Below are positions 1-64,000 of a DNA stretch of 64,000 nt, piece after piece (within the stretch, counting starts at the first letter, position 1; every line of letters starts with the position of its first letter). The stretch comes from Rhodospirillaceae bacterium. Its GTDB lineage: Bacteria; Pseudomonadota; Alphaproteobacteria; TMED109. The position numbers and the translations under genes were made by a program. Location of the stretch: positions 1 to 64,000 of the forward strand of contig CACHHO010000002.1 of assembly GCA_902579545.1 (NCBI GenBank), read 5' to 3'. The notes beneath the pieces are model-generated. The model ran no database searches. It saw nothing but the letters and a program-made list of their open reading frames with translations, and was not told the DNA's origin.

Positions 1-11
1 TTTTTCATATA

Positions 12-989
12 TTAATTATTAAAATAAATTTTATTTTTATCTATATAATCTTTTAATTTATCTAAACAAAATTTATTTACAATATTATTATTATTTGCTT
101 CATAGAGCTTATTTTTTTTAATTAAGTTAAAAAAAATTTTTTCTTCTGAGTTATTTTTTATAATTTTTTTATACATACTCTTTGGAAACCTTAAATTTCC
201 TACAGAAACAGAATGTATGCTGTTTCTTTTAATATTTGAAAATAATATTTCAAACATTTTACTATAATCTTCTTTCCACCCTTCATATATAATAACTGGA
301 TCAAATCTAAAACCTATTTTCCAATCCAGATCACATAATTTTTTTAGAGTTTTTATTCTTTTTTCAAAACCAGGGACTCCCTTTTCATAGCTTTTAGAAA
401 ACCTTTTAGGAGTAAAACTATATGCTATAATAATATTATTCTTTACTTCGCGCAAAAATGGTTTTAAGTAAGTACTCTTAGTTCTTATTTCTAATTCAAA
501 GTTCGGGTTGTCAGTAAAATTATTTAATGCATATGACATGAAATTTGATATAGGCTCAAAGCCTAATGAATCACAATCATATCCTGAAAAGAAAGTAATT
601 TTTTTATTAATATTTTTTTTAATGATAGTCTTAATTTCATTAATATAATCTTCGTAATTTACAAAAATCACATAATTTGCTGAAGAATATAGACCTTGTA
701 AAAAACAATATTTACAATCAAATAAGCAATTATACATATATGAAAAATAATAATTTATATTGTTACCAACTCCATAATTTTCAGGCGTTTTAAGTAAAAG
801 CTTATTATTTTTTTTTGCTAAAATAATAGCTGGATTTCTTTTTTGCAGAGAAAAGTTCTGATTTTTTTTATTAAATATTTCAGCATATTTTTTAATATAT
901 ATTATTTCTGGATCTTTAAATTTTTTGCAAATCAATTGCGTTCTTAAATTATTTCTAACTTCTTCTTCAATATATATAAGTTTTTTCAT
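12..989 (-). CDS. SPL-like radical SAM protein
   Basis: This 325-residue protein resembles the spore-photoproduct-lyase family of radical SAM enzymes. The CxxxCxxC cluster motif is seen at C88, C92 and C95, followed by the FLQ that is usual in this family. Further on are an SPL-like TPKRFSKSYEKG segment and a FRFDPVIIYEGW segment. By my alignment the catalytic cysteine of true SPL (C141 of Bacillus) falls on a tyrosine, with another cysteine two residues away, so DNA repair activity is doubtful and the substrate is unknown. The ATG start lies just after the stop of the nucleosidase gene, so the two look like one minus-strand operon. It is sure as a radical SAM protein and unsure in function. 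Confidence 0.75.
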   Translation of the reverse strand: MKKLIYIEEEVRNNLRTQLICKKFKDPEIIYIKKYAEIFNKKNQNFSLQKRNPAIILAKKNNKLLLKTPENYGVGNNINYYFSYMYNCLFDCKYCFLQGLYSSANYVIFVNYEDYINEIKTIIKKNINKKITFFSGYDCDSLGFEPISNFMSYALNNFTDNPNFELEIRTKSTYLKPFLREVKNNIIIAYSFTPKRFSKSYEKGVPGFEKRIKTLKKLCDLDWKIGFRFDPVIIYEGWKEDYSKMFEILFSNIKRNSIHSVSVGNLRFPKSMYKKIIKNNSEEKIFFNLIKKNKLYEANNNNIVNKFCLDKLKDYIDKNKIYFNN

Positions 990-990
990 A

Positions 991-1818
991 TTAAATTTTT
1001 AATAAATAATTATTTAATTTATCTTCATATAAATTAATTAATTGATTCAAAGATGAAGATTGTATAATTTCTTTTTCAACTAAATTTTTATTTTGAATTA
1101 TTAAAATTTTTTTTATTAAGCTTTCAATTTTTTTTCTATTATAAAATGTTACATGATACTTATTACTTATAACTTTTAGAAGATTATTTATCTCAATATT
1201 ATTTTCTTCATATGATAGATATTTTTCTAATACTTCATGAATGCTTTTTATATATTTTTTTATGTACCTATAAGCAAAGTCTTTATAGCTTTTTGGTTGG
1301 AATGTTAGATTATCTGATACTATCTTAAAAATAAATATATTATCTTTTTGTACTTTCTTTTCTAATGCACTTATAAAGCCAAAACCTTCCATATCATATA
1401 TATTATTTTTTTTAAAAACTGTTTCAGCTTTTTCAACACTACATAAAACCTCTACTTTAAAGTTATGTAAAAAAGTATTTGTATAAAAAGTTTGACTATC
1501 TTTATTATTTATTACTTTTTTAATCTCATAAATTTTTCCTTTTTGGTGATCTCTATGTCCTCCTAATCCTAAATTTATCCATAGAGAGTTAAATTCGTAG
1601 GGAAATAGCTGCTGCAAATATAAAACTGCTCTATATGATTTTTCATTACCTATACCCGATATAATCAAAAGAATATTTCTTAAAGGGTTTTCATATACAG
1701 TAAAAGGTTTATTTTTTTCTAAATTTTTTTTTAAGTTATAAAATTCAATAATTGGGAGCGCTTCTGCTTTTAATGCTACCAGAAACCTTAATTGACTATT
1801 TCTTTTTAAATTTAAAAT
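991..1818 (-). CDS. MTA/SAH nucleosidase-like protein, probable ATT start
   Basis: This is a purine nucleosidase or phosphorylase superfamily protein (PNP_UDP fold). Visible signatures are VALKAEA near the N-terminus (its Glu matches the MTAN proton donor region), SGIGNEKS, DMEGFGF and KIVSDN. The first ordinary start in frame is a TTG at 1666-1668, but that would delete the first strand and VALKAEA. The frame is open up to 1896 with no ATG, GTG or TTG. The best start is ATT at 1816-1818, seven bases after GGGAG, giving about 275 residues and overlapping the upstream glycosyltransferase by 23 bases. A frameshift in the A-rich stretch is the alternative. The natural nucleoside is not known. 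Confidence 0.65.
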   Translation of the reverse strand: MLNLKRNSQLRFLVALKAEALPIIEFYNLKKNLEKNKPFTVYENPLRNILLIISGIGNEKSYRAVLYLQQLFPYEFNSLWINLGLGGHRDHQKGKIYEIKKVINNKDSQTFYTNTFLHNFKVEVLCSVEKAETVFKKNNIYDMEGFGFISALEKKVQKDNIFIFKIVSDNLTFQPKSYKDFAYRYIKKYIKSIHEVLEKYLSYEENNIEINNLLKVISNKYHVTFYNRKKIESLIKKILIIQNKNLVEKEIIQSSSLNQLINLYEDKLNNYLLKI

Positions 1819-2650
1819 TATATTGCTCCCATAAGAATTTTTTGTATAAATACATCTTAAATATTTTTTTATTTTTTCTATTAATGCTTCCTTTAATTAT
1901 AATATTAATTTTATTTAATAATGTTTTTAATGCCATGTTTCTTAACTCTCTTTTAACTTTATAGTTTAAAATAATTTTTTCTAAGGATTTTATTCTATAC
2001 CTATCTAGACCCCAGTACTTCCTGGAGAGTTGATCCTCGTGTCCGCCATATTTTTTTAACAACACTTCATCGACATATCCTACTTTTATTCTACTTGTTA
2101 ATCTTAGCCATAAATCATAATCCTCGCATACTTTCAGCTTAGTATCAAATAGACCATATTTTTTAAAAATATATTTATTAATTAATACACTAGAGGGTGA
2201 TATCTTACAAATATCTAAACAATTCTTAAAAATATAGCCACCATATTTAGTATGTTTTTTTTTCTGATTTAAAATTTTGCCATTTTTAATCCATATCTCA
2301 TCAGTATGTACTAGTTTGATTTTATTATTAGACTTTTTTATAAGACTAATTTGTTTCTCTATTTTATTCCTTAGCCACTCGTCATCTGAATCAATAAAAG
2401 CTATCCAATTATTAGTACTTTTTATAATTCCTAAGTTTCTTGCAAAACTAACTCCTCTTTTTTTTTCATTTATGACTCTTACTTTAGAATATTTTTTTTT
2501 AATGAAATCTTTAGTGCCGTCTTTTGAATTGTTATCTACTAATATTATCTCATTAACAGCATAAGTTTGATTATAAATTGAATTGATGCATCTAGGCAAA
2601 TATTCTATCCTATTATAGGAAGGTATTATTACAGTAACATTGTAATCCAT
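1796..2650 (-). CDS. family 2 glycosyltransferase
   Basis: This is a 284-residue GT-A fold glycosyltransferase. The N-terminus carries the usual TVIIPSYNR strand, then VDNNSKDGT, and the metal-binding DSDDEW at residues 87-92. A second acidic motif, CEDYDLWLRL, lies near residue 175 and corresponds to the catalytic base region of family 2 enzymes. It transfers a sugar from a nucleotide-sugar to a glycan or lipid acceptor, but donor and acceptor cannot be read from sequence. It is 1 base from the acyltransferase gene on the same strand, so both probably act on the same surface glycan. There are no membrane segments, so it should be cytosolic or peripheral. Confidence 0.85.
   Translation of the reverse strand: MDYNVTVIIPSYNRIEYLPRCINSIYNQTYAVNEIILVDNNSKDGTKDFIKKKYSKVRVINEKKRGVSFARNLGIIKSTNNWIAFIDSDDEWLRNKIEKQISLIKKSNNKIKLVHTDEIWIKNGKILNQKKKHTKYGGYIFKNCLDICKISPSSVLINKYIFKKYGLFDTKLKVCEDYDLWLRLTSRIKVGYVDEVLLKKYGGHEDQLSRKYWGLDRYRIKSLEKIILNYKVKRELRNMALKTLLNKINIIIKGSINRKNKKIFKMYLYKKFLWEQYNFKFKKK
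1826..1830 (-). promoter_or_regulatory. Shine-Dalgarno site for the nucleosidase
   Basis: GGGAG is read on the minus strand and is followed by a 7-base spacer and ATT. Spacing equals that of the AGGAG-N7-TTG site of gap in this window. It lies inside the 3' end of the glycosyltransferase gene and is the main argument for the non-canonical ATT start. Confidence 0.45.
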
Positions 2651-2651
2651 T

Positions 2652-3728
2652 TTATTTATGAAATATTGGCCTTATTTTAATAAAGGGTTCTTCGATGTAA
2701 TGTCTAATAAGATAAGATATTAAAAAGCTTAAAGAAAAAATTAATATTATGTTAATACTAATATTATCTATTTCAAGATTTTTAATAAGATCTATTACTA
2801 ATATGTGCATTAGGTATAGAGGATAAGACCAATTAGCTAATTCAGAAATTATTTTTTTTAATTTATTATTCTTAATATAGGTGATTTTTTGCGCTAAAAA
2901 TATAGTAATAAGACAAAAAAAGTAAATAATGTAAAAAATTAAGTTGTTTTTGATCCCCACTAAGGTAAAATTTTGATTTTCATAATATAAGTTGAGTTGA
3001 TTATATATAAAATAAAGAAGTGCTGGGAAAAGCAAAAAAAAAGTTATGTTTACAATAGTGATTTTTTTTAAATATTTAAAAACAAAATAACCAATGCCAC
3101 CGAAGGCTATCGAGTCAATTCTAAAAACTGCTACTCTTCTTAATTCACTTCCCCATTCCGCATAATTATAATTATCTCTTAAAAAGAAAACAAAAATTAT
3201 TATTAAAAAACAGGTAATCATAATTAGTAATGAACTACTAATGTAATCTTTTAAATATCTTCTGTTAATTAATACTGTTAAACAAAGCAAGAGTGGAAAT
3301 ATAATGTAAAAAATTTCTTCAACACATATTGACCAGGATACAGAAAAAAATGTTTCTGATACAATTGGATAATTTAAATTTTGTAAAAATAGTATATAGT
3401 ACAATATTTCACTTTCATAATACCTGTAAAATATAATATAAGACACTAAAGCAAAAAAATAAGCTGGCCAAGTTCTACCAAATCTTCTGATAACAAATAC
3501 ATAACTATTCAAAAACATATACTTACTTGATTTAATTATGCTCACACCATATTTGCATATTAGAAACCCGCTTAAACAGAAGAAAATCTCTACACCTAGT
3601 ATAGATATAATAAAAGAGTTTTTTACTAAAGCTGGGTCTTTTGAAAGACTTATAACTATGTGAGGAATAAACACAAGTAATGATGAGATTATTCTTAATA
3701 AATCTAAACCGTAACTTTTTGTATGCAT
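2652..3728 (-). CDS. acyltransferase-3 family membrane protein
   Basis: This is a 358-residue polytopic inner-membrane protein of the OafA/NodX acyltransferase-3 family. It begins with the family's LDLLRIISSLLVFIPH segment (the His is the conserved putative catalytic residue) and continues through about ten hydrophobic helices. A VSWSICVEEIFY motif corresponds to the conserved SWSLxxEExFY. Such proteins move an acetyl or other acyl group onto extracytoplasmic sugars. The ATG start overlaps the ATG of the divergent SGNH gene region, and an SGNH partner next to an acyltransferase-3 is a common arrangement for polysaccharide O-acylation. The acceptor is probably the product of the neighbouring glycosyltransferase pathway (inference). 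Confidence 0.85.
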   Translation of the reverse strand: MHTKSYGLDLLRIISSLLVFIPHIVISLSKDPALVKNSFIISILGVEIFFCLSGFLICKYGVSIIKSSKYMFLNSYVFVIRRFGRTWPAYFFALVSYIIFYRYYESEILYYILFLQNLNYPIVSETFFSVSWSICVEEIFYIIFPLLLCLTVLINRRYLKDYISSSLLIMITCFLIIIFVFFLRDNYNYAEWGSELRRVAVFRIDSIAFGGIGYFVFKYLKKITIVNITFFLLFPALLYFIYNQLNLYYENQNFTLVGIKNNLIFYIIYFFCLITIFLAQKITYIKNNKLKKIISELANWSYPLYLMHILVIDLIKNLEIDNISINIILIFSLSFLISYLIRHYIEEPFIKIRPIFHK

Positions 3729-3755
3729 AATATTATATTTTTATATATTAAATAT

Positions 3756-5384
3756 ATGATAAAACTAATTATAAAATATACTTTTTTAATATTATTTAGT
3801 TTATTGTTGGCATTTATGCTTTCTTTTTTTGTAAAGAACAGTATACATTTATATAACTCTCATATATATAAAAATAAAAAGGTTTCATTTTTAGAGAATA
3901 ATATTAATTCAAAAGATGCTCCTAAATTCTGTTTCCAAAGCATCCAAAAGTTAGTAAATGATAATAATTTTACGTTACCAGAAATGCCTCCTATAGGAAC
4001 CATTCCTAATAGTTCAGTTTTATTTAAAGAATACCTTATTAAGTATGACAAATATGGTTTTAGAAATAAGAATACTGTTTGGAATAATAAAGATCATGAT
4101 TATTTAGTTTTAGGTGATTCAATAGTAGCAGATACAAAAGTTCCTGATAATTTTCTTTTTACTAACCAATTTAAAAATAAAAAAAGTGTTATAAATGCAG
4201 GTTGCGGTGGTAATGGGTTATTATCTAGCTTTTATATATTAAAACAATTATTAGAAGCAGAATACAAGTTTACAAAGATTTTATTTTTTATAAATTTAGA
4301 GAATGACTTTACTAAAGATACATTAAGAGAGGTAAAAATAGAAAAACTCTTTGATGAATATGATAACAGTGAAGAAAAAAATATGTTTCTTAATAACCGT
4401 CAATATACTTCAGACTACGAGAATTTAATTAAAAAATCCTTTCGTAAAGAAATAAATAATTATTCTTTTTTAAGAAATATTTTAGAAACATTTTCAATAA
4501 ATAGTTTTATAAATTATTTCAATAAATTTAAAAAATTAATTTTTAAAGATAAAAAAAATGATGAAATAATACTTGCGGATAGTACAACTAAAAATAAAAT
4601 CAACTTTGCTCACAATCATTACCAAACAGACATGTATAATTTATTTCTTCAATTTTTAGAAAAAATTTCCTATACCCTACAGAATAAAAAGACTGAGTTA
4701 ATATTTATATTAGTCCCTACATATCAGGAAGTAAAAATATATTCTAAAAATAAAAAAAGTGCTGATGACTGGGAAAAGTATTTAAACTATAAATACATAA
4801 AAAATACCCTTACAAGCACTATAGCTAATTATAATATTGGAATAATAGACCTCTATTATTTTGTATACAATAAGAATGAAGAATTTTTCAATGGCCACTT
4901 TTCCAAAAAAGCACAAAAAAAATTAAGTAAATATATACAAAAGAGTATTAATAGTGAAGATCAAATAAAATATCAAAAACTTTTACTATATAACTCTCAT
5001 TACCCATCTAAGAACTATTTTAATTACACTGTTAACTTTGGCAAAAAACTTAATCAATCAGAAGTAAATGATTGGCTAAAATCAATTAGTTACTTTACAA
5101 AAAAAAATCAAATAAATAATTATTTACTTGCAGCACCATTAGGATATTTTTTTATAAATCAAGAGTGTTCCAATATTCTCAAACTTAATAAAATGACTGA
5201 GAATAAAATATTGAACTACTCAAATGGAAAATTCTTCTATTTGTTATGTAGATTAGATCAATCAAAAAGTGTAAAAGAAGATATAAAAGTAATTGATAAC
5301 CTTATAGACAAAGATATAAAATATTTTTTTCCAATTATATCAAAAGCTATCAATGAAAAAATAGGTTCCATTAATGAAAAATAA
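3756..5384 (+). CDS. membrane-anchored SGNH-like protein
   Basis: This 542-residue protein has one N-terminal membrane segment and a large extracytoplasmic domain. SGNH-hydrolase blocks can be followed: LGDSIVAD (Ser near residue 122), NAGCGGNG (about 147-154), LENDF (about 181-185) and NGHFSKKAQ later. In the last block the usual Asp of DGH is Asn, so hydrolysis could be weakened. The last 130 residues match nothing I recognise. I start at the ATG at 3756, directly before the membrane helix; an in-frame ATG at 3723 would overlap the divergent acyltransferase start. Pairing with the acyltransferase suggests glycan O-acylation or de-acylation. The fold assignment is moderately sure. Confidence 0.65.
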   Translation: MIKLIIKYTFLILFSLLLAFMLSFFVKNSIHLYNSHIYKNKKVSFLENNINSKDAPKFCFQSIQKLVNDNNFTLPEMPPIGTIPNSSVLFKEYLIKYDKYGFRNKNTVWNNKDHDYLVLGDSIVADTKVPDNFLFTNQFKNKKSVINAGCGGNGLLSSFYILKQLLEAEYKFTKILFFINLENDFTKDTLREVKIEKLFDEYDNSEEKNMFLNNRQYTSDYENLIKKSFRKEINNYSFLRNILETFSINSFINYFNKFKKLIFKDKKNDEIILADSTTKNKINFAHNHYQTDMYNLFLQFLEKISYTLQNKKTELIFILVPTYQEVKIYSKNKKSADDWEKYLNYKYIKNTLTSTIANYNIGIIDLYYFVYNKNEEFFNGHFSKKAQKKLSKYIQKSINSEDQIKYQKLLLYNSHYPSKNYFNYTVNFGKKLNQSEVNDWLKSISYFTKKNQINNYLLAAPLGYFFINQECSNILKLNKMTENKILNYSNGKFFYLLCRLDQSKSVKEDIKVIDNLIDKDIKYFFPIISKAINEKIGSINEK

Positions 5385-5481
5385 AAAAAAAGCACTCATT
5401 ATAGTATTTGTTTTTGTTTTTTTTTTATTATTGTATTTCTTAGGAAACACTAATAATAGCGAATTATATAAAATTTTTTAA
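5374..5481 (+). CDS. 35-residue single-pass membrane peptide, possibly DUF5989-like
   Basis: A short open frame starts at an ATG 11 bases before the end of the SGNH gene and encodes 35 residues. It has a lysine-rich start (MKNKKK), about 17 hydrophobic residues rich in Phe, Leu and Val, then GNTNNSEL and the ending YKIF. The layout of basic start, one helix, glycine and an aromatic-x-x-F tail resembles DUF5989, tiny proteins found beside SGNH proteins in polysaccharide clusters. That resemblance is by eye only. The overlap with the upstream gene suggests translational coupling. An accidental open frame is possible, because T-rich DNA readily encodes hydrophobic peptides. Confidence 0.45.
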   Translation: MKNKKKALIIVFVFVFFLLLYFLGNTNNSELYKIF

Positions 5482-5542
5482 TAATTATTTTTATTTTTTT
5501 AAGGTATTTATTAAAGAATTTTTTTGATATATGATTTTACTA

Positions 5543-5614
5543 GCCCCAATAGTATAATGGTTATTACAGTACCTTGGTAAGGCACAGATGGTAGTTCAAT
5601 TCTACCTTGGGGCA
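5543..5614 (+). tRNA. tRNA-Thr (GGT anticodon)
   Basis: The gene folds as a 72-base cloverleaf. The acceptor stem GCCCCAA pairs with TTGGGGC at 5607-5613, with discriminator A and no encoded CCA. The anticodon loop is TTGGTAA, giving anticodon GGT, which reads ACC and ACT. The T stem is GGTAG/CTACC around TTCAATT. The D stem is only about three base pairs, and the anticodon stem holds an A-C mismatch at its third pair. G1-C72 and C2-G71 agree with threonine identity. It lies between the glycan block and the aldolase gene, whose stop codon is 3 bases away on the other strand. Confidence 0.9.
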
Positions 5615-5616
5615 CA

Positions 5617-6261
5617 TTATTTTTCTTTATATCCAATTATTTTATTTAAAACTTTTTTCATTTCTAATTTATTTATGCTTTTAGGATTTTTTTTAAGTTT
5701 ACAATAATAATAATATTCACATAACAGTTCTACTTCTTCAGCTAATTCATAGGCATTAGATAAATTTTCTCCCGTTGCTATTTGCCCATGATTAGATATT
5801 AGGCAACTTAAACTGTTCTTTAGTGCTAAATTTATGTTTTTAGATAACTCTTCTGTACCAAACAATGAATACTTTGCTACTTTGATTTCATCTGCTCCAG
5901 TAATACCTACCATATAATGAAAAGGTGGAATTCTTTTATATAAACAAGAACAAATTACAGAAAACTTAGAATGAGCATGGACGATTGCATTAACTTTAGT
6001 AAATTTATAAATATCCAAATGAAACTTCCATTCAGAAGAGGGATTTTTATTCTTTTCTATTTCTCCTTCTAGAGAAACAAATACAATATCATTTACCTTT
6101 AAATCTGAATTTCTTTTTCCTGAAGGAGATATTAAAAACCCCTTTAAATTTTTTTCATTATGTCTAACAGAAATGTTTCCAGATCTAATTGGGGAAAAAC
6201 CTGTGCTAGAAAATAACTTTGAAAATTTTACAATCTGCTTTTTTTTATTTAATTTATTCAT
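5617..6261 (-). CDS. class II aldolase, FucA/Ald2-like
   Basis: This 214-residue class II aldolase is close to L-fuculose-1-phosphate aldolase. It has SGNISVR and SPSG for phosphate binding, zinc histidines in HAHS (H95, H97) and SNHG (H158), and the catalytic Glu in PSSEWKFH (E77). It also shares IPPFHYM and the YSLFGTEELS stretch with FucA. It overlaps the end of mtnA by 8 bases. In Rhodospirillum and some E. coli, a FucA-like enzyme called Ald2 beside mtnA cleaves 5-methylthioribulose- or 5-deoxyribulose-1-phosphate to DHAP plus an aldehyde. That is the likeliest role here. MtnB dehydratase is less likely given the FucA-like pattern. Confidence 0.75.
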   Translation of the reverse strand: MNKLNKKKQIVKFSKLFSSTGFSPIRSGNISVRHNEKNLKGFLISPSGKRNSDLKVNDIVFVSLEGEIEKNKNPSSEWKFHLDIYKFTKVNAIVHAHSKFSVICSCLYKRIPPFHYMVGITGADEIKVAKYSLFGTEELSKNINLALKNSLSCLISNHGQIATGENLSNAYELAEEVELLCEYYYYCKLKKNPKSINKLEMKKVLNKIIGYKEK

Positions 6262-7333
6262 TTTTTAATTTTATAATATCTCTTTCATTTGGTCTTATTA
6301 CACCTTTATTAGTTATTAAATTAGTTATAAATTTATTTGGAGTAAGGTCAAAAGCTGGATTATATACTTTACTATCGGAAGGATAAACATTAATTGTTCT
6401 AATCTTATTGGAATCATCTATTCCTTTAATTTGTTTAAGTTCACTTTCGTCCCTTTCTTCTATAATTATATCTTTAAAGTTTTTAATATTCCAATCAATA
6501 GTACTATAGGGAACTGCTACATAAAAAGGTATGTTAAATTCTTTTGCTGCTAGTGCTTTTAAAAATGTACCTATTTTATTTGCTACGTGCCCATTACTTG
6601 TAACTCTATCTGCTCCTACTATACATAAATCTATTTCTTTTCTTTGCATAAGTAATCCTGCTGTATTGTCAGTTATGACAGTATTATTTATATTTTCATT
6701 ATTTAATTCATAACTAGTTAAAAGAGCTCCTTGATTTCTAGGCCTTGTTTCATCTACCCAAACATGAATATTTAGGTTATTTTTTTTTGCTAAATAAATA
6801 GGAGCAGTAGCAGTTCCCCAGTCTATTGTTGCGAGCCACCCAGCATTACAATGGGTAAGTACATTAATTTCTTTTTTTCTTTCTGAAATTTTCTTAATTA
6901 TTTCAAATCCAAATTCTCCTATTTTTTTACAGTTTTGAATATCCTCTTCACATAATTTATTTGCTTCATTTAAAAGTTTTTTTTCTGTTTCTCTAAATGG
7001 AAGATTTAAATCAATTATTTTCATCATCTTATCTACTGCCCAAAATAGATTAACTGCAGTAGGTCTAGTGCTTTTAATTTTTTTTGATGCTTCATATATT
7101 TTTGTTTTATTGCTTAGCTCTCTATAAGCTAAATAAATACCATATGCAGCTGTTGCACCTATTAAAGGAGCACCTCTTACTTGCATATTTTTTATTGCTA
7201 TGAGTGTGTCTTCTAAACTCTTTAAAGATACAATTTCAAGTTTATGAGGCAATTGTGTTTGATCTATAATTTTAACATTATCTTCTTTTTTATCATACCA
7301 AATAGTTCTATAATTTTTTTTATTTATTTTCAT
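6254..7333 (-). CDS. mtnA: S-methyl-5-thioribose-1-phosphate isomerase
   Basis: MtnA converts 5-methylthioribose-1-phosphate (or 5-deoxyribose-1-phosphate) into the matching ribulose-1-phosphate. The 359-residue length is normal. Visible motifs are QVRGAPLIGATAAYG near residue 52, the catalytic Cys in LTHCNAG (C162), DETRPRNQGA, and the catalytic Asp in VGADRV (D242). It is the first gene of a two-gene operon with the FucA-like aldolase. No MtnP phosphorylase or MtnK kinase is nearby, so the source of its substrate must lie elsewhere, unless the nucleosidase at 991-1818 contributes with a kinase. The product is cytosolic. Confidence 0.92.
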   Translation of the reverse strand: MKINKKNYRTIWYDKKEDNVKIIDQTQLPHKLEIVSLKSLEDTLIAIKNMQVRGAPLIGATAAYGIYLAYRELSNKTKIYEASKKIKSTRPTAVNLFWAVDKMMKIIDLNLPFRETEKKLLNEANKLCEEDIQNCKKIGEFGFEIIKKISERKKEINVLTHCNAGWLATIDWGTATAPIYLAKKNNLNIHVWVDETRPRNQGALLTSYELNNENINNTVITDNTAGLLMQRKEIDLCIVGADRVTSNGHVANKIGTFLKALAAKEFNIPFYVAVPYSTIDWNIKNFKDIIIEERDESELKQIKGIDDSNKIRTINVYPSDSKVYNPAFDLTPNKFITNLITNKGVIRPNERDIIKLKNE

Positions 7334-7382
7334 AATTTATAATATATGCAAAAAAATAATTATACAATTTGAAAGGATTTAT

Positions 7383-8168
7383 ATGATTGACAAAAATACA
7401 TATGCTAATAAATATAAATTTAATCCTAGAAACTCTATTTGTGTTGTAACAGGAGGTTCAAGTGGAATTGGAAAGTCATTAATAGAAGAACTACACAATC
7501 GGCAAGCAAAAAAAATAATAAATATTGATATAAAAGATAATGAATCAAATATTGCAGATTTTATAAATTGCGATGTTAGTAATAATGATGAAATGAGATC
7601 AGTTATTAATAAAATATATGATAAATATAATTATATTGATTTATTTTGTAGTAATGCTGGTATAGCAACTGATGACGATGGACTAGCTTCAGTGAAACAT
7701 TGGGACCAAATTTGGAAAACCAATGTATTACAGCATACAAATGTAGTTAGAAATTGTATTGCCAAAATGCTTAAAAATAAAAGTGGATGGTTTCTTATTA
7801 CTGCATCTGCTGCCGGTTTACTGTCACAAGTAGGTTCAGCTACTTATTCTACAACAAAACATGCTACTGTCGGCTTTGCAGAATGGTTATCAATAACCTA
7901 CGGAGATTTTGGTATAGGAGTTAGCTTACTTTGTCCTCAGGGTGTAAATACTCCTATGACAGAAAATATTGAAAATGGTGGAGTTGCAGGTATTAATGGA
8001 ATGTTAGAACCTAAGGAAGTTGCAAAAATCACTCTAGATAATATGGCATTAGGAAAATTTTTAATCACTCCTCATGAAATAGTAAAAAAATATATAAAGA
8101 TTAAGGCCGAAGACCCGGATAAATGGATAATAGGCATGAGAAAATTATATAAACAGTTTGTAATTTAA
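7383..8168 (+). CDS. short-chain dehydrogenase/reductase
   Basis: This 261-residue classical SDR has the Rossmann motif TGGSSGIGKS near the start, SNAGIA in the middle, the catalytic Ser in ITASAAG and the YSTTK motif about 16 residues later. It oxidises or reduces an alcohol/ketone with NAD(P). The ATG follows an AAAGGA ribosome site at good spacing. It is the first gene of a run with an acyl-CoA dehydrogenase, a thiolase and a crotonase-type protein, so a hydroxyacyl or related lipid substrate is plausible. A hairpin terminator overlaps its stop codon, so the following genes may have separate or read-through expression. Confidence 0.85.
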   Translation: MIDKNTYANKYKFNPRNSICVVTGGSSGIGKSLIEELHNRQAKKIINIDIKDNESNIADFINCDVSNNDEMRSVINKIYDKYNYIDLFCSNAGIATDDDGLASVKHWDQIWKTNVLQHTNVVRNCIAKMLKNKSGWFLITASAAGLLSQVGSATYSTTKHATVGFAEWLSITYGDFGIGVSLLCPQGVNTPMTENIENGGVAGINGMLEPKEVAKITLDNMALGKFLITPHEIVKKYIKIKAEDPDKWIIGMRKLYKQFVI

Positions 8169-8192
8169 GATAATATTTACAAACTTTTTTTT
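8155..8192 (+). terminator. Rho-independent terminator after the SDR gene
   Basis: AGTTTGTAA at 8155-8163 pairs perfectly with TTACAAACT at 8177-8185, a 9-base-pair stem with a 13-base loop, followed by a run of T to 8192. The stem starts inside the last codons of the SDR gene. GC content is low, so termination may be partial. Confidence 0.55.
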
Positions 8193-8209
8193 TAATATAA
8201 AATTTAGAT

Positions 8210-9346
8210 ATGTTTCAAAGAAGTGTATTTAGCGAGGAGCAAAATTTTTTTAGAGAAACAACTGCTAAGTTTGTGGACAAGGAAATTTTGCCTTATCATA
8301 GCAAATGGGAAAAAGATGGAATTGTTCCCAAGGAAATATGGTTAAAAGCAGGAGAAGTAGGACTACTTTGTCCAAATGTGCCTAAAGAATATGGTGGTAT
8401 AGGAGGAGACTTTAGATTTAATGTTATTATTGTCGAGGAACTTGCAAGAATTGGGGCTACAGGACCTGGCTTTGCAGTTCATTCTGACATAGTTGCTCCT
8501 TATTTAATTAATTATAGTTCTTCAGCACAAAAAAAGAACTATTTACCTAAAATGGTGAAAGGTGAAATAATTACAGCAATAGCTATGACAGAGCCAGGGA
8601 CAGGTTCTGATCTGCAAAACATTAAGACAAAGGCTATAATTAATAATGATACTATTGTGCTAAATGGTTCTAAAACTTTTATTACTAATGGACAGAACGC
8701 TGATTTGGTATTAGTTGTAGCAAAAACCGATTCTACGAAAAAAGCAAAAGGAATTTCTATAGTTTTATGCGAAAAGTATAGAAAAGGTTTTAAAAAAGGT
8801 AAAAACTTAGAAAAAATTGGACTGAAAGCACAAGATACATCTGAATTATTTTTTCAAGATGTTCAGTTACCACTAGAAAATATATTAGGTAATTCTGGAC
8901 AAGGATTTGCACAATTAATGGACGAACTTCCTCAAGAAAGACTCTCAATTGCGGTTACCGCTATTGCATCAGCTGAAGCTGCCCTTAATTGGACTGTAAG
9001 TTATACAAAAGAAAGAACTGCATTTAATACTAAAATTATTAACTTTCAAAATACTAAATTTATACTTGCAAAGTTAAAATCAGAGCTAGCTGTCGCTAGA
9101 ACTTATATTGATAGATGTATTCATGAGCATATTAATAATAATTTTACAGCAGAAGACGGAGCAATAGCAAAATTGTGGAGTACTGAATTACAATTTAAAG
9201 TAATTGATGAATGTCTCCAATTATTTGGAGGCTATGGCTACATGCATGAATATCCAATTGCAAAAGCATTCATGGACTCAAGAGTGCAAAGAATATATGG
9301 GGGCACTAGTGAAATTATGAAAGAAATAATTAGTAGAAACTTATAG
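8210..9346 (+). CDS. acyl-CoA dehydrogenase (long-chain type)
   Basis: This 378-residue flavoprotein catalyses the first step of fatty-acyl-CoA oxidation, forming trans-2-enoyl-CoA. It carries the family signature AMTEPGTGSD and the C-terminal signature around FGGYGYMHEYPI and RIYGGTSEIM. The short-chain catalytic Glu position in that last motif is Gly. Instead a Glu is present in LPQERL, as in long-chain and isovaleryl types, where it is the base. The thiolase follows after 9 bases, so they form an operon. Electrons would pass to ETF, which is not encoded here. Chain-length preference cannot be settled from sequence. Confidence 0.9.
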   Translation: MFQRSVFSEEQNFFRETTAKFVDKEILPYHSKWEKDGIVPKEIWLKAGEVGLLCPNVPKEYGGIGGDFRFNVIIVEELARIGATGPGFAVHSDIVAPYLINYSSSAQKKNYLPKMVKGEIITAIAMTEPGTGSDLQNIKTKAIINNDTIVLNGSKTFITNGQNADLVLVVAKTDSTKKAKGISIVLCEKYRKGFKKGKNLEKIGLKAQDTSELFFQDVQLPLENILGNSGQGFAQLMDELPQERLSIAVTAIASAEAALNWTVSYTKERTAFNTKIINFQNTKFILAKLKSELAVARTYIDRCIHEHINNNFTAEDGAIAKLWSTELQFKVIDECLQLFGGYGYMHEYPIAKAFMDSRVQRIYGGTSEIMKEIISRNL

Positions 9347-9355
9347 GGAAAAATT

Positions 9356-10564
9356 ATGCCTGAAGCTTATATATATGATGCAATTAGAACTCCAAGAGGT
9401 AAAGGGAAAATATCCGGTTCATTACACGAAATTTCTCCAGTGAAATTAGCCTCCAAAACTCTTAAAAAATTAAAAGAAAGAAACAATTTAAATACTAAAC
9501 TTTTAGATGACGTAGTATTGGGCTGTGTTCATCCTATTAATGAGCAAGGGTCTGATATCGCAAGGATATCAGTTTTAGATGCTGACTATGATCAATCAGT
9601 TCCAGGGACACAGGTTGATAGATTCTGTGCATCAGGTTTAGAAGCCTGTAATATAGCTGCAGCTCAAATCATGAGTGGACAGTCTGATCTAACTATAGGG
9701 GGTGGTATAGAATCTATGTCTAGAGTACCAATGGGTAGTGTTGGAGGAGCTTGGATGACTGATCCAACTGTTGCATTTAAGACTTATTTTGTACCACAAG
9801 GAATATCAGCAGATCTTTTAGCTACTAAGTATAATTATAGTAGAGACGACGTTGATTTATATGCTGTAAATTCTCAAAAAAAAGCTTCTAACGCCTGGGA
9901 AAAAAAATATTTTAGTAAGAGCATAATAGATATATATGATCAAAATGGTGACTTAATGCTTAATTATGATGAATTAATTAGAAAAGAAACTACAATGCAA
10001 AGTTTAGCTTCTCTAAATCCTTCCTTTCAAAAAATAGGAAAAGAAACAGGATTAAATGAAGTAGCATTAATGAAATATCCTGAAAGTAAAAAAATTAATC
10101 ATGTGCATCATGCAGGAAACTCATCAGGTATAGTTGATGGAGCTGCTGCTGTTCTAATTGGAAATAAAGAAATAGGAATTAAATTAGGAATTAAACCCAG
10201 AGCAAAAATTAAAGCATTTTCTTCTATAGGAACTGAACCTACAATAATGTTAACAGGTCCTGAACATGCATCAAATAAAGTTTTTCAGAGAACTAAGATG
10301 CATCCTAATGACATTGATTTATTTGAAGTAAATGAAGCCTTTGCAGCAGTTGTTCTAAGATATATAGACGCTTTAAAGGTTAGTGAAGATAAAGTAAATG
10401 TAAATGGAGGAGCTATAGCTATGGGACATCCCCTTGGAGCAACAGGATCCATGTTGTTGGGGACTCTTCTTGATGAATTAGAAAGAAGAAATTTATCTAC
10501 TGGACTAATTACTCTATGTGTAGGAGCAGGTATGGGGACTGCTACTATTATAGAAAGAGTTTAA
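9356..10564 (+). CDS. acetyl-CoA C-acyltransferase (thiolase)
   Basis: This 402-residue thiolase cleaves 3-ketoacyl-CoA or condenses acetyl-CoA. The acylated Cys lies in DRFCASGLEA (about residue 91), followed by the NEAFAAV motif, GGAIAMGHPLGATG with the catalytic His, and the second Cys in CVGAGMGTA. The length is normal. It sits between the acyl-CoA dehydrogenase and the crotonase-type protein, so it most likely closes a beta-oxidation cycle. The enoyl-CoA hydratase and 3-hydroxyacyl-CoA dehydrogenase halves are not intact in the next gene, so those steps need partners from elsewhere. Confidence 0.92.
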   Translation: MPEAYIYDAIRTPRGKGKISGSLHEISPVKLASKTLKKLKERNNLNTKLLDDVVLGCVHPINEQGSDIARISVLDADYDQSVPGTQVDRFCASGLEACNIAAAQIMSGQSDLTIGGGIESMSRVPMGSVGGAWMTDPTVAFKTYFVPQGISADLLATKYNYSRDDVDLYAVNSQKKASNAWEKKYFSKSIIDIYDQNGDLMLNYDELIRKETTMQSLASLNPSFQKIGKETGLNEVALMKYPESKKINHVHHAGNSSGIVDGAAAVLIGNKEIGIKLGIKPRAKIKAFSSIGTEPTIMLTGPEHASNKVFQRTKMHPNDIDLFEVNEAFAAVVLRYIDALKVSEDKVNVNGGAIAMGHPLGATGSMLLGTLLDELERRNLSTGLITLCVGAGMGTATIIERV

Positions 10565-10567
10565 AAA

Positions 10568-11308
10568 GTGTCTTTGGTAGATTTTGAATTATCTAAAGAC
10601 TACTCTTATATTAAAATAATTGGCTCAGACTTTAACTTAAATTCATTTGAAAAATTTAAAGAAATTATAAAAAACTTAAATCAAAAAAATTGTATTAAAA
10701 AAGTAAGTATTGAAGGAAACTTTAACTCTAGGTTACTAGTTAATGAAATTTTTTCTAAGTCAGGTAAAACATCTCTTGATGATTTACTTTATTTATTACA
10801 GGCATTAGCTAAAACAATTGAAGACAGTGATATTTTATTTACGGCTAATATTAATGGTATTGCTAAGGGTCCTGCTATGGAAATTGCGTTAGCATGTAAT
10901 TTTGTTAAAGCTAAAACTGGAACTATTTTTAACTTTACTAAAAATGAAAAAATATTTTTTTTGGGCACTATCCAACGGCTTATTAATATTTTGGGATATA
11001 AAAAAACTCTTCAACTATTATTAATTGAAAAAACTATAAATTTTGAAGATGCAACTGATTTAAAAATAATAAATAGCAATATAGATAAAACCTTAATTAG
11101 GAACAAACCTTTTTGGGATCAAGCTTTCACTAACACTTTTATATTTTTTAATTCTAAAATACATAGTACCTATAAGAACCTAATACCTGAATACATGGCA
11201 ATACTCTCAATCATATTTGAAAGCTCTATATGCGACTATGAGGTAGGTTTATCAATTGAAAGAAGATGGGTAAAATGGTTAATTTTAAACAATATTAAAA
11301 AATCTTAA
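10568..11308 (+). CDS. crotonase-domain protein, FadJ-like without dehydrogenase domains
   Basis: This 246-residue protein with a GTG start 4 bases after the thiolase looks like the N-terminal third of a FadJ/FadB multifunctional enzyme. The oxyanion segment is recognisable as NGIAKGPAMEIALACN, keeping one Glu. The second catalytic loop (normally PE...PGAGGTQR) is shortened to ...FLGTIQRL. After the crotonase domain comes a piece resembling the FadJ linker (YMAILSIIFESS, then SIERRWVKW), and the protein ends where the NAD-binding domain would begin. Hydratase activity is doubtful. It could be a shrinking remnant or a structural partner of the thiolase. Homology is fairly sure and function is not. 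Confidence 0.6.
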   Translation: MSLVDFELSKDYSYIKIIGSDFNLNSFEKFKEIIKNLNQKNCIKKVSIEGNFNSRLLVNEIFSKSGKTSLDDLLYLLQALAKTIEDSDILFTANINGIAKGPAMEIALACNFVKAKTGTIFNFTKNEKIFFLGTIQRLINILGYKKTLQLLLIEKTINFEDATDLKIINSNIDKTLIRNKPFWDQAFTNTFIFFNSKIHSTYKNLIPEYMAILSIIFESSICDYEVGLSIERRWVKWLILNNIKKS

Positions 11309-11317
11309 AAAAATTTT

Positions 11318-11677
11318 CTATTTTTCTTTAAAGCTTAACGCAACTGAGTTTATGCAATATCTCAATCCAGTAGGCTTAGGCCCATCGGGAAATACGTGCC
11401 CCAAGTGAGACTCACAACTACTACACTTTACTTCAACCCTCCTCATTCCATAACTATTGTCTTCTAATTCTTTTACGACCTCATCTTCAATTAAAGCATA
11501 AAATGCAGGCCATCCTGTCCCTGAGTCAAATTTATGTTCTGATGAAAAAATAACCTTTCCACAGTTAATACAAGAATAAATTCCTTCTTTTTTATTGTAA
11601 TTAAATTCTCCTGAAAACGGGGGTTCTGTAGCCCCTTCTCTGGTAACTTTATATGTTAAACTTTTTTTAGACTCCAT
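11318..11677 (-). CDS. msrB: peptide-methionine (R)-S-oxide reductase
   Basis: MsrB reduces R-methionine sulfoxide in proteins. The 119-residue product has all key features: two CxxC zinc pairs (CINCGK and CSSCES), SGTGWPAFY, GHVFPDGPKPTGLRYC with the catalytic Cys, and the terminal NSVALSF. There is no signal peptide, so it acts in the cytosol. It stands alone on the minus strand, converging with the crotonase gene over a 9-base gap and diverging from the MaoC-domain gene. Confidence 0.95.
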   Translation of the reverse strand: MESKKSLTYKVTREGATEPPFSGEFNYNKKEGIYSCINCGKVIFSSEHKFDSGTGWPAFYALIEDEVVKELEDNSYGMRRVEVKCSSCESHLGHVFPDGPKPTGLRYCINSVALSFKEK

Positions 11678-11721
11678 AATAATTAAATAGCATTTTTTCC
11701 ATGAAATGTTAATCTATTTCG

Positions 11722-12186
11722 ATGAGTAAGAAAATAATAGAATCGCCGGATATGTTTAAGAGTATGGCAGGAAACTTTTTGGGATATAGTGAGTGGAAGC
11801 AAGTAACTCAAAAAGAAATTGATAACTTCGCCACTGCTACTGAAGACTATCAATGGATACATGTTAATGAAGAGAAAGCTAAAAAAGTAAGCCCCTTCAA
11901 AAAAACGATTGCTCACGGATATTATTCATTATCTCTAATACCAAAGTTTGTATATGAAGTATGGGAATGTAAAAAACTAAAACTAATTTTAAATTATGGA
12001 ACTGAAAAAATAAGATTTATATCACCTGTAGTCTGTAATAATTCAATAAGAGCAGCTATTTCAGTTCTTGATGCTATTGATTACAAAGGTGGGATATTGT
12101 TAAAAAGTAAAATAAATATAGAAATAAGAAATAAAGAAAAGCCAGCTCTATCAGCTGAAACTCTAAGTTTATTATTTTCTCAGTGA
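11722..12186 (+). CDS. MaoC family dehydratase
   Basis: This 154-residue hot-dog fold protein is of the MaoC/(R)-specific enoyl-CoA hydratase type. The hydratase motif is visible as FATATEDYQWIHVNEE, holding the Asp and His that act on the substrate. AHGYYSLSLIP follows, as in the typical AHG segment. Such proteins hydrate enoyl-CoA or act on related acyl-CoA esters. It converges with the HAD gene, the two overlapping by 7 bases at their stops. Its exact substrate is unknown. It might supply the hydratase step missing from the 8-11 kb cluster, though this is only a guess from proximity. Confidence 0.85.
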   Translation: MSKKIIESPDMFKSMAGNFLGYSEWKQVTQKEIDNFATATEDYQWIHVNEEKAKKVSPFKKTIAHGYYSLSLIPKFVYEVWECKKLKLILNYGTEKIRFISPVVCNNSIRAAISVLDAIDYKGGILLKSKINIEIRNKEKPALSAETLSLLFSQ

Positions 12187-12887
12187 TTTAATTTTTTTTT
12201 ATTAATAATTAAATGTTTTAAACATGAAACTTCTAAGTCTGGTTTAAATTTTTTCTCTATAAATTTATATTTAAAGCTTCCATATTCATCCTCTCTTTTA
12301 ATAAAAACTGTTCTCATTCCTAATTTAGAGGCTGCATATAAGTCATTTTTATGTGAGGCTACCAAAGCACATTCATCGGGTTTTAAATTAAGCATTCTTG
12401 CTGCTCCTATATAAACTATTTTATTAGGTTTATATTTTTTAAAATGTTCTGCAGAAAATAAAAAATCAAATTTTAGTTTAGCATAATTAAAAAGATTTTT
12501 TTGAAGCCTTATATTACCATTTGAAAGACTAGCTGTTATAAAATACTTATTTAATTCATTTAATCCTACTATACTATCATTCCAAGGGTCCAGCTTATGC
12601 CAAAGCATAATCAAATATTTTTTTTCTTTTTTACTTAGCTTATAAAATTTCATTTTCTTTAAAACTTTTTCGAGTGTCATCTCATGAAGTTCATCCAATG
12701 TCTTCCAAGAAATACTTTTGTTATTAACTTTATTAAGTATAGGTTGATATTCCTTTCTCCAACTTATTACAAACTCTTCTAAATCATATATTCTGTTTTT
12801 AAAAACTTCTAACTTCTGAGATCCTTTAATAATAGAAGATCTCCAATCTACTAAAGTCCCAAATATATCAAAAAAAAGTGCTTTCAT
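12180..12887 (-). CDS. HAD hydrolase, haloacid dehalogenase type II-like
   Basis: This 235-residue HAD-superfamily protein has the nucleophile Asp at position 7 in FFDIFGTLVDW, the second motif ASLSNGN, the Lys motif in FKKYKPN, and the acidic motif around VASHKNDLYAA. The FGTLVDW form and a long cap after it fit the (S)-2-haloacid dehalogenase subgroup. Many members in non-halogen niches have unassigned substrates, so the name describes family only. It has its own ATG and faces a 62-base divergent gap shared with fabI. Confidence 0.8.
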   Translation of the reverse strand: MKALFFDIFGTLVDWRSSIIKGSQKLEVFKNRIYDLEEFVISWRKEYQPILNKVNNKSISWKTLDELHEMTLEKVLKKMKFYKLSKKEKKYLIMLWHKLDPWNDSIVGLNELNKYFITASLSNGNIRLQKNLFNYAKLKFDFLFSAEHFKKYKPNKIVYIGAARMLNLKPDECALVASHKNDLYAASKLGMRTVFIKREDEYGSFKYKFIEKKFKPDLEVSCLKHLIINKKKLNH

Positions 12888-12949
12888 ATTAAAAGTAAAT
12901 TATTAAACTAATTATTGTAATATATAATTAAAATATATTAATATAAATT

Positions 12950-13765
12950 ATGAAAGATTTAAAAAGTTCTATTTTAAAGGGTAAAAAAGGTTTAGTTATT
13001 GGTATAGCTAATGAAAGATCACTAGCATGGGGAATAGCAAAAAGTGCCTTTCAGCATGGCGGAGAACTTGCACTTACATATCAAAATGAAGCTCTTAAAA
13101 AAAGGCTCATTCCACTAGCTGATAAAATCAACTCTGATCATATATATGAATTCGATATACAAAATTATGAAAAAATTCCTGTTTTTTTAAAAAAATTAAG
13201 TCAAGAATTTGGCAAATTAGATTTTATTGTTCATGCTGTAGCTTTTTCTGACAAAGAAGAATTAAAAGGGGATTATGTAGACACATCAAAATCAAATTTC
13301 TTGAATACCATGGAAATATCTTGCTATTCTTTTACAGCATTAATTAAAGAAGCCTTACCTTTCATGAATGATAAAGCAAATTTCTTAACTTTGTCTTATT
13401 ATGGTGCGGAAAAAGTTATTCCCCATTATAATGTGATGGGAATAGCTAAGTCAGCCTTAGAAACAAGTGTTAAATATTTAGCTGCTGATTTAGGTAAAAA
13501 AGGTTTTAGAGTAAATGCTATATCTGCTGGACCTGTCCGAACACTTGCGGCATCAGGTATATCTGATTTTAGATATATTTTAAAGTGGAATGAGTATAAT
13601 TCGCCGCTTGAGAGAAATATTACTTTAGATGATGTTGGTGGAGCCTCTGTTTATTTATTATCTGAATTAAGTAGTGGGACAACCGGAGAAATATTACATG
13701 TGGATGCTGGATATAACGTAATAGGAATGAAAAATGTAAATGCTCCTGACATAAGTAAAGTTTGA
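12950..13765 (+). CDS. fabI: enoyl-[acyl-carrier-protein] reductase
   Basis: FabI performs the last reduction of each fatty-acid elongation cycle using NAD(P)H. The 271-residue protein has the FabI-type nucleotide motif GIANERSLAWGIA, the HAVAFSD segment, and the catalytic Tyr-x6-Lys as YNVMGIAK following LTLSYYGAEKV. The C-terminal half keeps TGEILHVDAGY. aroC starts 1 base after the stop, so the two are co-transcribed, as in other alphaproteobacteria. Confidence 0.95.
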   Translation: MKDLKSSILKGKKGLVIGIANERSLAWGIAKSAFQHGGELALTYQNEALKKRLIPLADKINSDHIYEFDIQNYEKIPVFLKKLSQEFGKLDFIVHAVAFSDKEELKGDYVDTSKSNFLNTMEISCYSFTALIKEALPFMNDKANFLTLSYYGAEKVIPHYNVMGIAKSALETSVKYLAADLGKKGFRVNAISAGPVRTLAASGISDFRYILKWNEYNSPLERNITLDDVGGASVYLLSELSSGTTGEILHVDAGYNVIGMKNVNAPDISKV

Positions 13766-13766
13766 T

Positions 13767-14837
13767 ATGTCCAATAATAGCATAGGAAAGATTCTTAAAC
13801 TTACTACATGGGGAGAAAGCCACGGAAAAGAAATTGGAGCAGTATTAGATGGTGTACCTTCTAATATAAAAATAAGTGAAGATTATATACAAAAATTTTT
13901 AGACCTACGTGCTCCTGGTACTTCTAAATTTGTTACTCAGAGAAAAGAAAAAGATAAAATAAATATAGTTTCTGGTGTTTTTAATGGTTATTCAACAGGT
14001 ACGCCCATTAGTCTGATAATTAAAAATACTGATCAAAAGAGTAAAGATTACAGTGAAATTAAACAAAAATTTCGTCCAGCCCACGCTGATTACACATACT
14101 ATAAAAAGTATGGAATAAGGGATTACAGAGGTGGAGGAAGGGCCAGTGCTAGAGAGACTGCCATGAGAGTGGCTGCAGGAGCAATAGCAAGACTTATATT
14201 AGGAAAAACTATATCTATTACCGGTGCAGTAGTTCAAATAGGTGAAAAAAAGATTAAAAAAAAGAAATGGGAAAATAATTTTATAAATAAAAATAATTTG
14301 TTTTGTCCAGACTCATCTGTTATCAAAGAGTGGGAAGATTATCTATTATCAATTAGGAAATCAGGATCATCATGTGGAGCACTCATAAAAGTTATAGCAA
14401 AAGGGGTTCCAGTAGGTTTGGGAGAACCAATTTATGGAAAACTTGATGCAGAACTAGCATCAGCTTTAATGGGTATTAATGCAGTAAAAGGTGTGGAAAT
14501 AGGTTCAGGTTTTAAAGTTGTAGAAATGACTGGAGAACAAAACTCAGATGAAATGAAGATAGATAAAAAAGGTAAAATATCTTTTTTCTCTAATAATGCA
14601 GGAGGAATTCTAGGTGGTATTTCATCTGGACAGGATATTATTTGTTCAGTTGCTGTAAAACCTACATCTTCAATATTAAAAAACCAAAAAACCATAAATA
14701 TTAAAAATAAAAATACTACAATTAGGACAATAGGAAGACATGATCCATGTGTAGGAATCAGATGCGTACCAATAGCCGAAGCAATGGTTGCATTAGTATT
14801 AGCAGATAACCTTTTGATAAGAAAAGTACAAAATTAA
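13767..14837 (+). CDS. aroC: chorismate synthase
   Basis: Chorismate synthase makes chorismate from EPSP using reduced FMN and is the last step of the shikimate pathway. The 356-residue protein shows all three family signatures: GESHGKEIGAVLDGVP at the N-terminus, YRGGGRASARET in the first third, and the C-terminal RHDPCVGIRCVPIAEAM. Length is typical. It directly follows fabI. The type II dehydroquinase of the same pathway lies at 60.5 kb. Confidence 0.96.
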   Translation: MSNNSIGKILKLTTWGESHGKEIGAVLDGVPSNIKISEDYIQKFLDLRAPGTSKFVTQRKEKDKINIVSGVFNGYSTGTPISLIIKNTDQKSKDYSEIKQKFRPAHADYTYYKKYGIRDYRGGGRASARETAMRVAAGAIARLILGKTISITGAVVQIGEKKIKKKKWENNFINKNNLFCPDSSVIKEWEDYLLSIRKSGSSCGALIKVIAKGVPVGLGEPIYGKLDAELASALMGINAVKGVEIGSGFKVVEMTGEQNSDEMKIDKKGKISFFSNNAGGILGGISSGQDIICSVAVKPTSSILKNQKTINIKNKNTTIRTIGRHDPCVGIRCVPIAEAMVALVLADNLLIRKVQN

Positions 14838-14856
14838 ATGTTTTAAAGGAATTTTT

Positions 14857-15420
14857 ATGAAAAATGAAAAGTTATGGTCTTTAAATATCCCTATAAAAAA
14901 GATAGTAAAAGATAAAGATATAAAGAATTTTTTTAAAATTTGTGAAGAAAAACTTGGATTAGTTCCTAATATAATAAAAACAAATAGCATCAATAAAAAA
15001 AAATTCACAGCCTTCAATATCTTTTATAATAGATTGATGCAAGATCAAAATTACTTATCAAAAATAGAAAAAGAGATGATTGCAGTTGTAGTCTCCTCTA
15101 CTAATAGGTGTTTATACTGTTGTGTTTCTCATGGAAGTACTTTAGGAAAGCTTTTAAAAAATAGTGAAAAAGCTAAAAATATACTTATAAATTATAGAGT
15201 CGCTCAAATTAAAAAAAAGCATAAGCTAATGCTTGATTTTGTGTATAAACTTACATTGAACTCTCACGAAATAAATGACTCTGATAGAAACCTACTTCGT
15301 AAAGCAAAATTTAATGATTATCAAATTTTGGAAATCATTGAAGTAGCAGCCTTTTTTAACATGACTAATAGAATTGCATCAGGCACCAATATGGTTCCTA
15401 ACAAAGAGTACTATAACTAG
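14857..15420 (+). CDS. AhpD/CMD-like peroxidase-related protein
   Basis: This 187-residue all-alpha protein is of the carboxymuconolactone decarboxylase/AhpD superfamily, in the subgroup often called peroxidase-related enzymes. The core is EKEMIAVVVSSTNRC followed by LYCCVSHG, which supplies the CxxC-type cysteines and the conserved His. AhpD proteins use such a pair to relay electrons to peroxiredoxin, but this subgroup has not been assigned a firm role. A good AAAGGA ribosome site precedes the ATG. The gene ends in a 4-base overlap with the stop of the opposing tlyA gene. Confidence 0.8.
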   Translation: MKNEKLWSLNIPIKKIVKDKDIKNFFKICEEKLGLVPNIIKTNSINKKKFTAFNIFYNRLMQDQNYLSKIEKEMIAVVVSSTNRCLYCCVSHGSTLGKLLKNSEKAKNILINYRVAQIKKKHKLMLDFVYKLTLNSHEINDSDRNLLRKAKFNDYQILEIIEVAAFFNMTNRIASGTNMVPNKEYYN

Positions 15421-16160
15421 CTCAGTCTTTTAATACTATAGATGAAATATTCTTTATTACCTTTTTGACCAGTAATAGGACTCTCACAAGTACCTCTAAT
15501 ATGCCAACTATTATTTGTCAACCAATCCTCTACTAAACTTTTAGCTTCTTGTCTAAATTTATTTTCGGTAACTATACCATTTTTACCTATTTTATCTTTT
15601 GATAACTCAAACTGAGGCTTAACTAATAAAATCAGGATAATTTTGTTTTTAGAATATACTACTATTCTTTCTAAAGCCTTTCTAATACTTATAAAAGAAA
15701 CATCACAAGTTATTAAATTAATTTTTTTATCTATATCTTCTAAATCTAAATTTCTTATATTTGTTTTATCTAAAACATCAACCTTGTTATTTGTTACTAA
15801 TTTCCAATTAAGTTGCCCTTTTCCAACATCAATACTATAAACTTTTTTTGCTTTATTTTTTATAAGAACATCAGTAAAACCTCCTGTGGAAGCTCCAATA
15901 TCTGCACAAATTTTATTTTCCACGTTAATATTATATTTTTTTATTAAATATGATAATTTAACACCACCTCTTGAAACCCAATCATGATCCTTGGATAATA
16001 TTCTTATTTTAACTGATAAGGGCAATTTAGTTCCACTTTTTTCTAGTTTCTTTTCATTGACGATAACCTTTCCAGACATTATCAGTGCTTTAGCCTTTGT
16101 AGTATTTTCAGCAATACCTTTCTTTACTAAAATTTTATCTAGCCTTTCCTTTATTATCAT
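15417..16160 (-). CDS. tlyA: TlyA family rRNA 2'-O-methyltransferase
   Basis: This 247-residue protein has an N-terminal S4 RNA-binding domain (RLDKILVKKG, then ALIMSGKVIVNEK, about residues 5-65) and an FtsJ-like SAM-binding domain with ADIGASTGGFTDVL. Homologues methylate ribose in rRNA; the haemolysin name is historical. It overlaps the ispA stop by 1 base and belongs to the xseB-ispA-tlyA operon. In many alphaproteobacteria dxs stands between ispA and tlyA, and it is absent here. Confidence 0.88.
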   Translation of the reverse strand: MIIKERLDKILVKKGIAENTTKAKALIMSGKVIVNEKKLEKSGTKLPLSVKIRILSKDHDWVSRGGVKLSYLIKKYNINVENKICADIGASTGGFTDVLIKNKAKKVYSIDVGKGQLNWKLVTNNKVDVLDKTNIRNLDLEDIDKKINLITCDVSFISIRKALERIVVYSKNKIILILLVKPQFELSKDKIGKNGIVTENKFRQEAKSLVEDWLTNNSWHIRGTCESPITGQKGNKEYFIYSIKRLS

Positions 16161-17065
16161 TAATTTTTTCTGTAATTAAGAAAGTCTATCAATTCTATTA
16201 ATGTAGTGGTATTTTTATTAATCCCTTTTAACCTTTCTTTGGTTTTAAAACATAAGTTTTTTAATTGAGTTTTAGCATAATTAATATCTTTTAGTCTTAT
16301 GATAGTTGCCTTATTTTTAGCTTGATCTTTATTAACTCTTTTTCCCATTTCTTTTTCTGTTCCTTCTAAATCTAATATGTCATCTTTTGTTTGAAATATT
16401 CTTCCAATAAGTAATCCTATCTCATAAAGGTCTTCTTGCTCTTTTGTATTAGCTCCTCCCAAAATTCCAGCAGTTCTAGTGCAAAAGGCTAGAAGTAAAC
16501 TTGTTTTTTTTTCTTGAATATTTTTATATTTTTTCATAGTGAGCAAATAATCTTTTTTCTCAGCTTCAAGATCCAAATACTGTCCAGCTAAGACACCTTC
16601 AGCACCTATTACATCTGAAAAATCATTTAAAATTTTTAATTTGTTATCATTTTTTATTCTAAAATCTTTTAATGTAAGAAGTTTAAAAGCATATACCAAC
16701 AAAGAGGCTCCTCCTAAAAGTGCATTTGCTTCATTAAAAGCCATATGCACAGTAGGTTTTCCTCTTCTTAATTCATCATTATCCATACACGGTAGATCAT
16801 CATAAATTAATGAGAAGCAATGAGCTAATTCAACTGCCATTGAAGGGAAAATGTATAATGCTGGTTTAACGCCATATATTTTGGCAGTTTCTGTTAACAA
16901 AAAAGGTCTTATTCCCTTCCCTCCACCTAGAACTGCATAAAACATAATTTTCTTTATTTCACTTGGAGTATTTAATTTATTCAAGTAAATTTTTATATTT
17001 TTGTCTATGAAAGTTTTATTTTTTTTTAAAAACTTAAAAATATTACTGTTGTCATTTTTATGCAT
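16160..17065 (-). CDS. ispA: polyprenyl synthetase (farnesyl/geranylgeranyl diphosphate synthase)
   Basis: This 301-residue trans-prenyltransferase condenses DMAPP and IPP into C15 or C20 diphosphate. The first aspartate motif is YDDLPCMDND with the RRGKPTVH that follows it, and the second is QTKDDILDLEG. GGGKGIRP near the N-terminus binds IPP. The CxxxD between the Asp residues of the first motif is typical of IspA. It lies in an operon between xseB and tlyA. Product length cannot be fixed from sequence alone. Confidence 0.9.
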   Translation of the reverse strand: MHKNDNSNIFKFLKKNKTFIDKNIKIYLNKLNTPSEIKKIMFYAVLGGGKGIRPFLLTETAKIYGVKPALYIFPSMAVELAHCFSLIYDDLPCMDNDELRRGKPTVHMAFNEANALLGGASLLVYAFKLLTLKDFRIKNDNKLKILNDFSDVIGAEGVLAGQYLDLEAEKKDYLLTMKKYKNIQEKKTSLLLAFCTRTAGILGGANTKEQEDLYEIGLLIGRIFQTKDDILDLEGTEKEMGKRVNKDQAKNKATIIRLKDINYAKTQLKNLCFKTKERLKGINKNTTTLIELIDFLNYRKN

Positions 17066-17083
17066 AAAGTAAATGTTAAATAT

Positions 17084-17290
17084 TTATTTATTTTTTTTTG
17101 TTTGGATAGTTTCTATTCTTTCTTGTGCATTTTTCAATTTATCTTCACATATATTTTTTAGTTTTATACCTTTTTCATATGCTGTTATGGCTTTTTCTAA
17201 TTCCATATCACCATTATTTAGTTCATCTACAATTTTTTCTAAGTTTTTAAGTGCTTCCTCAAAACTAATTTCATCTTTATTATCTGTCAT
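17084..17290 (-). CDS. xseB: exodeoxyribonuclease VII small subunit
   Basis: This 68-residue helical protein has the XseB pattern: SFEEALKNLEKIVDELNNG, then the MELEKAITAYEKGIKL stretch. Several copies bind each XseA large subunit to form the single-strand exonuclease. xseA is not in the window. It is 18 bases upstream of ispA on the same strand, the usual alphaproteobacterial neighbour. Confidence 0.92.
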   Translation of the reverse strand: MTDNKDEISFEEALKNLEKIVDELNNGDMELEKAITAYEKGIKLKNICEDKLKNAQERIETIQTKKNK

Positions 17291-17311
17291 TAAATATCTC
17301 CAATTCTTATA

Positions 17312-18370
17312 TCATGGTTGTGTTAGCTTTAATTCAATTCTTCTATTTTTTTCCCTATTAAAAGAGTCATTGTTTTTTACCAATGGTTTATGTTCCCCAT
17401 AACCAGCAACATTTATTTTATTTGAAGGAATTCCGTTTTTCATCATAATTTTTGCAACAGAAATTGCTCTTGCAGTAGAAAGTTCCCAATTAGATGGAAA
17501 CTCTACAGTAGATATAGGGATATTATCAGTATGACCTTCTACTTGTATTAACCAATCAAGATTATTAGGTATTTTTTTTGATATTGATATAAGTACTTTA
17601 GTTATTTCAATAACTTTTTCTTTTCCTTCTTTTCCTATTTCTGCTGACCCAGAGGAGAAAAAAACTTCTGATTGCAATACAAATCTATCTCCCACAACAT
17701 TTATTTCTTCTTCATCTCCTATAATTTTTTTCAATCTACCAAAAAACTCAGACCTATATTCTTCTAGTTCTCCTACTTTTTGCTCAAGTGCTTGATTCAA
17801 TTTTTCGCTAAGATTCTCAATTTCCAAATTCTTATTATTTATATCCTTATTTGAGGTTTCAAGCATGTTTTGTACTGTTTTTATTTTTTTATTCAAAGAT
17901 ATTATATTATCATTTAATTGAGCTACGGTTGAGTTGAGCTCCCTATTAATATTTTCTTTTTCAGTTATTTTTAATTTTTCTATTCCCAATTCGTCTAGTA
18001 AACCTATAATTTTTTTTTCTAAACCTTCTAAGTCTAAACTAAGGTTCTCATTATTTTTCTTTTCTTCAATTAGATTTTTATCTGTATTTTCTTTTTCTAT
18101 AATTAGTTTTTCTAATTTTATATTTAAATTTTTTAACAATTTTGAAAGTTTTATGTTTTCTTCTGTACCTTCTTCAATATTTAATTCTAAAGACTTTATT
18201 CTAGAACGTAAATTATCAAGAGCAGTATTTTTTCCGAATATGGCCTGAGTTAAAAAATTTTCAGATATCATTAGAACAGCTAACAAAAATACAAATACTA
18301 ACAATAGAGTAGATATAGCATCCACAAACCCCGGCCATATATTAATAGAATTAAACTTACTTCTTTTCAT
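17312..18370 (-). CDS. MotB/OmpA-like peptidoglycan-binding protein
   Basis: This 352-residue protein has one N-terminal membrane segment (about residues 15-38) containing an Asp in FVDAISTLLL, the place of the proton-carrying Asp in MotB. It continues with a coiled coil (about 45-200) and an OmpA-type peptidoglycan-binding domain (about 215-350) with NWELSTARAISVAK and GYGEHKP. It overlaps the MotA/ExbB-like gene by 14 bases. No flagellar genes are visible, so it is more likely the stator-like half of an envelope motor acting on peptidoglycan than a flagellar part. It is sure as a MotB-like architecture and unsure in cellular role. Confidence 0.8.
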   Translation of the reverse strand: MKRSKFNSINIWPGFVDAISTLLLVFVFLLAVLMISENFLTQAIFGKNTALDNLRSRIKSLELNIEEGTEENIKLSKLLKNLNIKLEKLIIEKENTDKNLIEEKKNNENLSLDLEGLEKKIIGLLDELGIEKLKITEKENINRELNSTVAQLNDNIISLNKKIKTVQNMLETSNKDINNKNLEIENLSEKLNQALEQKVGELEEYRSEFFGRLKKIIGDEEEINVVGDRFVLQSEVFFSSGSAEIGKEGKEKVIEITKVLISISKKIPNNLDWLIQVEGHTDNIPISTVEFPSNWELSTARAISVAKIMMKNGIPSNKINVAGYGEHKPLVKNNDSFNREKNRRIELKLTQP

Positions 18371-19400
18371 TTTGTATCAAGGAAATTGTCTTAGCTAATA
18401 TTTGAATTTCTTTGGCTAAATCTTTTGTATTGTTTTCTTTATTACTATTTATTATTTCTTTTATTTCTTTTAGCTGATCATCTATATTTCTTATGTTTTC
18501 AAGATTAGTAACTTCATTTTTATTATACTGGTTCATTCTAATAGAAATTTCATTATTAATTTTAGATATCACTTTACTTGATTCAATAATCAAGTCCTCA
18601 AAATTTTTCCTACTCTCTTCATTTTTTGATAATACATTTTCTAAATTCTTTAGAGACTCAACAGTCTGTAATAATAATGCATGAATATATTCTTTACCTA
18701 CTTCTTGAGGTTTTATAGGCTTTTCAAAATTATTATATCTTGTAATAGCTTTTTCTAGAGATTGTAAAAATTCGTTTTGTGCTCTATTCCCCTGTAAATC
18801 TATAAAACCTAAACATAAAGATCCTGATAAACCAAAAAGAGAAGAAGAAAAAGCTGTTCCCATGCCTGATAATGGAATACTCAAGCCTTCTTTCAGATTC
18901 ATGAAATTAGTTAATATATTTTCTTCATCTATACTCATATTACTAATAGTAACCCCTACTGACTCTATAGTTATTAACAACCCCCAAAAAGTGCCCAAAA
19001 GACCTAAAAATACTAATAGAGCAGAGATATATTTTATTAACTCTCTTTCACTATCTAGCTTAACGACTACTCTATCAAAACAATCTCTTATAATATTTAT
19101 AGGAATGTTTTTACTTCTATATAATTCGTAAAGAGCTTTTAAGTCTCTAAGAAGTATTGGTTTAGTTGAGATGCTTTTTTGTTTTCCATAATCTTCTAGC
19201 CATTCTTGATCTTTTTTTAATGTATTTAAGTTTTTAAATACTAAAAAAATACCTATAAGAAAAATTACTACTATTGCTGAATTAAGTTCCTTATTATGAT
19301 TAAAGCCCCTAGATAATCCATCATGAAAAAAGTATATAAATAACAATATTAAAGAAAGAAATAAAACAATTCTAAATATATACTTTCTATAATCAAACAT
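18357..19400 (-). CDS. MotA/TolQ/ExbB-like proton channel protein
   Basis: This 347-residue inner-membrane protein has two helices at residues 8-58, a cytoplasmic stretch, then LLVFLGLLGTFWGLL and a further helix around PLSGMGTAFSSSLFG. These are the hallmark helices of the MotA/TolQ/ExbB family. The last 120 residues form a predicted coiled coil. It would make a proton channel with the MotB-like protein encoded by the overlapping downstream gene. It is distinct from the true tolQ at 30.9 kb. Similar pairs occur in other alphaproteobacteria without a settled function. Confidence 0.8.
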   Translation of the reverse strand: MFDYRKYIFRIVLFLSLILLFIYFFHDGLSRGFNHNKELNSAIVVIFLIGIFLVFKNLNTLKKDQEWLEDYGKQKSISTKPILLRDLKALYELYRSKNIPINIIRDCFDRVVVKLDSERELIKYISALLVFLGLLGTFWGLLITIESVGVTISNMSIDEENILTNFMNLKEGLSIPLSGMGTAFSSSLFGLSGSLCLGFIDLQGNRAQNEFLQSLEKAITRYNNFEKPIKPQEVGKEYIHALLLQTVESLKNLENVLSKNEESRKNFEDLIIESSKVISKINNEISIRMNQYNKNEVTNLENIRNIDDQLKEIKEIINSNKENNTKDLAKEIQILAKTISLIQNEKK

Positions 19401-19448
19401 ATTGTATAGTACTATATATGCGTACTAAAAAAAATAAGTTTTTATTTA

Positions 19449-20072
19449 CTAGTTTACCTCTATGAAAACTGAGTCTTTATATTTTTTAGACTCAGCATTG
19501 TGTCCTAAAGCTTTAACCTGAATATTTGAAAGTTTAAAGTTATTTTCAAGTAATATAGACCTTATAAAAAGAGCTCTTGTTAGTGATAGGCGTCTGGCCT
19601 TGCTTGTGCTATCTCCTTCTCTCTTACTTGCAAACCCTTTAATAGTAATCTTTTTTTTATTATATTTTTTCAGCTCATTAATAAATACATTTAAATCCTC
19701 TTCTAATGGCTCCACTTCATCAGAGTTATATTGCAAGTTAAATTTAATTTTTTCTTTTTTTGTAGTATCTATTTTTATTTTTGGCATTGCAGGATTATCT
19801 TCTAATTTCAAATTCTCTTTTGTTTTGATTTTGATTTTTTTATTTAGGTTAGGACTTAGATTTTTATTATTATTTTCATCAAAATTATTTTTCTTTTTTA
19901 GTAATAGTCTAGACTTAGGTGTAGAAAATTCACTCAATAAAAACATATTACTCATTTCGCTTATATTCTGAGCCTTTGCATCAAAAATATTAGTTAAAAT
20001 AAAAAAAAATGAAACCAAAAAGTAAATAGATATTATTAAAGGTTTCTTTTTTTTTTTTATGTAACTGTTCAT
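19449..20072 (-). CDS. secreted OmpA-like C-terminal domain protein
   Basis: This 207-residue protein has an N-terminal signal or membrane segment (about residues 12-33, ending FDAKA) and a basic, low-complexity middle. Its C-terminal domain resembles the peptidoglycan-binding OmpA fold: ITIKGFASKREGD, then SLTRALFIRSILL, IQVKALGHNAE. The usual arginine-rich motif is weakly kept. The gene is 48 bases upstream of the MotA-like gene on the same strand, so it may be a third member of that envelope system (inference). Domain assignment is moderate. Confidence 0.6.
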   Translation of the reverse strand: MNSYIKKKKKPLIISIYFLVSFFFILTNIFDAKAQNISEMSNMFLLSEFSTPKSRLLLKKKNNFDENNNKNLSPNLNKKIKIKTKENLKLEDNPAMPKIKIDTTKKEKIKFNLQYNSDEVEPLEEDLNVFINELKKYNKKKITIKGFASKREGDSTSKARRLSLTRALFIRSILLENNFKLSNIQVKALGHNAESKKYKDSVFIEVN

Positions 20073-20073
20073 T

Positions 20074-20817
20074 TTAATTTTTGAAGTTTTCTGATAAATT
20101 ATTGTTGGTAATTATATCTAATCCTGGACTTTCTATACTAATATCTATACCCCCAGATTCTCTTATAAATAGCTTTCCTGCTGTGTACTTGTCATCTTTA
20201 ATGTTTTGAGTAACATAACAATCAATTTTACCTGAAGCTAAATTAGCTAAATCTAGACAGCAACTTCCAAATACTCTTATATTTTTTATAATAGATAACT
20301 CTAATTTTATTTTTATTAATTCATTTAATAAAGAATGATCTTTTAAAACAAAATAGGCATGTTCTGTATTTTTTATTGTTGAAACTCTCATTCTTAAGTT
20401 ATTTATAAAAGCTCCTTTACCTTTTTCAGCACAAAACATTTCATCTCTTATAGGATCATAAATAACTGCTGCAGCAGTTTCATTTTCAATAATTAAAGCT
20501 ATAGATAATGCAAAGTAGCTTATTCCGTTTTTATAATTGTTAATACCTGATATAGGGTTAACTATAAATTCATAATTTTTTTTAAAATTATTTTGATTAT
20601 TTTCATTTTCTATAAATCTTATATTTCCATCAGGTCTTGCTTTAGACAAATCTTGATAAATACTTTCTTTTACATTAATTAAGCTGTTGTTAGCAAATTT
20701 ATGCGTTCCTTGTTTTGAGTTTTGCAATTTTTCAATTTCATTAAAATCTCGCCTCAAAAGTTTAGAAACTTTAAGTAAAGAGTTACACATAATATGAATA
20801 TTAGAGGAATTAAGCAT
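20074..20817 (-). CDS. SuhB/inositol monophosphatase homologue with degenerate active site
   Basis: This 247-residue protein aligns along its whole length with SuhB-type phosphatases (LRRDFNEIEKLQ, ARPDG, YDPIRDEMFCAEKGKGA, then ESGG). The catalytic motif DPLDGTTNF is changed to NPISGINNY, so the Asp residues at positions 87 and 90 and the Thr at 92 are N, S and I. The later WDxAAG is DKYTAG, replacing the last metal Asp with K210. Metal binding and catalysis should therefore be lost. SuhB in E. coli also works in Nus-dependent rRNA antitermination, so a structural role would fit. It starts 1 base after efp. Confidence 0.85.
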   Translation of the reverse strand: MLNSSNIHIMCNSLLKVSKLLRRDFNEIEKLQNSKQGTHKFANNSLINVKESIYQDLSKARPDGNIRFIENENNQNNFKKNYEFIVNPISGINNYKNGISYFALSIALIIENETAAAVIYDPIRDEMFCAEKGKGAFINNLRMRVSTIKNTEHAYFVLKDHSLLNELIKIKLELSIIKNIRVFGSCCLDLANLASGKIDCYVTQNIKDDKYTAGKLFIRESGGIDISIESPGLDIITNNNLSENFKN

Positions 20818-21384
20818 TCAATTTTTTGCTTTTTCTATATATGTAAAGCTAGAAGTAGAAATTACTATTCGGGTACCATTTTCTATATGTGCTGGAACCA
20901 TTATCTTAAAGCCATTAGATAAAATAGCAGGCTTAAATGAAGAAGCTGCAGTTTGTCCTTTTATTACAGCTTGTGTTTCACTGACTGTTTCAACTATATT
21001 CTCTGGTAATTTTAAAGAAACAGGTTTGTTGTCTATAAATTCTATAGAAACTATCATATTATCTTGTAGAAACATCTCACTGTCTCCCAACAGAAATTTA
21101 TCTATGCTAATTAATTCAAAAGTGTTTTTATCCATAAAATGAAAAGTTTCATCTTCTTTATATGAATACTGATAATCTTTTGATTCAACATAAAGTCTTT
21201 CCACATCCTCATTTGATCTAAACCTTTCGTTTAATTTAGTATTATCTTTAATATTTCTCAGTTCTACCTGGGCAAAAGCCCCTCCTTTGCCAGGTTTGAC
21301 AGATTGAGAAGAAACTACCTTCCAGATAGAATTTTTATGATTAATAATCATTCCTGATTTTAAACTATTACCATTTACTTTCAT
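20818..21384 (-). CDS. efp: elongation factor P
   Basis: EF-P helps ribosomes through polyproline stretches. The 188-residue length and three-domain pattern are normal. The modifiable Lys sits in VKPGKGGAFAQVEL (K33), the position lysylated by EpmA in organisms that have it; no modification gene is visible here. TolA in this window carries repeated PKPPK, a likely client sequence (inference). The gene is directly upstream of the suhB-like gene, a conserved alphaproteobacterial pair. Confidence 0.95.
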   Translation of the reverse strand: MKVNGNSLKSGMIINHKNSIWKVVSSQSVKPGKGGAFAQVELRNIKDNTKLNERFRSNEDVERLYVESKDYQYSYKEDETFHFMDKNTFELISIDKFLLGDSEMFLQDNMIVSIEFIDNKPVSLKLPENIVETVSETQAVIKGQTAASSFKPAILSNGFKIMVPAHIENGTRIVISTSSFTYIEKAKN

Positions 21385-21410
21385 TTTACCTCAAATTACT
21401 TAAAATCTAA

Positions 21411-22070
21411 TTAAAAACTATCTAAGACTTTTTTAACATTTCTTATTTCGATAGTTGGAATATTCTTACCATACCATATAGAAGAACAAAATGCTAAAAA
21501 ATCAAATTTTAAAAAAGCTATTTTTTTAATATTTGATTTGTTTAAGCCTCCTATTCCAACAGTTGCACATTTAATATTTTTTTTATGCTTTTTTAAATTA
21601 GGAATAAAAATTGTTTTTGTTTTTTCTTTTGTCTTAGTCTTAAAGAAAGCTCCGTAGGCAATATAATCAGCTCCTAAGCTTTGAGATTTTATTGAATTTA
21701 AAATATTATTATAACAACTGCTTCCTATTATTTTATTATTCCCCAATATAGCTCTAGCTTTTTTAATACTACAGTCTAAATCTCCTAAATGGACCCCATC
21801 AACTCCTGTAATCTTTGCAATGTCAGGCCTATCATTTAATATAAATACTACATTATAATGTCTACAAATTTGATATAAATATTTAGTAATTTCTATTATT
21901 AATTTGTCATTATAACCTTTTAACCTTAATTGAAAAATTTTTACAATCCCTGTTTCAAGTAAACTTGAAAGTTTTAGGGGAAAAATTTTCATATTTATTT
22001 TGGATGGCGATATTAAATATATTCCTGGTTTGCTCTTAAAAATATATTTTTTTTTTCTACTAAAGGTCAA
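21411..22070 (-). CDS. thiE: thiamine-phosphate synthase
   Basis: ThiE joins the thiazole and pyrimidine phosphates of thiamine. The 219-residue protein has QLRLKG for pyrophosphate binding, FILNDRPDIAKITG, GVHLGD and the IGSSCYN strand, with a C-terminal GIGGLN phosphate loop. The start is TTG, overlapping the fba stop as TTGA. It lies in the glycolytic operon between fba and efp. Partners thiD, thiS and thiG are elsewhere in the window. No TPP riboswitch is visible in front of it. Confidence 0.85.
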   Translation of the reverse strand: MTFSRKKKYIFKSKPGIYLISPSKINMKIFPLKLSSLLETGIVKIFQLRLKGYNDKLIIEITKYLYQICRHYNVVFILNDRPDIAKITGVDGVHLGDLDCSIKKARAILGNNKIIGSSCYNNILNSIKSQSLGADYIAYGAFFKTKTKEKTKTIFIPNLKKHKKNIKCATVGIGGLNKSNIKKIAFLKFDFLAFCSSIWYGKNIPTIEIRNVKKVLDSF

Positions 22071-22981
22071 CTTTTATATATATCAATAATATTTTCTAAT
22101 AATTTTAATGCCTCTTTTCGTGGTCTTTGAAATGTATTACGGCCTATAATTGATCCATTTCCTCCACCCTCTTTTATTAGCTTAATTTCCTCAAGTATTT
22201 CTTTATCTCCTTTTGCATTTCCTCCTGAAAAAACTACTATTCTTTTAGAATTAAAGGCACACTCTTTAATATGCTTAATTCTATCAATTAATGATTCTAT
22301 ATTAATAGGAAAGTTGCTGTAAGCATCTTTAAGATTTTTTTCTGCTATAAATGAAGTTGGTGGCTTGACTTTTATAATATGAGCTCCTAACAAAGCTGCT
22401 ATGTGTGCTGCATATGAAATAGTATCTATACTAGTTTCAGCCTCTTTATTTAAAGATGGACCTCTAGGATATGACCACAAAACTGAAGGTAAACCATATT
22501 CAGAAGCTTCTTTAGATACTTCTCTAAACTCTTCAATCATTTCATATTGATATTCAGAACCTGGATAAATTGTAAAACCTACAGCAGCACAGCCTAATCT
22601 TAGTGCTTCTCTTACTGATCCGTTAATAGATTGGTTTTTAACAATGCTTAAGGAATTAGAACTATTTACTTTTAAAATTGTGGGAATTTGTCCTGCGAAA
22701 GTTTCAGCTCCTGCCTCAAGAAAACCTAATGGAGCAGCATATGCACTTAAACCTGCTTCTATGGCCAAATTATAATGGTAAGTTGGATCATAGGCCTGAG
22801 GGTTTACCATAAAAGATTTGTCTGGACCGTGCTCGTGGCCTTGGTCTACTGGTAAAATCAATAACCTTCCCGTTCCTCCAAGTTTGCCGTGCATGAGTAT
22901 TCTACCTAAATTTGCTTTAATACCAGCATTAGTATTTTCATATTGTTCAAGTATTTTTTTAACCGTATCAGTATAAGTCAT
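22067..22981 (-). CDS. fba: class I fructose-bisphosphate aldolase (DhnA/FbaB type)
   Basis: This 304-residue archaeal-type class I aldolase has LLILPVDQGHEHGP near the N-terminus and the Schiff-base Lys in HIIKVKPP. The C-terminal phosphate-binding segments are VVFSGGNAKGD and GSIIGRN. It interconverts fructose-1,6-bisphosphate with DHAP and glyceraldehyde-3-phosphate. The gene has a clear AGGAG site before its ATG. It follows pgk by 12 bases in the tkt-gap-pgk-fba order, which places it in central carbon metabolism. Confidence 0.92.
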   Translation of the reverse strand: MTYTDTVKKILEQYENTNAGIKANLGRILMHGKLGGTGRLLILPVDQGHEHGPDKSFMVNPQAYDPTYHYNLAIEAGLSAYAAPLGFLEAGAETFAGQIPTILKVNSSNSLSIVKNQSINGSVREALRLGCAAVGFTIYPGSEYQYEMIEEFREVSKEASEYGLPSVLWSYPRGPSLNKEAETSIDTISYAAHIAALLGAHIIKVKPPTSFIAEKNLKDAYSNFPINIESLIDRIKHIKECAFNSKRIVVFSGGNAKGDKEILEEIKLIKEGGGNGSIIGRNTFQRPRKEALKLLENIIDIYKS

Positions 22982-22993
22982 ATTTTCTCCTAA

Positions 22994-24190
22994 TCATTTT
23001 ACTAAAAAGTTAAGTCCGGGTAAACTTTTTCCTTCAAGCCATTCTACTAGAGCTCCTCCTGCAATAGATACATACGAGAATCCTCCTGTTAAATCTGCAT
23101 TATTTAATGCTGAAACTGTATCACCTCCTCCTACTACTGAGGTAACAATATTTCCTTTTGTAAGTAAAGCAAGAGTCCTTCCAATTGTATTAGTTGAATT
23201 ATCAAAGGGAGGCGTTTCATAAACACCTAAAGGACCATTCCAAAATATTGTTTTACATATTGCAATAGTATTGGATATTTCTTCTATACTTTTTTCTCCT
23301 ATATCAAAAATAGCCTCATTGTCTTCGATATCTTTTATATCTATGTTTTTTATATTATCCAAATCGGTTAAATCTTTACTAACTACCACATCTTTTGGTA
23401 ACAAAATTTCACAATTATTTTTTTCTGCAGTCATTAATACTTCTTTTGCTATATGAGTCTTATCTCTTTCTACAAGTGAGGCTCCAATATTAAAACCTTT
23501 TTCAAGTAAAAATGTATTGGCCATTGCACCACCTATGACTAAATAATCAACCTTTTTTACTAAACTGATTAATAGTTGTATCTTTGTTGATATTTTAGAT
23601 CCACCAATAATTGACATTATAGGCTTATTAATTCCTGTATTAATTTTATTAAGCATTGTCAATTCTAACTGTAACGATCTGCCAGCATAACTAGGTAAAA
23701 CCTTTGATAAACCATAAGTAGATAAGTGTTTGCGATGAGAAACAGAAAAAGCATCATTAACATAAATATCTCCAATCTCTGCTAATTCTTTAGCTAAAGT
23801 CTCATCATTATTTTCTTCCTCTGGATAAAACCTAATGTTTTCCATAAAAGTAATTGTTCCTTTTTTTTTTTCTTGCGTGACACTTTTAATTACTTCAGTA
23901 CCACAGAATGGTAATACTGTAATTTCTCTAATATTCATTATCTTTGCAAACTCATCTGAAATAATATTTAATGACAAATCCTTATTTACTTTTCCATTAG
24001 GTCTACCAAGATGAGAAATTATTATAATTTTAGCTTTCTTATTAATTAACTCATCTATAGTAATTTTATGCCTTTTAATTTTAGTTGTATCAGAAACTTT
24101 TCCTTTTTTATCCAGAGGTACATTTAAATCACATCTTAAGAAAACTACCTTTCCTTCTAGATTTAAATTATCTAGTGTATTTAAATTCAT
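22994..24190 (-). CDS. pgk: phosphoglycerate kinase
   Basis: Pgk transfers phosphate between 1,3-bisphosphoglycerate and ADP. The 398-residue protein keeps FLRCDLNVPLD at the start, ISHLGRPNG, the GGAMANTFLLEKG segment, and the C-terminal nucleotide motif GGGDTVSALN. The ATG overlaps the stop of gap by 4 bases, indicating translational coupling within the glycolytic operon. Confidence 0.97.
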   Translation of the reverse strand: MNLNTLDNLNLEGKVVFLRCDLNVPLDKKGKVSDTTKIKRHKITIDELINKKAKIIIISHLGRPNGKVNKDLSLNIISDEFAKIMNIREITVLPFCGTEVIKSVTQEKKKGTITFMENIRFYPEEENNDETLAKELAEIGDIYVNDAFSVSHRKHLSTYGLSKVLPSYAGRSLQLELTMLNKINTGINKPIMSIIGGSKISTKIQLLISLVKKVDYLVIGGAMANTFLLEKGFNIGASLVERDKTHIAKEVLMTAEKNNCEILLPKDVVVSKDLTDLDNIKNIDIKDIEDNEAIFDIGEKSIEEISNTIAICKTIFWNGPLGVYETPPFDNSTNTIGRTLALLTKGNIVTSVVGGGDTVSALNNADLTGGFSYVSIAGGALVEWLEGKSLPGLNFLVK

Positions 24191-25191
24191 ATAAACTTTC
24201 CAAGTTCACTGCATACATCTACCATTCTATTTGAAAAACCCCATTCATTATCATACCAAGATAAGATTCTACCAAAGTTTTTTCCAGTAGTTTGAGTTTG
24301 AGTAGCATCAAATATTGAGCTAGCTGGATTATGATTAAAGTCTACCGAAACAAGTGGCAATTCGTTATATTCAACTATTCCTTTTAAAGAATTCAAAGAA
24401 GCATGTTTTACTTTTTCATTAATTTCTTCAGCACTTATACTTTTTGCAGTATTAAAAGTAAAATCTATCATTGAAACATTAGTAGTTGGGATCCTGATTG
24501 CTGTACCATCTAGCTTGCCTAATAACTCTGGGAGCACCAAACCTACAGCTTTTGCAGCTCCAGTAGATGTTGGAATCATTGAGGCTGAAGCTGTTCTCGC
24601 TCTTCTTAGATCTTTATGTAAACCGTCCAGTATACTTTGGTCAGATGTAAAAGAATGAACTGTGGTCATAAAACCAGCATCTAGTTCAAAGTTATCATTT
24701 ATAATTTTTGCTATAGGAGCTAGACAATTTGTAGTACATGATGCATTCGATATTATTCTATGATCTTTTTTTAGAAGATTATTATTGACACCAAATACAA
24801 CAGTAATATCTGCATTTGTAGCTGGAGCAGATATGAGTACTTTTTTTACACTCCCATTAATATGCTTAATTGCATCTTCAGATTTTGTAAATATTCCAGT
24901 ACATTCTAAAACCAAGTCTATTTCGTGCTTGCTCCAGGGAATATTGCTTGGATTTTTTTCATTATAAAATTTAATTTCAAAATTATTAATTAACGCACTA
25001 ACGTTTTTTACTTCACAATTATAAGGAAGTTTTCCATGAACTGAATCGTAATTTAAAAGATGTATATTTTGATTAATATTTCCTAAGTCATTAATTGCTT
25101 TAACTTCAATATTATTTTCGTTTCTTTCTAGAATAGCTCTTAGAACTAGTCTCCCAATTCTACCAAATCCATTTATCCCCACCTTAATCAA
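24187..25191 (-). CDS. gap: glyceraldehyde-3-phosphate dehydrogenase, type I
   Basis: This 334-residue protein has the Rossmann start KVGINGFGRIGR and the catalytic Cys in SNASCTTNCLAP (C152), followed by SFTSDQ. It oxidises glyceraldehyde-3-phosphate with NAD(P). The start codon is TTG, seven bases after AGGAG at 25199-25203, and no better start fits the protein's N-terminus. It follows tkt by 1 base. This TTG site is a useful local reference for the AGGAG-N7-start rule. Confidence 0.97.
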   Translation of the reverse strand: MIKVGINGFGRIGRLVLRAILERNENNIEVKAINDLGNINQNIHLLNYDSVHGKLPYNCEVKNVSALINNFEIKFYNEKNPSNIPWSKHEIDLVLECTGIFTKSEDAIKHINGSVKKVLISAPATNADITVVFGVNNNLLKKDHRIISNASCTTNCLAPIAKIINDNFELDAGFMTTVHSFTSDQSILDGLHKDLRRARTASASMIPTSTGAAKAVGLVLPELLGKLDGTAIRIPTTNVSMIDFTFNTAKSISAEEINEKVKHASLNSLKGIVEYNELPLVSVDFNHNPASSIFDATQTQTTGKNFGRILSWYDNEWGFSNRMVDVCSELGKFI

Positions 25192-25192
25192 T

Positions 25193-27190
25193 TTATTTCT
25201 CCTTCTTATTATCTAAGATTATTTCTGCTTTATCTAAAATTTTATTTACAGTTATTTCAAAATGATCGTAAACATCCTTGCCTGGACCAGAGGCTCCAAA
25301 ATCATCAAGTCCAATAAAAATATCATTATCTCTCATTATAGACCCCCATGACTGAATTGTTCCAGCCTCAATTATAATATTTTTTCTTTCTCCAATAATT
25401 TCTTTTTTTTGAGAACTACTTAGATTTAAAAATAACTCCATACAAGGCATAGAAATCACATTTGCTTTAATATTTTTTTCTTTAAGTTTATTAGATGCGG
25501 CAAATGCTATTTCTACCTCTGAACCTGTAGCTATAATATTTAAAACTGCATTTTTATAATTTATTAAGCCATAAGCACCTTTACTACTAATATTTTCAGA
25601 GTCGGAAAAACTTTTATTTCTAAGCAATTTTAAATTCTGCCTAGATAATGCCAATACAGATGGGCCACCTTTATTCAGAATAGCTAGCTCCCAGCATTCA
25701 GCAGTTTCTACAGAGTCACAAGGTCTAAATACTTTTAAATTAGGAATACATCTCAATGAAGATAAATGCTCTATAGGTTGATGAGTAGGTCCATCTTCTC
25801 CTAAACCAATAGAGTCGTGAGTAAATACATATATTACTCTTTGCTTCATTAAAGCTGATAATCTAATGGATGGTCTACAATAATCACTGAACACTAAAAA
25901 TGTACCGCCATATGGAATAAAGAAACCATGCAAAGCAATACCATTCATGGCAGCAGCCATGCAATGTTCTCTTACACCCCAATGTATGTAATTACCATTA
26001 AATTCTCTAGTAGAAATTTTTTTCATAGTACTCACAAATGTATTATTAGAACCTGTTAAATCAGCAGAACCTCCAATTAAATTTAATTTTTCTGAGTGAA
26101 TAAACTCTAAAACTAACTCACTTGACTTTCTTGTTGCCATATTTTCATTTTTTGAAATAAAGAAACTGACACATTTTTTTCTAATATTATTTAAATTTGA
26201 TTCTAAATTTTTATTATTTTCTTTTATTTTTTTTACCTTAGGTGAGGATTTATATTTCCAATCTTTATATTCTGTTTCAACTCTAGAAAAAATTTGTCTC
26301 CAATCATTAAGGATATGGACAGGAATATCAAATTTATCAAAGTTCCAATTCATTTTTAATTTAGCTTTATCTAACTCCTCTTTACCCAAAGGGGCTCCAT
26401 GGCTACCTGCAGTGTTCTGTTTATTTGGAGACCCTCGACCTATTATTGTTTTACAAGATATAAGAGAAGGATTTAAGGAGTTTTTAGCATCAATAATAGC
26501 ATTATCTATTTGGTCGTAGTCATAACCATCAACATTAAAAGTATTCCAACCTAAAGCCTTAAATCTGTCCGAAGTATTATCAGACATAGTTAAAGATGTA
26601 GGTCCATCTATGGATACACGGTTATCATCATATAATAAAATAAGTTTTGATAGCTTCAAATGCCCTGCTAATGAAGCAAATTCATGACTTATTCCTTCCA
26701 TCAAACATCCATCTCCAGCTAAGACATAAGTATGATGATTAAATAATTCGTTTCCATGCTTTTGTCTTAGAATTTGCTCAGATATTGCCATACCTAACGC
26801 ATTTCCTAACCCTTGCCCTAGAGGACCAGTTGTAGTCTCTATACCTGGAAGTTCACTATATTCAGGATGGCCTGCAGTAGGAGAGTTTAATTTTCTAAAA
26901 TTCTTAATATGGTCCATAGTTATTTTTTTATAACCTAGCAAATATAACAAAGAATATATTAGCATCGACCCATGGCCAGCAGATAGAATGAAACGATCTC
27001 TGTTGTCCCAGTCAGGGTCATTAGGATTAAATCTTAAATGTCTTGAAAACAATACAGTAGCTACTTCAGCTATACCCATAGGCATTCCAGGATGGCCTGA
27101 TTTTGCATTTTCTACTGCATCAGCAGAAAGAAATCTAATTGCATTTGCCATTTCATTATATTTATTTTTTTGTTCTTTAGTTATATTCAT
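25193..27190 (-). CDS. tkt: transketolase
   Basis: Transketolase moves two-carbon units between sugar phosphates with thiamine diphosphate. The 665-residue length is typical. The N-terminal half has SGHPGMPMG, the FILSAGHGSML segment and the TPP motif GDGCLMEGISHE. The second half has TREFNGNYIHWGVREHCM and THDSIGLGEDGPTHQP. It is the first gene of the tkt-gap-pgk-fba-thiE-efp-suhB run and faces a 138-base divergent region. Confidence 0.97.
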   Translation of the reverse strand: MNITKEQKNKYNEMANAIRFLSADAVENAKSGHPGMPMGIAEVATVLFSRHLRFNPNDPDWDNRDRFILSAGHGSMLIYSLLYLLGYKKITMDHIKNFRKLNSPTAGHPEYSELPGIETTTGPLGQGLGNALGMAISEQILRQKHGNELFNHHTYVLAGDGCLMEGISHEFASLAGHLKLSKLILLYDDNRVSIDGPTSLTMSDNTSDRFKALGWNTFNVDGYDYDQIDNAIIDAKNSLNPSLISCKTIIGRGSPNKQNTAGSHGAPLGKEELDKAKLKMNWNFDKFDIPVHILNDWRQIFSRVETEYKDWKYKSSPKVKKIKENNKNLESNLNNIRKKCVSFFISKNENMATRKSSELVLEFIHSEKLNLIGGSADLTGSNNTFVSTMKKISTREFNGNYIHWGVREHCMAAAMNGIALHGFFIPYGGTFLVFSDYCRPSIRLSALMKQRVIYVFTHDSIGLGEDGPTHQPIEHLSSLRCIPNLKVFRPCDSVETAECWELAILNKGGPSVLALSRQNLKLLRNKSFSDSENISSKGAYGLINYKNAVLNIIATGSEVEIAFAASNKLKEKNIKANVISMPCMELFLNLSSSQKKEIIGERKNIIIEAGTIQSWGSIMRDNDIFIGLDDFGASGPGKDVYDHFEITVNKILDKAEIILDNKKEK
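25199..25203 (-). promoter_or_regulatory. Shine-Dalgarno site deciding the TTG start of gap
   Basis: AGGAG read on the minus strand is followed by a 7-base spacer and TTG. The protein start is secure from GAPDH homology, so the site shows which spacing this genome uses with a non-ATG start. Confidence 0.6.
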
Positions 27191-27218
27191 TTTAAATTTA
27201 GATTATATTAGTATTATA

Positions 27219-27234
27219 ATTTCTTTGAAGAAAT
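27219..27234. other. 16-base perfect dyad in the tkt divergent region
   Basis: ATTTCTT and AAGAAAT are exact inverted copies around TG. The 2-base centre is too short for an RNA hairpin, so if functional it would be a protein-binding dyad. It lies 29 bases before the tkt ATG. The rest of the 138-base gap is almost pure A and T with nothing I can assign. AT-rich DNA makes chance dyads common. Confidence 0.25.
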
Positions 27235-27328
27235 GTAAAAAGTTTTTTTCTGTATTGCTATAAATATTTTAATTTTCTTTTTATTAGTTTATTATAATTT
27301 TATTTATAATAATTATTTTAGAAATAAT

Positions 27329-27565
27329 ATGAAAAAGTTAATTAAATATAGTAATCAAATTAATTTAGCATTAGAAAAGCTAGAAAGTTATCATGATTTA
27401 CTTAAAGATGCTGCGGAAAACTTAGAATTAAAAAAAAATATGGAAGAGAGGATAGTTATCTTAGAAAAAGAAAAATCTTCATCTAAAGAATTAATAGACC
27501 AAGCTATTGAAGAAATAAAACAATTAAGAAATAATAAAATAAATAAGACTAACATAGATGGCTGA
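27329..27565 (+). CDS. small coiled-coil protein (DUF4164-like)
   Basis: This 78-residue, almost wholly helical protein has heptad spacing of Leu and Ile from about residue 8 to 70 and many Glu and Lys residues. It has no signal peptide or membrane segment. A coiled-coil protein of the DUF4164 type commonly precedes zapA in alphaproteobacteria, and this one overlaps zapA by 8 bases. A part in cell division with ZapA is an inference from that placement. No function is established. Confidence 0.65.
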   Translation: MKKLIKYSNQINLALEKLESYHDLLKDAAENLELKKNMEERIVILEKEKSSSKELIDQAIEEIKQLRNNKINKTNIDG

Positions 27566-27839
27566 AGTAGATATAACAATCAACAATAGATTATATAGAA
27601 TTTCTTGTAAGGATGGAGAAGAGGAAAGGATAAATTCTCTAGCAGGACTTCTGGATAATCAAGTTAAGCAATTAGCAGAAAAAATAGGTCAATTAGGAGA
27701 GGCAAGAATGATTTTACTTGCCTCCTTAGTTCTATTAGACAAGTCAGATGAGACACAAAAAGATACTGAAAAAATTTTAAGTACTACAGCAGAAAAAATA
27801 GAAGCATTATTGGAAAAATTTTCTAATGAATCTAAGTAA
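27558..27839 (+). CDS. zapA: cell division protein ZapA
   Basis: This 93-residue ZapA bundles FtsZ filaments at midcell. The N-terminal domain is typical: VDITINNRLYRISCKDGEEERI, then LLDNQVKQLAEKIGQ, and a C-terminal coiled coil. It overlaps the small coiled-coil gene upstream by 8 bases and fthC downstream by 14 bases. Because of the second overlap, the 6S RNA gene often found after zapA cannot be present at this spot. Confidence 0.88.
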   Translation: MAEVDITINNRLYRISCKDGEEERINSLAGLLDNQVKQLAEKIGQLGEARMILLASLVLLDKSDETQKDTEKILSTTAEKIEALLEKFSNESK

Positions 27840-28374
27840 AAAAAAAATTAGAAAAAAAATGATCCACTTAAGAAAAAGCAAATATGTCTTAGATGAAATG
27901 ACACCATGGAAAGCTGCTACTAATTTTTTTTTAAAATACAGAAAAAACTATAAAAACATTGCCGCTTATTGGCCAATGACCTATGAATTGGACACAAGAC
28001 CTCTTATTAAAATTTTATTAGAAAATGATATAAATATTTTACTTCCTGTAATCACTAAAGGTGATTTAAATTTTGTTAAATGGGATATAGGGAATAAATT
28101 GAAATATAATAAATTAAAATTTTATGAACCTTATAATTGCAGTTATTTTTCAGACCCGGAGTTGATAATAGTTCCGCTACTAGCATTTGATAATTTTGGA
28201 TTTAGGTTAGGTTATGGAAAAGGCTTTTATGATAAGTATTATGAAAAAAATAAAAACAAAGTTTATGCTGGATATTGTTTCAGCTTTCAGAATACTGGCC
28301 GTCTACCTTCAAAAAGCTATGATCTTAAACTAAATAGTGTTATTACAGAAGTTGAAACAAAAATATTTAATTAG
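27826..28374 (+). CDS. fthC: 5-formyltetrahydrofolate cyclo-ligase
   Basis: This 182-residue enzyme converts 5-formyl-THF to 5,10-methenyl-THF with ATP. The N-terminus has the lysine/arginine-rich helix, and the signature is LAFDNFGFRLGYGKGFYDKYY near residue 125. Y-W-P-M in the first third corresponds to the substrate loop. It shares the usual location after zapA. The start inside zapA suggests coupled translation. Confidence 0.88.
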   Translation: MNLSKKKIRKKMIHLRKSKYVLDEMTPWKAATNFFLKYRKNYKNIAAYWPMTYELDTRPLIKILLENDINILLPVITKGDLNFVKWDIGNKLKYNKLKFYEPYNCSYFSDPELIIVPLLAFDNFGFRLGYGKGFYDKYYEKNKNKVYAGYCFSFQNTGRLPSKSYDLKLNSVITEVETKIFN

Positions 28375-28378
28375 CATT

Positions 28379-29206
28379 ATGAATATATTATTTTTAGGAG
28401 ACCTGGTTGGACAAAAAAGTATTTTATATATTAAGAAAAATTTAGAGAATATTAAAAATAAATATAAAATAGATTTTGTGATAGTAAATGGTGAAAATGT
28501 TTTTTATGGCTATGGAATTACACCAGAATTTGCAGATGAATTATTAAGTAGTGGGGTTGATGTAATAAGTTCAGGAAATCATATATTTGATCAAAAAGAA
28601 ATAATTCCATACTTAGGTAGAAATAAGAAAGTTCTCAAGCCTTTTAACTTATCTTCCGCTTCTGCAGGTAATGGATATGGTTTGTTTAAAACTACTAATG
28701 GAAAAAACATCTTAGTTATAAACCTAATGTGTAACTTATTCATGAAAAAGTCAGATAATATATTTTATACAATAAACCTATTATTAAATAAATATATCCT
28801 GAAAAAAAATTGTGATGCAATTTTAATTGACTTACACGGTGAAGTGGCATCGGAAAAACAAGCTTTTGCAAACTTTATTGACGGTAGAGTAAGTGCTGTT
28901 ATAGGTACGCATACTCATGTGCCTACGTCGGACCTAAGAATTTTACCAAACGGAACGGCATATCAAACTGATGCAGGTATGTGTGGAGACTATGACTCGG
29001 TTATAGGTGGAGATAAAAACGCATGGATAGAAAAGTTTTTAGATGATACTTATTATAAAAAAATTGAAACAAGTTCAAAGGGAATAGCTTTATGTGGAGC
29101 TATTATTAAAATATGTGATAAAACTGGTTTATCAAGTATAGTTAAACAACTTATATTAGGAGACACAATTGAAAATAAAATACCTAATGAAAAAATCTTT
29201 TTATAG
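28379..29206 (+). CDS. ymdB: YmdB family metallophosphoesterase
   Basis: This 275-residue protein is of the YmdB/TIGR00282 family, cyclic-nucleotide phosphodiesterases in the few studied cases. Metal-binding motifs are seen in order: FLGDLVG, VNGENVFYGYG, SSGNHIFDQKE, LIDLHGE, IGTHTHVPTSD, and the family's TDAGMCGDYDSVIG. I start at the ATG at 28379, which places the first strand NILFLGD at the N-terminus; an in-frame start at 28337 lies within fthC. It is followed by yebC after 7 bases. Confidence 0.85.
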   Translation: MNILFLGDLVGQKSILYIKKNLENIKNKYKIDFVIVNGENVFYGYGITPEFADELLSSGVDVISSGNHIFDQKEIIPYLGRNKKVLKPFNLSSASAGNGYGLFKTTNGKNILVINLMCNLFMKKSDNIFYTINLLLNKYILKKNCDAILIDLHGEVASEKQAFANFIDGRVSAVIGTHTHVPTSDLRILPNGTAYQTDAGMCGDYDSVIGGDKNAWIEKFLDDTYYKKIETSSKGIALCGAIIKICDKTGLSSIVKQLILGDTIENKIPNEKIFL

Positions 29207-29213
29207 TTAATCT

Positions 29214-29930
29214 ATGGCCGGACATTCACAATTTAAAAATATAATGCATAGAAAAGGAGCCCAGGATGCAAAAAGATCTAAGGTATTTGCTAAACTTGCT
29301 CGAGAAATTACAGTTGCAGCTAAATCTGGAATTATTGACCCTAAGCAAAATCCTAGATTAAGAAATGCTATAGTAAATGCTAGGCATGAAAATATGCCTA
29401 ATGACAAAATAAATAAAGCTGTTCAAAAAGCTAGATCAAGTGAAGAAGGCAGTAATTATGAAGAAATTAAATATGAAGGAATTGGCAATAATGGTATTTC
29501 GTTAATTATAGAAACTCTAACAGATAATAGAAATAGGACAGCCTCTGAAATTAGATCAATTTTAAATAAAAATAATGGAAATTTAGGGGAATCAGGTTCT
29601 GTAACATTTAATTTTGAAAAGTTAGGAGAGATAACTTATAAAGAAACTAATATATCTAATGATGATTTTTTTGAGATTTCTGTTGAAAACGGAGCAACTG
29701 ATGTAATAGAAAAAGATAAAATGTTAATTGCTCTCTGCTCTCATGAAGTTTTTGGAAAATTAAGAGACAGCCTAGAAAATAAATTTGGAGAACCTTTAAA
29801 GGCAAAACTGATATGGAAGGCAATTAATTTTATTAATGCAGATGAGAATATAAAAAATAAAATAATGAAAACTATAGATTTATTAGAAGATAATGATGAT
29901 GTTCAAAATGTTTATACTAATGTAAAATAA
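29214..29930 (+). CDS. yebC: YebC/PmpR family regulatory or translation factor
   Basis: This 238-residue YebC has the diagnostic start AGHSQFKNIMHRKGAQDAKRSK and the later YEGIGNNGISLIIE, then GSVTFNF. The family was described as transcriptional regulators, and recent work links it to translation of proline-rich stretches. In most proteobacteria it is followed by ruvC, ruvA and ruvB; here a different RuvC-like gene follows, then ybgC. Confidence 0.95.
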   Translation: MAGHSQFKNIMHRKGAQDAKRSKVFAKLAREITVAAKSGIIDPKQNPRLRNAIVNARHENMPNDKINKAVQKARSSEEGSNYEEIKYEGIGNNGISLIIETLTDNRNRTASEIRSILNKNNGNLGESGSVTFNFEKLGEITYKETNISNDDFFEISVENGATDVIEKDKMLIALCSHEVFGKLRDSLENKFGEPLKAKLIWKAINFINADENIKNKIMKTIDLLEDNDDVQNVYTNVK

Positions 29931-29981
29931 TTCTTAAATAAACAATGATCATAGTAATTGAAATTATATAATGAGAAAAAA

Positions 29982-30452
29982 ATGATAATTTTAGGAGTAG
30001 ACCCAGGTAGTTCAGGAGGAATTGCTATAATCGAAAATAAAATAAATAGCTTACCTAAAATAATTTATGCGTCTAGAATGTCGGTAGTAAGTCTATTTGG
30101 AAAAAAAATAGTCGATGTACAAAAAATTTCTTATCACCTTAAACAATATAACATAGATGTAAGTATTATAGAAAAAGTTCATGCTATGCCTAGACAAGGA
30201 GTAACCTCAAGCTTTCAGTTTGGTAGAAGCTTTGGAGGAATAGAAGCTTTATGTTATCTTCATAGTAAAAGAGTAGATTATGTGGCACCTGCAACTTGGA
30301 AAAAAAATTTGGGACTTGGATCTTCTAAAAAAGAAAGTTTAGACATGGCTAGATTAAAATTTGGTAATTTAGAATTCTGGAACATTAAAAGCAATGATGG
30401 AATAGCCGAAGCCGCTCTTCTGACCCTATTTTGGTTAAATAAATATATTTAA
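29982..30452 (+). CDS. phage-type RuvC-like Holliday junction nuclease
   Basis: This 156-residue RNase-H fold protein has acidic residues at RuvC-like places: D7 in LGVDPGSSGG, E64 in SIIEKVHAM, and D139 with E143 in NDGIAEAAL. The segment MPRQGVTSSFQFGRSFG and the following APATWKK are typical of phage and prophage RuvC-like proteins rather than classical RuvC. It is in the locus where ruvC stands in relatives, between yebC and ybgC, but ruvA and ruvB are missing. The ATG at 29982 is preferred over an in-frame TTG at 29958, because the first strand then begins at the N-terminus. It may replace RuvC in junction resolution. Confidence 0.7.
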   Translation: MIILGVDPGSSGGIAIIENKINSLPKIIYASRMSVVSLFGKKIVDVQKISYHLKQYNIDVSIIEKVHAMPRQGVTSSFQFGRSFGGIEALCYLHSKRVDYVAPATWKKNLGLGSSKKESLDMARLKFGNLEFWNIKSNDGIAEAALLTLFWLNKYI

Positions 30453-30457
30453 TTAAA

Positions 30458-30871
30458 ATGTTATCCAATGTTTTTTCAGATAAAATTAAAGTCAGAGTTT
30501 ATTTTGAAGATACTGATGCAGGTGGAGTTGTTTACCACTCAAGATATTTAAATTTTGCTGAAAGAGCAAGAGCAGAGTTTTTAAGAAAACTTAAATTAAA
30601 TCAAACTGATATAAAAATGACATATGGTATAGTATTTGTAGTAAAGTCTCTTGAAGTTAATTATATTAGTTTTAGCCGTTTAGATGATAAAATTGAGGTA
30701 ATAACTGAATTAAAAGAAATTAACAGGGCAAAGTTGGTTTTTAACCATAGATTTTTAAAAGAAAAAACTAAAATTGCACAAATTTCAGTAAATATATGTT
30801 GTATCAATATTGCAGGAAAAGTTGCTAGAATACCAAAGTCCTTATATGATAAATTAATTTTAAAAGGATAA
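30458..30871 (+). CDS. ybgC: acyl-CoA thioesterase YbgC
   Basis: This 137-residue hot-dog thioesterase is the gene that regularly opens the tol-pal operon. The active site motif is VYFEDTDAGGVVYHSRYL with the catalytic Asp, followed by RARAEFLR. It hydrolyses acyl-CoA or acyl-ACP, perhaps in phospholipid metabolism at the envelope. It starts 5 bases after the RuvC-like gene and ends 4 bases before tolQ, with an AAAGGA ribosome site for tolQ at its end. Confidence 0.93.
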   Translation: MLSNVFSDKIKVRVYFEDTDAGGVVYHSRYLNFAERARAEFLRKLKLNQTDIKMTYGIVFVVKSLEVNYISFSRLDDKIEVITELKEINRAKLVFNHRFLKEKTKIAQISVNICCINIAGKVARIPKSLYDKLILKG

Positions 30872-30875
30872 CTTT

Positions 30876-31580
30876 ATGAATGAAGAATTATCAATAACAT
30901 CTAATCTAGATATAAGTATTTGGGGACTAATACTCCAAGCTGACTTAGTGGTGCGTATAGTTATGTTAGTTTTGCTTTTTCTATCGATATTTAGCTGGAG
31001 TATTATATTTGAAAAAATTACAAAGTTAAAAAAATTAAATAAGAAAGCTAAAAAGTTTGAAAATGATTTCTGGTCAGGGGTAAATATAGAAAAACTTCAT
31101 AAAAGCATAGAAAATACACCTACTCACCCAATGGAAGCAATTTTTGTTACAGGCATGAAAGAACTTGCATCTTCCACTACACAAAATTCTTCATCTAAAG
31201 ACATATCAATTATTGAAAAAAGAATAGAAAAAGCAATGTTTTCTACAATGAATAGAGAAATAGAAATATTAGAAAAAAATATAAATTTCCTAGCTACAAC
31301 AGGTTCCGCGGCTCCTTTTATCGGACTTTTTGGGACGGTTTGGGGAATTATGAATAGTTTTCAGTCTATAGCTACTGCCAAAAATACTTCTTTGGCAATA
31401 GTAGCTCCAGGTATAGCTGAGGCTTTGCTTGCAACAGCACTTGGTTTATTAGCTGCTATACCAGCTGTTATAGCATATAACAAAATTTCTACTGATTTAA
31501 ATAGATATAGTGGAGGTTTAGAAATATTTCTTAATGATCTTTCTAATATCTTATCAAGGCATATAAGTTCTAAAAAATAA
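30876..31580 (+). CDS. tolQ: Tol-Pal proton channel subunit TolQ
   Basis: This 234-residue inner-membrane protein has three helices: one near residues 22-42, and two in the second half containing NINFLATTGSAAPFIGLFGTV and the segment ALLATALGLLAAIPAV. TolQ and TolR form the proton-driven motor that energises TolA during outer membrane constriction. The stop overlaps the tolR ATG by 1 base. Confidence 0.95.
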   Translation: MNEELSITSNLDISIWGLILQADLVVRIVMLVLLFLSIFSWSIIFEKITKLKKLNKKAKKFENDFWSGVNIEKLHKSIENTPTHPMEAIFVTGMKELASSTTQNSSSKDISIIEKRIEKAMFSTMNREIEILEKNINFLATTGSAAPFIGLFGTVWGIMNSFQSIATAKNTSLAIVAPGIAEALLATALGLLAAIPAVIAYNKISTDLNRYSGGLEIFLNDLSNILSRHISSKK

Positions 31581-31996
31581 TGCGTTATAATAATTACAAA
31601 AAAAGAAATAAACAAAGATTAATTGCAGAAATAAATGTTACTCCTTTTGTTGATGTAATGTTGGTTTTATTAATAGTATTTATGATTTCTGCTCCTCTTC
31701 TTAAAACTGGTGTTGAAATTGAATTACCTGAAGTTGACACACCTAATATACCAGAAAAAAAAGATCCTTTGATAATTACAATTAACAAAAAAAACGAAAC
31801 CTTTATATCAAAAAAAAAAATGGACTTTGAATCTCTTAATAATAAATTATCAGAAGTAAAAAGAGCTAATCCAAAAATTCAAGTATATATTAGGGCAGAT
31901 AAATCAGTAACTTATGATGTTTTGATGAAAGTTATGAAACAAATTATTGATGGTGGGATAACAAATGTGAGTTTAATAACTTTACCTAAAAAATGA
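31580..31996 (+). CDS. tolR: Tol-Pal motor subunit TolR
   Basis: This 138-residue ExbD/TolR family protein has a single membrane helix holding the proton-binding Asp in INVTPFVDVMLVLLIVFM, then a periplasmic domain with VYIRADKSVTYDVLMKVM. It partners TolQ. The gene ends 7 bases before the chosen tolA start. Confidence 0.95.
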   Translation: MRYNNYKKRNKQRLIAEINVTPFVDVMLVLLIVFMISAPLLKTGVEIELPEVDTPNIPEKKDPLIITINKKNETFISKKKMDFESLNNKLSEVKRANPKIQVYIRADKSVTYDVLMKVMKQIIDGGITNVSLITLPKK

Positions 31997-32003
31997 GGGC
32001 TTT

Positions 32004-32774
32004 TTGGTTAAATTTATTATTATTTCTTTTGTTTTTCACATCACTCTAATATTTCTATTTGAATTTAATGTAATTGATTTAAATAAAAATAAACAACAAA
32101 CCATAAATGTTGGTATTTTAGAGACCCAAGATAAAACCATAAATCAAATAGAGCCTAAAAAAGAAAAAAAGGATAAAATAAGCAATAAACCTAAACCGCC
32201 TAAGCCTAAACCGCCTAAGCCTAAACCGCCTAAGCCTAAACCGCCTAAGCCTAAGGCACCAAAACCTATAAGTGAAAAAAATAAAAAAGCTATTACAAAA
32301 CAAGAGAACAAACTGTCTAATAATAAAAGATTTGATGATTTATTAAAAAATCTTGCAGAGGAGGAACTTCCTGAAAATAAACATAATAAAATTGAGCAGA
32401 CAATTGAAGATTTATCTCAAAAGAAGCTAACAAATGAGAAAAATGAAAAAGTAAAAAAAATAGAACTAAGTAAAATTGAAAAATTAATTATGCAACAAAT
32501 AGACGAAAATTGGTCTAGGCCACCTGGAATAAAAGTTTCTGAAAACCTAGTCATTAAAATGATCGTTTACTTAGACATTAACGGTAATGTTATAAATCTT
32601 GAAGTTCACAAAAAAACTCAAAAAGAAATTAGTAACAATAAAAATTTACTGCCCTACTTAGATTCCTCTATAAGAGCAATAAAAAAAGCTTCTCCGTTTG
32701 AAGGTTTGAAAAAAGATAGGTATAATATATGGAAGGAAATAATAATAAATTTTAAACCTATAGAAACTAAATGA
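32004..32774 (+). CDS. tolA: Tol-Pal bridging protein TolA
   Basis: This 256-residue TolA spans from the inner membrane to Pal. It has an N-terminal membrane helix with SFVFHITLIFLF, a basic proline-lysine region, a coiled stretch and a C-terminal TonB-like domain with ENWSRPPGIKVSE and VIKMIVYLDINGNV. The start is TTG at 32004, because the ATG at 31993 opens a different frame that ends after 18 codons. A GAGGG stretch lies just upstream. The proline region is made of four identical 15-base repeats. The gene overlaps tolB by 4 bases. Confidence 0.85.
   Translation: MVKFIIISFVFHITLIFLFEFNVIDLNKNKQQTINVGILETQDKTINQIEPKKEKKDKISNKPKPPKPKPPKPKPPKPKPPKPKAPKPISEKNKKAITKQENKLSNNKRFDDLLKNLAEEELPENKHNKIEQTIEDLSQKKLTNEKNEKVKKIELSKIEKLIMQQIDENWSRPPGIKVSENLVIKMIVYLDINGNVINLEVHKKTQKEISNNKNLLPYLDSSIRAIKKASPFEGLKKDRYNIWKEIIINFKPIETK
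32190..32249 (+). repeat. four perfect 15-base tandem repeats in tolA
   Basis: The unit CCTAAACCGCCTAAG occurs four times without a mismatch and encodes Pro-Lys-Pro-Pro-Lys each time; a partial fifth copy follows. It gives TolA an extended polyproline-like rod. Because the unit is a multiple of three, copy-number change alters length without breaking the frame. The identity of the copies, even at silent positions, suggests recent expansion. Confidence 0.9.
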
Positions 32775-34099
32775 ATAAATTTATAAATAAAATTTTAATA
32801 ATAACTTTTTTTAAAATAAGTATAGCTTTTGGAGCACCTTTAGAAGTAGATATTACAGAAGGTAGAATTGAACCTTTGCCAATTGCAATTACTAAATTTA
32901 ATTACAAATCAATTAAAGAAAAAATACTTAGCAACAATATTTTTCAAGTGATGTCTAATGATTTAACAAACTCTGGACTATTTAAACTAATATCTAATAA
33001 AGCGTTTTTACAATCAGAAGAAGAAGTATTCTCACAGCCACTCTTCAGTGATTGGAGTTTAATTGATGCTAACTTTATTGTTAGTGGATTAATTCTTTTA
33101 AATGAAAATAAACTTAATGTTAAAATAAAATTGTGGGATGTGTATAGTGAAAAGCTTATATTAAGTAAAAAAATAGGGGGAATTAATAAAGATAATTGGA
33201 GAATGTTAGCCCATATTGTATCTAATTTAATTTACCAGAGAATAACGGGAGAAAAAGGATATTTTGATACAAAAATAGCCTATGTTTCAGAAGAAAAAAA
33301 GGGAACAGAACTAGTAAAAAGAATTGCCATTATGGATTATGATGGAAACAATCATCAGTTTCTAACAAATGGAAAAAATCTTGTTCTTACTCCAAGGTTT
33401 TCACCTGATGGAAAAAAAATAGCGTACCTTTCTTATTCTAATAATAAACCTACTGTTTATTTGTTAAATCTTTTCTCTAGAAAAAAAGAGATCCTAGGCA
33501 ATTTTTCTGGAATGAGCTTTGCTCCAAGATTCTCTCCTGAAGGGAACAGTATTGTTTTTTCTCTGACACAAAAGGGCAGTACTAATATTTATATTCAAAA
33601 TCTAAATAACAAAAAGCTTATTCCTGTTACTCAGAACAAGCATATTAACACTTCTCCTTCCTTTTCCCCCGATAATCAATGGTTAGTTTTCAGTTCGGAT
33701 CGAGCTGGAAAACAAAACCTTTACATTAAAAAAATGACAAACAACTTCAAAAAAAAATCCAAAAGAATATCTTTTGGTAAGGGTAATTATGCTACTCCAG
33801 TATGGTCACCAAGAGGAGACTATATCGCATTTACAAAGTCTTTTAAAAATAATTTCTACATAGGGCTTATTAAAAGTAATGGAAAAGGAGAAAGAATCAT
33901 ATCAAAAGGATATTTAACAGAAGGACCTACTTGGTCACCCAATGGAAGAACTCTAGCATTTTATAAAATTGAAAAAGATGCTAATGATAATTTGATTTCT
34001 AACCTTTATTCAATTGATATAACTGGAAACCTAGAAAAGAAAGTGGTAACTCCAAAAGAGGCATCTGATCCTGACTGGGGACCTTCAATTAAGTATTAA
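32771..34099 (+). CDS. tolB: Tol-Pal periplasmic beta-propeller TolB
   Basis: This 442-residue protein has a signal peptide ending near AFGAPLEVDITEG, an N-terminal alpha/beta domain, and a six-bladed propeller. The blades repeat motifs such as PRFSPDGKKIAYLS, PSFSPDNQWLVFSSDRAG, and WSPRGDYIAFT. TolB binds Pal and is released by TolA. It starts within the last codon of tolA and is followed by pal after 30 bases. Confidence 0.96.
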   Translation: MNKFINKILIITFFKISIAFGAPLEVDITEGRIEPLPIAITKFNYKSIKEKILSNNIFQVMSNDLTNSGLFKLISNKAFLQSEEEVFSQPLFSDWSLIDANFIVSGLILLNENKLNVKIKLWDVYSEKLILSKKIGGINKDNWRMLAHIVSNLIYQRITGEKGYFDTKIAYVSEEKKGTELVKRIAIMDYDGNNHQFLTNGKNLVLTPRFSPDGKKIAYLSYSNNKPTVYLLNLFSRKKEILGNFSGMSFAPRFSPEGNSIVFSLTQKGSTNIYIQNLNNKKLIPVTQNKHINTSPSFSPDNQWLVFSSDRAGKQNLYIKKMTNNFKKKSKRISFGKGNYATPVWSPRGDYIAFTKSFKNNFYIGLIKSNGKGERIISKGYLTEGPTWSPNGRTLAFYKIEKDANDNLISNLYSIDITGNLEKKVVTPKEASDPDWGPSIKY

Positions 34100-34129
34100 T
34101 TTTTTTTTAAAATTATGTAATAATAAGGA

Positions 34130-34684
34130 ATGTTTAATTTAGTAAAAATATTATCAACATTTTTTTGTTTTTTTATTTTAATATCATGTGCTGAGCAAAA
34201 TAAGAATGTGCCGGTGGAGGGAGCAAAATTAGAAGTGTCTTCTTCATCTGAGGATAGTACTGATGAAAGTTCTCAAGTAGACAGCGTAAATATAGAAGAT
34301 AATTTATCTGAAGATGATAATGCTACTACAGTTTATGAAAGAAAACTTACCGAAGTAGGAGATAGAGTTTTTTTTGATTATGATAAGTCAAGATTTAAAA
34401 AAGAAGGTGTAGAAACTTTAAAAAGGCAGGCTAGATTTTTACAGGAAAATAGTAATATTACAATTACCATAGAAGGTCATTGTGATGCTAGGGGGACAAG
34501 AGAATATAATTTAGCTTTGGGTGAAAGAAGAGCTTATGCGGTTAAGTCTTTCTTAACTTCATTAGGAATTGATGAAGAAAGAATATCAGTAATTTCTTAC
34601 GGAAAAGAAAAATTACAAGCCACAGGGAATAATGAACAAGCATGGGCAGAATCAAGAACTGCTGTTACTGTTATTAATCCTTAA
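34130..34684 (+). CDS. pal: peptidoglycan-associated lipoprotein Pal
   Basis: This 184-residue lipoprotein has a short signal peptide and lipobox LISC, with the lipidated Cys at residue 20. An acidic linker follows (about 25-65), then an OmpA-type peptidoglycan-binding domain with VFFDYDKSRFK, IEGHCDARGTREYN, LGERRAYAVKSFL. It anchors the outer membrane to peptidoglycan. The gene precedes cpoB by 4 bases, the conserved order. Confidence 0.96.
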   Translation: MFNLVKILSTFFCFFILISCAEQNKNVPVEGAKLEVSSSSEDSTDESSQVDSVNIEDNLSEDDNATTVYERKLTEVGDRVFFDYDKSRFKKEGVETLKRQARFLQENSNITITIEGHCDARGTREYNLALGERRAYAVKSFLTSLGIDEERISVISYGKEKLQATGNNEQAWAESRTAVTVINP

Positions 34685-34688
34685 ATTA

Positions 34689-35681
34689 ATGGTTCTTAAA
34701 TATCTAAATAAGTTTAAAAGAGTTTCGATAAATTTTTGCCTTATTATATTATTTACAAGTAGTTTAGTAGCTCAAGAAGATAATTATTTAGATACTGTTA
34801 TTAAAAGAATTAATAATTTAGAAAATGAGTTGAAAAATATTCAAAGTAATGAAAACTCATTTAATAAAAATACAAATAAAACCTCCTACACTGATGCTAT
34901 TGCCAACCACCAGCAAAGACTGGTAGAGATTGAGGAGGAAATAAGAGTTTTGAATGGGGCTTTAGAGGAATTAAATTATAAAGTTGATAATTTGCTAGAT
35001 GAGTTAAAAAAGGAAAGTGCTACGACTGACAATGAAAATAATCTTACTAACACTACCGAAGAAACCACTACAGAAATGGAGAAAGCCAACCAAATTAATG
35101 AAAATATAATTTTAGATGAAGATCCCAATATAAAAAATAATCCTAGCATGAAAGTTTTGGGTACTGTTGATAACTCTAAAAAAACTAAGGATAAAGAGTT
35201 TAGTGTTAATAAAAATGCAAAAAATGTTGAAGAAGAATTACCTAATAAACTAAGCCAGCAAGAAGAAATTTCTGATAAAGATTTATCACTTCTTTCTAAA
35301 AGTCCTTCTGAAATATACAGCTACGCATATGATATGTTAATAAAAGAAAATTTTATGGAGGCAGAAAAGTCTTTTAAAGCCTTTTTAGGCGAACACCCTA
35401 ATGATGATTTAGCATCTAATGCTTATTATTGGTTAGGAGAAACCTATTACGTGCAGAAGAAATTTCAGTTAGCAGCTATTAGTTTCGCTAGAGGGTTTCA
35501 ATCTTTTCCGAAAGGAAATAAAGCTCTTGATCAACTTTTCAAATTAGCATTAACTTTTATAAATCTTGGTAAAAACGAAGATGCATGTGCAGCTTTCTCC
35601 AAATTAGAGTCAGAGTTTCCTGATGCTCCTAAAAGAATCAGTAATAGAGCTAAAGAATATATGAAACGTGCCAAGTGTTAA
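34689..35681 (+). CDS. cpoB: cell division coordinator CpoB (YbgF)
   Basis: This 330-residue periplasmic protein has a signal segment (INFCLIILFTSSLVAQ), a coiled coil, a long acidic linker and C-terminal TPR repeats with YWLGETYYVQKKF. The TPR region begins with SPSEIYSYAYDML. CpoB links peptidoglycan synthesis with Tol-driven constriction. I use the ATG at 34689 right after pal; an earlier start in the same frame would lie inside pal and lack a signal peptide. The C-terminal end overlaps tilS by 14 bases. Confidence 0.88.
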   Translation: MVLKYLNKFKRVSINFCLIILFTSSLVAQEDNYLDTVIKRINNLENELKNIQSNENSFNKNTNKTSYTDAIANHQQRLVEIEEEIRVLNGALEELNYKVDNLLDELKKESATTDNENNLTNTTEETTTEMEKANQINENIILDEDPNIKNNPSMKVLGTVDNSKKTKDKEFSVNKNAKNVEEELPNKLSQQEEISDKDLSLLSKSPSEIYSYAYDMLIKENFMEAEKSFKAFLGEHPNDDLASNAYYWLGETYYVQKKFQLAAISFARGFQSFPKGNKALDQLFKLALTFINLGKNEDACAAFSKLESEFPDAPKRISNRAKEYMKRAKC

Positions 35682-36987
35682 ATTGTATAAAACCAATCTA
35701 GCTTTAGAAATTTTTAAAAGAATAGACAATAAATATTTTTCAAAAAAAGAAAAAACTTTTGGCATTGCTGTATCTGGAGGTCCTGATAGCATGTTACTTT
35801 TTTCGTTACTGAATAAGTGGACTAAAGATAATAAAAAGAAATTAAAGGTATTTACATTTAATCATAACTTGAGAAGAGAAAGCTTGAATGAAGGATACTT
35901 TGTTAGAACAAAATGCCAGGCCTTTGGATGTGAGCACATTCATATTAATTGGGACAACATTCCTCAAACAAGAATAATGGAAAGAGCCAGAGTAGCTAGA
36001 TATTTTGAAATTACTAAAAAATGTAAAGAACTCGGAATAAAAACATTATTTCTTGGCCATCATGCAGATGATATTGCAGAAACTGTGTCCATGCGCTTAT
36101 TGAAGAATTCAAGTTTAGAGGGATTATGCCCTATTTATGAAATAAGAGAAATATTTGATATAAAACTATTTAGACCGATGCTTAATATAAAAAAAAGTGA
36201 AATATTAAAAACTAATAATCAATACAATATTACCTTTATAAATGATTCTTCTAATAATAATACAAAGTATTTAAGATCTAGAATTAGAACTTATTTAAAT
36301 AAAAACCGTAAGTTTAAAAATAACTTGATAATGGCTTCTAGGTTATTTTGTAGAATAAAATACTTTAATTTAAAATTTATAAAAATAAACTTTCAAAATT
36401 ATATTCAATATAACGATAAAGGCTTTTTAGTTATTAAAGAAAGGCTTTTTAAAAGTTTTCCAAAATATATGATAATATTTTTTTTAAAGTATTCTCTTAC
36501 TAGAATAGGGAATAAGTTTTATGCACCTAATGATAAACAGTTATCAAATATATATAATAAATTATTAAAAAGAGAGTTTTTTATCTCTTCAATCAGTGGT
36601 TGTATAATAGAATTTACTTCGAAGCACTTAAGAATATGCCGAGAGTACAATGACATAAAAAATACACTTATTACTTTAGAAAAAAAATCGAGCATCAAAT
36701 GGGACAACAGATTTCATATAATAAATAATACAAATAATCTAATATATATTAATCCTTTGGGTTTTTTATTAGAGCACAAGAAATATAAGAATGTTTATAA
36801 ATGTGAAAAAAAGAATATAAAATCTATACCTTTCAAAATAAGAAAAACTCTTCCTGTAATAAAAAACCTTGAAGGTTGTGTATACATACCCCATTTAAAT
36901 ATAAGTGAACCAAAATTTATAAAAGAAGGTATAGAGATACAGGCACTTGCATTTTATGACAAAAAATACGACAATATTGTTAGTTGA
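35668..36987 (+). CDS. tilS: tRNA(Ile)-lysidine synthase
   Basis: TilS modifies the AUA-reading tRNA-Ile by adding lysine to the anticodon C. The 439-residue protein has the ATP PP-loop motif AVSGGPDSM near residue 35, FNHNLRRES, and FLGHHADDIAET. A GTG at 35668 within cpoB is the likely start; a TTG at 35683 is an alternative. The position between cpoB and ftsH is the common alphaproteobacterial one. The product matters here because AUA codons are abundant in this AT-rich DNA. Confidence 0.9.
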   Translation: MPSVKLYKTNLALEIFKRIDNKYFSKKEKTFGIAVSGGPDSMLLFSLLNKWTKDNKKKLKVFTFNHNLRRESLNEGYFVRTKCQAFGCEHIHINWDNIPQTRIMERARVARYFEITKKCKELGIKTLFLGHHADDIAETVSMRLLKNSSLEGLCPIYEIREIFDIKLFRPMLNIKKSEILKTNNQYNITFINDSSNNNTKYLRSRIRTYLNKNRKFKNNLIMASRLFCRIKYFNLKFIKINFQNYIQYNDKGFLVIKERLFKSFPKYMIIFFLKYSLTRIGNKFYAPNDKQLSNIYNKLLKREFFISSISGCIIEFTSKHLRICREYNDIKNTLITLEKKSSIKWDNRFHIINNTNNLIYINPLGFLLEHKKYKNVYKCEKKNIKSIPFKIRKTLPVIKNLEGCVYIPHLNISEPKFIKEGIEIQALAFYDKKYDNIVS

Positions 36988-36995
36988 GGTAAATA

Positions 36996-38930
36996 TTGAA
37001 TAATTCAGGTAAAAATATATTCATTTGGGTAATTATAGCATTAGTATTGGTACTAGTTTTTAATCTATTCAATCAGAACCAGAATCAGACTAGAATTGCT
37101 AAAGTACCATATTCAGAATTTCTTAAATTAGTAGATACAGATAAGGTAAATGATGTTTCTATGGTAGGAAGAACTATTTCTGGACACCTAGATGATGGAA
37201 CCAAATTTTCTACTTACACTCCTCCAAATGATCCAAACCTTATTGAAAAGCTATCCTCACATAACGTAATTATCAATGCAGCTCCTGAAGAAGAAGCAGT
37301 TTCTCCTCTTCTAGGACTTTTTCTTAATTGGTTGCCAATGCTTCTGTTCATAGGAATATGGATTTTTTTTATGAGACAAATGCAAGGAGGTGGAGGAAGA
37401 ACTATGGGGTTTGGAAGATCCAAAGCCAAACTGCTAACTGAAAAACAAGGCAAAGTTACATTTAAAGATGTTGCTGGTGTTGATGAGGCCAAGGAAGAGT
37501 TGGAAGAAGTTGTTGAATATTTAAAAAATCCCATCAAATTTCAAAGGTTAGGTGGAAAAATACCTAAAGGAGTTTTATTGGTAGGTCCTCCTGGGACAGG
37601 AAAAACATTAATTGCTAGAGCAGTAGCTGGAGAAGCAAACGTTCCTTTTTTCACTATATCTGGTTCAGATTTTGTTGAAATGTTTGTAGGAGTTGGAGCA
37701 TCTCGTGTTAGGGATATGTTTGAGCAAGGTAAAAAAAATGCACCCTGTATTATATTTGTAGATGAAATAGATGCAGTAGGAAGACATCGAGGAGCAGGAT
37801 TAGGTGGAGGTAATGATGAAAGGGAGCAAACTCTAAATCAACTTTTAGTGGAAATGGATGGATTCGAGACTAATGAAGGAGTTATTCTTATTGCCGCAAC
37901 AAATAGACCAGACGTTTTAGACCCTGCATTACTTAGACCAGGAAGATTTGATAGACAAGTTGTTGTTCCTAATCCAGATATAGTAGGAAGAGAAAAAATA
38001 TTAAAAGTACACATGAAAAAAGTACCTTTAGCGTCAGACGTAAAACCTAGAACAATAGCTAGAGGAACTCCAGGTTTTTCCGGTGCAGACTTGGCTAATA
38101 TAGTAAATGAAGCAGCATTGTTAGCAGCAAGAAAAAGTAAAAAAAATGTTTCTATGGCTGAATTTGAAGAAGCTAAAGATAAAGTTATGATGGGAAGCGA
38201 AAGACGTTCTATGGTAATGACTGAAGACGAAAAAGAAAAAACCGCCTATCATGAAGCTGGGCATGCACTAGTAATGTTAAATGCAAAAGGACATGAGCCA
38301 TTACATAAAGTAACAATTATACCTAGAGGAAGGGCTTTAGGAGTTACTATGTGGCTTCCAGAAAGAGATAAACTTGCTCATACTTACAACGAATTGAATG
38401 CGCAATTAGCATCATTATTTGGAGGAAGGATTGCTGAAGAATTAATATATGGTAAAGACAATATAACTACTGGTGCAGGAAATGATATTCAACAAGCTAC
38501 AAACTTAGCTAAAAGAATGGTAAAAGAATTTGGCTTTTCAGATAAATTAGGTCCTTTAAGATATGAGAGTAATCAGGAAGAAGTATTTTTAGGTCATTCA
38601 GTTGCACAACAAACTAATATATCAGATGAAACAGCTAGAATTATAGATAATGAAGTTAGAAAATTAGTGCAAAAAGGTGAGTCAAAAGCTAAACAAATTA
38701 TTAATGCTAAATTAAAAGACCTACATATTATAGCAAAAGGTCTTTTAGAATACGAAACCTTAACAGCTTCTGAAATTAAAGATTTACTAAAAGGAAAAAA
38801 AATTATTAGAGAAAATAGTTTTGATGATGATACAGACACAAATAATACTGATGAAGATAAGGAAATTAAAAAAAAGGTATCAAAAAAAGCAATTGGTTCA
38901 GTACCTGCAACAGCAAAAAATATCTCTTAA
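36996..38930 (+). CDS. ftsH: ATP-dependent zinc metalloprotease FtsH
   Basis: This 644-residue membrane-bound AAA+ protease has two N-terminal helices (about residues 8-25 and 108-127), the Walker A motif GPPGTGKT near residue 198, and Walker B IIFVDEID. The second region of homology is followed by the zinc site HEAGH near residue 420. FtsH degrades membrane and short-lived proteins, including sigma-32 in other bacteria; rpoH lies at 47.3 kb. The start is TTG, after a GAGGT site. The C-terminal tail is acidic then basic. Confidence 0.97.
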
Positions 38931-38946
38931 TAAATAATAAGAATGC

Positions 38947-39978
38947 ATGAAAGAAAACTTTTATCTTCGTCCCTTATTCACTTTAGTAAATAATATAAAA
39001 GATAATTCAAAACCATTATATATAGAAGTTTTAAAACCTATAAAAAACCATAATTTTGTTGTTGAAGATCTAATTGATGTAAAGGAATATTTATTAAAAA
39101 ACAACTATTCAAAATCTCTGGCTAAATATAAAAACTTAAATAATAGAATTAATAAAATTCTAAAAGAAAAAAATTTGAATAAATTTAATAAAAAGAAACC
39201 ACTTATTATGGGAATACTAAATTTAACAACAGATAGTTTTTATGATGGAGGAAAGTATATTAACCAAAAAAATGCTTTGTTACATGCAGATAAAATGCTT
39301 AATGAGGGAGCTGATATAATAGATGTAGGAGCTGAGTCTTCAAGGCCAGGCGCAAGTCCAATTAATGTAAATTTGGAAATAGAAAGAATTACGCCTATTA
39401 TAAAAGAATTAACTAAAAATAAAGTTAAAATATCCTGTGATACACGAAATTCTTTAACTATGGAAAAAGCTTTGGATGCTGGTGCTTCAATTATTAATGA
39501 CATATCAGGCCTTAATTATGATAAGAATACTTTTTCATTAATAAAGAAATATAATTGCACATACATTTTTACTCATTCAAAAGGAACACCTCTTAACATG
39601 CAAAATAATCCTATTTATAAAAATGTAATTTGTGATATACATAGTTTTTTTAAAAAAGGCTTAAAAAAACTTGAAAACATGAATATATCAACAAAAAATA
39701 TTATTTTAGATCCAGGAATTGGATTTGGAAAAAAAGATTTACATAATTTTTCAATATTAAAAAATTTTTCAGTTTTTCAGGATTTAGGACTTCCTATGCT
39801 AATAGGAGTTTCAAGAAAAAGTTTTATTCAAAAATTTATAAATTCAGATAAAGAGCAAACATTAACATCATCGGTAACATTAGCTTTAAATGCTTACTTG
39901 AAAGGATGTAACATACTTAGAGTTCATGATGTAAAAGAAACATTGGACGCAATTAATATCTATAATAAAGTATCATAA
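38947..39978 (+). CDS. folP: dihydropteroate synthase
   Basis: FolP joins pteridine and p-aminobenzoate for folate. The TIM-barrel domain has signature 1 MGILNLTTDSFYDGG (from about residue 85) and signature 2 ADIIDVGAESSRPGA, followed by SCDTRNSLTMEKALDAG and DPGIGFGKK. About 80 extra residues precede the barrel, longer than in E. coli FolP but seen in other alphaproteobacteria. The gene lies between ftsH and glmM, the classic order. Confidence 0.95.
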   Translation: MKENFYLRPLFTLVNNIKDNSKPLYIEVLKPIKNHNFVVEDLIDVKEYLLKNNYSKSLAKYKNLNNRINKILKEKNLNKFNKKKPLIMGILNLTTDSFYDGGKYINQKNALLHADKMLNEGADIIDVGAESSRPGASPINVNLEIERITPIIKELTKNKVKISCDTRNSLTMEKALDAGASIINDISGLNYDKNTFSLIKKYNCTYIFTHSKGTPLNMQNNPIYKNVICDIHSFFKKGLKKLENMNISTKNIILDPGIGFGKKDLHNFSILKNFSVFQDLGLPMLIGVSRKSFIQKFINSDKEQTLTSSVTLALNAYLKGCNILRVHDVKETLDAINIYNKVS

Positions 39979-39984
39979 ATTAAA

Positions 39985-41337
39985 ATGGATAAAATCAAAA
40001 AAAAATATTTTGGAACTGATGGGATTAGAGGTAAAGCAAACTCATCTAGCATGAATGCTGAACTTGCCATAAATATAGGAATGGCAACTGCAGAATTTTT
40101 TACAAGAGGAAAACACAAACATTATGTTTTAATTGGAAAAGATACAAGATTATCTAATTATACAATAGAACCTGCACTAACAGCTGGATTCTTAAGTATG
40201 GGTATGAATGTATATCTAACTGGGCCTATCCCTACTCCAGGAGTCTCAGCATTAGTATCTTCCATGCGCTGTGATGTGGGTTTAATGATCTCAGCTTCTC
40301 ATAATTATTATACAGACAATGGTATAAAAATATTTGGTCCTGATGGAAGAAAACTATCCGATAATGAAGAATTAAAAATAGAAAGTATTATAGATTCAAA
40401 ATTTAAACAATTGGTAAAGTCGGAGAACTTAGGAAGAGCTAAGAGAATTGATGATGCTGGAGGAAGGTACATAGAGCATTTAAAATCAAAAATTTCTCCT
40501 AAGTTAAGACTTGATGGTTTTAAAATAGTTGTAGATTGTGCAAATGGCGCCTCTTACAAAGTGGCTCCTAAAGTACTATGGGAATTAGGGGCAGAGGTAA
40601 TACCAATGAATGTAACTCCAGATGGCACAAATGTTAATAAAAAAAGTGGATCAACTTTTCCTAATAACTTAATAAAAAAAGTTTTAAAGACAAAAGCTGA
40701 TTTAGGTATAGCACTAGATGGAGATGCTGATAGATGTATTTTAGTAGACGAAAATGGACATATAGTAGATGGAGACAAAATATTAGCAATTATTGCTACC
40801 TACTGGAAAAAAAATAAGTTATTAAATAAAAACACCGTGGTAGGAACTATTATGACTAACCAGGGCTTAGAAAACTATTTAAAACAAAAAAAAATAAAGT
40901 TATTAAGAACAGATGTGGGTGACAGGAATATAGTTGAAGCAATGAAAAAGAAAGATTTTATATTAGGAGGAGAGCCTTCTGGTCATATTATTCTTAGCAA
41001 CCAATCCGCTACCGGAGATGGGATACTAGCGTCTTTAGAAGTTTTAGGTATTATGAAAAAACAAAACAAAAAACTTTCTGAATTGTCTAATGTTTATCAA
41101 TCTTATCCTCAAGTTTTTCAAAGTATCCCTTTAACAAAGGGCCATCATAATTCCACTAAATTAATAAGTTTACTACAAAATAAATTAAAAAAAGTAATTA
41201 CCAAAAATGTGGTACGCTCTATTATTAGGAAGTCTGGAACTGAAAATAAGATAAGAATTATGACAGAAGCAAAAGATATTAGATTGGCAAATTCTATTGC
41301 AAAAGAAGTAAAAAGAATTTTGAAAGAAATAAATTGA
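39985..41337 (+). CDS. glmM: phosphoglucosamine mutase
   Basis: GlmM converts glucosamine-6-phosphate to glucosamine-1-phosphate for cell-wall precursors. The 450-residue protein has FGTDGIRGKAN at the start, the phosphoserine loop MISASHNYYTDNGIK, the magnesium motif DGDADRC, and the C-terminal phosphate loop RKSGTENKIR. It follows folP by 6 bases. Its stop overlaps the TTG start of thiD. Confidence 0.97.
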   Translation: MDKIKKKYFGTDGIRGKANSSSMNAELAINIGMATAEFFTRGKHKHYVLIGKDTRLSNYTIEPALTAGFLSMGMNVYLTGPIPTPGVSALVSSMRCDVGLMISASHNYYTDNGIKIFGPDGRKLSDNEELKIESIIDSKFKQLVKSENLGRAKRIDDAGGRYIEHLKSKISPKLRLDGFKIVVDCANGASYKVAPKVLWELGAEVIPMNVTPDGTNVNKKSGSTFPNNLIKKVLKTKADLGIALDGDADRCILVDENGHIVDGDKILAIIATYWKKNKLLNKNTVVGTIMTNQGLENYLKQKKIKLLRTDVGDRNIVEAMKKKDFILGGEPSGHIILSNQSATGDGILASLEVLGIMKKQNKKLSELSNVYQSYPQVFQSIPLTKGHHNSTKLISLLQNKLKKVITKNVVRSIIRKSGTENKIRIMTEAKDIRLANSIAKEVKRILKEIN

Positions 41338-42134
41338 AAAGAAAGTCAGTACTAATAATCGCTGGATCTGACTCAGGTGCTGGAGCAGGAATACAAGCAG
41401 ATATTAAAACGTTTTCTTCTTTTAAGGTCTATGCTGCTACTGTAATAACAGCATTAACAGCTCAAAATACTAGAGGAGTTAATGCAGTTCTTAAAATAAA
41501 ATCTAATTTTATAGACGAACAAATAAAAGTGGTTGCTGAAGACCTAGATATCTCCTATATAAAAATTGGAATGTTATCTGATCAAGAAACTATAAACACA
41601 GTAACAAAATCCTTAAACCTATATTTGCCAAATATTCCTATTATTTTAGATCCAGTAATGGTTGCAAAAGGAGGACATTCTCTTTTAGAAAAAAAATCTG
41701 TTAATTTTTTAAAAGATAATCTGATGATTAAAAGTTTCCTTATTACTCCTAATCTCTTAGAAGCAGAAAAAATATTAAATTGTAAAATAAGAGATGTAGA
41801 CGACATGATAAAATGCGAAGAAAAGTTTTCTTTACTTGGCTTACATAATGTAGTTTTAAAAGGAGGCCATCTTTTAAAATCAAAAAAAGTTACAGACTTT
41901 TTATTTAACAAAGGAAAAATATTTAAGTTTTGCTCCAATAGGATAAATACTAAAAATACACATGGAACAGGCTGCAGTCTTGCATCAGCAATTACAGCAA
42001 ATCTTTTTCTAGGCAAAAGCCTCAAAGAGAGTGTCAAAATATCAAGAAAGTTTGTTTATAAAGCAATAAAATCTAGTTATAAAATTGGTAACGGGCATAA
42101 CCCTATTAATCATTTTGTTAATTTTAAAAGTTAA
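41334..42134 (+). CDS. thiD: hydroxymethylpyrimidine (phosphate) kinase
   Basis: ThiD phosphorylates the thiamine pyrimidine twice. The 266-residue ribokinase-fold protein has IAGSDSGAGAGIQADIKTF at the start, DPVMVAKGGHSLL in the middle and the anion hole GTGCSLASAI. It starts with TTG overlapping the TGA of glmM (TTGA), so it is translationally coupled. It supplies the pyrimidine that ThiE joins with the ThiG thiazole. Confidence 0.93.
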   Translation: MKRKSVLIIAGSDSGAGAGIQADIKTFSSFKVYAATVITALTAQNTRGVNAVLKIKSNFIDEQIKVVAEDLDISYIKIGMLSDQETINTVTKSLNLYLPNIPIILDPVMVAKGGHSLLEKKSVNFLKDNLMIKSFLITPNLLEAEKILNCKIRDVDDMIKCEEKFSLLGLHNVVLKGGHLLKSKKVTDFLFNKGKIFKFCSNRINTKNTHGTGCSLASAITANLFLGKSLKESVKISRKFVYKAIKSSYKIGNGHNPINHFVNFKS

Positions 42135-42137
42135 AGT

Positions 42138-42166
42138 TTGACCATAAGATACTTCAACGTTATTTT
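42138..42166 (+). promoter_or_regulatory. sigma-70-like promoter for serC-serA
   Basis: TTGACC at 42138-42143 and TATTTT at 42161-42166 are separated by exactly 17 bases, in a 52-base gap just after thiD. Transcription would start near 42173, about 14 bases before the serC ATG, leaving a short leader. It is among the better -35/-10 matches I saw, though no systematic scan was possible. Confidence 0.5.
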
Positions 42167-42186
42167 AAATATAGAGTTTAAATATC

Positions 42187-43170
42187 ATGTTTTCAAAGCC
42201 AGAAAAAAAACCAGAAAGCCCTTATTTTTCATCAGGACCATGTGCCAAAAGGCCTGGATGGAATAATGCTCTTCTTGAAGGAGCAATACTAGGTAGATCT
42301 CACAGATCAAAAATAGCTTTAAATAAAATAAACCAAGTTATAGATCTCACTAAGGAATTACTTAAAATTCCAAATAATTACTATGTTGGAATAGTGCCTG
42401 CCTCAGATACGGGAGCAATTGAAATGTTACTTTGGTCTTTGTTAGGAGAAAGGTCAGTAGAAGTATTAGCTTGGGAAAGTTTTGGCTCTGATTGGGTTAA
42501 AGATGTAGTTGAACAATTAAAATTACCTGATACAAAAACCATAACTGCAGAATATGGAAAAATTGTTGACCTTAACTCAATTGATTTTAAAAGTGATATT
42601 GTATTTACTTGGAATGGGACAACATCTGGTGTATGCGTTCCAAATGGAAATTGGATAGATGATAACAGAGAAGGTTTAACAATTTGTGACGCTACATCTG
42701 CTACTTTTTCTATGGATTTGCCTTGGGATAAGTTAGATGCCACAACTTTTTCGTGGCAAAAAGTTCTAGGTGGCGAAGCACAACATGGAGTAATAGTTTT
42801 AAGTCCTAAAACCATCTTACGTTTAGAAAGATTTATACCCAAAAGAGCTATTCCAAAAATTTTTAAAATTGCTAATAATGGTAAAGTTAACAAAAAATTA
42901 TTTCAGGGAAGCACTATCAATACTCCCTCAATGCTATGCATTGAAGATGTTTTAGATGCTCTCAATTGGGTAAGAGATATTGGTGGCGTGAAGAAAACTA
43001 TAGAGCTAAGTAAATCAAATTTACAAATAGTTGAAAATAAAATTAATAATTCTTCGTGGTTAGAATTCTTGCCTTTTAAGAAAGAACTAAGATCCTGCAC
43101 ATCTATTTGCTTGAAAGTTAAATTAGAGGTTATTGAATTTTATGGAGAAGAAGTTTTAAAAGAAAAATGA
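42187..43170 (+). CDS. serC: phosphoserine aminotransferase, N-terminal 327 residues (frameshifted)
   Basis: SerC makes phosphoserine from 3-phosphohydroxypyruvate and glutamate. This frame carries the alphaproteobacterial type: FSSGPCAKRPGW at the start, the PLP Lys in FSWQKVLGGEAQHG, and STINTPSM. It ends at TGA 43168-43170, where the family would continue with the last 55 residues. These are encoded at once in the -1 frame from 43167. One missing A in the run at 43163-43167 would explain the break. Sequencing error, -1 slippage on AAA before TGA, or coupled translation of two pieces (ATGA) are all possible. serA downstream is intact. Confidence 0.88.
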   Translation: MFSKPEKKPESPYFSSGPCAKRPGWNNALLEGAILGRSHRSKIALNKINQVIDLTKELLKIPNNYYVGIVPASDTGAIEMLLWSLLGERSVEVLAWESFGSDWVKDVVEQLKLPDTKTITAEYGKIVDLNSIDFKSDIVFTWNGTTSGVCVPNGNWIDDNREGLTICDATSATFSMDLPWDKLDATTFSWQKVLGGEAQHGVIVLSPKTILRLERFIPKRAIPKIFKIANNGKVNKKLFQGSTINTPSMLCIEDVLDALNWVRDIGGVKKTIELSKSNLQIVENKINNSSWLEFLPFKKELRSCTSICLKVKLEVIEFYGEEVLKEK

Positions 43171-43340
43171 AAATTATGTTTGATTACTTTGAAAATGAAA
43201 AAATTGCCTACGATATAAATGCATATAGAGATGCTCCCATAGGAATAAGAATTTGGGGAGGATCAACTGTCAGTAAAAAAGATATAGATATTTTACTAGA
43301 TTGGTTAGAATGGGGATTTATTAATTTTATAAAGAGTTAG
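43167..43340 (+). CDS. serC: phosphoserine aminotransferase, C-terminal piece in the -1 frame
   Basis: This 57-residue frame begins at ATG 43167, overlapping the TGA of the larger piece as ATGA. It encodes the C-terminal end of SerC: IAYDINAYRDAPIGIRIWGG, then DWLEWGF. In intact homologues this part carries an Arg-containing RDAP/RIW substrate segment. 327 plus 57 residues equals the usual SerC length. The two halves together are therefore the complete gene with a one-base break. Confidence 0.88.
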   Translation: MKIMFDYFENEKIAYDINAYRDAPIGIRIWGGSTVSKKDIDILLDWLEWGFINFIKS

Positions 43341-43345
43341 ATAAC

Positions 43346-44917
43346 ATGAAAAAAGTATTGATAGCAGATAAAATGAGTACAGAAGCTGAAAAAGTCTTCA
43401 TTGCTAATAGTATAAGTTTTGATATAAAAGTTGGTTTATCTGAAGATGAAATTTGTAATATTGTAGAAGATTACGATGGTATTATTGTTAGATCTGCTAC
43501 CAAAATTACTAAAAAAATTATTGATAGTAGTTCTAGATTAAAAGTATTAGGAAGAGCTGGAATAGGAGTAGATAACATTGATATAGAAACTGCTACCGCA
43601 AAAGGTATAGTAGTGATGAACACTCCTTTTGGTAACTCAATTACTACTGCTGAACATACTATTAGTTTAATGATGTCTTTAGCAAGAAATATTCCACAAG
43701 CTAACCAATCGACAAAAGAAGGAAAATGGGAAAAAAATAAATTCATGGGAACAGAACTTTTTAATAAGACCCTAGGAATGATAGGCTGTGGAAATATTGG
43801 CTCATTAGTTGCGGAAAGATGTATTGGTCTCAAAATGAAAGTACTTGTTTATGATCCATTTCTATCAGAGGAGCAGACGGAAGCCTTAGGAGGAAAGAAG
43901 GTTAATCTAGATCAACTTTTGTCAGACTCTGACTTTATTACATTGCATACACCTCTTACAAATGAAACCAAAGATATTTTAAATATGTCTAGCCTTCAAA
44001 AGTGCAAAAAAGGTGTTAAAGTTATAAATTGTGCTAGAGGAGGCCTAGTTAATGAAAATGATTTAGTTGAGCTAATCAAAAATGGTCATGTTTCAGGAGC
44101 AGCTTTAGATGTATTTATAGAAGAACCAACCCAGAATAAAACTTTATTTAATTTAGATAATCTTATTTTAACTCCCCATTTAGGAGCCTCTACTTCGGAA
44201 GCTCAAGAAAATGTTGCTATACAAATAGCACAGCAAATTTCGGATTATTTAAATAATGATGTTATCGTAAACTCTATTAACGTAGCACCTATTAGTCTAG
44301 AGGATGCTCCTAAGTTAAAACCTTTTTTAGACCTATCTTTAAAGTTAGGTAAATTGGGAGGGCAAATTATTGAAAGCTCAATAAATAAAATTAATATTAT
44401 ATTCAAAGGTGACGTTTCAAAACTTAATACTAAACCACTTACTTCAAATATTATCGCTGGTATATTTTCTAACAAAATGGAAAGCATAAATTTAGTAAAT
44501 GCCCAAACCATTGCAAAGAAAAAAAATATAGAGATAATAACTTCTTATCAAATTGAAACAACTAATCATTCCTCAGAAATAGATATTAGTATAAATACAG
44601 CTGATGAAAAGTTTAATTATGCTGGGGCAATATTTGCAAATACTCCTAGAGTAATTTCTATTTTAGATATGAGAATAGAAGCAGAAATATCTTCAAATAT
44701 GCTATTTATTTCTAATAATGATAAACCAGGTTTTATTGGATCTTTAGGCTCTTTACTAGGTGATAAAAATATTAATATTGCTAGCTTTAATTTGGGCAGA
44801 ACTGGATTAGGAGAAGCTGTTTCTCTGCTCGAGCTGGATCAATTTTTAAAAGCTGATTTACTGGATGCACTTTTAAAGCTAAATAATGTAAAAAAAGTAA
44901 AAACCTTAAAATTTTAA
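43346..44917 (+). CDS. serA: D-3-phosphoglycerate dehydrogenase
   Basis: SerA oxidises 3-phosphoglycerate as the first step to serine. The 523-residue long form has the NAD motif MIGCGNIGSLVAERC, catalytic Arg in NCARGGLVNE, and the His in LTPHLGAST. An intervening domain follows, then a C-terminal ACT domain, ISNNDKPGFIGSLGSLLGD, that senses serine in relatives. It starts 5 bases after the serC C-terminal piece and is followed by hisZ after 1 base. No frame problem is visible. Confidence 0.96.
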   Translation: MKKVLIADKMSTEAEKVFIANSISFDIKVGLSEDEICNIVEDYDGIIVRSATKITKKIIDSSSRLKVLGRAGIGVDNIDIETATAKGIVVMNTPFGNSITTAEHTISLMMSLARNIPQANQSTKEGKWEKNKFMGTELFNKTLGMIGCGNIGSLVAERCIGLKMKVLVYDPFLSEEQTEALGGKKVNLDQLLSDSDFITLHTPLTNETKDILNMSSLQKCKKGVKVINCARGGLVNENDLVELIKNGHVSGAALDVFIEEPTQNKTLFNLDNLILTPHLGASTSEAQENVAIQIAQQISDYLNNDVIVNSINVAPISLEDAPKLKPFLDLSLKLGKLGGQIIESSINKINIIFKGDVSKLNTKPLTSNIIAGIFSNKMESINLVNAQTIAKKKNIEIITSYQIETTNHSSEIDISINTADEKFNYAGAIFANTPRVISILDMRIEAEISSNMLFISNNDKPGFIGSLGSLLGDKNINIASFNLGRTGLGEAVSLLELDQFLKADLLDALLKLNNVKKVKTLKF

Positions 44918-44918
44918 A

Positions 44919-46043
44919 ATGAAAAATTTCTTTTCAAATGATTTATTACCTGAAGGCTTTAAAGTCCTACTTCCAGATAAAGCACATAAAGAAGAAAATA
45001 TTTCTAGAATAATTTTAGATTCTTTCTTTAAAAACGGATATCTTTTAGTCAAAACTCCAATTATAGAATATGAAGATAATACCTCGCAAAATTATTTAAA
45101 GTCACTTAACAACGATTCTTTTATTTTAATTGAACCTGAAACAAAAAAAGTCTTGGTTTTAAGAACTGATATTACTCCACAAGTTGCAAAATTAGCCTGT
45201 ACTAAACTCAAACATTATCCTAGACCAATCAGACTTACCTATTCAGGTGAAGTAATTAGAAATTCTAAAAATAATTATAATTCTGAAAAACAATTTAGAC
45301 AAATTGGAGCAGAACTAATTGGTGGTTCACCCAAAAGTAGTCTACAAGAGATTCTGCAAATAGCTATATCAACTTTGTCAGTTTTTAAGATACGTAATAT
45401 TACTATAGATTTTAGTTTGCCTGCAATATCACGATTAATAGATAAAAATCTAAATCTTAAAATTAAATCAAACAAGCTTATTAAGGAAGCATTAGATAAC
45501 AAAGACTCTGGTGTAATAAAAAACAAAAAATATAATTATATAAATGGATTAATCTTATTATCAGGTACAATAGAAAAAGCAAGAAAAGATTTTAAAAAAT
45601 TCAAGTTTCCTAAGAATATAGAAAAATTATTGAAAAATTTTTTTAGTTTATCCTTAGGTTTACAAAAAAAATTTAATGGGTTATCTATTACTGTAGATAT
45701 TACAGAAGGAAAAAGTTTTTTAGAATACAATAATTTTGGATTTAAAATATATAATAAAAGCAATGCTCAGCCTATTGCGTTAGGCGGGGATTATAAGTCT
45801 AATGATAATGAGTTTGGCTTAGGAATCACATTTTTAGTTTCACATCTAGTTAATTCAATTAGCTATAAAAAAAACTTGAAAGTTTATGTGCCTTATAGTT
45901 TAAATGCTTCATCAAAAAAACTAAATAAAAGTATAATTGTTATTAAAGAATTGTTTCCAGGAAAAAATGCCTTAAAAGAAGCAAAAAAACATGATTGTGA
46001 TTATATGCTTAATAAAAATGGTCAATTAAAGAAGGTTAAATAA
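44919..46043 (+). CDS. hisZ: ATP phosphoribosyltransferase regulatory subunit
   Basis: HisZ is a catalytically inactive histidyl-tRNA synthetase-like partner of short-form HisG. The 374-residue protein shows class II synthetase motif 2-like sequence VLRTDITPQVAKLACTKL, then RPIRLTYSGEVIR and FRQIGAELIGG. The C-terminal part has ALGGDYKSND. hisG is not in the window. The serA-hisZ-purA order is familiar in alphaproteobacteria. It starts 1 base after serA. Confidence 0.88.
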   Translation: MKNFFSNDLLPEGFKVLLPDKAHKEENISRIILDSFFKNGYLLVKTPIIEYEDNTSQNYLKSLNNDSFILIEPETKKVLVLRTDITPQVAKLACTKLKHYPRPIRLTYSGEVIRNSKNNYNSEKQFRQIGAELIGGSPKSSLQEILQIAISTLSVFKIRNITIDFSLPAISRLIDKNLNLKIKSNKLIKEALDNKDSGVIKNKKYNYINGLILLSGTIEKARKDFKKFKFPKNIEKLLKNFFSLSLGLQKKFNGLSITVDITEGKSFLEYNNFGFKIYNKSNAQPIALGGDYKSNDNEFGLGITFLVSHLVNSISYKKNLKVYVPYSLNASSKKLNKSIIVIKELFPGKNALKEAKKHDCDYMLNKNGQLKKVK

Positions 46044-46045
46044 AT

Positions 46046-47332
46046 ATGTCAAATGTTATAGTTATAGGTTCTCAATGGGGAGATGAAGGTAAAGGAAAAA
46101 TAGTTGACTGGTTATCAAATAAGGCAGATGCAGTTGTTAGATTTCAAGGAGGCCACAATGCTGGACATACATTAGTTGTGAATAATAAAGTATATAAATT
46201 AAGTTTGCTTCCTTCTGGCATAGTAAGAGGGAAAAAATCATATATTGGTAATGGTGTTGTTTTAGACCTTTGGGCATTAGCCAATGAAATTAAAAGTATA
46301 GAAAAAAAAGGAATCCTTATAAATAGTGATTTATTATCAATTTCAGAAACGGCTACACTAATTCTGCCTTATCATAAAGAATTAGATACCGCAAGAGAAC
46401 ACAAATTACAAGGTGTAAAAATTGGAACTACAGGAAGAGGAATTGGTCCAGCCTATGAAGACCGCGTAGGTAGAAGAGCTATAAGGTTATGCGATATATT
46501 TGATAAACAAGTACTTAAAAATAAGATTGAAAATGCATTATTTCATCATAACCCAATTAGGAAAGGACTAGGTATTGAGGAAATAAATTCCCAAACTATA
46601 ATTAAACAATTAAACGAGATATCTAGCTATATAAAACCATATGTAAAAAATATTTGGAAAGATTTATTAAATTTACAGGAAAGCAATAAAAATATTCTTT
46701 TTGAAGGAGCACAGGGAGTATTATTAGATATTGACCATGGAACTTATCCATTTGTAACTTCTTCTAATACTATAAGTTCTCAGGCTAATATTGGTAGTGG
46801 TTTGGGAAAAATTTCTAATCATTATACTTTAGGAATTACTAAAGCATATTTAACAAGAGTAGGAGAAGGCCCATTCCCTACAGAACAAGATAATGAAATA
46901 GGGGAAAAATTAGGAATAATAGGCAATGAATTTGGAACTGTTACTGGCAGGAAGAGAAGATGTGGGTGGTTAGATTTAGTATTATTAAAACAATCTGCAG
47001 ATTTATCAGGCATTAATGGTTTGGCCTTAACAAAATTAGATGTACTAGATAGCTTTGAAAAAATATATGTATGTATTGCTTATAAATATAATGGAAAAAC
47101 TTATGATTATTTACCTCCTACACTTGGTATTAACGATAAAATAGAAAAAGAATACATAGAAATTGATGGATGGAGTCAAAACACAAGAGGCAGTAAAAAT
47201 TTTAATGATTTACCAAAGAATGCAAAAAAGTATATCAACATACTAAGAGAGTTAACGGGAATAGAAATAAGTTTGCTATCAACTAGCCCAGAAAGAGAAG
47301 ATACTATATTATTTAAAAATCCTTTTATTTAG
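46046..47332 (+). CDS. purA: adenylosuccinate synthetase
   Basis: PurA joins IMP and aspartate with GTP in AMP synthesis. The 428-residue protein begins with VIGSQWGDEGKGKIVDW, the GTP loop with the catalytic Asp, and has the His in GHNAGHTLV and the GRGIGPAYEDRVGRRA segment. VTGRKRRCGWLDLV follows in the second half. Two bases separate it from hisZ. Its 3' end overlaps the opposing rpoH by 8 bases. Confidence 0.97.
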   Translation: MSNVIVIGSQWGDEGKGKIVDWLSNKADAVVRFQGGHNAGHTLVVNNKVYKLSLLPSGIVRGKKSYIGNGVVLDLWALANEIKSIEKKGILINSDLLSISETATLILPYHKELDTAREHKLQGVKIGTTGRGIGPAYEDRVGRRAIRLCDIFDKQVLKNKIENALFHHNPIRKGLGIEEINSQTIIKQLNEISSYIKPYVKNIWKDLLNLQESNKNILFEGAQGVLLDIDHGTYPFVTSSNTISSQANIGSGLGKISNHYTLGITKAYLTRVGEGPFPTEQDNEIGEKLGIIGNEFGTVTGRKRRCGWLDLVLLKQSADLSGINGLALTKLDVLDSFEKIYVCIAYKYNGKTYDYLPPTLGINDKIEKEYIEIDGWSQNTRGSKNFNDLPKNAKKYINILRELTGIEISLLSTSPEREDTILFKNPFI

Positions 47333-48230
47333 TTTTTTTTTGATCTAATAATCTTAGTTTTTGTTTATCTTTTAAAAACTGTTTTATAAAAGTCTGAATT
47401 TTTTCAAATGCCCTAACCTCAATTTGTCTTACTCTTTCTCTACTGATATTAAATTTTTTACTTAGCTCTTCAAGTGTTAACTGTTTTTCCAACAATCTTC
47501 TATTTTGAAATATAACTTTCTCTCTCTCGTTTAGAGTAGCTAAAGCATTTAACAAAACTGTTCTTCTATACTTATACTCTTGATTTTCTTCCAACTTTTC
47601 TTCTTGACTTACTTCATTGTTAGCCAACCAATCTTGCCATTCTACATTACTATCGCTTTTCAAAGGCGCATTTAACGAATGGTCATGGCCTGCTAATCTA
47701 CTATTCATACTGTAAACTTCACCTTCTTCCACTTCTAATCTTTTTGAAATTAATTTTACGTCTTCTGGTTTTAAATCACCTTCATTAATTAATTTAAGCT
47801 CATTTTTAATTTTTCTTAAATTAAAGAATAGCTTTTTTTGAGCTGCAGTAGTTCCAATTTTTACTAATGACCAAGAATGTAATATATATTCCTGAATAGC
47901 AGCTCTTATCCACCATATAGCATAGGTTGCTAATCTAAAGCCTTTATCGGGATCAAACCTCTTGACAGCTTGCATTAATCCTACATTTCCTTCAGAAATT
48001 AAGTCTGCTACTGGTAGACCATAACCTCTGTAACCCATTGCTATCTTTGCTACTAGTCTCAAATGCGAAGTTACTAGCTTATGTGCTGCATTAAGATCAT
48101 TTTTTTCTTTCCATGATTTAGCTAAAGTATACTCTTCCTCTATTTTAAGTATAGGAAACTCTCTTATTTCTCTCAGATATCTCTCAAGACTTCCTTGTGC
48201 AGTTATAGTTGGTAGAGTTATGTTAGACAT
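47325..48230 (-). CDS. rpoH: RNA polymerase sigma-32 factor
   Basis: This 301-residue heat-shock sigma factor has region 2 with DLISEGNVGLMQAVKRFDP and FRLATYAIWWIRAAIQEYIL. The RpoH box QKKLFFNLRKIK separates it from housekeeping sigma. Region 4 ends with LEELSKKFNISRERVRQIE. It directs RNA polymerase to chaperone and protease genes. It lies after the RluA-type gene on the same strand with an 8-base gap, the conserved alphaproteobacterial pair. Confidence 0.96.
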   Translation of the reverse strand: MSNITLPTITAQGSLERYLREIREFPILKIEEEYTLAKSWKEKNDLNAAHKLVTSHLRLVAKIAMGYRGYGLPVADLISEGNVGLMQAVKRFDPDKGFRLATYAIWWIRAAIQEYILHSWSLVKIGTTAAQKKLFFNLRKIKNELKLINEGDLKPEDVKLISKRLEVEEGEVYSMNSRLAGHDHSLNAPLKSDSNVEWQDWLANNEVSQEEKLEENQEYKYRRTVLLNALATLNEREKVIFQNRRLLEKQLTLEELSKKFNISRERVRQIEVRAFEKIQTFIKQFLKDKQKLRLLDQKKTK

Positions 48231-48238
48231 ATATTAGA

Positions 48239-49213
48239 TTAGTTATCTTTTAACATTTCTTCTGATAATATAGTTTCTAATTCTACCATATCGTCAGGCA
48301 TATCGCATGAAAAAAATATTTTTTTTTTATTTTTAGGGTGTTCAAATAAAAGTTCTTTTGCATGTAAAGCTTGCCTATTAAATCTGTTTAGAATACTTGA
48401 TAGTTGATTTGAGTATTCTTTAGAAATATTCCTATCTCTTGAATAAAGTTGATCTCCTATTAGTGGGCACTTTATAGATTGCATATGTACTCTTATTTGA
48501 TGAGTTCTACCTGTTAATATTTTACACTCAACCTTAGAAAAAGTATTATTATAATTTTTTTTTACTATATATTCTGTAATAGCAGATTTACCTATATTTT
48601 GTACTCTAGCTTTTTTTCTATTTAAATAGTCAGAAATTGGTTTATCAATTTTACCTGCTAGTGGCAAAGGAACACTCCAGCACAACGCTATATATAACTT
48701 ATGTACTTGTCTTTCAAAAAATTGTCTGACCAGACTTTCATAAGATATTGCATTTTTAGCCAAAACCATTAAGCCAGTAGTATCTTTGTCTAATCTGTGT
48801 ACAATTCCATCTCTAGATGGATTCTCTGAATTATATAAATTTATCTTTTTTCTTTTTAAAGAACTAACTACGTTATAATTATTGTTGCTATTTTTTTCTT
48901 TATTAAGATGACTTAATACGCCTGATTTTTTATTTATTACTACTATGCATTCATCCTCAAATATTATATCTAATTCTTTTTTTTTATTATCTAAGGTTAT
49001 ATTATCTTTTGTTTCAATGTATACGGTTGCTTGTGTTTCTTTTTTTATTAAGTATGCGGGATCATTAATTATTTTACTCTCTAATTTTACTTTATTACTT
49101 TTAATAAGATTACTTAACTTATTTCTTGAAATATCTTCACATTTTTCTTTTAAAAAAATATCAATTCTTTTTCCTAAATCTTTTTGAGTTATGTTAATAT
49201 TTTTAATTTTCAT
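48239..49213 (-). CDS. RluA family pseudouridine synthase (RluC/RluD type)
   Basis: This 324-residue enzyme has an N-terminal S4 domain (RIDIFLKEKC, then NKLSNLIKSNKVKLE) and the catalytic domain with RDGIVHRLDKDTTGLMVLAKN, where the Asp is the nucleophile. GRTHQIRVHMQ follows. It makes pseudouridine in large-subunit rRNA. The S4 domain fits RluC or RluD; which uridines are modified cannot be told. The gene is upstream of rpoH and 14 bases from a divergent small membrane protein. Confidence 0.9.
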   Translation of the reverse strand: MKIKNINITQKDLGKRIDIFLKEKCEDISRNKLSNLIKSNKVKLESKIINDPAYLIKKETQATVYIETKDNITLDNKKKELDIIFEDECIVVINKKSGVLSHLNKEKNSNNNYNVVSSLKRKKINLYNSENPSRDGIVHRLDKDTTGLMVLAKNAISYESLVRQFFERQVHKLYIALCWSVPLPLAGKIDKPISDYLNRKKARVQNIGKSAITEYIVKKNYNNTFSKVECKILTGRTHQIRVHMQSIKCPLIGDQLYSRDRNISKEYSNQLSSILNRFNRQALHAKELLFEHPKNKKKIFFSCDMPDDMVELETILSEEMLKDN

Positions 49214-49227
49214 GTTACTATAATAAA

Positions 49228-49518
49228 ATGAATTTAAAATTTTTAAAGTTTCTTGTTATATTTATGGGAGTATTAATAGTAGTTGGCATTATAATCTTAT
49301 TCATGGGCTTATATAATAAATTTAATTCTTTAAATAATGAAAGTAATAATTCACAAGCTATATCAATTAAAATACCTGAAGGTTTTAGCATAAATGATTA
49401 CTATTTAAGCGATGATAACAACATTGTAATTAAATATGAGAACAATAACAATAGATTTATTTATATATATGATATTTTAAATGGTGCAATATTAAAGAAA
49501 ATAGAATTATTGAAATAA
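49228..49518 (+). CDS. small membrane-anchored protein (DUF6476-like)
   Basis: This 96-residue protein has one N-terminal membrane helix (VIFMGVLIVVGIIILFMGLY, about residues 10-29), an Asn-rich linker and a short beta-rich periplasmic part. A protein of this layout next to an RluA gene is common in alphaproteobacteria and is catalogued as DUF6476; I make this match from memory. The function is unknown. It may be transcribed with the following secreted protein. Confidence 0.6.
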   Translation: MNLKFLKFLVIFMGVLIVVGIIILFMGLYNKFNSLNNESNNSQAISIKIPEGFSINDYYLSDDNNIVIKYENNNNRFIYIYDILNGAILKKIELLK

Positions 49519-49543
49519 ATCTGTGTTATGATATTTATTTTAT

Positions 49544-50659
49544 ATGTCATTATATAAAATTATAACATTGTTAATTATAAGTGTTTTTTTCACAAACATG
49601 GCTTTTTCTCAGGAAAGTAAAAAAAAATGTAGAATAAATAATAATAAACAGGTACTAGACTTTGTTAAAAAGGAATTGAAGCCCTTTAAAGCAGGAACAA
49701 ATGACGAAGGTCCTAGATTATCAAAGTCTGATTTAAAACTATTGGAAATAAAACATTACTCTAACCAATTAAAAGACTCTAGAGAAATGAGAATGGATAT
49801 ACTAAGTTTCTCTACTTTAAACCAAGATGACCTTGAGATTTTTAACAAGTTTTCTTCAAAGATAAAACTTGTTTTAAGTGATTGCTCAGAAGTAGTATTT
49901 TTTGGTAATACACTTTTAGGAGCTTACGAGCTTCCTTATGATGACATGTTAAAAGCATTTACTCTAGCATCCAAGAATAATAACCAAATCATACTTGATT
50001 TTATCAGGAAACAAGTCACTCCTAAATCAATAAATCTCTATGATGCAATAAATATTTTAATGAACGACTTTGCCACTCAACAAAATATAATAATGGAATT
50101 ATTATCAGATGAAGTAAAAAAAGTTTTTTTTGGCGAGAATAATATGGTAGCAACTACAGATGTAGCAGAAGCAAGGCTTCTTAGTTTTTCACTTTTAGGT
50201 GGAAAGATTTTAGATGCAAATAATAAATTACTTTTCTTTATATTGCCAAAAACTTATAAAGGAGTTAAGTCCTCTATAGGAACATTAGTTTTAGATATAG
50301 ATGGTAATTTATATGAAATACCAAATCTCAATTATATACTTAGTGTAAATATTCTAAGTGGTTTAGGAGTAAATACTAGAACCCTAACACTCTCAGAAGT
50401 AATAAGTGGATCAGGCTCGTGTAGAATAGATTTAGCAGGAAACTGGATGCATAAGGTAAATGGTATAGAAAAAAGGGGTTGTCCATTTAATTCTATTTCT
50501 AAAAAAATGTTACAACAGGGCACTCACAGAAACTCAAGAGATTATAAAAGTTATAAGGCAGTTTTTGAGGAGATTGAAAATATAAATTTTAATTCTAACG
50601 TAGAGAATGAGGAAGACTCATCTATAGGTGGAGCCCCCGCTTTAGGTACAACTCCTTAA
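49544..50659 (+). CDS. unrecognised secreted protein
   Basis: This 371-residue protein has a clear signal peptide (SLYKIITLLIISVFFTNMAFSQ). I do not recognise a family. The mature part has a helical first half, a beta-rich segment near residues 215-275, and four cysteines, two of them in SGSGSCRIDL and EKRGCPF. The C-terminus is acidic and ends GGAPALGTTP. The cysteines suggest disulfides in the periplasm. The gene converges with the amidase gene, overlapping by 4 bases. Neighbours act on the envelope, but no role can be assigned. Confidence 0.7.
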   Translation: MSLYKIITLLIISVFFTNMAFSQESKKKCRINNNKQVLDFVKKELKPFKAGTNDEGPRLSKSDLKLLEIKHYSNQLKDSREMRMDILSFSTLNQDDLEIFNKFSSKIKLVLSDCSEVVFFGNTLLGAYELPYDDMLKAFTLASKNNNQIILDFIRKQVTPKSINLYDAINILMNDFATQQNIIMELLSDEVKKVFFGENNMVATTDVAEARLLSFSLLGGKILDANNKLLFFILPKTYKGVKSSIGTLVLDIDGNLYEIPNLNYILSVNILSGLGVNTRTLTLSEVISGSGSCRIDLAGNWMHKVNGIEKRGCPFNSISKKMLQQGTHRNSRDYKSYKAVFEEIENINFNSNVENEEDSSIGGAPALGTTP

Positions 50660-51783
50660 TTTATAGTTTTGTTTCTTTCTTTCACATAAATTTCAATTGC
50701 ATCTGATAGTGTACTTAGAAGCCTTTTTCTAGTTTTTGAATTAGTGAGCAACTTGACATCTTTGGAATTAGATAAGAATCCTAATTCAATCAAAACAGAG
50801 GGTATTTCAGCAGACTTCAGCACAGCAAAACCTGCATGCCTATGTGGCCTTCTTAAAAGCCTATGTCCATTTTTTCTTGCTTTTTCGATATAATTTTCGG
50901 CAAACGAAGAAGATGAGTTTTTCGTATCTCTTCTAGTCAAATCTAATAATATTGAAGCCACCTCATTATCAACTTTTTCTAAGTCTACTCCTGCTATGAG
51001 ATCAACTTTATTTTCTCTCTCTGCTAGTCTGGCTGTAAGTTTATCAGAGGCTTTTTCAGATAAAGTATAGATAGATGTTCCTCTTGTAGACTTTCTTTTT
51101 ACACTATCAACATGCAATGATATAAATAAATCGCTTTTATTTTTTTTTGCAATTACTCTTCTTTTTCTTAAAGAAATAAATTTATCACTATTTCTAGTTA
51201 GGAAAACTTTATAACCCTTTTTAGCTAACATACTTTTTAATTCTATAGAAGCTTGCAGGGTTATATTTTTTTCTTTTTTTCCTAAATTAATAGCCCCCGG
51301 ATCAATGCCTCCATGTCCCGGATCTATCGTGATTACAAATTGTTTTTTTTTAATAGATAATTCTTTTAAATTATTATTTTTTTTTATTGAACTTTCCCTT
51401 ACATCTATTACTAACCTGAATAAATTATTATTATTTTTTTCAAGGTAAAAATGTTTTTCTATATAAGAGTTATTAGCTAAATCAAAAACTATTCGCATTA
51501 CATTACTGTCAGTTTTTCTTAATCTGATATTTTTTATAAGTTTACTTGATTTTTTAATGATTTTTTTACTACTATTGGCTTCTATATCTACTACGAGTCT
51601 AGGCTTATTGTTTAAAGTAAAAACTGTGTAGGGTAATTTATTTGTTAAATCTAATACTATTCTTGTAGTTTTATTTGAAAGATTTTCAGAGAACCTTATG
51701 TTCTCTATCTTATTATCATTAGAATAGAGGTAACAAGCATTAAAATATAAGAATAAGGAAACTAAGAATTTAATTAATAACAT
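50656..51783 (-). CDS. amiC: N-acetylmuramoyl-L-alanine amidase (AMIN plus Amidase_3)
   Basis: This 375-residue periplasmic amidase cleaves the peptide from peptidoglycan during cell separation. An N-terminal signal is followed by an AMIN domain with TRIVLDLTNKLPYTVF, then the Amidase_3 zinc domain from about residue 150: VITIDPGHGGIDPGA, LFISLHVDS, and IPSVLIELGFLSN with the catalytic Glu. It is of the AmiC type by domain order. It precedes a 120-base divergent gap to the RNase E gene. Confidence 0.93.
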   Translation of the reverse strand: MLLIKFLVSLFLYFNACYLYSNDNKIENIRFSENLSNKTTRIVLDLTNKLPYTVFTLNNKPRLVVDIEANSSKKIIKKSSKLIKNIRLRKTDSNVMRIVFDLANNSYIEKHFYLEKNNNNLFRLVIDVRESSIKKNNNLKELSIKKKQFVITIDPGHGGIDPGAINLGKKEKNITLQASIELKSMLAKKGYKVFLTRNSDKFISLRKRRVIAKKNKSDLFISLHVDSVKRKSTRGTSIYTLSEKASDKLTARLAERENKVDLIAGVDLEKVDNEVASILLDLTRRDTKNSSSSFAENYIEKARKNGHRLLRRPHRHAGFAVLKSAEIPSVLIELGFLSNSKDVKLLTNSKTRKRLLSTLSDAIEIYVKERNKTIN

Positions 51784-51903
51784 AATAAATTTACATAATA
51801 CTTTTTAAAAATCTGTAAATAAGTATAATGAATAAATAAAAAAATAATAATTATTTGAAACATTAAATAAATATGAAAAAAAATATTTGGAGAATTAGAA
51901 AAT
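51784..51903. other. divergent intergenic region between amidase and RNase E/G
   Basis: This 120-base A+T-rich gap separates two divergent starts. TATAAT at 51824-51829 reads toward the RNase gene and would leave a leader of about 70 bases, but no convincing -35 element stands 17 bases before it. RNase E controls its own mRNA through the leader in E. coli; no such structure can be read here. Confidence 0.3.
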
Positions 51904-53814
51904 ATGACAAAAAGTATGCTGATAGATGCTGCACACTTAGAAGAGACGAGAATTTTAGTTTTAGAAAACAATTCAATAGAGGATTTAGATTTTGAAAGTA
52001 GTACCAAAGAACAACTTAGAGGGAACATATATCTAGCTAAAGTATCAAGAGTTGAACCTTCTTTAAGGGCAGCATTCGTAGATTATGGAAATAATAGGCA
52101 TGGATTTCTACCTTTTAATGAAATACATCCCGATTATTTTCAAATACCTATTTCTGACAAAGAAAACCTTATAGCTAGTACAATATCTAGTAATTCAGAA
52201 AGTGTTGATAAAAGTAATATAAAAGAAGAAGAAGAGATCTCTTTTAACGAATCTAATAATCTTCGTCAAGCTAGTATAAGGCGAAGTAAACTTTATTCAA
52301 AATATAAAATACAAGAAGTAATTAAGAAAAGACAAATTTTGCTTATACAGGTTACTAAAGAAGAAAGAGGAAACAAAGGAGCAGCTATTACTACTTTTCT
52401 ATCATTAGCAGGAAGATATTGTGTTCTTATGCCAAACTCAGCAAATTCTGGAGGAATAAGTAAGAAAATAGTATTTAAAACTAGAAAGAAAATGAAGGAT
52501 ATCTTAAATCAATTAAATATTCCAGAGGAAATGTCGGTAATACTAAGAACAGCAGGCTCAGATAAATCAAAAACAGAGATTAAAAGAGACTACGATTACC
52601 TCTTTAAGTTATGGCAAAATATTAAAAACAAGACTTTAAAATCAATTGCTCCTATTTTAATACACGAAGAAAATCATATAATAAAAAGGGCTATTAGAGA
52701 TAACTTTACAAATGACTTAAAAGAAATAGTAATTGAAGGAGAAGAATCCTATAAATTAGGAAAGTCATTTATGAAAACTTTAATGCCTAGCAAATCCAAT
52801 CTTGTAAAAAAGCATAAGAATAACTTGCCCATATTTAATCACTATGAAATAGAAAAGGAGCTTGAGTTAATATTTAAGTCAGAAGTAAGCTTAGCATCTG
52901 GTGGATCTATAGTAATAAATCCTACAGAAGCTCTGGTTGCTATAGATGTAAACTCTGGAAGATCAACATTAGAGAGAGATATTGAGCCAACAGCCTTAAA
53001 GACCAATACTGAAGCAGCTAAAGAAATTGCAAGACAAATAAGACTAAGAGACTTAGGGGGATTAATAGTTATAGACTTTATAGATATGAATATAAGAAAA
53101 AATAATTACTTAGTAGAAAATACCTTGAAAAGTGCAGTAAAAAAAGATAGAGCTAGAATTCAAATTGGACGGATCTCTCCTTTTGGATTATTAGAAATGT
53201 CTAGGCAAAGGCTTAGACCAAGCCTGCAAGAAATAAACTATCAAATTTGTAATCATTGTGATGGTACTGGATTAATTAGGTCTACTGAGTCACAGTCTTT
53301 GCAGATAATAAGAAATATAGAATCACTTTATAAGACTTTAGACAAAAAATTAATTACTCTTAAAATTAGTCCCATTATGGCTCAATATATATTAAATAAT
53401 AAATATAATTTTTTTAAAGAAAAAAATACTAATAATAATATTATAAAAATCGACATAGATAATACTCTCATGGCAAATAAATTTATTATTTCTGCAGAAA
53501 AAAAATTCGATACAAATGAGGTTATAGACGAAACTTATAAAGAAGCGAAAGGTTCTAATAAAAAAGGTGTTAAAAAAAAGGTATTAAACAATAAAACTAA
53601 AAAAAAGGTTATAGAAAATAAAAATAATCATAAACCATTAAAAAAACAACTAATTAAAAAAGAAAAAAATTCTAAAAAGAAAAGTGAGTTAGTAAAAACA
53701 AAACCTATAAAAAGAAAAATAAAGAAAGTAAAAAAATCGGAAAGTTTAAGCGCCAATGATATTCAAAAATCAACAGAGCTAAAACAAGTTAAAACTGGTT
53801 GGTGGGATATATAA
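51904..53814 (+). CDS. rne: ribonuclease E/G
   Basis: This 636-residue endonuclease has the usual start MLIDAAHLEETRI, an S1 domain with GNIYLAKVSRVEPSLRAAFV, and the catalytic magnesium motifs AIDVNSGRST and VIDFIDM. The zinc link is CNHCDGTG. After the catalytic half comes a short Lys-rich tail of about 100 residues in place of the long degradosome scaffold, ending in TGWWDI. It processes rRNA, tRNA and mRNA. The catalytic domain looks complete. Confidence 0.93.
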   Translation: MTKSMLIDAAHLEETRILVLENNSIEDLDFESSTKEQLRGNIYLAKVSRVEPSLRAAFVDYGNNRHGFLPFNEIHPDYFQIPISDKENLIASTISSNSESVDKSNIKEEEEISFNESNNLRQASIRRSKLYSKYKIQEVIKKRQILLIQVTKEERGNKGAAITTFLSLAGRYCVLMPNSANSGGISKKIVFKTRKKMKDILNQLNIPEEMSVILRTAGSDKSKTEIKRDYDYLFKLWQNIKNKTLKSIAPILIHEENHIIKRAIRDNFTNDLKEIVIEGEESYKLGKSFMKTLMPSKSNLVKKHKNNLPIFNHYEIEKELELIFKSEVSLASGGSIVINPTEALVAIDVNSGRSTLERDIEPTALKTNTEAAKEIARQIRLRDLGGLIVIDFIDMNIRKNNYLVENTLKSAVKKDRARIQIGRISPFGLLEMSRQRLRPSLQEINYQICNHCDGTGLIRSTESQSLQIIRNIESLYKTLDKKLITLKISPIMAQYILNNKYNFFKEKNTNNNIIKIDIDNTLMANKFIISAEKKFDTNEVIDETYKEAKGSNKKGVKKKVLNNKTKKKVIENKNNHKPLKKQLIKKEKNSKKKSELVKTKPIKRKIKKVKKSESLSANDIQKSTELKQVKTGWWDI

Positions 53815-54957
53815 CTAAATCCATTTTTTTAACAGGAAGATAGCTTTCTTAAGTTCTTTTTTTTTACATGAGTAAGAGAGTCTAATAAAGCTTTTTCCTT
53901 TCTCTTCGTCAAAGTCTATTCCAGGAGCAACAGTTACTCCTATCTCTTCTACCATTTTTTTACAAAATATATACGAGTTCTTATGAAGTTTTGAAATATT
54001 TACGTAAATGTAAAATGCACCTTTTGGCATAACATAATTATTTAGACTCATTTCATTTAAGCCTTTTGAAAGTATTTTTCTATTATGCTTATAACCTAGT
54101 ATTATCTTATCAAAATACTTATAGTGATTAAATACTTGGCTAGCCAAACTCTGAGAAATACTGGATGGACTTAAATAAAAATTCATAGATATATTTCTTA
54201 TTTTTTCTATAAAGCTTTTATTACTTAATATCCATCCTAACCTAAATCCTGTCATTAAAAAATATTTAGAAAAACTATTAATTACAACTACATCACTATC
54301 ATAGTTATAAGCTGTTTTTAATTTTTTTTTAAAATAATCTATGCCATGATAAATTTCATCTGAAATAATTTTTATGCGTTTTATCTTACAAACTTCAATT
54401 ATTTTTTTAAACTCTTTATTTGGTATAGTAGTTCCGCATGGATTAGAAGGACTTGATATAATTATACCTTTTATATAATTTGGTAATTTCTCAACATGTT
54501 TTACATTAATTTGAAAGTTCTCATAAAAGTTAGTATTTATGAAATAAGGTTTAAGTCCTATAGCATTTATAATATTCTTATAGGCAGGATAACCAGGTTG
54601 AGTTATTGCAACTACAGAGCCAACATCAAATAAACTTATTAAGGACATGAATATACCAGCTGATGCGCCTCCTGTTACGGCAATATTGTCTATAGAAACA
54701 TTGATATTATATTTTTTTTTATAGTGTTCCTTTATTTTAGATCTTAATTCCTCAGTACCGATTGATTGAGTATAACCAAATTTTTTACTTTTTATTTCGC
54801 CTATTAAGTAATCCTTTAACTTTTTAGGCAAAGCTGCTGAGGGTTCACCCAAAGATAAATTGATAGCTTTTCCATTAGCTTTTTCATAATTCTGTCCTTT
54901 TTCAAATATATCAATTGCATAAAAGGGATTAATATTAGATCTTTGTGATGTTTTTAT
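53815..54957 (-). CDS. PLP-dependent aminotransferase (class I/II), probable ATA start
   Basis: This fold-type I aminotransferase has the PLP Lys in NSFSKYFLMTGFRLGW and SSPSNPCGT for cofactor binding. The first standard start is TTG at 54850-54852, in the middle of LSLGEPS, which would delete the conserved N-terminal part. The frame continues upstream with NPFYAIDIFEKGQNYEKANG, typical of this family, up to an ATA at 54955-54957. AGGAG stands seven bases before that ATA. The predicted 380-residue length is normal. No ATG, GTG or TTG fits. The amino-acid substrate cannot be told. Confidence 0.8.
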   Translation of the reverse strand: MKTSQRSNINPFYAIDIFEKGQNYEKANGKAINLSLGEPSAALPKKLKDYLIGEIKSKKFGYTQSIGTEELRSKIKEHYKKKYNINVSIDNIAVTGGASAGIFMSLISLFDVGSVVAITQPGYPAYKNIINAIGLKPYFINTNFYENFQINVKHVEKLPNYIKGIIISSPSNPCGTTIPNKEFKKIIEVCKIKRIKIISDEIYHGIDYFKKKLKTAYNYDSDVVVINSFSKYFLMTGFRLGWILSNKSFIEKIRNISMNFYLSPSSISQSLASQVFNHYKYFDKIILGYKHNRKILSKGLNEMSLNNYVMPKGAFYIYVNISKLHKNSYIFCKKMVEEIGVTVAPGIDFDEEKGKSFIRLSYSCKKKELKKAIFLLKKWI

Positions 54958-54964
54958 GTTATAT

Positions 54965-54969
54965 CTCCT
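54965..54969 (-). promoter_or_regulatory. Shine-Dalgarno site for an ATA-started aminotransferase
   Basis: AGGAG on the minus strand is followed by ATATAAC and then ATA. The spacing of seven matches the site of gap. It lies in the 24-base divergent gap before the M48 protease gene, so promoters of both genes must overlap coding DNA. Confidence 0.5.
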
Positions 54970-54981
54970 ATATATGTAATT

Positions 54982-56346
54982 ATGATAGCCTTTTTATATA
55001 AAAAATTTAAGAGATTATTTATTATCTTTATATTCTTTCTTATTTCATTCAGTAATATAGCATTGGCTAAATTTATAAGGGATACAGAAATTGAAAATAT
55101 AATCTATGGATGGGCTGATCCAATATTCACAGCAGCAGGAATTCCTAAAAACTCAATAAAAATTCACCTTGTTGCAGATAATAATATTAATGCATTTGTT
55201 ACTGACGGAAAAAATATGTTTATTAATACTGGATTAATAATAAAAGCAGGTAGTGCAAATGGTCTTATAGGAGTAATAGCCCATGAAGCTGGACATATAG
55301 CAGCAGGCCACATTGTAAATATCAAACAAACAGCTAGAGAACTTCAAGAAAATCAATTTATAACTAGTTTATTAGGGATGGGAATGTTAATATTGAGTAG
55401 TACGTCTGATAGCTTAAAGAAAGATAGAATTGATATAGCTCAAACTGTTTTATCTTTAGGTCCTTCAATTGCAACTAAAAGCTTTTTTTCTTACAGTAGA
55501 GGTAAAGAATACGTAGCGGACTCCTTAGCTATGGAATATCTTAAAAAAGTTAATAGGAATCCTGGTGCTCTTGGAATTATATTAAAAAAATTGTATGGAC
55601 AAGAGTTATTGTTATTAGAAAGGCAAGACCCTTTTCTAAGAACACACCCTTTATCTAGAGAGAGAATGCAAATTATAAAGCAAAAAACATCTTTATCTAA
55701 AGTAGTAGATAATAAATATGATCATATGGCATATCAAAGAATTAAGGCAAAACTAGAAGGTTTTTTAGAAAAACCAGGTAAAACTTTGCTTAACAACCAA
55801 GATAATTCTTTATATAGTCGTTATGCTAGAAGTATTGCTTATTATAGAGCTCCTATGCATAAAAAATCTTTAGTAGAACTAGATAAACTACTTTCGGATT
55901 ATCCCAAAGACCCCTATTTTTTAGAACTTAAGGGTCAAATTCTATCTGAAAATGGTTATATAAAAGAAGCTACAATGATGTATAAAAAAGCATTGAAAAT
56001 AATACCTAATTCTCCTTTGATTCAGTTGTCATTATCAAGTTTGTTATTGGAAGATGATAAAAATATAAAAAAAACAAAAGAAGCAAAAGTGCTTCTTGAT
56101 AAAGTTATTAAGAAAGAGCCAGATAATATATTAGCTTGGCATTTAAAAGGAGTGACCTATATGAGATTAGGATATAAAGTAAAAGCCAACCTAGCTGCAG
56201 CAGAAGAATTTTTAAGAAGAAGAGATTATGCCATTTCAAAAAATTTCGCAAATAAAGTATTGAATTCTACAAAAAAATTTAGTTCTGAAAATTTAAGAGC
56301 ATCTGATATACTAAAATTAATTAATCAAATTCAGGAAATAAGCTAG
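54982..56346 (+). CDS. M48 family metalloprotease with TPR repeats (BepA-like)
   Basis: This 454-residue periplasmic protease has a signal peptide (FIFFLISFSNIALA), the zinc site HEAGH at residues 101-105 with AAGH following, and the third-ligand Glu in GKEYVADSLAMEYL. The second half is made of TPR repeats. BepA/YfgC proteins of this design act on outer membrane proteins and LPS-assembly factors. The DsbA-like gene begins 1 base after its stop, so the two are one operon. Confidence 0.9.
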   Translation: MIAFLYKKFKRLFIIFIFFLISFSNIALAKFIRDTEIENIIYGWADPIFTAAGIPKNSIKIHLVADNNINAFVTDGKNMFINTGLIIKAGSANGLIGVIAHEAGHIAAGHIVNIKQTARELQENQFITSLLGMGMLILSSTSDSLKKDRIDIAQTVLSLGPSIATKSFFSYSRGKEYVADSLAMEYLKKVNRNPGALGIILKKLYGQELLLLERQDPFLRTHPLSRERMQIIKQKTSLSKVVDNKYDHMAYQRIKAKLEGFLEKPGKTLLNNQDNSLYSRYARSIAYYRAPMHKKSLVELDKLLSDYPKDPYFLELKGQILSENGYIKEATMMYKKALKIIPNSPLIQLSLSSLLLEDDKNIKKTKEAKVLLDKVIKKEPDNILAWHLKGVTYMRLGYKVKANLAAAEEFLRRRDYAISKNFANKVLNSTKKFSSENLRASDILKLINQIQEIS

Positions 56347-56347
56347 A

Positions 56348-57064
56348 ATGAAGATAGTAATTATAATAATTTATATTTTAATAAGTTCAATAAATACAAG
56401 TAAAGCTAGTGAAGAAGAGACTGATATAAATTTTTACAAGTTAATAGAACAATATATTCTTGATAATCCCGAAATAATAATAGAATCACTAGAAAAATAT
56501 TCTGAAAAAGAAAAAATTAAAAAGCAACAGGAATCAAAAAAAACTCTTTATAACTTCTATAATAATAAAAATTATAAAACATTACCTTCTATTGGCTCTG
56601 TTTCTAATGAATTAATTTTAATAGAATTCATAGATTATAATTGTGGTTATTGTAAAAAAACACTCACTACAATCACTAAACTAGTAAAAGAAGTTAGTAA
56701 TTTAAAAGTAGTTTTTGTTGACTTTCCAATTCTTACTGAATCATCTGAATTAGCAGCTCGTGCTTCTTTAGCAGCTAACAGACAAAAAGCTTACTTTAAA
56801 TATCATTCAGCATTATTAAAATATAACAAACCAATTACAGAAGAATTTTTAATTTCTACTGCTCAAAATTTAAATTTAAATTTAAAAGAATTTAAAAAAG
56901 ATATGAACTCAGAATCAGTATTGAAACAAATTAGAAATAACATTAAATTAGCAAACAGCTTACAAATTAGAGGAACTCCAACTTTTATAGTTGGTGAAAG
57001 TATTTTGCCAGGAGCTTATGATTATAAAAAGCTGAAGAATATAATTCTAAATAATAATCTATGA
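56348..57064 (+). CDS. DsbA-family thiol:disulfide oxidoreductase
   Basis: This 238-residue exported thioredoxin-fold protein has a signal segment, the redox pair CGYC (C99 and C102) after EFIDYN, and the cis-proline loop RGTPTFIVG near the end. It resembles the DsbA/ScsC group with a long N-terminal helical part (about residues 25-70). It forms or isomerises disulfides in periplasmic proteins. It is co-transcribed with the M48 protease. Whether it oxidises or reduces cannot be told from sequence. Confidence 0.88.
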   Translation: MKIVIIIIYILISSINTSKASEEETDINFYKLIEQYILDNPEIIIESLEKYSEKEKIKKQQESKKTLYNFYNNKNYKTLPSIGSVSNELILIEFIDYNCGYCKKTLTTITKLVKEVSNLKVVFVDFPILTESSELAARASLAANRQKAYFKYHSALLKYNKPITEEFLISTAQNLNLNLKEFKKDMNSESVLKQIRNNIKLANSLQIRGTPTFIVGESILPGAYDYKKLKNIILNNNL

Positions 57065-57074
57065 TATAATAATT

Positions 57075-57416
57075 ATGATAAATAGTTTAGGAACTTTAAT
57101 TTACTCATTCCTATGTGGAAAAAAAGTAGGAGTTGATAGTGTAGGTAACATTTTTTTTGTTCATAAAAAAAAAAGTAGAAAAAAATGGGTTTTATACAAG
57201 ACCAAGATTGACCCAACATTAATATCCGTAGAGTGGCAAACTTGGCTAACTGATAAGGAGTTTTCAGATGTGCCAGAAAAAAAAGATAAAAATTATAATT
57301 GGGAAAAACCAAGAAAGCCTAATCAGTCAGGAACAAAAGATGCCTATCATCCTAAACATAACAGTAGGGATACAAACAAAAAAAATAAAGAAACAATATG
57401 GGATCCTAACAAATGA
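57075..57416 (+). CDS. NADH:ubiquinone oxidoreductase subunit NDUFA12-like
   Basis: This 113-residue protein has the NDUFA12/B17.2 pattern: LGTLIYSFLCGKKVGVDSVGN, then KKWVLYKTKIDP, and VEWQTWL. It is an accessory subunit of complex I typical of alphaproteobacteria and mitochondria, which strongly supports the taxonomic placement. The C-terminal half is hydrophilic. Four bases overlap the next small gene. The main nuo operon is elsewhere. Confidence 0.88.
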   Translation: MINSLGTLIYSFLCGKKVGVDSVGNIFFVHKKKSRKKWVLYKTKIDPTLISVEWQTWLTDKEFSDVPEKKDKNYNWEKPRKPNQSGTKDAYHPKHNSRDTNKKNKETIWDPNK

Positions 57417-57640
57417 AAAAGAAAGAGTTATATCCAGAAGTATGGTATTCTAAAAAAAACACTAAATTATCATGTAAGGAAAAGATCTTGATCTTGAATA
57501 AAAATATTGAAGAATTGTATCATTTATCTTGTGAAGTTTATGATGAAGCCTTACTTATGGGTGTAGATAATAAACAAATTAAAGAGGTTTTAAAAAATAT
57601 TGTTGATAATTTAGAAAGCACACTTAAAAATGTTGATTAA
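57413..57640 (+). CDS. unrecognised 75-residue protein
   Basis: This hydrophilic 75-residue protein begins within the NDUFA12 stop region (ATGA overlap) and overlaps the DUF2155 gene by 11 bases. Its second half is helical with YHLSCEVYDEALLMG and ends KNVD. No family is recognised, and there is no signal peptide or metal motif. Tight packing on both sides argues that it is real. A role with complex I assembly would be speculation. Confidence 0.65.
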   Translation: MKKKELYPEVWYSKKNTKLSCKEKILILNKNIEELYHLSCEVYDEALLMGVDNKQIKEVLKNIVDNLESTLKNVD

Positions 57641-57977
57641 AATTATTCTTATTTTTTTTTTTTTTATTAAAACTAATTTATCCAATACCTTAGATTTAGC
57701 AGAGATTAGGGCTATAGATAGAACAACAGGTAGAAGCTATGTATTAAGCTTGCCCATTAATGAAGAAATTATTTTTTCTAATCTTGTGTTAAAAGTAAAA
57801 TATTGTTACAAAAATCCCATTGATAGAGAAATTGAAAATTATGCTTATATTCAAGTAACAGATAAATTACTTAACCAAAATATTTTTCAAGGCTGGATGT
57901 TTTCCTCATCTCCTAGTTTAAGTAGTTTAGAACACCCTATAAATGATATTTGGTTACTTGGATGTAAAAAAGAATAA
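57630..57977 (+). CDS. DUF2155 family secreted protein
   Basis: This 115-residue protein has a short signal peptide (IKIILIFFFFIKTNLSN) and a DUF2155 domain. The signature parts are LAEIRAIDRTTGRSYVL and the end GWMFSSSPSLSSLEHPINDIW, followed by LLGC. This family sits beside the NDUFA12 gene and aat in many alphaproteobacteria. Two cysteines may form a disulfide. Function is not established. It converges with aat. Confidence 0.85.
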   Translation: MLIKIILIFFFFIKTNLSNTLDLAEIRAIDRTTGRSYVLSLPINEEIIFSNLVLKVKYCYKNPIDREIENYAYIQVTDKLLNQNIFQGWMFSSSPSLSSLEHPINDIWLLGCKKE

Positions 57978-57978
57978 T

Positions 57979-58644
57979 TTAAATTATTTTATTTTTTAGG
58001 GGGTATAAACTATTGGGCAGAACACCCTCTGGAGAGATATTGAAAAAATCTGCTTTTTTATTGATATTTTTTTCTATTATACTCTTAAATTTCTTATTAG
58101 GTAATTCAATTGCACCAAATTGTTTAAGATGAGCATTGATAAACTGCGTATCTAATACAGAAAAGCCTCCCAACTTAAGCCTTTCAAACAAGTGTACTAA
58201 AGCTACCTTTGAAGCATTTGAAACAAAACTAAACATACTTTCTCCAAAAAATATACCTCCTAATTCTATACCATATAATCCTCCTACTAACTTTTTATTA
58301 TAATAACATTCAATCGAGTGCGCATATCCTTTATAATGAAGTTCTATATATAACTTTTTTATAGTATCATTAATCCAAGTATCTCTTCTAGTATTTGTTA
58401 TTTTTGCACAACTATCTATTACCTCTATAAATCTGCTATCTACGCTTATATCAAATACTTTAGTTTTTAAAAATTTTTTAAAACTTTTAGGTATTTTAAT
58501 TTGATCAAAAAAAAATACTCCTCTATTTTTAGGTTCTATCCAATAAATTTCATTACTTGAAAAAGTTTCTGCCATAGGAAACAACCCTTTCTTGTAGGCA
58601 TCTATAACTGATGCTATAGGTATATTATATTCAAAAGTAGACAA
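57979..58644 (-). CDS. aat: leucyl/phenylalanyl-tRNA-protein transferase
   Basis: Aat adds Leu or Phe to N-terminal Arg or Lys, marking proteins for ClpAP by the N-end rule. The 221-residue protein has AYKKGLFPMAE, IYWIEPKNRGVFF, then AHSIECYYNKKLVGGLYGIELGG and FFGESMFS, the standard signatures. It begins with TTG 1 base after the accC stop. accC and accB are upstream on the same strand, the usual order. Confidence 0.93.
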   Translation of the reverse strand: MSTFEYNIPIASVIDAYKKGLFPMAETFSSNEIYWIEPKNRGVFFFDQIKIPKSFKKFLKTKVFDISVDSRFIEVIDSCAKITNTRRDTWINDTIKKLYIELHYKGYAHSIECYYNKKLVGGLYGIELGGIFFGESMFSFVSNASKVALVHLFERLKLGGFSVLDTQFINAHLKQFGAIELPNKKFKSIIEKNINKKADFFNISPEGVLPNSLYPLKNKII

Positions 58645-58645
58645 T

Positions 58646-59983
58646 TTATTTTTTAAGAAAGCTTTCTAACCAATTAATATTAAATTCATAGTTACTAAAT
58701 GAAGAAGTTGAGATTATTTTTTCGTGTAAACTAGTGGTAGTTTCTATTCCTTCTACAACTAATTCTGCTAAAGATCTTTTCATTCTCTCTATAGCTTGCA
58801 ATCTAGTAGGAGCATGAACTATTAACTTTCCTATTAAACTGTCATAATAAGGCACAACTTCATACCCACTATATAAACAAGAGTCTACTCTAACACCATT
58901 ACCTCCTGGTGGATGATAAGTTAATACTTTTCCAGGACTAGGAACAAAGTTATTTGGATTTTCTGCATTTATTCTACACTCTATAGCATGACCTCTAAAT
59001 GTGATATCTTTCTGCTTAAAAGATAATTTTTTTCCACCTGCCGCCTTTATTTGTTCCGAAACGATATCAATACCTGTAATCATTTCGGTAACTGGATGTT
59101 CAACTTGTATTCTAGTATTCATTTCTATGAAATAAAATTTTTCATTTTCGTAGAGCATTTCAATAGTACCTGCTCCCCTATATTTAATTTCTTTCATAGC
59201 CTTTATTATAATTTTTATTACTTTTTCTTTTTCATTCTGATTGATATCAAATGCTGGAGCCTCTTCAATAAGCTTTTGATGTCTTCTTTGAATAGAACAA
59301 TCTCTTTCTCCAAGATGTATAACATTTTGATAGTTATCAGCAAATATTTGAAATTCAATATGTTTGGGATTCTGTAAAAACTTTTCTACATAAATTTCAT
59401 CGTTTCCAAAATTTGCTTTGGCTTCAGATTTAGTTAAATTATAAGCATTTTCTAAATCAGATTTATTTTTAACTACTTGCATTCCTTTTCCTCCACCTCC
59501 TGCAGCAGCTTTAATAATTAATGGAAAACCAATATTTTCAGAATTTTTTTTTAAATCACTTAAGCTTTTTATTGGACCATCTGAGCCTGGAACCAGAGGA
59601 ATTCCTGTTTTATTAATAATATTTCTAGCAGATACTTTATCACCCATAATTTTAATGTGCTCAGACTTAGGGCCAATAAAAGCAATGTTGTGTTCTTCTA
59701 ATATTCTTGCAAATTTAAAGTTTTCTGATAGAAATCCATATCCAGGATGAATAGCTTCTGCTCCAGTTATTTCTGTGGCAGTTAATATAGCAGGTATATT
59801 TAGATAACTCTCTGAAGATTTAGAGTCTCCTACACATATGCTTTCATCAGCCATTTTTACATGCATAGAATTAACATCAGCAACTGAATGTATTGCAACT
59901 GTTTTTATACCTAATTCTTTACACGACCTAATAATTCTTACAGCAATTTCTCCTCTATTGGCTATCAAGACTTTTTTAAACAT
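58646..59983 (-). CDS. accC: acetyl-CoA carboxylase biotin carboxylase subunit
   Basis: AccC carboxylates biotin on AccB with ATP and bicarbonate. The ATP-grasp protein has KKVLIANRGEIAVRI at the start, IIKAAAGGGGKGMQVV, the HLGERDCSIQRRHQKLIEEAPA segment and EMNTRIQVEHPVTE. The ATG at 59983 is chosen; an in-frame TTG 9 bases earlier overlaps accB. Product length is 445 residues. It forms an accB-accC pair for fatty-acid synthesis. Confidence 0.96.
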   Translation of the reverse strand: MFKKVLIANRGEIAVRIIRSCKELGIKTVAIHSVADVNSMHVKMADESICVGDSKSSESYLNIPAILTATEITGAEAIHPGYGFLSENFKFARILEEHNIAFIGPKSEHIKIMGDKVSARNIINKTGIPLVPGSDGPIKSLSDLKKNSENIGFPLIIKAAAGGGGKGMQVVKNKSDLENAYNLTKSEAKANFGNDEIYVEKFLQNPKHIEFQIFADNYQNVIHLGERDCSIQRRHQKLIEEAPAFDINQNEKEKVIKIIIKAMKEIKYRGAGTIEMLYENEKFYFIEMNTRIQVEHPVTEMITGIDIVSEQIKAAGGKKLSFKQKDITFRGHAIECRINAENPNNFVPSPGKVLTYHPPGGNGVRVDSCLYSGYEVVPYYDSLIGKLIVHAPTRLQAIERMKRSLAELVVEGIETTTSLHEKIISTSSFSNYEFNINWLESFLKK

Positions 59984-59984
59984 T

Positions 59985-60437
59985 TTATTCAATTATTACT
60001 AGATCTTGATTGAATTCTACTGGCAATCCATTTTCTACTAAAATTTTCTTTACAGTGCCCGCTCTATCGCTTTTTACTTGATTCATGGTTTTCATTGCTT
60101 CAATAATGAAAAGAACATCACCAACCTTTACTTTTGTTCCTATCTTTATAAACTTTTCTGCTTTAGGAGAAGGCGCATGATATAAGGTTCCCAACATAGG
60201 AGCTTTAACACTATTATCTATATTTAGCTTAGAACTTTTTTTATCAGTGTCTTGCTTGTTATCTTTTTTCTGATTTATTGATTGACTAACATCAGTAATC
60301 TTTTCTACACTTATACTTTCTTTTGCAATTTTAATACTTTTCCTACCGTCCTTAACCTCAATTTGTGTCAAATTATTTTTTTTTAGTAGAGTAACGAGTT
60401 GCTCAATAGCATCTTTATCTATATTAATTTTAAACAT
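59985..60437 (-). CDS. accB: biotin carboxyl carrier protein
   Basis: This 150-residue carrier has the biotinylated Lys in EAMKTM (K116). An N-terminal helical part and a Lys/Asp-rich linker (about 50-75) precede the biotinyl domain, which begins at [13 protein letters not shown]. AccB carries CO2 from AccC to the carboxyltransferase. aroQ lies 19 bases upstream on the same strand. Confidence 0.95.
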
Positions 60438-60456
60438 AATCTTCCTTTACATAAAT

Positions 60457-60891
60457 TTAATTAAGTGCAATTGCATCTAATGCTATCTCATAACCTTTAT
60501 AGCCTAGCCCACATATAACACCATTACTTATTTCTGATATATATGATTTTCTTCTATATATTTCTCTATTATAAATATTACTTATATGAACCTCATATAT
60601 CAAGCCTTCAAATGCTCTCAAACTATCAAGTATTGCCACAGAGGTATGTGTGTACCCAGCTGCATTTATTATTATCGCATCTTTAATATTCATTGATTTT
60701 TGGATTTTTTCTATAATTTTTCCTTCTTCGTTACTTTGGAAAAAACTAACATTGCAATTAATTTTTTTTCCATAGACTTTGAGTCTTTTATTCAGTTCTT
60801 CTAAACTAATATTGCCATAAATACTTTTTTCTCTATTTCCTAGCAAATTTATATTAGGACCATTAATGATTAATATTTTTTTTTTACTCAT
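60457..60891 (-). CDS. aroQ: 3-dehydroquinate dehydratase, type II
   Basis: This 144-residue type II dehydroquinase has INGPNINLLGNREKSIYG with the catalytic Arg and Tyr, QSNEEGKII, NAAGYTHTSVA and EVHISNIYNREIYRRKS. It makes 3-dehydroshikimate in the pathway finished by aroC at 13.8 kb. The aroQ-accB-accC-aat order is conserved in alphaproteobacteria. A short divergent gap separates it from thiS. Confidence 0.95.
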   Translation of the reverse strand: MSKKKILIINGPNINLLGNREKSIYGNISLEELNKRLKVYGKKINCNVSFFQSNEEGKIIEKIQKSMNIKDAIIINAAGYTHTSVAILDSLRAFEGLIYEVHISNIYNREIYRRKSYISEISNGVICGLGYKGYEIALDAIALN

Positions 60892-60919
60892 AATTAAATT
60901 TTTTTATATAATAATTATA

Positions 60920-61135
60920 ATGAAAAATAAAAAAATAGAAATTTATATTAATGGTGAAAAAAAACTAGTAAATAATAATAATAGCTTAGAAGATATATTG
61001 AAAGCTTTTAATGTAAATGAGAAGTTTATAGCAATAGAAGTGAATAAAGAGATTATTCCTAAATCACTTTATAGTAATAAAGTCATTTTAAATAATGATC
61101 GTATTGAAATAGTTGAATTTATAGGAGGAGGTTAA
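60920..61135 (+). CDS. thiS: sulfur carrier protein ThiS
   Basis: This 71-residue ubiquitin-like protein ends in the diagnostic FIGGG, whose C-terminal Gly is thiocarboxylated to deliver sulfur to the thiazole. I start at ATG 60920; an in-frame start 54 bases earlier would lie inside aroQ on the other strand and add a T-rich nonsense-like segment. thiG starts right after the stop. No activating ThiF is visible here. Confidence 0.88.
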   Translation: MKNKKIEIYINGEKKLVNNNNSLEDILKAFNVNEKFIAIEVNKEIIPKSLYSNKVILNNDRIEIVEFIGGG

Positions 61136-61924
61136 TTGGAAAAAAAAAATTTAGATAGCAAATTAGTTATTTCTAATAAGTCATTTTGTTCAAGACTGAT
61201 AATTGGAACAGGTAAGTATACTAATTACGAGATAAATAAAAAAGCACTAGAAGCAAGTGGTGCTGAAATGGTTACAGTTGCTATGAGACGTGTAAATTTA
61301 AGTAATAATCTAGAACCAAAACTCACAGACTATATCAATCCAAAAAAATATACTTTTCTTCCTAATACTGCTGGATGTTTTAACTCTGAAGATGCAATAA
61401 GAACTCTAAGTCTAGCAAAAGAAATTGGAGGTTGGGATATGGTAAAATTAGAGGTTTTATCTGATAAAAAAACTCTCTATCCTGATATGATTGAAACTAT
61501 TAAAACAGCAAAAATATTAATCTCTAAGGGATTTAAAGTACTAGCTTACTGCACAGATGATCCAGTATTAGCAAAGAAATTAGAAAATATTGGATGTTCT
61601 GCCATTATGCCCCTTGGGTCTCCTATTGGTTCAGGCATGGGAATTTTAAATCCTTTAAATATTAAATTAATTGTCGAACAAAGTAATGTACCTATAATTC
61701 TTGACGCAGGAATCGGTACAGCTTCAGATGCATGTCTAGCTATGGAATTAGGCTGTGATGCCGTTTTGATTAATTCCGCTATAGCAAATGCAAAAAATCC
61801 AATAAATATGGCTAGAGCTATGAAAAATGCAGTGTTGTCTGGAAGAGAATGTTATTTATCTGGAAGAATTCAAAAAAAACCTTCAGCAACTGCTACTTCT
61901 CCAACGAAAAGAATTTTCAATTAA
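61136..61924 (+). CDS. thiG: thiazole synthase
   Basis: ThiG makes the thiazole phosphate of thiamine from DXP, a dehydroglycine source and ThiS-bound sulfur. The 262-residue TIM barrel has LIIGTGKYTNYE, WDMVKLEVLSD with the Schiff-base Lys, MPLGSPIGSGMGI and the phosphate site LDAGIGTASDA. It starts with TTG directly after the thiS stop, behind GGAGG. ThiO or ThiH, which would supply dehydroglycine, is not in the window. Confidence 0.95.
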   Translation: MEKKNLDSKLVISNKSFCSRLIIGTGKYTNYEINKKALEASGAEMVTVAMRRVNLSNNLEPKLTDYINPKKYTFLPNTAGCFNSEDAIRTLSLAKEIGGWDMVKLEVLSDKKTLYPDMIETIKTAKILISKGFKVLAYCTDDPVLAKKLENIGCSAIMPLGSPIGSGMGILNPLNIKLIVEQSNVPIILDAGIGTASDACLAMELGCDAVLINSAIANAKNPINMARAMKNAVLSGRECYLSGRIQKKPSATATSPTKRIFN

Positions 61925-61948
61925 TTAATATTAAATTTTTTTTATATT

Positions 61949-62971
61949 ATGTATAATAAATTTATGAGATATCAAAATAAAAAAGTAATTTTAAAAAAAA
62001 GGCCAGATGGATTCCCTAAAATTGACGATTTTGAATTAGTTGAAAATATTATAGATAATATAGAACACGGTGAAATAATAATAGAAGTTATATGGTTATC
62101 TCTTGATCCATACATGAGAGGAAGGATGAGTGAAGCAAAAAGTTATGCTTCTCCAATTAAAATAGGTGATGTTATAACTGGAGGAGCAGTTGGTAAAGTA
62201 TTACAAAGCAAATGTAGTAGATTTAATGCTGGTGATATAGTAGAAGGATTTACAATAGGGTGGCAAAAATTTTGTAAAACGTCTACACATAATATAAGAA
62301 AAATCAATCCAGATATTGCACCCATACAGACTTCAGTCGGTGTATTAGGTATGCCTGGTATGACTGCTTATTTTGGTTTCTTTGAAATTTGTAAACCAAT
62401 TCCAGGAGATACTGTAGTAGTATCTGCTGCATCAGGTGCAGTAGGACAATTGGTAGGACAATTAGCTAAGCTATCAAACTGTAAAGTTATAGGTATAGCT
62501 GGAAGTGAAGATAAATGTTCGTACCTTGAAAAAAACCTAAATTTTGATTTAGCTATTAATTACAAAAATCAAAATGTATATAAAGAAATTAAATCATTTT
62601 GTCCAGAGGGTGTTAACATTTATTTTGACAATGTAGGAGGCAAAATTTCCGATGAAGTAATCAGTAATATAGCTCCATATGCGAGAATTGCAGTTTGTGG
62701 AGTTATATCACAATACAATTTAAAGCAATTAGAGTTAGGACATAGAATACAAAGAGCTGTTTTGACAAATCAAGCTACTGTAGAGGGTTTTTTAGTATTT
62801 AGATTTGAACAAAAATATAATATTGCAATAAATAGAATGGCAAAATGGCTAAAAGAAAAAAAAATTATTTGGAAAGAAGATATTATTGAAGGCCTAGAGA
62901 ATGCTCCAGAAGCCTTTATTGGTCTAATGAATGGAAAAAACTTTGGGAAGTTACTTGTAAAAGTAAAATAA
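61949..62971 (+). CDS. NADP-dependent oxidoreductase, MDR family (CurA-like)
   Basis: This 340-residue medium-chain reductase lacks zinc ligands and resembles the prostaglandin-reductase/CurA group. It has EVIWLSLDPYMRGRMSE, the nucleotide motif SAASGAVGQLVGQLAKL, FDNVGGKISDEV and the C-terminal end ENAPEAFIGLMNGKNFGKLLVKV. It reduces double bonds of enones or related compounds. The substrate is unknown. A second ATG at 61964 is an alternative start. It converges with aspS with a 2-base gap. Confidence 0.85.
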   Translation: MYNKFMRYQNKKVILKKRPDGFPKIDDFELVENIIDNIEHGEIIIEVIWLSLDPYMRGRMSEAKSYASPIKIGDVITGGAVGKVLQSKCSRFNAGDIVEGFTIGWQKFCKTSTHNIRKINPDIAPIQTSVGVLGMPGMTAYFGFFEICKPIPGDTVVVSAASGAVGQLVGQLAKLSNCKVIGIAGSEDKCSYLEKNLNFDLAINYKNQNVYKEIKSFCPEGVNIYFDNVGGKISDEVISNIAPYARIAVCGVISQYNLKQLELGHRIQRAVLTNQATVEGFLVFRFEQKYNIAINRMAKWLKEKKIIWKEDIIEGLENAPEAFIGLMNGKNFGKLLVKVK

Positions 62972-62973
62972 AT

Positions 62974-64000
62974 CTATTCTTCCTTAATTATATCTATACC
63001 TAATTCTTTTAACTGCTTATCATCTACTATATTTGGTGCACTCATCAATAAGTCTTCTGCTTTTTGGTTCATAGGAAACATTATTACTTCTCTTATGTTG
63101 GGCTCATTAGCTATTAACATAACTATCCTATCTATTCCAGGGGCTATACCACCATGTGGCGGAGCGCCATACTTAAAAGCATTATATAATGACGGAAATT
63201 TACTTTCTATATCTTTCTGATTATAACCTGCAATATTAAAAGCTTTTAGCATAATATCAAGGTCATGATTTCTTATTGCACCAGAAGAAAGTTCTATTCC
63301 ATTACATACTATATCGTATTGGAAGGCTTTTATATCTAGTGGATCTTTTTCTTCTAATGCTTTCATGCCACCTTGAGGCATAGAAAAAGGGTTATGACTA
63401 AATTGAATTTTACCATTTTCTTCATCTTTTTCATACATAGGAAAATCAACAATCCAACAAAACTCGAATAAATTTTCATCAACTAATTTTAACTCTTTAC
63501 CTATTTTATTTATAACTAAACTTCCAAAATTTACTGCTTTCTTGTATTTATCACAGATAAAGAATAATGCATCTCCCAACTTTATATTAAGTTCTTTTTT
63601 AAGTTCTTCTAGTAAATCTTCTTTTAAGTTATTTGCTATAGGGCCTTTTCCTATAAGCTTACCTTGACTATTGCTTTCAAAATTAATATAACCTAAACCT
63701 GATGCTCCATTTTCTCTGGCCCAATTATTTAATTTATCAAAAAAGGACCTTGGTTTTTCCGCTCCAACATTAGCAATAATAACTTTAACTATTCCACCAC
63801 TTTTTATAATATTTTTAAAAATTTTAAATTCAGACCTATCATCTAAAAATACTTTAGTTATGTCCTTCATAAATAGAGGATTTCTTAAATCAGGTTTATC
63901 TGTTCCATATTTATCAATAGATTCCAAGTATGGTATTCTTGGAAATTTTCCAGAAGAAACATTTTTATTAGAAAACTTATTGAAGGTATCATAAATTACT
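62974..64000 (-). CDS. aspS: aspartyl-tRNA synthetase, C-terminal part (runs off the window)
   Basis: AspRS charges tRNA-Asp. The visible 341 residues begin at the window edge and contain [21 protein letters not shown] and a GAD insertion domain (about 62-170 of the visible part). Class II motif 3 is seen in [17 protein letters not shown], preceded by FSHNPFSMP. The N-terminal anticodon domain and motifs 1 and 2 lie beyond base 64000. The frame is open to the edge without a stop. The GAD domain shows it is the bacterial type. The discriminating or non-discriminating type cannot be judged. Confidence 0.95.

Follow-up and report, generated by a model that had tools for sequence, protein, structure and literature searches.

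A marine-phage gene for a RuvC-like resolvase took the place of ruvC, ruvA and ruvB in the common ancestor of two alphaproteobacterial genera, a reading to which we give a probability of roughly 0.84. The gene lies in a 64,000-nucleotide stretch of DNA (the window), which is contig C2 of a 1.24-Mb MAG (67.6% complete, 79 contigs). It occupies 29982..30452 (+) and encodes a putative Holliday junction resolvase of 156 amino acids, counted from the ATG common to all relatives (an ORF list places the start at an upstream TTG, 29958); the assignment draws on a phrog_1770 profile, a tree, a structural model and dN/dS. Directly upstream is yebC (29214..29930, +; Pfam TACO1/YebC, E 3.2e-48), preceded by a ymdB-like phosphodiesterase gene (28379..29206, +) that holds this position in ruvCAB-bearing and displaced genomes alike. 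The ybgC thioesterase gene (30458..30871, +; Pfam 4HBT_2, E 5.9e-17) follows directly downstream, then the conserved right flank tolQ (30876..31580, +; Pfam MotA_ExbB, E 1.2e-35) and tolR-tolA-tolB-pal.

One gene stands in place of three at this site, and the neighborhood is otherwise intact. Relatives that bear ruvCAB (L072 from G011, L073 from G001) share the order zapA-5FCL-ymdB-yebC-ruvC-ruvA-ruvB-ybgC-tolQ. The window and G005, a 97% complete genome, have the same order with a single phage-type gene instead of the three ruv genes, and the window has neither ruvA nor ruvB at its yebC-ybgC locus. A sequence-only reading of this DNA had described one 156-residue RuvC-like protein between yebC and ybgC, unaccompanied by ruvA or ruvB, and had proposed displacement of the classical resolvase. 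The locus is as described, and the family bears out the displacement: other genera keep yebC-ruvC-ruvA-ruvB-ybgC, with the swap in the window's genus (g1) and its sister genus (g5). We rejected the idea that the gene belongs to a prophage or its remnant, given the core operon on both sides, the absence of flanking phage genes and the same arrangement in both genera.

RuvABC is missing from both genera. We surveyed 28 genomes of the family, which are all the searched genomes of the order and the set within which ruvA was sought. Both ruvA and ruvB exceeded the cut-off in the same 16 genomes (genera g2, g3, g6, g7 and g8), and classical ruvC matches this distribution exactly. Neither ruvA nor ruvB was found in the six g1 genomes, the window's MAG included, or in the four g5 genomes, a set comprising two nearly complete genomes (97% and 91%) and eight partial ones. 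Nor did a search beyond the locus recover ruvA-ruvB or a classical ruvC in any g1 or g5 genome, and no RuvC-family protein besides the phage-type one was found in g5 genomes. Copies of the window protein, 66–74% identical, are present in three of the five other g1 genomes and all four g5 genomes. The remaining two g1 genomes have no yebC either, which means that their assemblies miss this region; the same is true of G010 in g7. For missing ruvAB, G003 (whose contig begins inside tolA) and G010, G016 and G017 (all without yebC) are uninformative. Public records carrying the protein include Rhodospirillaceae bacterium AG-919-G06, AG-919-A04, AG-422-C09 and AG-390-K05, as well as AG-900-F16, TMED93, NP101 and SP81.

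Profile, identity and phylogeny all place the protein among viral sequences. Residues 1–154 align with the phrog_1770 profile, ‘Holliday junction resolvase’ (E 7.6e-25). The Pfam RuvC match is weaker (7.5e-5), and the curated ruvC model TIGR00228 gives 16.9 bits, short of its cut-off of 100.65. Identity is 53–56% to viral relatives on IMG/VR contigs versus 25–29% to alphaproteobacterial RuvC. The viral contig that we checked in detail (L042) has genes for a primase-helicase, small and large terminase subunits and a head-tail adaptor as neighbors, and is therefore a tailed phage. In a resolvase tree of 84 rows, host proteins of the window type group together (100/95) within a viral clade; support for the nesting is 98/86 with four viral rows and 100/99 for a wider group (23 viral rows, 10 host rows). 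Seven classical alphaproteobacterial RuvC proteins are set apart by a 100/100 branch. Judged by its full-length profile match, its position among viral proteins and its four acidic residues, the protein appears to belong to the phrog_1770 group. The sequence-only reading had likewise assigned it to the phage/prophage RuvC-like group, and the motifs it quoted are present; its tree position agrees, lying among RuvC-like proteins of viruses and well away from alphaproteobacterial RuvC. By curated cut-off, tree grouping and the lack of RuvAB in g1 and g5 genomes, it is not a classical RuvC. The gene is under purifying selection, with pairwise dN/dS of 0.04–0.35, many of the underlying dS values being near saturation.

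The predicted structure has a resolvase fold with an intact active-site pattern. An AlphaFold model (mean pLDDT 93.5) is closest in the PDB to junction complexes of MOC1 (TM 0.83), followed by bacterial RuvC (~0.7) and the RuvC of Lactococcus phage bIL67 (0.64), so that the modeled fold lies nearer MOC1 than its characterized phage relative. Profile comparison also favors MOC1 (E 7e-25; best bacterial RuvC, 4.5e-7), a plant chloroplast resolvase of the RuvC superfamily that maintains the organelle genome and shares ~24% identity with the window protein. Four acidic residues, D7, E64, D139 and E143, which the sequence-only reading had recognized as kept, are invariant in eight chromosomal homologs. 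They match the catalytic residues D8, E71, D145 and D149 of bIL67 RuvC (PMC3864405) in order and last spacing, with a final Glu replacing Asp. The NtMOC1 tetrad is D116, D118, E175 and E258 (PMC7078210). D7, E64 and E143 align with MOC1, which also has Glu at the last place (E258), but Gly9 stands where the second N-terminal Asp (D118) would be, so the tetrad is not that of MOC1.

The region predicted to contact DNA also departs from MOC1. Codons E64–G81 (30171..30224, +; EKVHAMPRQGVTSSFQFG), located by the MOC1 alignment and by invariance in the eight chromosomal homologs, would encode the catalytic Glu and the loop that enters the junction in MOC1 and RuvC. The motif MPRQGVTSSFQFG, which had drawn notice in the sequence-only reading, falls on this loop, whose MOC1 counterpart inserts into the junction for base reading (PMC7078210). 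Met69 and Gln72 stand in place of the MOC1 base-recognition residues Y180, the intercalating Tyr, and D183. Since the loop lacks an intercalating aromatic residue, as does that of bIL67 RuvC, we predict a relaxed sequence preference.

These comparisons tie the protein to phage RuvC-like resolvases of the same sequence family (phrog_1770, including those of Salmonella phage epsilon15 and Planktothrix phage PaV-LD, with bIL67 RuvC the characterized member). All share the order and spacing of catalytic residues (D, E and two acids four apart), a base-reading loop without an aromatic residue and the lack of partner RuvAB genes. Unlike them, the window gene is fixed in the chromosome, where it stands within a core operon instead of ruvCAB and is under purifying selection. 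With classical proteobacterial RuvABC it shares the slot between yebC and ybgC/tolQ and presumably the final task of Holliday junction cutting; it differs in the viral lineage of its resolvase and in lacking RuvA and RuvB.

Bacterial RuvC works together with RuvAB. The phage enzyme of bIL67, by contrast, needs no RuvAB to cleave branched DNA, Holliday junctions included; by itself it raises the UV survival of an E. coli delta-ruvABC strain to 0.60, the ruv+ level, while inactive mutants leave survival near 0.002 (PMC3864405). Capture of one phage enzyme can thus leave a host with no need of ruvC, ruvA or ruvB. In our proposal, Holliday junction cutting passed to the captured gene, whose product would act as a dimer and without RuvAB. 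RuvA and RuvB would then have become dispensable, with ruvCAB lost afterwards; we found no transitional genome carrying both ruvCAB and a phage resolvase in the slot. Where branch migration is needed, RecG could drive it, or spontaneous migration might suffice. The sequence-only reading had suggested that branch migration was lost or moved to RecG: recG is indeed present in g1 and g5 genomes, making RecG-driven migration possible.

Similar exchanges appear elsewhere in the class. We surveyed 385 alphaproteobacterial genomes, scoring loss outside the window's family by ruvB, which was found in 346, and reading the gene after yebC in ruvB-less genomes. The window-type profile (E <= 1e-10) matched in only 8 of the 385 genomes, six of which, the window's included, lack ruvB. 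Two genomes (G271, G336) have a phage-type RuvC in another gene context and keep ruvB; these look like mobile copies and were left uncounted. In six other ruvB-less families (f98, f118, f31, f24, f141 and f50) the slot likewise holds a resolvase of phage type, within a common core order tkt-gap / zapA-5FCL-ymdB-yebC-slot-(ybgC)-tolQ. The exception is f50, where the order continues with tilS-ftsH and there are no tol genes.

The slot genes of these families are of three kinds. The slot gene of f98 and f118 encodes a phrog_1770 protein distinct from that of the window (E 6e-36 and 8e-22). In f31, f24 and f141 a PD-(D/E)XK gene of ~100 codons lies between yebC and tolQ (L135:7786-8124, L102:2263-2568 and L096:2265-2555, respectively) and matches phrog_2002 ‘Holliday junction resolvase’ (2.5e-10 and 2e-6). 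Marine phage contigs carry copies 66–75% identical to these proteins, whose predicted fold is weakly closest to archaeal Hjc. In f50 a 168-aa nuclease follows yebC (L099:2259-2762; also L101 and L103); it matches Pfam PDDEXK_15 ‘Phage putative PDDEXK endonuclease’ at 2.7e-22 and phrog_244 ‘RusA-like Holliday junction resolvase’ at 1.3e-13, and is ~45% identical to proteins of the jumbo phages PA5oct and SCTP-2.

We take f98 to be SAR11 because the 16S of one member (G321) has no mismatch at four SAR11 FISH probe sites. In the order of another f98 genome (G124), ruvB was found in none of 197 genomes, of which 149 have a completeness of 90% or more. The family f31, which we take to be HIMB59, includes a genome in one contig of 1,410,127 bases (G057). 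The window's own order is neither SAR11 nor HIMB59. In the SAR11 slot RuvC (L075-L077, L079), the C-terminal acidic pair lies in KKKDSNKAD, a spacing unlike the usual D-x-x-x-E/D. Four other genomes (G134, G145, G397 and G175; L089, L090, L094 and L117) have a classical RuvC after yebC and no ruvB match, possibly reflecting RuvC without RuvB or contig ends.

The replacements cannot all be traced to one event. In the 84-row tree, the three RuvC-like host lineages (window type, f98 and f118) fall in three different viral clades (INDEPENDENCE). An AU test rejected a single origin for all three (p 5e-51) and for the window type with f118 (p 1e-22). A single origin of the Hjc-like type in f31, f24 and f141 was not rejected (p = 0.07), so we counted one acquisition, though one to three are possible. 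Three RuvC-like origins and two PD-(D/E)XK types give at least five acquisitions. A species tree from flanking genes, made by a quick method and with weak support and base-composition skew, served solely to illustrate that displaced lineages lie beside ruvCAB-bearing ones. We consider it quite likely that streamlined marine Alphaproteobacteria, including SAR11, gave up the whole of RuvABC on at least five occasions, each time for a single phage resolvase that came to lie where ruvCAB had been. Three enzyme families would be involved: RuvC/MOC1-like on three occasions, Hjc-like PD-(D/E)XK on one to three and PDDEXK_15 on one. RuvABC would then not be a fixed core, and phages would be a recurrent source of one-gene substitutes.

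A different order of events would make the phage gene incidental: genome reduction removed ruvCAB first, and the newcomer is a passenger or has another job, such as debranching in phage infection or defense. Gene loss is expected in small AT-rich genomes, phage RuvC also cuts forks (PMC3864405), and no recognizable resolvase directly follows yebC in three genomes that gave no ruvB match and are nearly complete or in a single contig (G160, G326 and G237; L091, L111 and L112). We nevertheless find this account unlikely: what occupies the slot in seven families, through at least five acquisitions, is a resolvase and not some random gene, the window-type gene persists in both genera under purifying selection, and g5 has no other RuvC-family protein that we could find.

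The exact ruvC position, and the fact that the window protein detects the classical RuvC of g7 genomes at E 5e-6, could instead point to a fast-evolving native RuvC that lost RuvAB and merely resembles phage enzymes. Strongly supported nesting among viruses, with the same family's native RuvC across a long branch, argues against this, as do the two ranges of identity given above; on tree, identity and curated cut-off we rejected it as very improbable. Less probable still is an assembly or binning artefact that misplaced a viral gene or contig in a draft genome. The incompleteness of the window's MAG would allow one, but the same junctions recur in seven other genomes and in single-cell and metagenome records at 62–74% identity, and analogous arrangements occur in complete single-contig SAR11 genomes and the single-contig f31 genome. 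We rejected it for this locus and retain in-place replacement by a phage gene.

Replacement of a resolvase by a non-ortholog is known in principle. RecU replaces RuvC in Firmicutes, a non-orthologous displacement for which prophage supply was suggested (PMC1193525), and it works with RuvAB (PMC3864405). There, as here, a different nuclease took the resolvase role, but here the whole three-gene system is gone with a substitute in its place. In Wolbachia, RuvA is neutralized and RecG retained, while native ruvB and ruvC persist (PMC4224334); RuvAB branch migration is likewise dispensable in a reduced alphaproteobacterial genome that keeps RecG, but no phage resolvase is involved. In the open-licence literature we found no earlier report of whole-RuvABC loss with same-slot phage substitution in SAR11 or marine Alphaproteobacteria, recurrent or otherwise.

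RuvABC is treated as near-universal core machinery of bacteria. Its displacement in several small-genome marine groups, SAR11 included, suggests that some of the most abundant bacteria on Earth can dispense with it. If these organisms run chromosomal recombination on one phage-derived resolvase, dependence of junction resolution on RuvAB would be a contingent trait, SAR11 recombination would need explaining by a different enzyme, and phage genes able to stand in for three proteins could assist genome reduction. The recurrent displacements offer several independent natural experiments on what RuvAB is needed for.

We note two further features. The annotation of Bacteroides phage BS162P1 places a stretch similar to the Hjc-like protein within a ‘DNA endonuclease I-HmuI’ gene (L323:823-1815), perhaps a fusion or a misannotation. 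In the window, a perfect-looking 15-bp tandem repeat of 4.6 copies (32186-32254; TAAGCCTAAACCGCC) encodes a Pro-Lys-rich stretch of a TolA-like protein.
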